Part shown: positions 1 to 34,184 of the stretch, in pieces
Layout: each line of letters starts with the position of its first letter
Numbering within the stretch: the first letter of the stretch is position 1
Source of the DNA: Spirochaetota bacterium
GTDB lineage: Bacteria > Spirochaetota > Spirochaetia > Treponematales > Rectinemataceae
Assembly (NCBI GenBank): GCA_029265615.1
Contig: JAJUIB010000024.1
Span: 1 to 34,184 of the forward strand
DNA length: 34,184 bases
Reading direction: 5' to 3'
Program-made: the position numbers and the translations under genes
The notes under the pieces: generated by a model
What the model saw: only the letters and a program-made list of their open reading frames with translations
What the model was told of the DNA's origin: nothing
Databases searched by the model: none

Positions 1-141
1 ATTGGCATGATAAGCCACTCCTCGTCGAGGAGTTCAAGAAATCTGAAACGGAGGATGCCCATCCTCCCCTGTCGGCCTGACGCTCCAGCGGGGGCATTTC
101 TACGTTGCGGGAATAGGGGTCATTTCTACTTTGCATTGACA
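1..141. mobile_element. Probable end of an IS21-like insertion sequence
   Basis: Two near-identical copies of a terminal-type repeat lie in tandem: 90-108 and 116-134 (GGGGgCATTTCTACgTTGC and GGGGtCATTTCTACtTTGC, 17 of 19 identical, 26-base period). The block ends in TGACA at 137-141, so on the other strand the element would begin TGTCAATGCAAAGTAG. Multiple internal repeats next to a TG...CA end are a known feature of IS21-family elements. Two short perfect inverted repeats precede it (17-33, ACTCCTCG around a central T; 50-67, GGAGGATG with a 2-base loop). The transposase genes would lie to the left of the window, so the family assignment is by end structure only. Confidence 0.5.
3..80 (+). 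CDS. Possible C-terminal tail of an ORF entering from the left edge
   Basis: An open frame enters at base 3 and stops at TGA 78-80, giving 25 residues beginning WHDKPLLVEEFKK. The codons mostly end in G or C, like real genes here, and the frame stops just before the IS-end repeats, where a transposition gene would finish. The fragment is too short to assign to a family; I do not recognise it as the usual IstB tail. It could be chance. Confidence 0.25.
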   Translation, partial: WHDKPLLVEEFKKSETEDAHPPLSA

Positions 142-177
142 TCTGATATTTCAGGTCTCGCCGGTTTGCAAAAAGCC

Positions 178-186
178 TGATATACT
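178..186 (+). promoter_or_regulatory. Candidate extended -10 promoter for pepF
   Basis: TGaTATACT at 178-186 fits an extended -10 element (TGn plus TATACT). No good -35 hexamer lies 16-18 bases upstream, which is usual for extended -10 promoters. It lies about 100 bases before pepF, downstream of the IS-like end. Confidence 0.4.
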
Positions 187-283
187 CCCCTTTAATGCCT
201 TTGCGCCAGGACGGCGACAGGCGGGATCGCGCCTGAAGAGCGCCGCAACGTATCGCAAGCCCGGAAAGGAGAGACTGTCCGCC

Positions 284-2080
284 ATGCATGAGATCCCACT
301 TCGCAAGGATGTGCCTCTAGCCCACCGCTGGAATCTTGAAAAGCTTGCGCCGAGCCCCGAGGCCTGGGAAAAGGCCTTTAAGGACTACGAGGCGATGATT
401 CCCCGCATCGAGAACTTCAAGGGAAGTCTCGGAAAGGGTGCCGACTCCTTTTTGGCGGCTCTCGCCTTCAGCCGCGAAATCGGCGTTCTCGAGGAACGGC
501 TTTACTACTACGCCGATCTTCGGGTTACCGAGGACGAGGGAGACGCCGAGTCCCGGGGGCGGAGCGCCCGGTTTATGATGGCTGCGACGCGGGCGCAGGG
601 CGCCTGGGCCTGGTTCACGCCGGAAATCCAAGCCCTTGACTCTGACTACGTCGCGCGCTGTCTTGCCGACCCCCGTTTTGCCGACTACAAGGTCTTCATC
701 GAAAAACTTCTTCGCTTCAAGCCCCATGTGCTTTCTGAGAGGGAAGAGCGCCTTCTCGCCCTTCAGGCTGACGCGAACGGCACCCCACAGGAGGCATTTT
801 CCGTTCTCACGAATGTCGATATTGATTTCGGCGTCGTCGAGACAAGCGAGGGCGCGCGGCCTCTCACGCAATCGACCTTCGCCTCGTTTATGCGGAACCC
901 CGACCGTGACCTCCGCCGCAGGGCCTACCTACAGTTTTATAAGGGCTACGAGGCACACAAGAACACGCTCGCGTCGCTCTATGCGGGGCAGGTGAAGCTC
1001 GACAAGTACCGCGCCGAGGTGCGCAACTACCCCTCATCGCGCGCCGCCGCGCTCTTCCCCGATGACGTGCCCGAGGCAGTCTATGACAACCTCGTCGGCA
1101 CGGTGAATGCGCACCTTTCCGTCCTTCACGAGTACTACGAGATCCGGAAGCGCGCTCTCAAGCTTGATGAGCTTAGGCACTACGATGTCTATGTGCCGCT
1201 CGCTCCCGAGGCAAGGGCGGAGCACTCCTACGAGGAGGCGGTCGCGCTCATCGCAGACGCCCTTACCCCCCTTGGCGAGGAGTATGTGGGAACGCTCCGC
1301 GCGGGTCTCCTCGGCGGCTGGGTCGATCGCTACGAGAACAAGGGGAAGCGATCAGGCGCCTTTTCCGCCGGCTCCTTCTCGGGCGAGCCATACATTCTCA
1401 TGAACTACAAGTCCGATGTCCTCCGCGACGTCTTCACGCTTGCGCACGAGGGCGGACATTCGATGCACTCCTACTATTCAGCGAGGTCGAACCCCTTTCA
1501 TTCCTACAACTACACCATTTTCGAGGCGGAAGTGGCGAGCACCTTCAACGAGCAGCTCCTCTTCAAGTACCTCTATGAACGCGCGCGCGGCGATGCGGAG
1601 CGGGCGAGCCTCATGGCGAACAAGGTGGACGACCTTCTCGCCACGCTCTTCCGCCAAACGATGTTCGCCGAATTCGAAAAGCGGAGCCACGAGATGCTCG
1701 AGGCAGGCGAGGCGCTCACGGTGGACAGCCTGAGGGCCGAGTACCGGAAGCTGCTTGAGAAGTACTTCGGACCCGCCATGGTGTTCGAAGGGGTTTCCGA
1801 CCTCGAGGGGCTCAGGATCCCCCATTTCTACAACTCGTTCTACGTCTATAAGTACTCGACCGGCATTTCCGCCGCAATTGCGCTTTCAAAACGCGTTCTT
1901 TCAGGCGGTGCGCGCGAACGCGAGGATTACTTCCGTTTTCTCTCCTCAGGCGGCTCGCGCTTCCCGATCGAGGCGCTCAAGGTCGCGGGGGTCGACATGT
2001 CGAAGCCCGCGCCGATCGAAGCGGCCTGCGCCGAGTTCGCCGAAAACGTCGCCGAGCTCAAGCGCCTCCTCAAGGTTTAG
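284..2080 (+). CDS. pepF: Oligoendopeptidase F (M3 zinc metallopeptidase)
   Basis: This is a cytosolic zinc peptidase that cuts short oligopeptides in peptide turnover and nutrition. The 598-residue length is typical of PepF (about 600). The HExxH zinc motif is H388-E389-G-G-H392 and the third ligand is E416 in the FEAEVAS segment, 24 residues after the second histidine, as in family M3. The C-terminal part contains the GISAAIALSKRV segment seen in PepF proteins. There is no signal peptide or membrane segment. The ATG at 284 follows an AAAGGAGA Shine-Dalgarno at 265-272. The next gene, mtn, is on the same strand about 80 bases on, with a GC hairpin between. The peptide importer elsewhere in the window could supply substrates, but it is not linked to pepF. 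Confidence 0.95.
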   Translation: MHEIPLRKDVPLAHRWNLEKLAPSPEAWEKAFKDYEAMIPRIENFKGSLGKGADSFLAALAFSREIGVLEERLYYYADLRVTEDEGDAESRGRSARFMMAATRAQGAWAWFTPEIQALDSDYVARCLADPRFADYKVFIEKLLRFKPHVLSEREERLLALQADANGTPQEAFSVLTNVDIDFGVVETSEGARPLTQSTFASFMRNPDRDLRRRAYLQFYKGYEAHKNTLASLYAGQVKLDKYRAEVRNYPSSRAAALFPDDVPEAVYDNLVGTVNAHLSVLHEYYEIRKRALKLDELRHYDVYVPLAPEARAEHSYEEAVALIADALTPLGEEYVGTLRAGLLGGWVDRYENKGKRSGAFSAGSFSGEPYILMNYKSDVLRDVFTLAHEGGHSMHSYYSARSNPFHSYNYTIFEAEVASTFNEQLLFKYLYERARGDAERASLMANKVDDLLATLFRQTMFAEFEKRSHEMLEAGEALTVDSLRAEYRKLLEKYFGPAMVFEGVSDLEGLRIPHFYNSFYVYKYSTGISAAIALSKRVLSGGAREREDYFRFLSSGGSRFPIEALKVAGVDMSKPAPIEAACAEFAENVAELKRLLKV

Positions 2081-2084
2081 GACT

Positions 2085-2107
2085 TTCGCGCGCGAGGCGC
2101 GCGCGAA
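2085..2107 (+). repeat. GC-rich hairpin between pepF and mtn
   Basis: TTCGCGCGC (2085-2093) pairs perfectly with GCGCGCGAA (2099-2107) around a 5-base loop. No T-run follows, so it is not a standard intrinsic terminator. It could attenuate, protect an mRNA end, or simply reflect CG-rich spacer DNA. Confidence 0.4.
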
Positions 2108-2161
2108 GGCGCTTGCCTTTACCGCGCCATGCGCCGACAATGGAGCATGGCGGGAGGAGCA

Positions 2162-2860
2162 ATGCGGGGTATCGGGATCGTGTTTGCCGTCGAGCGCGAG
2201 GCGCGCGCGACGCTTGAGGACGCGTCGTTTGAGTGGACGCCGCTCGGCCCCTCGCTTTGGGCTTCCGCGCGGCATTCGCTCCGACTTGCGGTCTCGGGCG
2301 TCGGCAAGGCCTTCGCGGTCTTTGCGCTTTCGCGCGTTGCCGAGGGGGCGAATCTCATTCTCTCGTTTGGGACGGCGGGAAGCCTCAAGGGGGAGGAGGC
2401 TGTCGGATCCTTCGTTCTCGCACGCGAGGCGGTCGAATACGACATGGATGCGGCCGCCTTGCGCTTCCCTCCCGGTGTGACGCCGTACAGCGGCATGAGC
2501 GATCCCGTCATCCGCTCCGCCTCCGACGCGGCCCTCGGCCATGCACGTGCGGCGATGGCCGCAGCGGGCCTGCGCTTTTTCGAGGGACGCATCGCTTCGG
2601 GCGACGCCTTTCTCAACGATCCGGTGCGCTCGCGCTTCATACGGGAACACACGGGTGCCGATGCGGTGGATATGGAAAGCGCCGCGCTTGCGAAGATAAC
2701 GCGCTACCGCCTTCCGGGCGTCGACTTCCTCGCGATTCGCGCTCTTAGTGATTCGTCCAACCGCCTCTCGCCTCGCACCTGGTGCGCCGATGCCGAGGGG
2801 CTCTGCGTCGCCTTCCCGCGCATCCTCCGCGGGCTCCTCAGTCTGCGCGAAGCGGCGTAG
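2162..2860 (+). CDS. mtn: 5'-methylthioadenosine/S-adenosylhomocysteine nucleosidase family protein
   Basis: This is a purine nucleoside phosphorylase/MTAN fold enzyme, expected to split MTA and SAH to adenine plus the thioribosyl product in methionine salvage and removal of methylation by-products. At 232 residues it matches the usual 230. Active-site positions known from E. coli MTAN are in register: E11 (E12 there), the VDMES motif with E172 (E174), and the RALSD motif with D197 (D197). The glycine-rich SFGTAGSL segment (68-75) lies where the family binds nucleoside and ribose. I chose ATG 2162 because the protein then starts MRGIGIVFAVE, directly at the first beta strand, with GGGAGGAG at 2152-2159, although the spacing is short. 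In-frame ATGs at 2129 and 2147 are possible. Futalosine hydrolase is a related alternative. Confidence 0.85.
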   Translation: MRGIGIVFAVEREARATLEDASFEWTPLGPSLWASARHSLRLAVSGVGKAFAVFALSRVAEGANLILSFGTAGSLKGEEAVGSFVLAREAVEYDMDAAALRFPPGVTPYSGMSDPVIRSASDAALGHARAAMAAAGLRFFEGRIASGDAFLNDPVRSRFIREHTGADAVDMESAALAKITRYRLPGVDFLAIRALSDSSNRLSPRTWCADAEGLCVAFPRILRGLLSLREAA

Positions 2861-2894
2861 CCTGTGCGCGCTCGCAGGCGCGCTCCGCCAGAGC

Positions 2895-3668
2895 TCACAT
2901 GAGGCCGATACGCGAAAGGGCGACCGACACGGCGGCGAGTGCGGCGGTCTCAGATTTGAGTATCCGCGTGCCGAGTCCCGCGCGGCGAAAGCCCTGCGCT
3001 TCGAGTAGCGCGAGTTCCCGGGCTGTCCAGCCACGTTCGCTTCCCACCGCAAGGCAGAGCGGCGCCACGAGCCCTTCGAGTGCGCCAAGCCGCGGCGCTT
3101 CGTCGCCGGGATGGAGCAGTATGCGCGTACCGGGCGTCGCGCCCAAGGGGGCGGATGCGTCGAGCGCGGCGAGGCAACGATCGAGCGTCCAAAACGTCGC
3201 AACGCGTGGCAGGCGCGGATTCGCTGCCTGCTCGGCACCCTCAATAAGGGGGCGTCTGAACTCACGCTTGCGGAAAAAATCGCTTTCGAGGTAGGACTTC
3301 TCGCCGAGTTCGGTCCCCGAAAGCGAAAGCTCGGCGATGCCGAGGCTCGTGAGGTCCTTGAAGAGGCGGTTCGCCTGAATGGGACGGGGAAAGCCGAGAA
3401 GTAGCCGTATGGGCGCAAGGGGCGGCGGCTCGCCCGCTGGGCCTTCGAATGCCGCAAAGCGGAGGACGAGGCCTTCTTCGTCAAGACGCTCGACGAGGGC
3501 TTCACCGACTGTTCCAGGCGCGGGCCCGAAGGCCTCGTCGACGGCGATGCCGGCAAGGACGCGGTCGCCTTTTCGTTTTTTGAGCACCTTGCGGATGTGC
3601 TCCTCGCGTCGGTCACCGCGGGGGAGAAGCGTGCCGCATTCCCCGGGTTCCAAAATGACCATATTCAC
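2895..3668 (-). CDS. rsmE: 16S rRNA (uracil1498-N3)-methyltransferase
   Basis: RsmE uses SAM to methylate N3 of U1498 in 16S rRNA during 30S maturation. The protein (257 residues) has the family's N-terminal PUA-like part and a C-terminal SPOUT trefoil-knot domain. The two knot motifs are visible as AVGSERGW (207-214, usually IGPEGG) and LGTRILKSETA (232-242, usually LGxRILRxETA). The first motif deviates by P to S and G to R but is positioned correctly. The first codon of the frame is GTG at 3668; an ATG two codons in (3662) is better placed behind AGGG at 3671-3674, so the real start may be 3662. It converges on mtn with a 34-base gap and no clear terminator between them. Confidence 0.9.
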   Translation of the reverse strand: MNMVILEPGECGTLLPRGDRREEHIRKVLKKRKGDRVLAGIAVDEAFGPAPGTVGEALVERLDEEGLVLRFAAFEGPAGEPPPLAPIRLLLGFPRPIQANRLFKDLTSLGIAELSLSGTELGEKSYLESDFFRKREFRRPLIEGAEQAANPRLPRVATFWTLDRCLAALDASAPLGATPGTRILLHPGDEAPRLGALEGLVAPLCLAVGSERGWTARELALLEAQGFRRAGLGTRILKSETAALAAVSVALSRIGLM

Positions 3669-3912
3669 GCCCTAATGCTACTCCGCGGGCCTTCCGCGCG
3701 TAAAGGCCGCATACGGGTCGTGCGGTGCGGGGACCCTGCGACTTGCACGCAAACATGGAGGCCGGTTAAGCGTGGCAGGGTGGAAAAAAGGGGCGCAGGG
3801 CGGGGAGAGAAGCCGCCATGCGCCCCCGACATAGTGCCAAACGCCGCGCGGGAAGGCTTACGGGCGTCGTGCATATCCGTTACGGAAAACAGGGCATACC
3901 GTTTGGCTGTGC
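3669..3912. other. Intergenic region between rsmE and the fab operon
   Basis: These 244 bases contain no convincing gene. They hold the terminator of the upstream minus-strand operon (3784-3827) and should contain the promoter of rsmE, but I see no clear -35/-10 pair on the minus strand. Confidence 0.6.
3784..3827 (-). terminator. Rho-independent terminator of the fab operon
   Basis: On the minus strand GGGGCGCA (3826-3819) pairs perfectly with TGCGCCCC (3797-3790), with an inner GGCGG/CCGCC stem, and is followed at once by six T (3789-3784). It lies 86 bases past the last candidate gene of the fabH-F-Z-V operon. Confidence 0.85.
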
Positions 3913-4080
3913 CTAGCTGCCGTCGTCCCCCTCGCGAAGCCCGCCTTCCCGCGCCTTCGTTTTTTTTAGCCGTTCGGAGAGTTCGCGGATCCAGCGCTCG
4001 AGCCTGCGGCGGCGGTCAAACCGCCGCGTTTCGGCGTGATCCGCGGCGAAGGGGCCTCTGCGGCCTCTCGCGATTCGCAT
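3913..4080 (-). CDS. Small charged ORF downstream of fabV
   Basis: A 55-codon frame starts at ATG 4080, 15 bases after the fabV stop, and ends at TAG 3913-3915, before the operon terminator. The product is strongly basic and then mixed-charge: a run of Arg around RRFDRRRRLERW, then IRELSERLKKTKAREGG, with heptad-like Leu/Ile spacing that suggests one short amphipathic helix. A GGGG lies upstream but there is no clear Shine-Dalgarno, and an A8 tract (3964-3971 on the plus strand reads T8) falls within the gene. I recognise no family. It may be a real small protein co-transcribed with fatty-acid synthesis or only spacer DNA. Confidence 0.35.
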   Translation of the reverse strand: MRIARGRRGPFAADHAETRRFDRRRRLERWIRELSERLKKTKAREGGLREGDDGS

Positions 4081-4095
4081 CGCCACGGCGCGCCC

Positions 4096-5316
4096 CTACC
4101 GCCTCGCAAGGGGGTCGTAGTCGGGTGCGATCTCCGCTTCATAATCGACACCCGGCACCTCGAAGCCATGCGCGCGGAGGAAGTCGCCGCGGAAGCCATC
4201 GAGGTCGGCAAGCTCACGGAGGTTTTCCTCGGTGATATGCGCCATCCGCGCCTCGACCTCTGCCTGGACACCAGGAGACATTTCGAGCTCGTCGATTCTG
4301 ATTCGCCCCTCCGCATCGCGCGGCGGCTCTGCCCGCCCGCCGCCGGGGGCCGCGATATAGAGTCGTTCGCGGTAGAGCCTGTCGATCTGTGCGATGCAGT
4401 CCTCGTGGCTACCCCGCTCCTTCATGACCTTGAAGAGCGTCGAGACGTAGAGCGGGATCACGGGAATCACCGCGCTTGCGCGGGTCACGACGGCCTTGTC
4501 GATCGAAACGTAGGCGGAGAGCCCATCGGTCGCATAACGCGCTGACAGATTCTTCGCGGTCGCCTCGAGGTGCGCCTTGGCGCGTCCGATCGTGCCGTCG
4601 CGGTAGATGGGCCAGGAGAGTGCAGGACCCACATAGGAGTATGCGACGGTGATCGCCTCGGGGGCAAGGACGCCGCCAGAGCGGAGCGCATCGATCCAGA
4701 GCGCCCAATCTTCACCGCCCATCACCTTGACGGTTTCCGTAGCCTCCTCCTCGGTGGCGGGTTCGGCGGAGGCCTCGAAGAGGCGCCCGGTGAAGGCATC
4801 TACTGTGCGGCCGCGGTAGGCTGAGCCGAGGGGTTTGATGACGGACTTCCAGAGCTTTCCCGTTTCGGGATCGGTTCTGACCGGCGAGGCGAGCGAGTAC
4901 ACGACGAGGTCGTAGCGGATGCCAAGTTCGCGCGCGGCCGCGACGGCGGCTTCTTTCGCCTCGCGGGAGAAGGCGTCTTGGTCGATCGTACGCGAGGGAA
5001 TGCCCGCATCTCGTGATGCCGCTTCGAAGGCACGGTTGTTGTACCATCCCGGCGTGCCGGTTTTTGTGGCGCTTGGCGCCTTTTCAAAGGAAAAGCCGAC
5101 CGTCGCCGCTCCGAAGCCGAAAGCCGCCGCGATCCGCGAGGCGAGGCCGTAGCCCGTCGAGGCGCCGATGACAAGGGCTGCCTTGGGGCCCGGGAGCTGT
5201 GCGTAGGCGTGACGGCGTGCGCGGATGTAGTCGACTTGACGAAGCGTCTCGCGCTCGCAGCCCTGGGGGTGCGCGTTGATACAGATGTTGTTGCGGACCA
5301 TGGGTTTGAGTGTCAT
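4096..5316 (-). CDS. fabV: Trans-2-enoyl-ACP/CoA reductase, FabV/TER family
   Basis: This NADH-dependent enzyme reduces trans-2-enoyl-ACP (or -CoA) in the last step of each elongation cycle. It is a monomeric short-chain-dehydrogenase-like protein of about 400 residues; this one has 406. It begins MTLKPMVRNNICINAHPQGC, the signature start of the family. The dinucleotide-binding loop is VIGASTGYGLASR (49-61). The catalytic Y-x8-K pair is Y238 and K247 in PIYRDGTIGRAK, the spacing that separates FabV from FabI (Y-x6-K). The start at 5316 overlaps the fabZ stop by four bases (ATGA) and is preceded by AAGGAG (5330-5325). FabV enzymes are typically triclosan-tolerant. It is the only enoyl reductase in this operon. 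Confidence 0.95.
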   Translation of the reverse strand: MTLKPMVRNNICINAHPQGCERETLRQVDYIRARRHAYAQLPGPKAALVIGASTGYGLASRIAAAFGFGAATVGFSFEKAPSATKTGTPGWYNNRAFEAASRDAGIPSRTIDQDAFSREAKEAAVAAARELGIRYDLVVYSLASPVRTDPETGKLWKSVIKPLGSAYRGRTVDAFTGRLFEASAEPATEEEATETVKVMGGEDWALWIDALRSGGVLAPEAITVAYSYVGPALSWPIYRDGTIGRAKAHLEATAKNLSARYATDGLSAYVSIDKAVVTRASAVIPVIPLYVSTLFKVMKERGSHEDCIAQIDRLYRERLYIAAPGGGRAEPPRDAEGRIRIDELEMSPGVQAEVEARMAHITEENLRELADLDGFRGDFLRAHGFEVPGVDYEAEIAPDYDPLARR

Positions 5317-5912
5317 GGGGTGCTCTCCTTGTTGCTGTGAGCCGCGCCGCGTGACGCGCCGCGTGACGCGCCTGCCCGTGCCATCTCGCCGCCGATTTCC
5401 GACAGCGCCGCGGCGCGCTCCGCCTGCCGCCCCTCGGGCGTCGCGGCGGCGGCCGAGGCACCGACGATGCAGAGCCACTCCGCCTCGATGGCGAGCTCGC
5501 TCTCGACAAAGCCGCGGCCGCGCTGATGCACGATGCTCGAGGAGGCGCGGATGTTTTCAACCTCCATGATGAAAAGCTCACCCGGCCTTACAGGCCGCCG
5601 GAAGCGTGCCTCCTTTACCTTTGCAAGGAGGAAGGTGCCCGCTGCCTTGACGCCCTGGAGTTTCACCCCGACGCCGCCGCACTGTGCGAGCGTTTCGATG
5701 AGGATGACGCCCGGTACGACCGGAAAGCCCGGAAAGTGGCCCGCAAAGAAGAAATCCGAGGCAGTAAAGCGCCGCTCGCCGCGGATCGCGGCGCCCTCGA
5801 CCTCGACGTAATCGACGAAGAGGAAGGGCGGCCGGTGCGGGAGGAGCTCCTCGATTTCGCTGCCGCGCGCGGCGATGACGCCTGAGCCCATTACATTATC
5901 CGTCGCGCTCAT
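5313..5912 (-). CDS. fabZ: 3-hydroxyacyl-ACP dehydratase FabZ with extra C-terminal tail
   Basis: FabZ removes water from 3-hydroxyacyl-ACP during fatty-acid elongation and works as a hotdog-fold oligomer. The LPHRPPFLFVD segment (24-34) and GHFPGFPVVPGV (58-69) are present; the catalytic histidine is H59 and the acidic partner is E73 in LIETLAQ. The family is about 145 residues, but this protein has 199: from about residue 153 it carries an Ala/Arg/Glu/Gly-rich tail ending in GASRGASRGAAHSN. The GASR repeat comes from a perfect 12-base tandem duplication (plus strand 5344-5355 and 5356-5367). Start and stop overlap the neighbouring fab genes by four bases each, so translation is probably coupled. 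Confidence 0.9.
   Translation of the reverse strand: MSATDNVMGSGVIAARGSEIEELLPHRPPFLFVDYVEVEGAAIRGERRFTASDFFFAGHFPGFPVVPGVILIETLAQCGGVGVKLQGVKAAGTFLLAKVKEARFRRPVRPGELFIMEVENIRASSSIVHQRGRGFVESELAIEAEWLCIVGASAAAATPEGRQAERAAALSEIGGEMARAGASRGASRGAAHSNKESTP
5344..5367. repeat. 12-bp tandem repeat inside fabZ
   Basis: GCGCCGCGTGAC occurs twice in direct tandem (5344-5355, 5356-5367) and a third partial copy begins at 5368. It encodes the GASR-GASR repeat in the tail of FabZ. Confidence 0.8.
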
Positions 5913-7204
5913 AGGCTGGCCTTCTTGAAGACGAGGACGGCGTTGTGGCCGCCGAAGCCGAGCGAGCCTGCGGCGGCCGCGGCGATGGGAAGAAAGACGC
6001 CGTGATTCGGGACATAATCGAGGTCGCAGCCTGATTCGATGTCGGGTGACTCGAGGTTGATCGTCGGCGGCACGAAGCCCTCTTCAATCGCTTTGACACA
6101 GACCAAGGCTTCGACAGCGCCGGCCGCGGCGATCATGTGGCCGGTCATACTCTTGGTCGAGGAGACTTTGAGCCGTGATGCGTGCGCGCCGAAGGCCTTT
6201 TTGAGCATGAGCGTTTCGACGGGGTCGTTAATCGCTGTCGAGGTGCCGTGTGCATTGTAATAGGCGATCTCTTCGGGGCCTAGCCCCGCATCCTCGAGCG
6301 CGGCGCGCATGGCGCGAACACAGCCCGAAGCACCGGGATCGGGCGCGGTGAGATGGTAGGCGTCGCAGCTTGCGCCGTAGCCCGCGAGTTCGGCGTAGAT
6401 CCGCGCGCCGCGCGCGACGGCCCTGTCCCAGTCTTCGAGCATAAGGACCGCCGCGCCCTCGCCGATCACGAACCCATCGCGGCCCTTGTCAAAGGGGCGC
6501 GATGCCTTTTCCGGCGTCTCGTTGTAGGCGGTGGAAAGGGCCTGGAGGCGGCAAAATCCGCCCATCGCGAATTCGTTGATCGCCGCCTCGGTGCCGCCTG
6601 CGAGTACCGCGTCGCAGCGGCCCGAGCGTATGAGATCGAGGGCTTGTCCGAGTGCGTCGGAGCCCGAGGCGCAGGCGGTGACGGCAGTGAGGGCGGGGCC
6701 GCCGAGCCCAAGTCGCATCGCCACGTTCCCCGCCGCCTCATTGGCGATCATGAGCGGTACCGTCATGGGGAGCATGCGCCCCGGGCCCGCCTCGAGGAGT
6801 TTTTTGTGCGATTCAAGACAGACATCGATGCCGCCGATTCCGTTCCCGATTACAGCGCCGATGCGCTCGGCGCGGAAGGGGCCGCGCATCCCCTCGCCGG
6901 CAGGCTCCTCGGCGGCTCCGCCTTCTCGCTCAGGCAGACCCGCGTCGCGCCAGGCCTGCACGGCCGCGGCTACCGCATACTGGCTGAAAAGCGCCATCTT
7001 GCGCGCCTCTTTCTTGTCCATGTAGAGCGCAGGTTCGAAGTCCTTTACCTCGCAAGCGACGCGGGCCTCAAGGCGGGAGGCGTCGAACTTGGTGACGGGG
7101 CCGGCGCCCGAGCGTCCGGCTTTGATGGCGGACCAAAAGGCGGCGACGTCATTCCCCAGGGGACTTATGACACCGAGTCCGGTGATGGCAACGCGTTTGT
7201 GCAT
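5909..7204 (-). CDS. fabF: 3-oxoacyl-ACP synthase II
   Basis: FabF condenses malonyl-ACP with a growing acyl-ACP. The Cys-His-His triad is C178 (TACASGSDAL), H319 (YNAHGTSTAIND) and H356 (KSMTGHMIAAAG), typical of the FabF/FabB class. The product is 431 residues; compared with the usual 410-415 there is an extra acidic/glycine-rich loop at about 93-112. I chose ATG 7204 because the protein then starts MHKRVAITGLGVISPLG, and AAGGAG (7216-7211) lies six bases upstream, overlapping the TAA of fabH. The longer frame to 7267 would run into fabH. The stop overlaps the fabZ start by four bases. Confidence 0.95.
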   Translation of the reverse strand: MHKRVAITGLGVISPLGNDVAAFWSAIKAGRSGAGPVTKFDASRLEARVACEVKDFEPALYMDKKEARKMALFSQYAVAAAVQAWRDAGLPEREGGAAEEPAGEGMRGPFRAERIGAVIGNGIGGIDVCLESHKKLLEAGPGRMLPMTVPLMIANEAAGNVAMRLGLGGPALTAVTACASGSDALGQALDLIRSGRCDAVLAGGTEAAINEFAMGGFCRLQALSTAYNETPEKASRPFDKGRDGFVIGEGAAVLMLEDWDRAVARGARIYAELAGYGASCDAYHLTAPDPGASGCVRAMRAALEDAGLGPEEIAYYNAHGTSTAINDPVETLMLKKAFGAHASRLKVSSTKSMTGHMIAAAGAVEALVCVKAIEEGFVPPTINLESPDIESGCDLDYVPNHGVFLPIAAAAAGSLGFGGHNAVLVFKKASL

Positions 7205-7214
7205 GCTGTACTCC

Positions 7215-8192
7215 TTACCAGCGGATGGCCTGGGCTCCGTAGGTGAGCCCGGCGCCAAAGCCGACAACCATCACAAGATCGCCCTTTTTGAGGAGACCCT
7301 TCCTGTCCATCTCGTCGAGGGCGATGGGGATGCTCGCGGCGGAGGTGTTCGCGTATTCCTCCATGTTGAGGTAGAACTTGTCCTCGGGGGCGCCGAGGCG
7401 CTTTGCCGCGGCCTGGACGATGCGCTTGTTTGCCTGGTGAGGCACGATCCAGCGGAAATCCTCAAGCCGATAGGCTGCGCTGTGGAGGAGCCGTTGAACG
7501 AGGACGGTGATCGTCTTTACGGCGAAGTTGTAGACGTTCTGACCATTCATCGCGATTTTCGGCACGAGCGGCGCGGCACGCTCCATGCTCGCGATGCGTT
7601 CCTCCTGTATGAGGTAGAGATCCTTGTGCCCCGACCCTTCCGCGCCAAGGACGCTTGCGATGATGCCGCGTCCCGGTTCTTCGATGCGCGAGAGCACGGC
7701 GGCGCCCGCCCCGTCGCCGAAGAGGACGCAAGTTGCGCGGTCCTGCCAGTCGACGATGCGCGAAAGCGTTTCGGCGCCGATGACAAGCGCATGGCGGGCC
7801 TTGCGCGCCTCGAGCATCGCGGAAGCAGCGTCGAGGGCGTAGATGAATCCCGTACATCCGGCAACCACGTCGAAGGCGGCGGATCCATAGGCGCCGATCT
7901 TGTCCTGGACGATGCAGGCGGTCGAGGGGAAGCCGAAATAGTCGGGTGTCGCGGTGGCGACGACGAGGAGGTCGAGCTCCTTTGCGCCTATCCCTGCACG
8001 TTCAAGCGCTTGCCGCGCGGCCTCCGCCGCAAGATCGCTCGTCTGCGAGCCGTCCGCGGCAAGGTGCCGGGCCTTGATGCCCGTGTGCGAGACAATCCAT
8101 TCGTCGGTGGTGTCGACAAGCGCCGCAAGCTCCTCGTTGCGCAGTCTGCGCTCGGGTATGTGGACGCCGGTCGATCGTATGATTACCGCCAT
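7215..8192 (-). CDS. fabH: 3-oxoacyl-ACP synthase III (initiating condensing enzyme)
   Basis: FabH starts fatty-acid synthesis by condensing acetyl-CoA (or a branched acyl-CoA) with malonyl-ACP. The length (325) is standard. The Cys-His-Asn triad is C113 (VVAGCTGFIYAL), H252 (IVPHQANKRIV) and N282 (EEYANTSAAS), and TTDEWI near residue 28 is a family hallmark. ATG 8192 follows GGAGG. It is the first gene of the operon fabH-fabF-fabZ-fabV, with a 10-base gap to fabF. The operon lacks acpP, fabD and fabG, which must lie elsewhere. The promoter and two inverted-repeat operators directly upstream are described separately. Confidence 0.95.
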   Translation of the reverse strand: MAVIIRSTGVHIPERRLRNEELAALVDTTDEWIVSHTGIKARHLAADGSQTSDLAAEAARQALERAGIGAKELDLLVVATATPDYFGFPSTACIVQDKIGAYGSAAFDVVAGCTGFIYALDAASAMLEARKARHALVIGAETLSRIVDWQDRATCVLFGDGAGAAVLSRIEEPGRGIIASVLGAEGSGHKDLYLIQEERIASMERAAPLVPKIAMNGQNVYNFAVKTITVLVQRLLHSAAYRLEDFRWIVPHQANKRIVQAAAKRLGAPEDKFYLNMEEYANTSAASIPIALDEMDRKGLLKKGDLVMVVGFGAGLTYGAQAIRW

Positions 8193-8202
8193 GTGACCTC
8201 CA

Positions 8203-8225
8203 TGACATTACTTTTGATAATGTCA
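8203..8225. promoter_or_regulatory. Operator 1: inverted repeat after the fab transcription start
   Basis: TGACATTA (8203-8210) and TAATGTCA (8218-8225) form a perfect 8-bp inverted repeat with a 7-base spacer. It lies between the predicted start of transcription and the fabH ribosome binding site, a place where a bound repressor blocks elongation. The same half-site recurs in operator 2. Confidence 0.65.
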
Positions 8226-8234
8226 ACGTGGTAT

Positions 8235-8262
8235 AGGATACGAAATTGTGCCTCAATGTCAA
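8235..8262 (-). promoter_or_regulatory. Sigma70-type promoter of the fab operon
   Basis: On the minus strand a perfect -35 TTGACA (8262-8257) and a -10 TATCCT (8240-8235) are separated by 16 bases. The expected transcription start is near 8228, giving a leader of roughly 35 bases before fabH. Confidence 0.7.
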
Positions 8263-8271
8263 GATGACATT
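8255..8271. promoter_or_regulatory. Operator 2: inverted repeat over the fab -35 box
   Basis: AATGTCA (8255-8261) and TGACATT (8265-8271) form a perfect 7-bp inverted repeat with a 3-base spacer that contains the -35 TTGACA. A further half-site AATGTC is at 8289-8294. The half-site matches operator 1, but the spacer differs by 4 bases, so the protein must tolerate different spacing or bind half-sites. It does not match the FapR, FabR or FabT consensus I know. Confidence 0.6.
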
Positions 8272-8309
8272 TTTGAATACTCTGTAAAAATGTCGCATGG
8301 TTATGCTAT

Positions 8310-8337
8310 AAAAAACCGCGCGGCAGGGCCGCGCGGT
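8310..8337 (-). terminator. Rho-independent terminator of the opp operon
   Basis: On the minus strand ACCGCGCGGC (8337-8328) pairs perfectly with GCCGCGCGGT (8324-8315) around a 3-base loop, and T runs over 8315-8310. It lies about 45 bases after oppF and separates the opp operon from the fab promoter. Confidence 0.9.
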
Positions 8338-8382
8338 GTTCTCCTTCCTTCGTGTGCGAAATGGACAGCTCCCAAGTCGCCT

Positions 8383-9318
8383 TCAGCGGTTCTGCGCCTC
8401 CGCCTGCCAGCGCTTCACCTCCTCCTCTGAGCCGAGGACGAAGTGGCCTGGCTCTGCTTCGCGCCAGGCGGGCGGCATACGCGCATAGTCGTGCGCCGAT
8501 GGGTCGTAGACGACAAGCCGCTTCGAGCGCTCGATCTCGGGGTCGGGTTCCGGGACCGCGGAAAGCAGCGCACGCGTGTAGGGGTGGAGGGGGCGCGCAA
8601 AGAGCGCCTCCGCTTCCGCAAGCTCGACGAGACGTCCGCGGTAGATCACCGCGATGCGATCCGAAATAAAGCGCACCACCGAGAGGTCGTGGGCGATGAA
8701 CAGGTAGGTGAGGTGGCGTTCGCGCTTAAGCTTGTTCATGAGGTTGATCACCTGCGCGCGTATCGATACGTCGAGGGCGGATATCGGCTCGTCGGCGACG
8801 AGGAGCTCGGGGTTCATCACGAGTGCGCGGGCGATACCGATGCGCTGGCGCTGGCCGCCTGAAAACTCGTGGGGGAAGCGGCTTGCAACCTCCGGGGAGA
8901 GGCCCACGTCGCGAAGCGCCGTTTCAACCTTGGCCTTGCGCTCGGCCTCGGAGTGGAAGAGGCCAAAGTTGTAGAGCCCTTCGGAGACGATGTAGTCGAT
9001 TTTAGCGCGCTCGTTGAGCGATGCCATGGGGTCTTGGAAGATCATTTGCACGCGCTGTCGGAAGGCCCGCTCCCGCGCAGCGTCTAGGCGGCCGTCGACG
9101 CGTTCGCCCGCGAGAAAAATCTCCCCCTCACTCAGGGCTGTGATGCGGAGGATGGCGCGGCCGATTGTGGTCTTGCCGGAGCCGGATTCGCCGACTAGGG
9201 AGAGCGTCTCGCCGCGGCGGATGTCAAAGGACACGCGGTCCACGGCGCGAAAGTTCCTTCGTCCGCGCCTAAAGTCCACGGACAGGCCGCGAACCGAAAG
9301 GATGACGTCGTCGTTCAC
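8383..9318 (-). CDS. oppF: Oligopeptide ABC transporter ATP-binding protein OppF
   Basis: This is the second ATPase of an Opp/Dpp-type importer and powers peptide uptake at the cytoplasmic face of the inner membrane. Walker A is GESGSGKTT (43-51), the Q-loop is near 95, the signature is FSGGQRQR (152-159) and Walker B is LLVADEP (172-178) followed by the D-loop. The 311 residues fit OppF. Translation starts at GTG 9318 in a GTGA overlap with the oppD stop, behind a strong AAGGAGG. It is the last gene of the oppABCDF operon, with a terminator after it. Confidence 0.93.
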   Translation of the reverse strand: MNDDVILSVRGLSVDFRRGRRNFRAVDRVSFDIRRGETLSLVGESGSGKTTIGRAILRITALSEGEIFLAGERVDGRLDAARERAFRQRVQMIFQDPMASLNERAKIDYIVSEGLYNFGLFHSEAERKAKVETALRDVGLSPEVASRFPHEFSGGQRQRIGIARALVMNPELLVADEPISALDVSIRAQVINLMNKLKRERHLTYLFIAHDLSVVRFISDRIAVIYRGRLVELAEAEALFARPLHPYTRALLSAVPEPDPEIERSKRLVVYDPSAHDYARMPPAWREAEPGHFVLGSEEEVKRWQAEAQNR

Positions 9319-10412
9319 CGTGAGCCTCCTTGCGCGGCGTTTTTGGCCCCGCCTGCCACAGCGCTTCCTCTCCGTCTATCCGCGGCGAGTCGTTCGCGGA
9401 GGCGCTTGAGCGTCTCAGGGGGTTCAATCCGCGGCGCGCGCGGATCAAGGAGCCAGGTCTTGGCCCAGTGCGTCGGCGAGACATCGAATTCTGGTGGCTC
9501 TGCAACAAAGTCGACTTCGAGGGCGAGGGGGTTTCGGGGCGCGAAGGCGTCGCCCTTTATCTCCTTAAAAAGTGAGGGTGGCGTTCCCTTAATCGCATAG
9601 AGCTCCTCTCCCTTTATGCCGAGCTGCGGGAGGGATGCAAGAAGCGCCCAGGTGTAAGGTGCGCGCGGATCGCGGAATATCTCGTCCACGGTCCCTGCCT
9701 CGACAACCTGCCCCGCGTACATCACGGCGACGCGTTGTGCGATGTTTGCAACGACGCCTAGGTCGTGGGTGATGAAGAGCACGCTCATGCCGAGGTCGCG
9801 TTGGAGCGACTTAATGAGGTCGAGTATCTGGGCCTGGACGGTCACGTCGAGCGCCGTCGTCGGCTCGTCGCAGATTAGTATCTCGGGGCCGCAAGCGATC
9901 GCCGCGGCGATGACGACGCGCTGCCGCATGCCGCCTGAGAACTCGTGGGGGTATTGGCGGTAGCGCAGTTCGGGGTCGTGTATGCCAACCCGCTCGAGTG
10001 TTTCGAGCGCCGCGGTTCGCGAGGTCTTCCGGTCGAGGCCGCGGTGGAGCGCGGCGGTTTCTCGGATCTGCTCGCCCACCGTCTTAAGCGGATTGAGGGC
10101 GGTCATGGGATCCTGGAACACCATGGCGATGCGCTTGCCGCGGACTGAGAGCCAGTCCCGCTCGCTGCGGAATTGAGCAAGGTCCATTCCGTCGAAGCGT
10201 ATGGAGCCCCGCTCAATACGCCCGTTCTTGTCGAGCATGCCGAGAAAGGTCTTCGCAAACACGCTCTTTCCCGATCCGGATTCGCCCACGACGGCGAGCG
10301 TCTCGCCGCGGCAGAGTTCGAGCGAGGCACCGCGGAGCGCCGCAAGGCGTCGGCCGCGCAGGGTGAAGGAGACTTCGAGGCCCTCGGCCGTGAGGATTGT
10401 GGTCTCGCTCAT
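9315..10412 (-). CDS. oppD: Oligopeptide ABC transporter ATP-binding protein OppD
   Basis: This is the partner ATPase of OppF. Walker A is GESGSGKS (43-50), the signature FSGGMRQR (158-165) and Walker B ILICDEP (178-184). The C-terminal region after about 260 includes the oligopeptide-transporter domain, then runs into a long tail rich in Arg, Ala and Gly, making it 365 residues against the usual 320-340. It overlaps oppC by four bases at its start and oppF by four at its end, so the ATPase and permease subunits are translationally coupled. Confidence 0.93.
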
Positions 10413-11341
10413 ACGTGGTTCCTCGGATCTGAGGCGTCAGAGAAGCGGTTACCGACGATATAGAAGGAGATCGTGATCGCGGAGAGCACGAGGGTCGGCC
10501 AGGTGAGCTGGTAGGGGTAGAGCATGAAGTTGTTCTTTCCCTGGTTCACGAGGTTGCCGAGCGAGACGGTCTCGACGGGGAGGCCGAGACCGATGAAGCC
10601 GAGAAAGACCTCCGAACCGATTGAATAGGGGATGGTGAGCGCGGCCTCCATGATGAGCACGCTCACGAGGTAGGGAAGGACGTTGCGCGTTATCATGCGC
10701 CACAGCGGGGTGCCGAGGCATCGCGATGCGATGTTGTACTCGGCGTCGCGTATCGTGAGCACCTTGTTCCGTACGAAGCGTGCGATGCCGATCCACCCCG
10801 TGGAGCAGAGTGCGACGACGATCGTCCAGAACCCCGGTCGCATTATGTACGCAAGGAGGATAAGGAAGACCGTCTGCGGGATGTTGTTGAGCACGTTGTA
10901 GAGTTCGGTCATGAAGCGATCGAGCCGCCTCACATAGCCCCAGAGCGCGCCCGCGATCATGCCGATGCCGACGTCGAAGAGCGCGATGACGAGGCCGAGG
11001 AGCATCGAGGTCCGCGTGCCGTACCAGGTGCGCGCCCAGATGTCGCGCCCGAGCGCGTCTGTGCCGAAAAGGTGTTCGCGCGACGGCGGGGAATTCCAGC
11101 CTGAGGTGTCAAGGTTGACAAGGTTCGGATCGGTCGGCGAGACGATAGGGTAGAGGAAGCTCGCCCCCACGAGGAGGATGATGAGCGCAAGGAGCGCCAC
11201 GGAGACAGGGCTTCTGAGGAAGGTCCTCAAGGTGCTTCTCCAGTAGGAATACCGCGCATAGCCTGAAAGCTCCGCGGCGGCCTCGTCGAACCGTGCCGGT
11301 TTGAACAGCTCGGGGTTCACGTCGGGTATCGTGTGCCTCAT
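10409..11341 (-). CDS. oppC: Oligopeptide ABC transporter permease OppC
   Basis: This is an inner-membrane permease of 310 residues. The N-terminal cytoplasmic segment of about 45 residues precedes the first membrane helix (VSVALLALIILLVGASFLY). The HLFGTDALGRDIWAR segment after it is a hallmark of OppC/DppC. The EAA loop that contacts the ATPase lies in EYNIASRCLGTPLWRMITRN. Its stop overlaps the oppD start and its start overlaps the oppB stop, both by four bases. Confidence 0.93.
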   Translation of the reverse strand: MRHTIPDVNPELFKPARFDEAAAELSGYARYSYWRSTLRTFLRSPVSVALLALIILLVGASFLYPIVSPTDPNLVNLDTSGWNSPPSREHLFGTDALGRDIWARTWYGTRTSMLLGLVIALFDVGIGMIAGALWGYVRRLDRFMTELYNVLNNIPQTVFLILLAYIMRPGFWTIVVALCSTGWIGIARFVRNKVLTIRDAEYNIASRCLGTPLWRMITRNVLPYLVSVLIMEAALTIPYSIGSEVFLGFIGLGLPVETVSLGNLVNQGKNNFMLYPYQLTWPTLVLSAITISFYIVGNRFSDASDPRNHV

Positions 11342-12294
11342 GCTTCCCCTCCCTTCGTCCGCGCGTCCGCGAGCCTGATGCGGGGGTCAACCAGCGCCAT
11401 GAGGAGATCGCCCAAGAAGACGCCCGCCACGCCAAGCACGGCGTAGAGGAGGACAAGGGCCTGCACAAGCGGGTTGTCCTGCTGCCTGATGGCGTTTACG
11501 AGGAGCCCTCCCATGCCCGGGATGGAGTAGATGCTCTCGATGAGGAGTGAGCCTGCAATGGTGAGGAGGACCTGCTGCGGGAAGTACTGCACGAGCGGGA
11601 CAAGGGCGTTCCGGAGGATGTGGCCTCGCATCACGCGTCCGCGCGCTAGGCCCTTCGCGGTGGCGAACTTGACGTAGTCTCGGTTCTCCTCGTCGACCAT
11701 GAAGCGCCTTAGCCAGATCGCGTACCAGGCGATGCCCGAGAGGGCGAGGGATATGGTCGGTAGGATCCAGGAAATCGGTCTGTCCTCGTAGAACAGCATG
11801 GGCCAGCCGAGGAGTGCGGTCACCCACTGCTGGATAAAAAACAGCCAGATGAGGCTCGGTATGGCGCGCACGATTGTCACGTAGAGCGTGCCAAGTCCGT
11901 CAACGATGCTGTCTTTGTATCGCGCCATGAGAATGCCGAGGCCGAGCCCCAAGCCCATGCTGAGCGCGAGCGCGGCGAGCCCGAACCAGAGCGAGTAGGG
12001 CGCCTTGTCGCGGATGACCTCGAGCACGGGACTGCGGGGGTAGACGGTGATCGACCTCCCAAGGTCGCCTTTCGCAAGCCCGGACATGAAGCGGCTGAAT
12101 TGGGTGAAGGGGTCGTCAAGAACGCCGAGGTTGCGCAGGTAGGCCGTCCGCGCCTCCTTGTCAAGGCTGACGTAGTCCTCACGGGTGAAATAGCCGTTTT
12201 TCGGCATGAGCCTGAGGAGCAGAAAGACCGAGACGATGACGATCGCTACGGTAAGGAGCGACTGGCCGAGCCGCTTGACAATGTAGGAAAACAT
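11338..12294 (-). CDS. oppB: Oligopeptide ABC transporter permease OppB
   Basis: This is a 318-residue inner-membrane permease. It opens with MFSYIVKRLGQSLLTVAIVI, the usual OppB/DppB start and first helix. The EAA loop is in RDYVKFATAKGLARGRVMRGH (its first half only is quoted from the family's conserved block). About six membrane helices are visible. Relative to DppB it has the larger periplasmic region seen in OppB (approximately 35-90). It follows oppA with an 84-base gap that contains a strong hairpin, and overlaps oppC. Confidence 0.92.
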   Translation of the reverse strand: MFSYIVKRLGQSLLTVAIVIVSVFLLLRLMPKNGYFTREDYVSLDKEARTAYLRNLGVLDDPFTQFSRFMSGLAKGDLGRSITVYPRSPVLEVIRDKAPYSLWFGLAALALSMGLGLGLGILMARYKDSIVDGLGTLYVTIVRAIPSLIWLFFIQQWVTALLGWPMLFYEDRPISWILPTISLALSGIAWYAIWLRRFMVDEENRDYVKFATAKGLARGRVMRGHILRNALVPLVQYFPQQVLLTIAGSLLIESIYSIPGMGGLLVNAIRQQDNPLVQALVLLYAVLGVAGVFLGDLLMALVDPRIRLADARTKGGEA

Positions 12295-12327
12295 GGCACT
12301 CCCCGTCGGGTCGAGATAGGGAAAGGA

Positions 12328-12365
12328 CGGGCCCGGGCTTCCCCGTACGGGGAGAACCGGGCCCG
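12328..12365 (-). repeat. Double hairpin between oppA and oppB
   Basis: CGGGCCCGG (12328-12336) pairs perfectly with CCGGGCCCG (12357-12365), and inside it CCCCGTACGGGG (12341-12352) is self-complementary. No T-run follows on either strand. Such intercistronic structures after binding-protein genes are known to protect the upstream message and lower expression of the membrane genes; that role here is inference. Confidence 0.75.
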
Positions 12366-12378
12366 CGGCGGCGGAAGG

Positions 12379-14268
12379 CTACTTGGCGCTCGCCTTGCCG
12401 AGCTCTTTATAGAACTCGGCTCTAAGGCTCTCATACCGCTTCGCGGTTATGGGGTTCTTTTCGACGACCATGCCCTTGTACTTAAAGCGCGTGATACCGA
12501 AGCCGCCGCGCGGATAGGTGAAGGGCACGACCTTCGTGATCTGGTATGCGGTGCCGCCCATCACCCAGGGCAGGACATAGCAGCGGTCGATGAAGAGCGC
12601 CTCGGCCTTGGCGAAGGTCTTGTAGCGCTCCGCAAGCTTGGTCATGCCCATCGCGTCAGCGACGAGCTTGTCGAATTCGGGGTCGGAGTACTGCCCGTCA
12701 TTGATGCCGCCGCCCGTTATGAGGCGGGAAAGCTGCGCCGCGGGATCCGCGTAGCCGAAGCGGAAGTTGTCGTGGAGTAGGTCGAAGCGCCGCGGTTCGA
12801 CCGCTTCGGCGAACATATCGTCGATGACCTGGCCGATTGTCACCTCGATGTTTTCCTTGCCGAAGGCCTCTTCGAGCATCGCCTTAAGGAGGATTGCCCG
12901 CTTGGTCTCCACCGCGTCGGGGAGCGCAACGTAGACAAATTGGAGGGGGAGCTTCCCGTCAACCTTGAGCTCGGCTATCGGCTTGTAATCCACCACCCCG
13001 GGCGAGACGCCCTTGATGGCGCCCTTGCCGTCGGTGAGCTCGGCGAGCGCCTTTTTGAAATAGTCGCGCGCCTTCTGCTTGTCGTAGTAGTTGCCGGCGG
13101 CGCGGATTTCCTTGACGCCCGGATACTCGGTGTAATCGACACCCTTTTCGTCGAACACCTGCCCCTCGGGTACAACCGTATTGCGGAGGATCGCTGCGGG
13201 CTTGTAGGGATCATCGAGTTCGTTGAGCTTGACACGATCGATGCCATAGTAGAGCGCCTTGCGGAAATTGAGATTGTTGACGAAGGCCCTCCACTCGGGG
13301 TTCGCGGAGGTAAAATTCTGGACAAACCAATAGGTCACCGAATAGCGCGAGGCCGAGGGCGGATCGGAGTAGATGTACTGCGCCCACTTGGTCTTTTCGA
13401 GGGCTTTCACCTGGTCGGCGCCCAAGTTCGCCTGAGAGAGCTCGCCGCGCTGGAACATTGCCACTTCGACCGTCGGATCGACGACATACTGAAGGTTTAC
13501 GGTCTTGACGGTGATTTTCTTCGCATCCCAGTAGTGGGGGTTTGCCTTGAGCTGAATGAGTTTGGAGCGCTGCCAATCGGCGATGTAATACGCTCCTGAA
13601 TAGAGTAGCTTGTCCTTTGCAACGCCGAAGTCGAGGCCGACAGAGTCGAGGAACGCCTTTTCGACGGGAAGGAAGAGCTCCATGACAAGGAAGGAAAGGA
13701 AGTAGGGCGTCGGCCGCGTGAGTTTAAAGACAACCGTGTAGGGATCGGGCGCCGCTATGCCGACCTTGGAAAAGTTGGCAAGCGCTTCCGCCCGCGTCAT
13801 GTCCTTCTTTTTCCCGGCGTCGATGTCGACGAGGTCGTAGTAATAGCCGTTGAGTCCTACGATGAGCTTGCGGACGTCGCTTGAGAGGTTCTTGATGCCG
13901 TTTTTGGGGTCGGCGACATAGCGGAGTCCCTCGACAAAGTCATCGGCGGAAATCTCGTACGTCGTTTTTTGGCCGGTCGAATCGACCCAGGGGAGTCCCT
14001 TGCGTAGCTTGAACGTCCACTCGGTCATATCCGCATTCGCCGACCAGGATTCCGCGAGCGAGGGCACGAATTTGCCGAAACGGTCCTGTTCGACAAGCCC
14101 GTCCTGAGTGTTCGCCGCGATCCGCTGATCGGTGGTCGTCGGCGTATAGAAGTAGCGGAGGGACGAGCCCTCAGATCCATAGGTCGCATCATAGCGATCC
14201 TGGGCGCCCGCCGCTCCGAGTGCGGCGAGGGCGAGGACGATGCCGAGCCCCGCTTTCAAAGCCTTCAT
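12379..14268 (-). CDS. oppA: Peptide ABC transporter substrate-binding protein (OppA-like)
   Basis: This periplasmic solute-binding protein (629 residues, SBP family 5) delivers peptides to OppBCDF. The N-terminus is a signal peptide: KALKAG, a hydrophobic LGIVLALAALGAAG core, and probable cleavage after AGA (about residue 22). There is no lipobox cysteine, so it should be a free periplasmic protein rather than a lipoprotein. The family pattern around LVEQDRFGKFVPSLAESW (59-76) and the WTFKLRKGLPW strand is clear. ATG 14268 follows AAGGAGG. A sigma54-type promoter lies 70-86 bases upstream, and the gene follows the cyanophycinase-like gene by 93 bases. Context suggests aspartyl or isoaspartyl peptides as cargo, which the sequence alone cannot prove. 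Confidence 0.9.
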   Translation of the reverse strand: MKALKAGLGIVLALAALGAAGAQDRYDATYGSEGSSLRYFYTPTTTDQRIAANTQDGLVEQDRFGKFVPSLAESWSANADMTEWTFKLRKGLPWVDSTGQKTTYEISADDFVEGLRYVADPKNGIKNLSSDVRKLIVGLNGYYYDLVDIDAGKKKDMTRAEALANFSKVGIAAPDPYTVVFKLTRPTPYFLSFLVMELFLPVEKAFLDSVGLDFGVAKDKLLYSGAYYIADWQRSKLIQLKANPHYWDAKKITVKTVNLQYVVDPTVEVAMFQRGELSQANLGADQVKALEKTKWAQYIYSDPPSASRYSVTYWFVQNFTSANPEWRAFVNNLNFRKALYYGIDRVKLNELDDPYKPAAILRNTVVPEGQVFDEKGVDYTEYPGVKEIRAAGNYYDKQKARDYFKKALAELTDGKGAIKGVSPGVVDYKPIAELKVDGKLPLQFVYVALPDAVETKRAILLKAMLEEAFGKENIEVTIGQVIDDMFAEAVEPRRFDLLHDNFRFGYADPAAQLSRLITGGGINDGQYSDPEFDKLVADAMGMTKLAERYKTFAKAEALFIDRCYVLPWVMGGTAYQITKVVPFTYPRGGFGITRFKYKGMVVEKNPITAKRYESLRAEFYKELGKASAK

Positions 14269-14337
14269 GCCAGCCTCCTTGAAAAACTAGGTACGAAAGC
14301 CGCGCCGCATGCGCGTTGCACGGCCTGTGAACAGAAA

Positions 14338-14354
14338 TGCAGGAACCGTACCAA
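14338..14354 (-). promoter_or_regulatory. Sigma54 (-24/-12) promoter of oppABCDF
   Basis: On the minus strand TTGGTACGGTTCCTGCA fits the consensus YTGGCACGrNNNTTGCW at 12 of 14 defined positions, with exact GG-N10-GC spacing (GG 14352-14351, GC 14340-14339). Transcription would start near 14327, giving a leader of about 58 bases to oppA. A sigma54 activator gene lies in the same cluster, which makes chance less likely. Confidence 0.7.
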
Positions 14355-14361
14355 GTGGAGT

Positions 14362-15630
14362 TTAGGGACGATGAATCTCTATATCGATAGGCATGATGTC
14401 GACGATCACGCTCTCAAACGAGTAGCGGCCATCGTAGAAAAGCCGGGCGAAGGGCCTTCGCCCGGCTTCTGTCGCGCATGCTTCTACCGCGGCACAGGGC
14501 CAGGTGCGTCCGCAGCGGATTTCCCAGCCAAGCGGCCCCCTTCCGCCTGAGGGAAGCGGTCCTTCGCCGACAAGGAGGCCACGGACATAGCGAATGCCGC
14601 GCGTAGCATCCTCGAAGAGGAGCTCGGGCTTGTTGTCAAGGAGCATGCGTGCGGCGAACTCGGCAAGCCTTCCATAGGGCGAGAGGGGGCCCGTTGCCTC
14701 GGGGCCTTCGGTGGCAAAGGCCGCGTCTTCGACGGACAGCTCCTTCTTTGCGCCAAAATCGGCTTTCCCTGCAGCGCAATCCCAGCTGTCGCCCTCGCTG
14801 AGATAGTGAAAGACAACCCCCGTGATGCATAGCCGCGGCCCCGAGCGGGTGGGTACCATGCTGCGGCGAGCGTCGCGTGCATCGATAACATAGATGCCCC
14901 CCCTGCCGAGGACCTCGATGCATCGCGTGCCGCCTCGATAGACGAGTGCCGTCGCCTCGGCGATGCCAAAGGCGGGCCGGACGGCCTCTTCGCTCAGCGC
15001 AGCCTCGAGGAGGCGCGCAAAGCGGGCGCGCGCGTCAAAATGCTGGTCAACGATTCCTTCCGGAAAGAGGCCGAGACCGGGGAGGAGGTAGAGCGCCTCG
15101 GTCATCTCGGCGTTGCCCGGGCCTATAGCTCGGGGTAGGGCAAGTGTTCCGAAGCTTGTGCCTGCACCGATCATGGGATCGGACATCACCGCGGCGCCGG
15201 CGCTTGTGCCGCCAACCACGAGTCCGCCCGCCCGGTGCGGCCGCGCAGCACGCTCGCGCAGGAGGGCAAGGAGCGGCGAGTCCCTGCCCTGGTCATCTCG
15301 CAGCGCGGCGATGGTGAGATTCTGGTCGCCTCCCAGGATCCAGAGCGCGTCGGCTGTGCGTAGCTTGGCGATTTCGCTCTCGGCATAGGCGCCGCGCTCC
15401 CAGCCCGCTTCGACCTTCGACACAGCGAGGGTTTCGATGTGGGATGCCGCGACGCCCGCCTCGCCGAGCCAGCTACGAATCCGCGCCGTCTCCTGCGCCA
15501 TCCGCCGTGTTGCGCTTGCAAGGAGGAGGATGGTGGCCGTTTCTCCTCCTGCGAGTTCGACAAATCGCCGCATGATGGGGCCGCGTTCGAGCGTTTCCGC
15601 TCCACCGACGATGACAAGATCGCCCGCCAT
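14362..15630 (-). CDS. Cyanophycinase-like S51 peptidase with C-terminal extension
   Basis: Cyanophycinase (CphB) cuts the storage polymer cyanophycin to beta-Asp-Arg dipeptides; relatives in family S51 act on other aspartyl peptides. The nucleophile elbow is GTSAGA with S143. GGDQN (100-104) and DQHFDAR (195-201), which carries the family's conserved DQH, are both present, and the LSEGD strand (about 285) closes the known domain. No signal peptide is visible, so it should be cytoplasmic. The usual length is 270-300; here 422 residues, with about 130 unrecognised residues after the peptidase domain. It lies 64 bases after the sigma54 activator and two genes from the isoaspartyl dipeptidase. 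Alpha-aspartyl dipeptidase (PepE-like) activity is an alternative. The Shine-Dalgarno is weak (AAGG, 8 bases upstream). Confidence 0.8.
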   Translation of the reverse strand: MAGDLVIVGGAETLERGPIMRRFVELAGGETATILLLASATRRMAQETARIRSWLGEAGVAASHIETLAVSKVEAGWERGAYAESEIAKLRTADALWILGGDQNLTIAALRDDQGRDSPLLALLRERAARPHRAGGLVVGGTSAGAAVMSDPMIGAGTSFGTLALPRAIGPGNAEMTEALYLLPGLGLFPEGIVDQHFDARARFARLLEAALSEEAVRPAFGIAEATALVYRGGTRCIEVLGRGGIYVIDARDARRSMVPTRSGPRLCITGVVFHYLSEGDSWDCAAGKADFGAKKELSVEDAAFATEGPEATGPLSPYGRLAEFAARMLLDNKPELLFEDATRGIRYVRGLLVGEGPLPSGGRGPLGWEIRCGRTWPCAAVEACATEAGRRPFARLFYDGRYSFESVIVDIMPIDIEIHRP

Positions 15631-15694
15631 GGTTACCGCCTTGAAGAATTGGATTTTGTTGGCTATATGGATTCAAAAAAACCAATTTCAGCCA

Positions 15695-17842
15695 TTAAGC
15701 GCAGCCCGTATCGCTTGCAATGAGCTTTCGTCCCTCGGTGCTGAGGCGAGTACCGCCGCGACCTCGGTGAGAGACGATGTAGCCACGCGCCGCAAGTCGA
15801 TCAAATCGCGCGCGCACCGCCCCTGGACCGAGGGCAAGCCCACGCGCGGTGCAGAGCGCGGCCACCGCCTCCCGGCCGCCGTGGCCGCCGCGGGTTTCGA
15901 GTTCGGCGAGCGCAAGGAGGACGAAGCGGTCCTCGGGTTCGAGCCCTGCCTCTGCGGCCGGCCCTGCGTCGAGGCCCGCCGCAAAGAGTGCGGCGCCGAC
16001 AAAGCCCGCGGCGGCGGCTGCCGCCGCAAACGCAGCCGAGGCGCCCGAGGCCGTGGTGCGCGCGCTCTCCTGCGGCACCGCGGGGGAAAAGCTACTTCGT
16101 GCAGGGGGCCGGGTTTCGTCGGGGAGGTCCTCGAGCCTGAGCCCCATTCCTTCGCGCACCGCGAGCATATAGGTGAGTGTATTGCGGAGCTCGCGCACAT
16201 TGCCGGGCCAATCGCGCGCTTCAAGCGCTTCGATAACCGCAGGATCGACGGGAAGGCCACGCGCCCCTTCGAGGGCGAGGAAGCGTTCGACAAGGAGGGG
16301 AATGTCGCCCCGCCGCTCCCGCAAATGGGGGATGCGAATAAAGCCCATTTTGAGGCGGAAATACAGGTCTTCGCGGAACTCGCCACGAGAAGCCTTTTCG
16401 AGGAGATCGTCATTGGTCGCGGCGATGACGCGCACGTCGACGCGCCGGATCTCGGCGCCTCCCACGCGGAGTATCTCTTTTTCCTGGAGGACGCGGAGAA
16501 GCCGTTTTTGCACCTTGGGCGACACGTTGCCGATTTCGTCCAAAAAGAGCGTTCCGCCGTCCGCAAGTTCGAAGAGGCCGGCCTTGCCCCCCTTTTTGGC
16601 GCCGGTGAATGCGCCTTCCTCGTAGCCGAAGAGTTCGCTTTCGATGAGGTCATCGGAGAGCGCGCCAAGGTCGATGGCCAGAAAGGGGCCGCCAGAACGG
16701 CCCGAGGCGGCGTGAATGGCGCTTGCAAAGAGCTCCTTGCCGGTCCCGCTTTCACCGTGGATGAGGATGGCGAGTTCGGTCGCCGCGAGCCGCAAGGCGA
16801 CGCGTTTTGCGCGCCTAAGCGGCTCACTTTCTCCCGCGATGTCGTCAAAGGTGTATTTCGCAACGTAGCCGCGCCTGCGGTTTTCGCGCGCCCGGCGGAG
16901 CCCCTCTTCGTCGCGGCCTTCGACGCGGAAGGCGGCGATGCGTGAGCCGCCCTCCGTTGTGAAGCGGCTCACAAGCGTTTCGCCCTCCACGAGGCGAAAG
17001 AGCCCCGACTCCTCGGGGCCCGGTCGCTCGAGGAATTCGAGGAGGGCGGGGTTGCGCACAATCGACGCAAGGCTCCTGCCCGGCCCTTCGCCCGAGCGAA
17101 GCCCGAGGAGGCTACGAAGGTTTTCGCTGACGACGATGGCCCGCCCGGCGTCATCGTACACGAGGATGCCGTGGGAGAGCGAATCGATCACGCTCGAAAG
17201 ATGGGCGTTGAGCCTCCGTGTTTCTTCGGTCGCGCGGGCAAGCCTCCGTGCGACGGCGAGGAGGGCCGAAAGATAGCGGCGCGAAAAACTCCCCGCCTCG
17301 CGTTCAAGGAGGCCAAGTCGTGCAAGGATTTCGGCGATCGTCCCGAAATCGAGGATGCGGACACCGATGTCGATCGTTTCCGCGACGCCGGGCGGCACAA
17401 GCGCCGACTCGCCTGCGGTGACGGCCAGGGCGAGATCGGGAGGGGGCGGTGCGCAGCCGGGGTACCACGGCACGAAGTCGACACTATTAAGGCCGAGTTC
17501 GGCGAGCGCCGCGATGCAGGCCTCGGCTGTCTCAAGGCGATCATTGACGAAAAGGGCTCGCGTTCCTGGTGGCAAGGAGACGAGAAGATCGAGCCGCGCG
17601 CAGTCGATGGTCCTGCGAGCCACGAGGAGTGGTGCGTCCGGGGCAAGCAGCCCCGAGGCGACGAGTTCGTCGCCGACAAGTGCGCTTGAAGCGACGACAA
17701 GGTCGCCCTCGATGAGTCCCGGGAGTCCCGCATCCATCGAGTAGGCGACAAGTTCAGCCGCGCCTTCAAGATATTCGGCGAGCTGGCGCTCTAGCTCGCG
17801 CTTGGTGTTCGCGCTTCCCGCGACGAGCCGTACGCGTTTCAC
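15695..17842 (-). CDS. Sigma54-dependent activator with PAS domain and winged-helix C-terminus
   Basis: This enhancer-binding protein would open sigma54 promoters, probably those of iadA and oppA nearby. N-terminal residues 1-180 look like a PrpR-type ligand-sensing domain. A PAS-like segment follows at about 212-300 (SVIDSLSHGILVYDDAGRA). The AAA+ domain spans about 330-570: Walker A GESGTGKE (363-370), the sigma54-contact loop GAFTGA (410-415) and Walker B TLFLDEIGN (431-439). Instead of the usual Fis-type helix-turn-helix, residues about 640-712 form what looks like a winged helix ending GRGGTRLSTEGRKL, after an Ala-rich linker. I chose GTG 17842, giving MKRVRLVAGSANTKREL (715 residues), 20 bases after iadA; the longer frame overlaps iadA. 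The inducer is unknown. Confidence 0.85.
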   Translation of the reverse strand: MKRVRLVAGSANTKRELERQLAEYLEGAAELVAYSMDAGLPGLIEGDLVVASSALVGDELVASGLLAPDAPLLVARRTIDCARLDLLVSLPPGTRALFVNDRLETAEACIAALAELGLNSVDFVPWYPGCAPPPPDLALAVTAGESALVPPGVAETIDIGVRILDFGTIAEILARLGLLEREAGSFSRRYLSALLAVARRLARATEETRRLNAHLSSVIDSLSHGILVYDDAGRAIVVSENLRSLLGLRSGEGPGRSLASIVRNPALLEFLERPGPEESGLFRLVEGETLVSRFTTEGGSRIAAFRVEGRDEEGLRRARENRRRGYVAKYTFDDIAGESEPLRRAKRVALRLAATELAILIHGESGTGKELFASAIHAASGRSGGPFLAIDLGALSDDLIESELFGYEEGAFTGAKKGGKAGLFELADGGTLFLDEIGNVSPKVQKRLLRVLQEKEILRVGGAEIRRVDVRVIAATNDDLLEKASRGEFREDLYFRLKMGFIRIPHLRERRGDIPLLVERFLALEGARGLPVDPAVIEALEARDWPGNVRELRNTLTYMLAVREGMGLRLEDLPDETRPPARSSFSPAVPQESARTTASGASAAFAAAAAAAGFVGAALFAAGLDAGPAAEAGLEPEDRFVLLALAELETRGGHGGREAVAALCTARGLALGPGAVRARFDRLAARGYIVSHRGRGGTRLSTEGRKLIASDTGCA

Positions 17843-17862
17843 CGCCGCTTCCCCCCCATAGT

Positions 17863-19038
17863 CTATGCCTCGAAGCGGCCTTTCATGCGCACATCGCCGC
17901 CATGCATGGCGAGCCTCCCTCCGGCGATGACCGTCTCGAGGCGGCAATCCCGCGGATCGATGAGGATAATGTCCGCATCGGCCCCCACAGCAAGCCCTCC
18001 CTTGCCGCGCAGTTTGAGCATGGCTGCAGGCGAGCTTGTAAAGGGGCGGAGCGCTACGTCGAAGGCAAGCCCTTCGCCGAGTATAGCTTCGCGGAAGGTC
18101 TGCAACAACGAGGCAGAGGTGCCGATTCCGAGCCCAGCGAAGGCCCCGTTTTCATCAAAGCGGGGAAGCGATCCCTGGCCGTCGGAGGTGCAACTCAAGC
18201 GCTCGAGCGGGATGCCTGCTTCGAGGGCCCGCCGCAGCGCGCAGGCGGCGCTAAGCTCGTCATGTTCACGGAAACCCGGCACGGTGCTCGTTGTGAAGTC
18301 GATATAGCCGCCTGCGCGCGCCCAGGCGAGTGCCGCAGCGAATACCGCCGCGCTGCGGTTGCAGTGGGTAGGCAGAAATTGACTCCGCGGGATTTCGCCG
18401 GGGCGGACGAGCTCTTCGAGCGGCGTAAGTGCGGCCTTCGCGTCGCCGATGTGGAAATTGACGATGCCCGCCTTGCCTGAGAGCATGCCGCCGAGCCGCG
18501 CCTCGGTGGCAAGGCGCGCAAGTTCCTGCACCGTCGGAGCCGAGGATCGGTGGTCGGAGATGGCTGTTTCACCGACGCCGATGATGGGCTCTATGAACAT
18601 GATGTCCTTCATCGCATCGCCGGTGATCGTCCGCGGCGGGACGCGGTAGCTCCCCGTGTAGCAGAATGCCGAAAGACCTTCCTCGCGGAGCGCATAGGTT
18701 TTGGCAAGGAGTGCCTCCATGCTCCGTGCGACGCCATCCGTGCCGAGCGTTCCTACGACTGTCGTCACCCCGGCAGCGAAACAGCTTGAAACCGCAAGTT
18801 CAGGCGTGCGCGTCGCATAGCCGCCTTCGCCGCCCCCTCCAATGATGTGGACATGGGCGTCGATAAAGCCCGGCGCTGCGGCAAGCCCATCGCCGTCGAG
18901 CACCTCGACCTCACCCGGAAGTTGTGCAGGATCGATGCGGGGGGCAAGGGCGAGAATTTTCCCGCCGCCTGTAAGGATATCCTGCACTCCACGCGGCTCG
19001 GGGGCGTAGACAGTGGCGTTTTTTACGAGTAGCAGCAT
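17863..19038 (-). CDS. iadA: Isoaspartyl dipeptidase (amidohydrolase)
   Basis: IadA hydrolyses beta-aspartyl dipeptides, such as beta-Asp-Arg from cyanophycin or isoaspartyl peptides from damaged proteins, in the cytoplasm. It is a two-metal amidohydrolase of 391 residues. Metal-site residues line up with E. coli IadA: H62-V-H64, H196 (NFHIGD), H225 (PTHCNR) and D286 (CTSDGQG). At the place where E. coli has the bridging carbamylated lysine (K162), this protein has E157 in GVGETAISDHRS, so the metal bridge is probably a glutamate. ATG 19038 follows AAGGATGG; an upstream GTG (19062) is unlikely because the sigma54 promoter would start transcription near 19066. It heads the iadA-activator-cyanophycinase run. 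Confidence 0.9.
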   Translation of the reverse strand: MLLLVKNATVYAPEPRGVQDILTGGGKILALAPRIDPAQLPGEVEVLDGDGLAAAPGFIDAHVHIIGGGGEGGYATRTPELAVSSCFAAGVTTVVGTLGTDGVARSMEALLAKTYALREEGLSAFCYTGSYRVPPRTITGDAMKDIMFIEPIIGVGETAISDHRSSAPTVQELARLATEARLGGMLSGKAGIVNFHIGDAKAALTPLEELVRPGEIPRSQFLPTHCNRSAAVFAAALAWARAGGYIDFTTSTVPGFREHDELSAACALRRALEAGIPLERLSCTSDGQGSLPRFDENGAFAGLGIGTSASLLQTFREAILGEGLAFDVALRPFTSSPAAMLKLRGKGGLAVGADADIILIDPRDCRLETVIAGGRLAMHGGDVRMKGRFEA

Positions 19039-19076
19039 GGGTCCATCCTTTTGATACGACACGATGCTAGTTGAAA

Positions 19077-19092
19077 AGCAGTAAGCGTGCCA
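19077..19092 (-). promoter_or_regulatory. Sigma54 (-24/-12) promoter of iadA
   Basis: On the minus strand TGGCACGCTTACTGCT matches TGGCAC-N5-TTGCW with one change (C for the first T of -12) and exact GG-N10-GC spacing (GG 19091-19090, GC 19079-19078). The predicted start is near 19066, giving a 28-base leader that includes the iadA ribosome binding site. Confidence 0.75.
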
Positions 19093-19122
19093 TTTTGCCT
19101 ACTGCGGAGGATGGATGTGCGG

Positions 19123-19161
19123 AAAAACACGGGCCGCCCGGGAGGTTCTCCGGACGGCCCG
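19123..19161 (-). terminator. Rho-independent terminator after the symporter gene
   Basis: On the minus strand GGGCCGTCCGG (19160-19150) pairs with CCGGGCGGCCC (19141-19131), one wobble pair only, and a T5 run follows (19127-19123) after GTG. It separates the symporter transcript from the iadA promoter. Confidence 0.75.
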
Positions 19162-19186
19162 GTCAGCGCGCCGTGGTAGCAGCGTC

Positions 19187-19205
19187 ATGATGGCGCCGCC
19201 ATCAT
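19187..19205. repeat. Perfect 19-bp palindrome upstream of iadA
   Basis: ATGATGGCG (19187-19195) and CGCCATCAT (19197-19205) flank a single C. It lies about 95 bases upstream of the iadA -24 box and about 130 from its predicted start, a normal distance for a sigma54 activator site. It also lies just after the symporter stop, so it may equally be an mRNA 3' hairpin. Confidence 0.6.
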
Positions 19206-19218
19206 GGCGGCGCTGGTA

Positions 19219-19239
19219 CGGCACACGGCGCTTGTGCCG
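19219..19239. repeat. Hairpin directly after the symporter stop codon
   Basis: CGGCACA (19219-19225) pairs with TGTGCCG (19233-19239) around a 7-base loop, three bases past the symporter stop. With the palindrome at 19187 and the terminator at 19123 it forms a row of three hairpins at the 3' end of that transcript. Confidence 0.5.
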
Positions 19240-19241
19240 CC

Positions 19242-20591
19242 TTAGGCCCCTGTCTGCAGCTGCGCGCTCCTGCCTGCACCGACCTTGAGCGCAAGGAGGG
19301 AGAGAATGGTGGACACGGCAAGACCGGCGAAGGCCATGCCCTTTTGCCAGTTCGGATCTTTGAGGTAGTTGCCGGCGAAGCCCAGAAGGTAGCCCGCGAG
19401 AATCGCTGCGAAGAGAAGGGCGGGATTCGCCTTTTTCCGGTTCATCGCCATAATTGCGACAAAAAGGGCGGGAACGATGCCCGATGTGTAGCCCTGATAC
19501 GTCTTGAGGAGGAGGTCGACGATGTCGCTCTCGTAGAGGGCGATGAAGGCGCCGATGACGGCGACGATCGCGACCCACACCCGCGTCCATGCTAAGGACC
19601 TGCGTTCAAGGACGTCGTTTTCAAGGACACCTGCCGCGGTGAGGAGCACCGTGTCCGCGGTGGAAAGAATCGCCGCAAGGACGCCGAAGAGCATCGCGGC
19701 GCCGAGGAAGGGGGGAAGGACGTTCTTGATGATCGCGTTGAGCGGATCAAGCTTGCCTGCGTCGAAACCCGTGGCCCTGGCCCAGAGGCCGATAAAGGTG
19801 ATCGCAAAGGCGAAAAGGAGCATGCCGAAGCCGCTTACAAACGATGATTTGCGCGCGGCCGCAGGGCTTTCTGCGGAAAGGATGCGTCCGAACATCATCG
19901 GACAGATGAAGTACGAGCCGGCAACCACGACGAGATAGTAGATAAGATCGAAGGGGCCGAACTTCGCGTTAAAGAGTTCGATGTTCACCGTGCCGTGGGC
20001 GGGGGGCTTGGCCAGGTAGAGCCAGGCAAGGCTTGCAAGGAGGGCGAGGGCGAGGACGCCGAACTGGAAAAAGTCGCTCCGCAGCACGGATTTTTGGCCG
20101 CCAATCAGCGTGTAGACGAGGAGGAATGCTGCTGCGATGACGACCGCCGCGCTACGATCAAGGCCGGTGATTGTGCCAAGCACCTTGCTTGCCGCGAGGA
20201 ACTGTCCTGCCGCGATGCCCACCCAGGTGAAAACGATGATGAGCGCCACAAGCTTCCGAACACTGCGTCCGCCGAGCTTCCCGGCAAGATCGGGCAGGGT
20301 AAGCGCCTCGGACTCTCGCACGCGCCGGGACAGCAATGCACCTTGGAGAAGGTGGGCAAGCGCGCCCGCTGCGACGAACCAGAAAGCCGCAAAGCCCATG
20401 CTGACGGATTTGCTCACCGTACCGATGGTGATGCCGCCGCCAATCGTCGAGGCGAGCATCGAGGCGATGATGAGGAACTTAGGTTGCTTACGTCCCGCGA
20501 CGAGGAAGTTCTCAAAGCTATCGTTGTATTTGAGGCTAAGAAGCGCGATCGCAAGGAGCGTCACGCCATAGAGAATGAGAAAGATGGTCAT
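19242..20591 (-). CDS. Sodium:solute symporter family (SSS) transporter
   Basis: This is an inner-membrane secondary transporter of 449 residues with about 12-13 membrane helices and the LeuT-type inverted-repeat core of the SSS family. The NFLVAGRKQPKFLIIASMLAS start (28-48, of which the FLVAGR part is the hallmark) and ILSTADTVLLTAAG (about 312-325, the sodium-site helix with S-T-A-D) identify the family. The substrate cannot be read from the sequence: relatives carry proline, pantothenate, solutes or sugars. It lies next to the dipeptide cluster but has its own promoter, operator and terminator. ATG 20591 follows AGGGGG by six bases. It may import an amino acid or a breakdown product related to the neighbouring pathway, which is inference only. 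Confidence 0.88.
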   Translation of the reverse strand: MTIFLILYGVTLLAIALLSLKYNDSFENFLVAGRKQPKFLIIASMLASTIGGGITIGTVSKSVSMGFAAFWFVAAGALAHLLQGALLSRRVRESEALTLPDLAGKLGGRSVRKLVALIIVFTWVGIAAGQFLAASKVLGTITGLDRSAAVVIAAAFLLVYTLIGGQKSVLRSDFFQFGVLALALLASLAWLYLAKPPAHGTVNIELFNAKFGPFDLIYYLVVVAGSYFICPMMFGRILSAESPAAARKSSFVSGFGMLLFAFAITFIGLWARATGFDAGKLDPLNAIIKNVLPPFLGAAMLFGVLAAILSTADTVLLTAAGVLENDVLERRSLAWTRVWVAIVAVIGAFIALYESDIVDLLLKTYQGYTSGIVPALFVAIMAMNRKKANPALLFAAILAGYLLGFAGNYLKDPNWQKGMAFAGLAVSTILSLLALKVGAGRSAQLQTGA

Positions 20592-20627
20592 ACGAGCCCC
20601 CTATTTACTAGGACGTAGTTCAAAATA

Positions 20628-20655
20628 TATAGGACACATTGAAATGTGTCCTATA
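20628..20655. promoter_or_regulatory. 28-bp operator palindrome before the symporter
   Basis: TATAGGACACATT (20628-20640) and AATGTGTCCTATA (20643-20655) are perfect 13-base inverted repeats around GA. It covers the predicted start of transcription and early leader of the symporter gene. I do not recognise the site; size and symmetry suit a dimeric repressor such as a GntR or TetR type. Confidence 0.75.
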
Positions 20656-20661
20656 CTATGA

Positions 20662-20691
20662 ACCATAAAGCTGAAACGCCCGCTCCGTCAA
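20662..20691 (-). promoter_or_regulatory. Sigma70-type promoter of the symporter gene
   Basis: On the minus strand TTGACG (20691-20686) and TATGGT (20667-20662) are 18 bases apart. Transcription would start near 20655, at the edge of the palindrome. An alternative -10, TATATT, lies inside the far end of the palindrome. Confidence 0.5.
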
Positions 20692-20715
20692 GGGGCCCTG
20701 GCGGCCGGCTACCAC

Positions 20716-22776
20716 TTATCCGAGGTTAGGCGGTAGCGAGGTGAGGGATGGGTCATCTTTGTGCGGGGAGCCGGCGCCACCCAGGTCTGCACCACCTGTA
20801 GCTGTAGCGGCGCCGATTGCGGTAGCTTTTTTTGCAGCTTCGCTTTCCGAAGACGCTGCGGTCCCTGCGACCAGGGCCGCGAACTCCGCCTCCTCGATCA
20901 CTTCCTTTTCAAGGAGTCTCTCTGCGACGAGGGTGAGTAGTCCGCGCTTTTCGGTGAGAAGGTCGAGGATCCGCTCGTAGCGTGCCGCGATGATGCGAGC
21001 TATCTCTTCGTCGACATAGCGCTGGGTTTCCTCGCTGTATTCGCGGGCAAGGAAGGGTTCCTGCTGCCCGGTGAGGAGGCTCTGGCCGCGCTTGGTCAGG
21101 GCAACGTTGCGAAACCGCTCGGACATGCCGTAGTCGGTGACCATGCGGCGGGCTACGTCGGTTGCACGCGCAAGGTCGTTCGCTGCACCCGTTGAAACCT
21201 GGCCGAATACAATTTCCTCGGCGGCCCGGCCGCCGAGGAGTACATCGATCTGGCCAAGGAGCTCATCCTCGGTGACGACATACCGATCCTCGACGGGGAG
21301 TTGGAGGGTGTAGCCCAGGGCGCCAAAACCGCGCGGAACAATGGAGATTTTGCGCACCGGGTCGGCGCCCTGCGTATGTGCGGCCGCGAGGGCGTGTCCC
21401 GTCTCGTGGCAGGCGATGGTTCGCTTCTCGGCGGGGTTCATCACGCGGCTCTTTTTTTCAAGCCCCGCGACGACCTTTTCGATGGCGGCATCGAAATCCG
21501 CCTGCACGACGCGCTTGCGTCCGGCGCGGACGGCGAGGAGGGCCGCTTCATTGACGATGTTCGCAAGATCGGCGCCGACAAAGCCGGGAGTTCCGCGGGC
21601 GACTTTGGCGATGTCTACCGCAGGGTCGAGCTTCACCGTTTTGGCGTGAATGCGCAGGATCGCCTCGCGGCCGACTAAGTCCGGCCGGTCGACGAGAACC
21701 TGACGGTCGAAGCGGCCGGGCCGCAAAAGCGCGGGGTCGAGTACATCGGGGCGGTTTGTTGCTGCAAGGATGATAAGGCCGCTCGTCGCATCAAAACCGT
21801 CCATTTCGACGAGTAGCTGGTTGAGCGTCTGTTCTCGCTCGTCGTTTCCGCCGATGGGGCCGGTGATGCGACTTTTGCCGATCGCGTCGAGTTCGTCGAT
21901 GAAGACGATGCAGGGAGCTTTTTCCCTCGCCTGTTTGAAGAGGTCGCGCACGCGGGCCGCACCGACACCGACGAACATCTCGACGAAGTCTGCCCCGCTC
22001 ATCCTGAAAAACGGCACGGCCGCTTCGCCTGCAACCGCGCGTGCGAGGAGTGTCTTGCCGGTTCCGGGCGGGCCAACGAGGAGCACGCCCTTTGGAATTT
22101 TGCCACCGATATCGGTGTATTTTTTGGGGTTCTTTAGGAAGTCGACGACCTCGACGAGCTCCTCCTTGGCTTCGTCCACGCCGGCGACGTCGGAAAATCG
22201 CGTCGCGACATCGCCTTCCGCGACGATCATCGCCTTGTTCTGCCCAAATGCGAGAACATTGCTGTTCGCGTTGCCGAGCCGCTTAAAGACGAGCCGCCAG
22301 ACAAAGACCATGAAGGCAAGCGGCAGGAGCCAGTTGAGGACAAAGGTGAGGATGGCATTTCCCTCGCGGGGTACCGCGGAATAGACGACACCCTTTGCGT
22401 CGAGGAGGGCGGTGAATTCAGGGTCGTACACCGGCACGGTTTTTACCGCCTGCGTGCCGGATTGCCTGCCAGGAATAAGGGAGACGCCCTGTTTTGCGGC
22501 TTCCGCATAGCCGGTGTAGTAATTCGCGTCCATTTCAACCCGCTTGATTTCGCCCGCGGCGACTTTGGCTTTGAACGCGGAATAGGGGATCACCGTCTCG
22601 TCGGTCTGGAACATGAAGTAATTGAAAAGACTCACCGCGAGGATCATCGCGATGATGTAGCCGAAAGAGAACTTAAAGGAAAACCCTCCGAATGGCGGCG
22701 GTGCCGAAGGCGGTGTTGCGCGCTTTAAGGGTATGCGCGGGCCTTTTTTCTTCCAATCCGGCTTGCTGCGGGGCAT
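20716..22776 (-). CDS. ftsH: ATP-dependent zinc metalloprotease FtsH
   Basis: FtsH is a membrane-anchored hexamer that unfolds and degrades unneeded or damaged membrane and regulatory proteins. Of 686 residues, about 1-36 form a basic, Pro-rich cytoplasmic tail, followed by membrane helix 1 (39-56), a periplasmic domain (about 57-140) and membrane helix 2 (about 142-162). The AAA domain has Walker A GPPGTGKT (235-242) and Walker [11 protein letters not shown] (291-300), with the second region of homology around 339-360. The zinc site is HETGH (H457, E458, H461). The acidic third ligand is expected further on. ATG 22776 follows AAGGAG. It is divergent from the HD-GYP gene. Confidence 0.96.
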
Positions 22777-22956
22777 CGTCGGCTCCTTGTGGCGAGCGTC
22801 TCGGGCGCCTTCGGGCTCGGGCGCATACTCGCCTTTATCTACAATCTAGTCATTCTTTGCGTCGAAGGCTATGGCTTTCTGCATAAAGCCCCCGCATCTA
22901 AAATCCAATACCTCCACTATTCGTTTTTTGAGGCTTTTTGCTATATTCTTCTAGCT
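22777..22956. other. Intergenic region between ftsH and the HD-GYP gene
   Basis: The stretch is divergent and clearly AT-richer than its surroundings from about 22840. It should hold promoters for both genes. On + a TATATT at 22942-22947 lies only ten bases before ATG 22957. I find no convincing -35 on either strand. An in-frame upstream extension exists on + (GTG 22789), but its composition looks non-coding. Confidence 0.5.
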
Positions 22957-24285
22957 ATGCCGCGCCGCCATTTCACCACAGCCTGGCGGATCAGCCTTGT
23001 CGCCGCGTTTATGGGGCTTGTCCTGCTATTTGTGGTGTTTCATGCATCGGGTTTCTTTTTCGACCGGCCGTTTCCCGGCCGTCCCTCCTTCTCGCCGGCG
23101 CTTAAGGTAGCGGTTGTCCTGCTTGAAGGACTTACGCTGCTCAGTTTCCCGCTTGCCCTCGTGTTTGCGCGGAGCACCGCACGCGCGATGCGGGAGCTTT
23201 CCGACCGCGCCCGCGCCATGGAGTCGATGAATCGGATCGACCGGGCGGTACTTGCGGGCATCCCGCGCGGGGAGCTTTTGGACAGTGTTCTTTCCGCCGT
23301 ACTCGAGTATGCGCCTGCCCGGCTTATCGGGATCGCGGTGCGCGATCCCGATGGCGGAGGCTTCGACATTGTCGCGTTGCGACATACCGCGGCCGAGGCG
23401 CCCCAGGGCGTTGCAGGGGGCTTTTTGCCCGATGCCCTCGTCCCCGATCGCATCCTTGTGCGCTTTGCCGACCTTTTTGAGATACCGGCGCAGGAGCTTG
23501 GGGGTGAACTTGCATCCCGGCTTGGCGTGGGTGATGGGAAAGGGCTCAGTTTTGTCAACGTGCCCTTCGATGCAGGTGGACTTTATGGCGGCACGCTGTT
23601 CCTTGTACGGGACGCACGGACGGGGCCGCAGGCGGAGCGGCTGAGGCTACTTGCCGACCAGGCCGGGGTCGCATACAAGCATGCTTCGGCCCGCGAGGCA
23701 CGCGAGCGGAATTGGCTTGCCATTGTGCGCTCGCTCACCCGCGCCGTCGACGCCAAATCAGCCTGGACCCGCGGTCATTCCGAACGGGTGGCACGCCTTT
23801 CGCGTGCGCTCGGAGAACGTCTCCTCATGACTCCCGCCGAGCTTGCCGATCTCGAAATCGCGGCTGTCCTCCATGATGTCGGCAAGCTCGCCGTTCCTGA
23901 GGCTATCCTCGACAAGCCGGGGCGCCTTGAACCTGAGGAGATGGCCGTGATGCGGGAGCACCCGGAGCGCGGAGCGCGGATTGTCGAGGATGTTCCGAAT
24001 TACCGCGAGGTGCGCGCGGCCATCCTCTATCACCACGAACGCTGGGACGGCTCGGGCTATCCTGCAGGCTTATCGGGCGAGGCGATTCCCATTGCGTCGC
24101 GCATCATCGCTCTTCCCGATGTCTACGACGCGATCACCGATGAGCGGCCTTACCGCCGGGGCTTGGGCGATGGCGAGGCGCGAAACGTCATCGAGGAATC
24201 CTCCGGTTCGCTCTTCGATCCCCGGCTTGCGCGGCTCTTCCTCGAACTTCCCCTTGCGGTGCTCAATGCGCGTTCCTCTGTGTAA
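22957..24285 (+). CDS. Membrane-anchored HD-GYP domain protein (cyclic-di-GMP phosphodiesterase family)
   Basis: HD-GYP enzymes degrade cyclic-di-GMP and so influence motility and surface behaviour. Residues about 11-33 and 49-71 are membrane helices around a short outside loop. A GAF-like sensor region spans about 95-245. The HD-GYP domain occupies about 258-430: LHDVGK with H306 and D307, HHERWDGSGYPAGLSG (359-374) with the full GYP signature, and LPDVYDAITDERPYR with D388. All metal-site motifs are intact, so it is probably active. ATG 22957 is chosen because the upstream frame is AT-rich, but no Shine-Dalgarno precedes it; GTG 22789 (498 residues) is the alternative. The next gene is groES, 139 bases on with its own promoter. 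Confidence 0.88.
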   Translation: MPRRHFTTAWRISLVAAFMGLVLLFVVFHASGFFFDRPFPGRPSFSPALKVAVVLLEGLTLLSFPLALVFARSTARAMRELSDRARAMESMNRIDRAVLAGIPRGELLDSVLSAVLEYAPARLIGIAVRDPDGGGFDIVALRHTAAEAPQGVAGGFLPDALVPDRILVRFADLFEIPAQELGGELASRLGVGDGKGLSFVNVPFDAGGLYGGTLFLVRDARTGPQAERLRLLADQAGVAYKHASAREARERNWLAIVRSLTRAVDAKSAWTRGHSERVARLSRALGERLLMTPAELADLEIAAVLHDVGKLAVPEAILDKPGRLEPEEMAVMREHPERGARIVEDVPNYREVRAAILYHHERWDGSGYPAGLSGEAIPIASRIIALPDVYDAITDERPYRRGLGDGEARNVIEESSGSLFDPRLARLFLELPLAVLNARSSV

Positions 24286-24340
24286 TAACACCGATTGTGC
24301 GTCTCGGCCCTGTGTGCGAGGGAAGATTAAAGGCCTTTAC

Positions 24341-24370
24341 TTGACCCCTCCGGGGCGATTTCCGTATATT
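24341..24370 (+). promoter_or_regulatory. Sigma70-type promoter of groES
   Basis: TTGACC (24341-24346) and TATATT (24365-24370) are separated by 18 bases, giving a leader of about 48 bases. No CIRCE (HrcA) inverted repeat is present in the leader or around the promoter. Confidence 0.65.
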
Positions 24371-24424
24371 TTCAACGCGAATTACGCCACCCAATCACAT
24401 GTGGTCCTTTAGGAGGAATGCAGC

Positions 24425-24691
24425 ATGAACGTAAAGCCCTTGGGAGATCGCGTCCTCATCAAGATTCAGGAGAGCGAGACCAAGACTGCGGGCGGGATTA
24501 TCATCCCCCAGACTGCCCAGGAAAAGACGCAGACGGGCGTCGTGATCGCGATCGGCACCGACAAGGACGTGATCAAGGTGAAGGAAAACGACAAGGTGAT
24601 GTACGACAAGTACGCCGGCACCCAGATCAAGATCGACGGCGTCGAGCACCTCATCGTGAAGATGTCCGACATCCTCGCCATCCTCGACTGA
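24425..24691 (+). CDS. groES: Co-chaperonin GroES
   Basis: GroES is the 10-kDa lid of the GroEL folding chamber. At 88 residues it has the typical start NVKPLGDRVLIKI and the mobile loop at about 17-32 (ETKTAGGIIIPQTAQEK) that contacts GroEL. The DGVEHLIVKMSDILAIL ending is also typical. ATG 24425 follows AGGAGG (24411-24416). No groEL follows: a strong terminator stands 32 bases after the stop and the next gene is on the other strand. Spirochaetes such as Treponema also keep the two genes apart. Confidence 0.97.
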   Translation: MNVKPLGDRVLIKIQESETKTAGGIIIPQTAQEKTQTGVVIAIGTDKDVIKVKENDKVMYDKYAGTQIKIDGVEHLIVKMSDILAILD

Positions 24692-24713
24692 GCGCGCGTA
24701 GCGTATAAAGCGC

Positions 24714-24765
24714 GAAAAACGGCGGGCCGCTCCCTCAAGGTGGGGGAGGCGGCCCGTTGTTTTTT
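24714..24765. terminator. Bidirectional terminator between groES and the PTS IIA gene
   Basis: GGGCCGC (24724-24730) pairs with GCGGCCC (24749-24755), with TCCC/GGGGA continuing the stem. On + it is followed by TTGTTTTTT (24757-24765) and on - by T5 (complement of the A-run at 24715-24719). It serves groES and probably also the convergent PTS IIA transcript. Confidence 0.85.
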
Positions 24766-24839
24766 ATCGAGCGCCGTTCGCCGTCTATAGGCGCTTGCCT
24801 AACAGGCGGCGCTCCGTCGTGGCGCCTGGGAATGCGGCC

Positions 24840-25286
24840 TTATTCGGTGAGGATTGCGAGAATCTCCTCGCTCGAGGATGCGGCGAGGATGGCGGAGCGC
24901 TTCTCCGCGCTCTTAAAGAGAAGGCTCACTTCCGCGAGGAACTGAAGGTGTGGGCCGGTTTTGCCTGCGGGAGAGAGGGTCATGATGAAGATGCGGCAGG
25001 GCTCTTCGTCGAGGGCGTCAAAGTCGACGCCCTTGTCGGCCACTCCGATGCAGGCAACCAGGTCATCGACCGCGTCGGTTTTGCCATGGGGGATGGCGAT
25101 GCCGTGTTTCATGCCTGTGCTCATCCGCGCCTCGCGGTCGAGCACGGATTTGCGCGCCGCGGCGAGGTCCTTAATCTTGCCACTTCGCGCTGCGATAGCG
25201 AGAAGCTCGTCGATAATGGCCTCTTTGCTTGCGCCTGCAAGATGAAGCGCTATGGAATCCCGGGTGAGGACGGTCTTGAGGTTCAT
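24840..25286 (-). CDS. PTS EIIA protein (fructose/nitrogen type, PtsN-like)
   Basis: This is a phospho-carrier domain of the phosphotransferase system, EIIA-Fru/Ntr fold. The phosphorylated histidine is H67 in GIAIPHGKT, the family signature. With 148 residues it is a single-domain protein, fused to no permease, so a regulatory role like PtsN is more likely than sugar transport. The start at ATG 25286 gives MNLKTVLTRDSI; ATG 25295 and GTG 25307 are also in frame, and none has a clear Shine-Dalgarno. It lies 38 bases after a DAACS-type symporter on the same strand, so both are probably in one transcript. Confidence 0.85.
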   Translation of the reverse strand: MNLKTVLTRDSIALHLAGASKEAIIDELLAIAARSGKIKDLAAARKSVLDREARMSTGMKHGIAIPHGKTDAVDDLVACIGVADKGVDFDALDEEPCRIFIMTLSPAGKTGPHLQFLAEVSLLFKSAEKRSAILAASSSEEILAILTE

Positions 25287-25324
25287 GCCGGTCATTGTAC
25301 GGCTCACGTTGCGGCGGCGTCAAG

Positions 25325-26557
25325 CTAGATGAAGAATCGCGCTTCTTTTTCCTGGGCGAGGCCGCTCCGCTTCGCGATGTACAGGGCGGCGATGCCCGCC
25401 CAGAGTGTGTCGAGGAAGGCCCCCGCGGCGATGAGCGGGAGCGCCATGGGCGCGACGATGAGGTAGCCGTTTTCGAAGCCGCGGCCATAGAGCGCACACA
25501 GCGCTGTGAGCGCCGTCACCGCCCCGCGCCCCGGAGAAGCACCGAGCAGCAACGTGACGACGGGCGCCGCACCGAGTATCCAGACGAGGCTCCCCAAGGA
25601 TATCCCGAGATTGGAATAGGACGAGAGCACCACGATGAAGGCGGTTGTCGTGATGAGCGCCGTGCCTGCGCGCCCGAACAGCGTCGCAATGGGAAGAATG
25701 ACGCCGCCTGCGCGCCTACGGACGCCGAGGCTCTCTTTTGCGTGCTTGGTGAGCGATCCGAGGGCGAAGTACACGTCGCCCGACATGAGCGCGGCGAGGG
25801 CGGGGGCGAGGAGCGCGTAGAGGTAGCGGTAGGGGTTTTTCTTTCCGCAGGCGACGTAGAGAAAGGCGGGAATCGCGATGAGTGCAATAACCGCCGTTTC
25901 GACCGCGATCACCGCCAAAAGCGACCCGTAGATGTCGATGCGGAGGGCGGCGCGGAGGGTGAGAAGGTTATACGCGCTTGCCACGATGATGAGGACGCCG
26001 AGAAACTCCGCGAAAAAGGAGTTGAGTTGGTAAAATATCCGGGAGAATGAGTCAAACAGGCTGAGAACCGGACGCGTCGCCGCCCGATCGAAGGAAAAGG
26101 CAAGGCCGAGCAAAACTGCGAGAAAAAGAACAGGGAGGAGAAAATCCCCCGATTCGATGGGCGCGGAAAACAGGCTCTTCGGGAATACGGAAAAGAGAAA
26201 CTGTTCAAGGCTGATCGCGGTCGTAGCGGGACTCATATCCGCAAGGAGGGGGATGCGCGCTGGCCTGACCAAGGCGGTCACGGCGACGCCTGCAAGCGCA
26301 AAAACAGCGACGGAGAGGAGGAGAAACAGCGCGCTCCTTCCAAGCACGCGCCAGAACTCCTTGTCTTCGTTGAGTTCGAACACGGCAACCGGCACGGAGA
26401 AAAGGACGAGGGGCACGAGGGCGTAGCGCCCTATCCTGATGGAAAGCTCAAAAAGGAAGGAAAGGACCTTCCTCGTCGCCTCGTCGCTCGTCGGAACGAC
26501 AAAGGCGATTGCCGCGCCAAGAAGGGCTCCGAAGAGGTACTTCATCCAGATCTTCAT
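25325..26557 (-). CDS. Dicarboxylate/amino acid:cation symporter (DAACS family)
   Basis: This 410-residue inner-membrane protein has about eight to nine hydrophobic segments and the overall pattern of the glutamate/aspartate transporter family. The segments ALVPLVLFSVPVAVFEL (about 45-61) and LPIATLFGRAGTALITTTAF (about 290-309) correspond to conserved helix and hairpin regions. The canonical NMDGT motif is replaced by FGRAGTAL, so substrate and ion coupling may differ from GltP-like proteins. It precedes the PTS IIA gene by 38 bases. ATG 26557 has no strong Shine-Dalgarno; an ATG four codons in is possible. Dicarboxylate or acidic amino acid uptake is inference from family. Confidence 0.78.
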   Translation of the reverse strand: MKIWMKYLFGALLGAAIAFVVPTSDEATRKVLSFLFELSIRIGRYALVPLVLFSVPVAVFELNEDKEFWRVLGRSALFLLLSVAVFALAGVAVTALVRPARIPLLADMSPATTAISLEQFLFSVFPKSLFSAPIESGDFLLPVLFLAVLLGLAFSFDRAATRPVLSLFDSFSRIFYQLNSFFAEFLGVLIIVASAYNLLTLRAALRIDIYGSLLAVIAVETAVIALIAIPAFLYVACGKKNPYRYLYALLAPALAALMSGDVYFALGSLTKHAKESLGVRRRAGGVILPIATLFGRAGTALITTTAFIVVLSSYSNLGISLGSLVWILGAAPVVTLLLGASPGRGAVTALTALCALYGRGFENGYLIVAPMALPLIAAGAFLDTLWAGIAALYIAKRSGLAQEKEARFFI

Positions 26558-26707
26558 GGTGGACGAGCATAGCTGGCGAAGGCTTGACCGTCAATCGCGC
26601 CTGTCGGCGCTTGCAGGGCTACTGCTTGCGCCGCGCTTCCCCATGGCGAACGGAGACTCTTAGTGCTCTTGCGGTCTGCCTCCACAAGCCGCTACACTGA
26701 GTCCACG
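26558..26707. other. Divergent intergenic region, DAACS symporter / threonine-synthase-like gene
   Basis: These 150 bases should contain promoters for both genes. I see no convincing -35/-10 pair, terminator or inverted repeat. Confidence 0.4.
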
Positions 26708-27919
26708 ATGCGGTTCTCAAGTTCGCTGGGCGGGGTCGCCATGTCGTTTCTCGAGGCTATGCGCAAGGGCTATCCGCCGGAAGGCGGCCTGTTTTGTCCG
26801 GCAGACGAGATTGACATACGCACCGCGGTCTACGCACCGTCTGGCTCATTCGCCGAGACGGTCGCCCTTGCCGCACCCGCCCTCTTCCCCGACGACATCG
26901 ATCCCTATCGTGCGCTTGCGGTCGCCGAGCGTGTGTTTGTGCCGCCCCCGGCGACCTTCGCGTTCGGCGAGGATATTCTCATCATCGATCTTGCGCGCGG
27001 CCCGACGCGGTCGGCGGCTGACTACAGCGCGGCGTTTACCGCGGAAATGTTTGGCCTGCTTGCCTCTTTAGCGGGAGGAGTGGAACACTATCTGCCGTTT
27101 GCCGCGGCGGAGGGCAAAGAGGCGGCAGCCCTTGTCACCGCATTTACGCACGGCGCTACGTCGGCTACGTCCCCTGCATGTCTTCTCCTCGGTGCGGAAG
27201 ATGGGCTTGCAGGTCTCGATCCCGAAGCCTTTGAGCAGGGAAGGGCGCTTTTTGTCGGCATCGAAGGAGGGAAGGACGCGGCCTTGCGCCTAGAGCGCTC
27301 GCTCGCCGGTCTGCGCGCGCCGGACGGGCGCTTTTTTGTTCCTGTAGGTAAGGCGACACCGGCGCGGCTTACCGGCAGGCTTCTCGTGCTACTTGGCCTT
27401 TTTACGCAGGCGCGCCGTGGCATTGCGAGCGATCTTCTCGTGGCGACACCTCCCGGTGATGGCTTTGGCCTTGTAACCGGGCTCTGGGCCTGGAGTTGGG
27501 GGCTTCCGGTGAGCGCCTTTATTGTTGCGCGTGTTCCGGAATCTGGAGGGAACGATGCGTTTGGGGCTCAGGACGAGGGCGCGCGTGGGCTTATTGCGCG
27601 ATTTGCCCGCGACTATCCGCTGGGATCGCTTGCGCTCTGTGTCGAAGCGACAGACTCCGCCGCCTGTGCCGAGGCCATGGCGGTAGCGGATCAGGGCGGT
27701 CCTCCACTTGACCGCGCATCCGCCTTCGCCCTTGCCGCCGCGCGCCGTGCACTTGACGCGGGATTTGGCGGACATGCACGCATCGTCGTGCCTCGTTTTG
27801 CCGATCCGGCCTGGGACCTGGCCGGTCCGAGCAAAGACTCACGCTTGCGACCTCGTCTTCCCTCCTTCGTCATTCCCCCTGATCCTGCGGCGCTCATCGC
27901 CGCACTCAAGCGAGTATAA
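26708..27919 (+). CDS. Threonine synthase-like protein lacking the PLP lysine
   Basis: The protein follows threonine synthase (ThrC) from end to end: MRFSSSLGGVAMSFLEAM (ThrC start, MKYxSTRG-like), GYPPEGGLFCP (21-31, usually GLaxDGGLyvP), LARGPTRSAAD (95-105, usually fHGPTlAFKD), DLLVATPPGDGFGLVTG (242-258, usually vVPTGNFGnilAG) and WGLPVSAFIVA (264-274). The PLP-binding lysine is replaced by A104, and the ATSGDTG block is replaced by FAAAEGKEAA (131-140). It is therefore unlikely to make threonine by PLP chemistry, and I call it a probable pseudoenzyme. At 403 residues it is slightly short (ThrC about 430-490). The frame is intact and its codon use is like its neighbours, arguing against a decaying pseudogene. 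ATG 26708 has no clear Shine-Dalgarno. Confidence 0.7.
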   Translation: MRFSSSLGGVAMSFLEAMRKGYPPEGGLFCPADEIDIRTAVYAPSGSFAETVALAAPALFPDDIDPYRALAVAERVFVPPPATFAFGEDILIIDLARGPTRSAADYSAAFTAEMFGLLASLAGGVEHYLPFAAAEGKEAAALVTAFTHGATSATSPACLLLGAEDGLAGLDPEAFEQGRALFVGIEGGKDAALRLERSLAGLRAPDGRFFVPVGKATPARLTGRLLVLLGLFTQARRGIASDLLVATPPGDGFGLVTGLWAWSWGLPVSAFIVARVPESGGNDAFGAQDEGARGLIARFARDYPLGSLALCVEATDSAACAEAMAVADQGGPPLDRASAFALAAARRALDAGFGGHARIVVPRFADPAWDLAGPSKDSRLRPRLPSFVIPPDPAALIAALKRV

Positions 27920-27998
27920 CTGGTAGCCGTAAGGCGATCGATCGTCTTAAGAGCCTTCAGCCTTGCTACTTGCGTTGCCAGAGGCGGCGCCGCCTGAT

Positions 27999-29396
27999 AT
28001 GCTCATGGGCATGCGTCCTCCTTTGGCCGATACGGCTTCAAAACTGCGCCACAGTAGTCCAGGTGCGGATTTTTCGGCTCTCATGCGCATCGCGCTGCCC
28101 GTGATGGCGGGGAGCCTTGTCGAGACCCTCTACAATCTCACCGATGCGTATTTTCTAGGCAAGCTTGGTGCCGAGGCTATTTCTGCGCCATCGATTTCCT
28201 TTTCAATTCTCTTTTTTTTAATCGTCTTTGGCTCGGGACTCTCCGGGGCGGGCACGACGCTCATTGCACGCTCGAAGGGGCAGGGCGATGCGTCCCGAAT
28301 GAACTTCTACATGAACCAGATGACAAGTCTTCTTGCCATTGCCTCCTTTGTGCTTGCCCTCGCTGGCTTCGCTGCTTCGAGACCACTACTCAGGTTGCTT
28401 GGCACACCGCCGAGTGTCAGTGCCGCTACGCTGGACTATCTTCGCATCTGTCTTATGGGCCTGCCGTTCATGTTTGCCTATTTCGCGCTTCAATCCGCGT
28501 TTACCGCCGTGGGTGACAGCTTTACGCCACTTATGGTACATCTTTTCGCGGTTGGCGTGAATGTTGTGCTCGATCCCCTGCTCATTTTCGGGTTCGGGCC
28601 CATCCCGCGCCTCGAGGTCGTAGGCGCGGCTCTCGCCACCGTGGTTTCCCAGGCGCTGGCCGCAGCGTTTTCGCTGGCCATCCTTGCCAAGGGGCGTTAC
28701 GGCCTCAGGCTTAGCCCCGGGAGTATGCGCCCCCATGCCGACACCGCCCGGCTCTTTTTGGGCATCGGCCTACCTGCATCCATCGGTCAGGGACTTTCGG
28801 CGCTCGGATTTACCGCCCTCCAGGGGCTTGTCAACGGCTTCGGCGCGAGCGCGATCGCCTGTTTCGGTGTGGGCAATCGCATCGTGAGCCTCTTTGATCT
28901 GCCTGCGCATGGTATTGCGAGCGCGGCGACGACCTTGGCCGGCCAAGCCCTGGGTGCGGGCGATGAGCCGCGTGCCCGGCGCGTCGTGCGCATCGCCCTC
29001 CTTGCGTGTCTCCTCCTACTCACACCGCCGCTCGTCCTCTCGGTCTTTTGGGGCGGCGCTCTTGTCCGCTTCTTTGTCGCCGACCCCGAGGCAGTGAGGC
29101 TGGGCGGCATCATGTTCCGCATTGTGAGCCCGTCGGTGTTATTATTCGGCCTGTATCTTGTCACGACGGGCGCGTTCCAAGGCGCCGGGGCGACGCGCAT
29201 CATCATGATTCTCGCCGTCGCCCGGCTCTGGGTGTTTCGCGTCCCTCTTGCCGCATACCTTATTCGGGGAGCGGAACAGGGGCCCGAGGCAATTTGGTAT
29301 GCGATGTTCGTGTCGAATCTCGTCACAGCACTCGCGGGGTTTGCTTACTACCGGCATGGAAGCTGGGTGCATGCATTGGAGCGTCGAGGACTTTGA
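27999..29396 (+). CDS. MATE family multidrug/metabolite efflux transporter
   Basis: This is a 12-helix inner-membrane antiporter that expels drugs or metabolites with a sodium or proton gradient. The first helix region reads ALPVMAGSLVETLYNLTDAYFLGKLG, whose NxTDxxflGxlG pattern is a MATE hallmark, and the repeat appears in the second half around ALPAHGIASAATTLAGQALGAG-like sequence (DLPAHGIASAATTLAGQ). Length 465 is normal. ATG 27999 is the first of three close ATGs (28005, 28011); a TTG at 27963 is also in frame. There is no clear Shine-Dalgarno, but a perfect 14-base palindrome AGGCGGCGCCGCCT lies at 27979-27992. Substrate unknown. Confidence 0.88.
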   Translation: MLMGMRPPLADTASKLRHSSPGADFSALMRIALPVMAGSLVETLYNLTDAYFLGKLGAEAISAPSISFSILFFLIVFGSGLSGAGTTLIARSKGQGDASRMNFYMNQMTSLLAIASFVLALAGFAASRPLLRLLGTPPSVSAATLDYLRICLMGLPFMFAYFALQSAFTAVGDSFTPLMVHLFAVGVNVVLDPLLIFGFGPIPRLEVVGAALATVVSQALAAAFSLAILAKGRYGLRLSPGSMRPHADTARLFLGIGLPASIGQGLSALGFTALQGLVNGFGASAIACFGVGNRIVSLFDLPAHGIASAATTLAGQALGAGDEPRARRVVRIALLACLLLLTPPLVLSVFWGGALVRFFVADPEAVRLGGIMFRIVSPSVLLFGLYLVTTGAFQGAGATRIIMILAVARLWVFRVPLAAYLIRGAEQGPEAIWYAMFVSNLVTALAGFAYYRHGSWVHALERRGL

Positions 29397-29428
29397 TCTT
29401 ACGGAAAGAAGAGCGCGCCAAAGCGCCG

Positions 29429-29458
29429 TTGACAGTCGCCGCGCCGGCTTGCTACACT
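29429..29458 (+). promoter_or_regulatory. Sigma70 promoter of tRNA-Arg
   Basis: Perfect TTGACA (29429-29434) and TACACT (29453-29458) are 18 bases apart; transcription would start about 8 bases before the tRNA. Confidence 0.75.
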
Positions 29459-29472
29459 CAAGGCCGTACCGG

Positions 29473-29546
29473 GACCCAGTAGCTCAGTTGGATAGAGCGG
29501 CTGCCTCCTAAGCAGCAGGTCGTGCGTTCGATTCGCGCCTGGGCCA
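29473..29546 (+). tRNA. tRNA-Arg (anticodon CCU)
   Basis: A complete cloverleaf folds: D arm GCTC/GAGC, anticodon arm GCTGC-CTCCTAA-GCAGC with anticodon CCT (29506-29508), five-base variable loop AGGTC, and T arm GTGCG-TTCGATT-CGCGC. The acceptor arm GACCCAG/CTGGGCC pairs except for an A2-C71 mismatch. CCA is not encoded (ATC follows A73). It reads AGG codons. Own promoter upstream and terminator downstream make it a single-gene unit. Confidence 0.95.
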
Positions 29547-29549
29547 ATC

Positions 29550-29578
29550 AAAAAGCCGCCTTAACGGGCGGCTTTTTT
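29550..29578. terminator. Terminator after tRNA-Arg, symmetrical
   Basis: GCCGCC (29555-29560) pairs with GGCGGC (29567-29572), flanked by A5 (29550-29554) and T6 (29573-29578). It works in both directions and may also end the minus-strand cyclase transcript, whose stop is 100 bases away. Confidence 0.9.
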
Positions 29579-29677
29579 GTCGCATGAGCGCCTCATAAAA
29601 ACAGCACGCCCCGGTGCCTAAGAACGCAACGCCGCTACGTTAGTTAAGGGCTGCGTTCGTGGCGCCCGATGAGAGCC

Positions 29678-32095
29678 TTATGCGTCGTCCTCGGGCGATG
29701 CCGACGGCATCGCCGATGGCCCGCGATCTGCAAGTTTCCGCTGTTCTTCTGCCTGTGCGAGGGCCTCGAGCTCGGCGAAGGGATCCTTTTTCGACTCATC
29801 GTAACCTTTTCGAATGTCCTCAAGGTAGCGTGAAAGCTCTTCGGTTTTTGACTTGAGCCGGTCGATCCCTTCGTCCCCAAAACCCTCGCCTGCTGCCTTA
29901 AGACGGGCCATATCGATACGCATCTGCTTGAGCTGATTCACTGACGAGCCGAGGCGCAGGCGGAGCACTTCGCTTTGGTTCTTGAGCTCTTCGTAGGACT
30001 TCTCCTGTTTTTCGATCTCCTCGATCGACCTCCGGTATTCGGACTTGAGGCCAGGCGATGCGGCCTGAGCTTCTTTGGCAAGGAGCGCATCCTTGTCGCG
30101 GGCAAGCTCGGCCATCGGAATGGCTTCGATAATGCGGTCGACCTCATTGGCCGATTGGGCGAGTAGTCGTATCTGGCCTACGTAGGCTTCAAGCGAAGGA
30201 GCGAGGTCTGCGTCAAGGGGCGCTCCCGACCGTAGTTGCGACAATATAGCTAGCTTGGCGCGTTCCGCTTCATGGTAGGCTTCGGCGTAGGGTCCAAGGT
30301 CGGCACGAGCGGCTTTGTTTGCTTTGCCCGCGCGGAAGAGTGCTCTCCATCCACCATCGATGCCGAGCGATGCAAGGAGCTCTCGCTCAAGCCGTGGTTT
30401 GGTGACGCGGTAGGTGACGAGGTGCGAGAAGTAACTGAAGGCAAGCGCTGCCGTGGGGATGAGGGCCCAGAGAAATCCCGAGCCCGTCATGAGGTTGAGG
30501 AGGAGGAGAAATGCGGGCACGGTGACGACGTTCACGCCGTGCATTGCGATCGAATCCTTCGCTCGGTTTAGTTTTTTGTAGGTTTCGAGCTGGCTAGGAT
30601 CGAGGCTCGGCATCATTTCGACCTCGCGCGTCTTTGCCGCACCGCGGGACGCCGCGACCGCCGAGCTCGCAAGACCGATTCCCCAGGCGCCGCTTACGAT
30701 CGCGGCCCACAAGAAGCCCGGGGCAGTGGAGAAGTTGATTGCCCAGAGGATCGCATTTACGGCGAGGTAGCTCGTCAAATTGCCGATAAAGCCGCCGCGT
30801 TGTTTGCGCGCGCGCTCGGACAGCGCGGTGCGGTAGCGTTCGAAATCTTCGGCCCGTTCCTCCCGGTCGGGATTCCACTGCTCATCGTTCCGAAGATCCT
30901 TGTCCCACTTGCCTGTTTTCAGCTCGGAAAGGTCACGGCGGATTGCCGCCTTGAGTTCGGCGCGCGCTTCGCGCCGCGCGTAGCGCTCGTGTCGGCGCCC
31001 CCCCCGTCCATATTCGCTGTACTGCGACGCATAATCGCGGCCCATGGAGGCATAGGACTCGCCGTTTCGCCGATGGGCGAGGCCGCGCTCGATCTCGCCG
31101 ACTAAGCCCTCGACCGCGGCGCCGAGGCTCTTGCCGAAGGCTTCGGCATCAAAGCCCCCGATCGAAGAACGATCGCGCGTGAGAATCCCTTCGTCGGACA
31201 TGGTCGCGATTACCTCGCGAGCTTCGACGCCGTAATAGCCGTAGCGGTCGAGGGCTTCGCGGACGCTGAGTCGCCTGCCTAAGGCCTTTATGTCGCCAAG
31301 AATCGCCTTGCGAATCTCGGCGAGCACCTGCTTTGAGCCTTCCGCGGAGTAATCGCGGTCTGCCTCGGGAGGATGTCGTTCTGCGGTGTGCTGTGCTTCG
31401 CCATCGTCCCGGACGGGAGTAGCGGCTACCGCGGCGGTCTGCGTGGCGGACGCGGAATCGTGAGCTGCCGAGGCCTCTTTCTCCTCGACTCCGCGCTCTG
31501 CGTGTGGGCTTTCGCCAAGGTATGAACCTGGTGTGTAGCCGGGACGGGGCTTGTCTCGATTTGGGTCAAACTCGACGTTCGGGCTGGTGATCTCGTAGGC
31601 ATGAATTTCTTTTGTGATGTTTTTAAGCGAGACCTTGCCGAGTTTTTCGGCCCTAAACTCGATCTTGTTGAGTACAAGGTTATAGACATCCTGGGAAAAG
31701 CAGATGCACCCGGGCCGTGCGAGGGACTGTAGGCGCGCCGCGATGTTGATACCCTCGCCCAAGGCATCATTCTCAAAAAAGTAGATATCACCGAGGTGGA
31801 TGCCAATCCGCACAAGGAGTGGGAGCTCCGGATGTTCCTTGTTGTGGGCGTAGAGCTTGTCCTGTATCTCGAGGGCGCTTTGCAGGGCTTCGACGGTGTT
31901 TTTAAAGTCGACCAGAAGCGCATCGCCGATTGTTTTGATCACCGTGCCATGGTGGCTTGCGACGATGCCACCGATGAGTTCGTTGTGGAACCGGAGGAGC
32001 TCGAGGGTGCCCGACTCGTCAGCCTCCATCATTCGGGAAAAACCGGCGATGTCTGTGTACATAATCGCCGCGAGCCGATAGTCCTTTTGCTCCAT
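29678..32095 (-). CDS. Class III nucleotide cyclase with two 2TM modules and coiled coil
   Basis: The N-terminal 170 residues form a class III adenylate/guanylate cyclase domain: metal aspartates D15 (MYTDIAGFS) and D58 (KTIGDALLV), base-contact K54, and transition-state N117/R121 (GEGINIAAR). Lysine at 54 favours ATP. Then come a disordered acidic/Ala-rich linker (about 175-255), a helical segment (about 256-340), an Arg/Glu-rich stretch, two 2TM-type membrane modules (about 436-480 and 513-562) and a long coiled coil (about 680-790), 805 residues in all. The catalytic domain is N-terminal and cytoplasmic, unlike most receptor cyclases. I chose ATG 32095 (MEQKDYRLAAIMYTDIAGF); TTG 32134 and ATG 32119 are in frame; no start has a good Shine-Dalgarno. 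It follows the RNB gene by 41 bases. Confidence 0.85.
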   Translation of the reverse strand: MEQKDYRLAAIMYTDIAGFSRMMEADESGTLELLRFHNELIGGIVASHHGTVIKTIGDALLVDFKNTVEALQSALEIQDKLYAHNKEHPELPLLVRIGIHLGDIYFFENDALGEGINIAARLQSLARPGCICFSQDVYNLVLNKIEFRAEKLGKVSLKNITKEIHAYEITSPNVEFDPNRDKPRPGYTPGSYLGESPHAERGVEEKEASAAHDSASATQTAAVAATPVRDDGEAQHTAERHPPEADRDYSAEGSKQVLAEIRKAILGDIKALGRRLSVREALDRYGYYGVEAREVIATMSDEGILTRDRSSIGGFDAEAFGKSLGAAVEGLVGEIERGLAHRRNGESYASMGRDYASQYSEYGRGGRRHERYARREARAELKAAIRRDLSELKTGKWDKDLRNDEQWNPDREERAEDFERYRTALSERARKQRGGFIGNLTSYLAVNAILWAINFSTAPGFLWAAIVSGAWGIGLASSAVAASRGAAKTREVEMMPSLDPSQLETYKKLNRAKDSIAMHGVNVVTVPAFLLLLNLMTGSGFLWALIPTAALAFSYFSHLVTYRVTKPRLERELLASLGIDGGWRALFRAGKANKAARADLGPYAEAYHEAERAKLAILSQLRSGAPLDADLAPSLEAYVGQIRLLAQSANEVDRIIEAIPMAELARDKDALLAKEAQAASPGLKSEYRRSIEEIEKQEKSYEELKNQSEVLRLRLGSSVNQLKQMRIDMARLKAAGEGFGDEGIDRLKSKTEELSRYLEDIRKGYDESKKDPFAELEALAQAEEQRKLADRGPSAMPSASPEDDA

Positions 32096-32136
32096 AGTAG
32101 AAGAAGAATAGGCGAGCATTCCTTGCCGCGTCAATC

Positions 32137-33996
32137 CTATCGCACTTCGTCGAAGGAGCTCTCGAGTTGCGCAAGATCGACGCGCGTCAGCCTGAGTCTG
32201 ATGCGGTCATCGAGCGAGTGGCCTGGTCCGAGTTTAAGTCGCGTCTCGAGGCCCAGTGCGGGAATGTACACAAGATAACTTGCGCCTGCCTGTCCGACAA
32301 TCACCGCCTCGCCTTCCCAGTTCGGATTGCGGATGAGCCATGCGAGCGTCCAGTGCTGGTCGCTCAAGCGCTCCGCCTGTCGCGTCGCCGCCTGTGCGGC
32401 CTGAGCGAGCGCGCAGCGCCGTTGTACCTCGTCGGCGGACAAGGGTTCGCGGTTTGCGAGGGTGGCACGGATTTGCATATGGGCAAGAAGGTCTTGATAC
32501 CGGCGTAAGGGGCTCGTCGCCTGTGCGTAAAAGGGCAGGCCGAGGCCCCGGTGCGCTGTTGGCGTCGGGCCGGCGATGCCTGCGCGCATGAGGCGGCGGC
32601 GGGCGAATTGGGCCGCAAGTCCGTCGCCCGCCGCATCCGCTCCAGGCTCGGAAGGGGCCTCCTGCCCGTAATACGGAAAGGCAAGACCGCGGTCGAAGGC
32701 CCAACGCGCCGCCGCCTCTCCTGCGAGGAGCATGAGCTCCCGGACGATGTCGCTTGAACGCGTTTCCGGCACAGGATCGAGAATGATTTCGCCCCCGTGG
32801 ACATGAACCCGCACCTCAGGAATGCCTATCTCAACGGCGCCTTCGGCGAGTCTACGGGCCTTGCGCCGCTCCGCAACTTTTGCCAGCGCTTCGAGATCCG
32901 TATATCCTCCGCGCTCAAGGAACAGATCCGCCTCCTCGTAGTGCGTGCGACGCACTGCAACCGTGGTGGCAAGTGCTTCGACGGCGCTGATCGCACCCGA
33001 TGCGTCCAGGCTGATTTTGAACGAAAGGGCGGGGGAACGTTCCTTGAGCCCGAGGCCAAAACGCTCGAGTGCTTCCGCGGGGAGCATGGGGACGGTGATT
33101 TCAGGTAAATAGAGGGTGGCGCCACGACCGAGCGCCTCTTCGTCGACGGGCGAGTCGGGGAGAATGACGGCAGCGGGATCCGCGATATGCACCCACACAT
33201 TGGTTCCGTCCCATGCGATGGCATCGTCCGGATCATGGCTCCAGGCGTTATCGATCGCCCATGCACACATTCCCGAAAGATCAAGCCGCGCAGGGCCTGC
33301 AATTTCTTTACTTTCGAGTTCAAGTCGAGGCGCGTGAAGCGGACAGCCCGAACGGCTTGCATGGGGGTTGATGGTCTCATCCCAGCGCCCGGAGCGGAGG
33401 AGAAAAATATGCGCTGCCTCCGCTTCCTCAGGAAAGCCAATCTCTGCGGCGAGCTTGAGCCTCTGTGACTTCCCCAGGGCGAAGGCCTCTATCTCTGCAA
33501 GAAAGCGCTCATCCTCGGGGAGAAAAGTTGGGTCTGTTGCCCCTGGCTTTCGCGCTCGGGCACGTTTGGCTCGTTCAAGAAACGCCGTGCGTTCAAGGGC
33601 TTCGCCTTCCTTTTTCGCCCGACGTTCGTGTTCTTTTGCGACTTCTTCATCAGTCAATGGCTTAAGACCGGCCGGGATTGCGCGAAAGCGACTCCCTTCT
33701 TGCCCTTCTTTCCAGACTGCGAGCACTTCGGCAGGCCCTGCTCTGCCAAAGACGAGCTCGGCGAGTTCGGCATAGGAAAGGGGGCCTTCGGCCATCGCCC
33801 TCGCTGTTTCAAAGTCGCCCCCCGTAGTCGGTGCAGGAAACACCGTGAGCGGACCAGGGTGCAGGAGCTCTATGTCTTTTTCGCGAACCCGGAGTGAGGA
33901 GCCATCTTCAAAGCGTATTTCAAGGCGGTCGCGGCCCGATTCGGTGACAAGGGCAGGGCGGTTTTTATAGAGGGCGAGGGCGTTGGGGTGTATCAT
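32137..33996 (-). CDS. RNB-family (RNase II/R) 3'-5' exoribonuclease
   Basis: RNase II/R enzymes digest RNA from the 3' end with magnesium. The active-site aspartates D249, D255, D257 and D258 (WAIDNAWSHDPDDAIAWD) have the same spacing as D201, D207, D209, D210 of E. coli RNase II, and TSPLRRYQDLLAHMQ (about 505-519) is the other family hallmark. The C-terminal 60 residues look like an S1/OB fold. The N-terminal 200 residues are unlike classical cold-shock domains, so I cannot call it RNase II or RNase R. Length 619. ATG 33996 follows GGAGG by about 7 bases. A TATACT -10 candidate lies at 34025-34020 without a good -35. It precedes the cyclase in one transcript. Confidence 0.88.
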   Translation of the reverse strand: MIHPNALALYKNRPALVTESGRDRLEIRFEDGSSLRVREKDIELLHPGPLTVFPAPTTGGDFETARAMAEGPLSYAELAELVFGRAGPAEVLAVWKEGQEGSRFRAIPAGLKPLTDEEVAKEHERRAKKEGEALERTAFLERAKRARARKPGATDPTFLPEDERFLAEIEAFALGKSQRLKLAAEIGFPEEAEAAHIFLLRSGRWDETINPHASRSGCPLHAPRLELESKEIAGPARLDLSGMCAWAIDNAWSHDPDDAIAWDGTNVWVHIADPAAVILPDSPVDEEALGRGATLYLPEITVPMLPAEALERFGLGLKERSPALSFKISLDASGAISAVEALATTVAVRRTHYEEADLFLERGGYTDLEALAKVAERRKARRLAEGAVEIGIPEVRVHVHGGEIILDPVPETRSSDIVRELMLLAGEAAARWAFDRGLAFPYYGQEAPSEPGADAAGDGLAAQFARRRLMRAGIAGPTPTAHRGLGLPFYAQATSPLRRYQDLLAHMQIRATLANREPLSADEVQRRCALAQAAQAATRQAERLSDQHWTLAWLIRNPNWEGEAVIVGQAGASYLVYIPALGLETRLKLGPGHSLDDRIRLRLTRVDLAQLESSFDEVR

Positions 33997-34098
33997 CGAT
34001 ATCCTCCGGGGCGCCTGCGAGTATATCGTGCGAGGGGGTCTTCCGGTAGTGTTACGAAGCTTGTGAACCGCAATCAGGACGAAACGCCCGAGACGTAG

Positions 34099-34131
34099 CT
34101 CCTTATGCGAGGCCTTCCCTCGCGTAAGGAG
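34099..34131 (+). promoter_or_regulatory. Hairpin that hides the ribosome binding site of the right-edge gene
   Basis: CTCCTTATGCGAGG (34099-34112) pairs with CCTCGCGTAAGGAG (34118-34131), 14 pairs with one wobble and a 5-base loop. Its 3' arm contains most of the AAGGAGG Shine-Dalgarno (34126-34132) of the following ORF. Confidence 0.7.
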
Positions 34132-34136
34132 GCACG

Positions 34137-34184
34137 ATGCCGCGTTTCCCCTTCTGCCCTAATTCTTTGTGCAAGCATCACCAA
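34137..34184 (+). CDS. 5' end of a zinc-ribbon protein, possibly a transposase (runs off the window)
   Basis: ATG 34137 follows AAGGAGG by four bases, and 16 codons remain before the window ends: MPRFPFCPNSLCKHHQ. The C-P-N-x-x-C-x-H-H arrangement (C7, C12, H14, H15) looks like the zinc ribbon that starts several multi-copy transposases. The hidden ribosome binding site fits a transposase, but no catalytic part is visible, so the family is unknown. Confidence 0.5.
   Translation, partial: MPRFPFCPNSLCKHHQ

Follow-up and report, generated by a model that had tools for sequence, protein, structure and literature searches.

A threonine synthase homologue without its PLP lysine, paired with an SDF transporter gene in a family of spirochaetes

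We report on pThrC, a threonine synthase (ThrC) homologue encoded in a stretch of 34,184 nucleotides of a Spirochaetota genome, hereafter the window. It is very probably a protein of the ThrC fold that has been maintained without catalytic activity. We read it as a maintained pseudoenzyme because its cofactor and substrate motifs are lost throughout its clade, the frames are open, dN/dS points to constraint, the pairing with an SDF (sodium:dicarboxylate symporter superfamily) transporter gene is conserved, and the gene is independent of canonical thrC. That pThrC might regulate the transporter module next to it, or serve it as an adaptor, is a possibility that we put forward tentatively.

A threonine synthase fold without cofactor motifs

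The original prediction had announced an intact frame of 403 codons with a recognisable ThrC layout, in which the PLP lysine had become A104 and the ATSGDTG block was gone; each of these points holds. The frame has zero internal stops and ends on a stop codon. The open reading frame as listed could begin at a GTG at 26663, for a product of 418 residues; the ATG at 26708 is the start that agrees with the start position in all homologues, and a conserved -10-like box lies 9 nt upstream of it. An artefact caused by a frameshift or a wrong frame was ruled out, since frame and start are common to nine homologues.

The only significant relatives of pThrC are threonine synthases. By sequence, its best match in the PDB is the E. 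coli ThrC structure 1vb3 (phmmer, E 4e-6), and the predicted fold leads to the same structure: the AlphaFold2 model has a pLDDT of 88.2 and a pTM of 0.90, a Foldseek search with it returns ThrC structures first, with 1vb3 at the top (E 4e-19), and VIA-align superposes it on 1vb3 with Z 38.7, 385 residues being aligned at 3.5 A. The alignment of 14 relatives supplied to AlphaFold2 includes ThrC-like proteins that carry the lysine, and consequently the model supports the ThrC fold without proving it. The likeness to ThrC is not due to chance. Pfam and NCBIfam searches with the window protein give no family-level match: nothing in NCBIfam is matched at E 1, TIGR00260 included, and the Thr_synth_N domain PF14821, which homologue L002 matches with 27.1 bits (cut-off 25), is not found.

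In the alignment with E. coli ThrC, residues 97-105 of pThrC, RGPTRSAAD, pair with HGPTLAFKD, which places A104 opposite K107, and AAAEGKEAAALV stands in place of the SGDTG block. A third loss, absent from the original prediction, affects the PLP phosphate cup, where SGNFG has become PGDGFG. The lysine position holds A or E in all nine members of the pThrC clade, and the GNFG cup is substituted across the clade, usually with an acidic residue; the lysine is kept, in the form FKD or YKD, in every relative inspected outside the family (about 90 sequences of the same order). A PLP-binding lysine in another segment was named in the original prediction as a finding that would refute it, but the alignment of the clade has no column in which a lysine is conserved, and a second lysine for PLP was rejected on this ground. 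The predicted fold is homologous to that of a PLP enzyme, with catalytic residues lost throughout a conserved clade. These results support the view that pThrC is a ThrC-fold protein unable to use PLP by the known route; it is not a threonine synthase and, judging by the residues lost, it probably no longer binds PLP.

Distribution and origin

Nine full-length or nearly full-length homologues were found among genomes of the same order, which holds Treponema, and all belong to one GTDB family, here f1. They come from G000, the window's own genome, and from G002, G003, G004, G005, G008, G010, G015 and G017; another f1 genome, G001, has a fragment at the end of a contig. The tree groups the nine together with support 100/100, and places beside them, with joint support 100/99, the sequences L011, L015 and L098 of a second family, f4; sequence L020 has a long branch and its placement is unsure. 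Those records of relatives that bear names belong to the Spirochaetota, for the most part as MAGs of Treponema and Spirochaetaceae.

The f4 sequences represent ThrC2, a second threonine synthase of the order. Unlike pThrC, they have the lysine and the remaining motifs intact; like pThrC, they occupy a site next to the SDF gene, since in genomes G032 and G037 and in the record of L098 ThrC2 lies between the SDF gene and a MATE gene. Because this gene order is common to both, the sites of pThrC and of f4 ThrC2 are taken as homologous. In the f4 genomes G035, G040, G043, G048 and G057, the SDF gene adjoins the MATE gene with no ThrC gene in between, and MATE therefore flanks the equivalent site in f4 whether or not a ThrC gene is present. 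Either ThrC2 was at this site early and was lost several times, or it was inserted there.

Genomes G032 and G037, whose ThrC2 proteins (L015 and L011, respectively) have an intact active site, give no match to homoserine dehydrogenase and none to thrB over the cut-off. This suggests that ThrC2 had ceased to serve threonine synthesis by the time the lysine disappeared, an order of events that we infer. Many of the ThrC2 proteins of termite-gut and other Treponema (L052-L126) keep the lysine but show an altered TSGDTG block, ATRGDTG or AARGDTG for instance; this is a second line of divergence, and it may point to another substrate.

The neighbourhood of the gene

Table 1. Features of the window at and around the pThrC gene.
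Feature	Positions	Strand	Remarks
PtsN-like PTS EIIA protein, 155 aa	24840..25307	-	directly downstream of the SDF gene; phospho-His motif GIAIPHG kept
SDF transporter, 410 aa	25325..26557	-	divergent neighbour of every pThrC found
Divergent spacer	26558..26707		between the SDF and pThrC genes
Predicted SDF promoter	26566..26594	-	TTGACG, 17 nt, TATGCT, 8 nt to ATG; conserved in f1 and f4
Predicted pThrC promoter	26669..26698	+	TTGCGG (26669-26674), 18 nt, TACACT (26693-26698), 9 nt to ATG
pThrC, threonine synthase homologue lacking the PLP lysine, 403 aa	26708..27919	+	lysine replaced by A104; neither SGDTG nor GNFG block kept
MATE efflux transporter	27963..29396	+	follows pThrC in some members of the family
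tRNA-Arg (CCT) gene	29473..29546		downstream of MATE
818-aa protein	29678..32134		N-terminal class III nucleotide cyclase-like domain; long unrecognised C-terminal part

The transporter facing pThrC is itself unusual. Where aspartate transporters carry NMDGT, the window protein has FGRAGT, and all 17 SDF proteins of the order that were aligned have GRAGT or close variants; with this motif changed, neither the substrate nor the coupling ion can be presumed. The SDF gene is present in 55 of the 59 genomes of the order that were searched. Beyond it, the EIIA gene follows in most pThrC loci that reach that far, G010 being an exception, and other genomes of f4 and f1 carry the stretch SDF-EIIA-FtsH but no pThrC with it. 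The SDF transporter, therefore, does not need pThrC. On the other side, MATE lies downstream of pThrC in the window and in G002, G003, G004 and G015.

The spacer between the two divergent genes contains promoter-like boxes at 8-9 nt from each start codon (6-12 nt in f1), which are matches to the consensus only. Boxes equivalent to those of pThrC occur in all nine homologues, with per-locus shuffle p of 0.000-0.030. Boxes so near the start codons would imply very short leaders, or leaderless mRNAs, for both pThrC and SDF. A search of the locus with Rfam found no RNA regulator, its sole match being a tRNA.

Maintenance or erosion

Four rival explanations were ranked. In falling order of likelihood they are slow erosion, a reaction of a new kind without PLP, a partner subunit of ThrC and, last, an unseen PLP enzyme. 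The first of these holds that ThrC2 lost its substrate, that constraint on pThrC has since been weak and mainly a matter of folding, and that the gene, having gained no specific function, is disappearing from one lineage after another. We consider it unlikely, yet several observations speak for it. The gene is cleanly absent from G018, which belongs to the same genus as G010 and in which an AlaX-like gene directly faces SDF; the copy of G010 is very divergent, with a branch of 2.88 and missing segments. Furthermore, pThrC evolves faster than its neighbour, with about 40% identity versus 65% for SDF, and a dN/dS of 0.28 versus 0.13 in the genomes of the pair L005/L006. Among the residues unique to the pThrC clade, few are invariant and none looks catalytic.

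Against erosion, all nine frames are open at pairwise identities of mostly 27-52%, and the promoter-like boxes of pThrC are kept. The lysine is missing from all nine proteins so that, in the simplest reading, the dead form has lasted while at least seven genera diverged. The ratio of 0.28 was measured in L005/L006 only, the least saturated pThrC pair (dN 0.249, dS 0.913), and its bootstrap interval, 0.21-0.37, excludes neutrality for that pair. Between the pThrC gene of the window and its relatives, dS ranges from 1.4 to 2.8, synonymous sites being nearly saturated, and no ratio was taken; third positions differ most in every one of these comparisons.

The gene is thus under purifying selection where this was measured, yet dispensable in at least one lineage. 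The original prediction had opted for a pseudoenzyme over a decaying gene, and had named a dN/dS near 1 as the sign of a pseudogene. Nine open frames and the ratio found in one pair are not those of a pseudogene and, together with the shared losses and the boxes, they side with its choice; the rate, higher than that of SDF, and the loss in G018 weigh on the other side.

Catalysis or partnership

A protein that is maintained could also have had its cleft rebuilt for another, cofactor-free reaction. The pThrC model keeps the fold and the frame of the cleft, and residues S102, D105, W260 and W262 are invariant throughout the clade. However, no cluster of catalytic type is conserved, there being no invariant His, Cys or Lys at all, and the search found no related enzyme of such a kind, which makes this explanation improbable.

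Less probable still is a non-catalytic subunit that assists the cell's own threonine synthase, a role that the original prediction had listed among its options. Partner-activating dead paralogues are known: in trypanosomatid DHS, a dead paralogue activates its partner (PMC3663545). Moreover, most of the sister genomes also hold a canonical thrC. It has intact motifs in 7 of the 8 pThrC-bearing f1 sister genomes examined, mostly with thrB beside it; in the eighth, G004, a thrC family match over the cut-off lies in a stretch where the motif pattern has no match. Since canonical thrC coexists with pThrC in these sisters, the loss of the PLP lysine there does not amount to a loss of the pathway.

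The window's own genome offers no such partner. It is 99.9% complete and has a homoserine dehydrogenase (the threonine-branch observations fall on contigs C18 and C20), but the check for a true thrC elsewhere in it returned no canonical thrC, no thrB over the cut-off and no thrB_alt, the alternative homoserine kinase TIGR00938. Canonical thrC and thrB were likewise not found in a second member of the genus (90% complete, 650 contigs). The threonine branch seems broken in this genus, which, to judge from gene content, is probably a threonine auxotroph with no thrB-thrC route. With no canonical thrC found there, pThrC is unlikely to be a partner of ThrC in the window's genus; in addition, pThrC adjoins canonical thrC in no genome examined, and E. 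coli ThrC is considered monomeric.

Matches to the PALP fold in the window's genome were set aside as candidates for thrC: besides CysK and TrpB, they comprise a weak fragment, a YgeX-like protein and a Zn-ribbon PALP protein that bears the motif GSYKDR and scores 139 bits, below the thrC cut-off of 167. The last was not taken as thrC because counterparts with similar scores accompany canonical ThrC in the sisters, and because of its context: it lies in record L138 (12738-16652, contig C20 of G000), between YgeY-like and YgeX-like genes. Xanthine-dehydrogenase-like and amidohydrolase genes are found near it.

Finally, a pThrC that still works as a PLP enzyme, through another lysine or with PLP held non-covalently, would agree with the retained fold, but is hardly credible with no lysine conserved in the clade and both the phosphate cup and SGDTG lost.

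Discussion

We return to the reading of pThrC as a maintained pseudoenzyme. A second threonine synthase of the order, ThrC2, would have given rise to a PLP-free descendant, which purifying selection would keep for a non-catalytic task. The protein may still bind a small ligand in its interdomain cleft, and its opening and closing could regulate the SDF and PtsN-like EIIA module from the cytoplasm, or serve as an adaptor to it; the import of an amino-acid-like solute would thereby be tied to the cellular level of that solute. Ligand sensing, also among the options of the original prediction, is a guess, and what strengthens it is the fixed SDF neighbourhood. Held together, a maintained non-catalytic protein and a regulator or adaptor of this module make a conjecture that we hold at somewhat less than an even chance. 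More doubtful is the stepwise scenario in which ThrC became ThrC2 beside SDF and then a PLP-free protein dedicated to an unusual SDF/EIIA module, as its regulator or as a receptor subunit.

The closest known system is ThrC itself (E. coli, PDB 1vb3; TIGR00260, PF14821 and PF00291; a PLP enzyme of fold type II, EC 4.2.3.1), whose fold matches the predicted one over the whole length. Both have the core segments GP[TS]...D and LWAW.GLP and, by the prediction, a like N-terminal domain layout; pThrC is shorter, 403 residues versus 428, and lies outside any thr operon.

Other homologues of PLP enzymes have changed roles. AZIN1, the antizyme inhibitor, and SPTLC1 are relatives of ornithine decarboxylase and of serine palmitoyltransferase, of fold types other than that of ThrC. 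Both have acquired non-enzymic roles (PMC2748086); these proteins are eukaryotic and their roles established, whereas that of pThrC is conjectural. The THNSL2 or TSH2 phospho-lyases are, like pThrC, ThrC-like proteins outside threonine biosynthesis, the murine homologue having phospho-lyase activity (PMC2748086), but they are still PLP enzymes and retain the lysine that pThrC lacks. A threonine synthase of Microcystis also diverged after duplication and has a second activity; in contrast to pThrC, it keeps PLP-dependent activities, as synthase and as threonine deaminase (PMC12172450). In the open-licence literature searched, no pseudoenzyme derived from ThrC was found, and the novelty of pThrC is provisional to that extent.

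Pseudoenzymes in general are already well known, and proteins such as pThrC escape both Pfam and NCBIfam. What the pThrC clade offers is a dead form, a sister with an intact site at the same place in the genome and, in several of the clade's genomes, a normal ThrC as well; because all three are available, the path from an enzyme to a protein without catalysis is open to testing.
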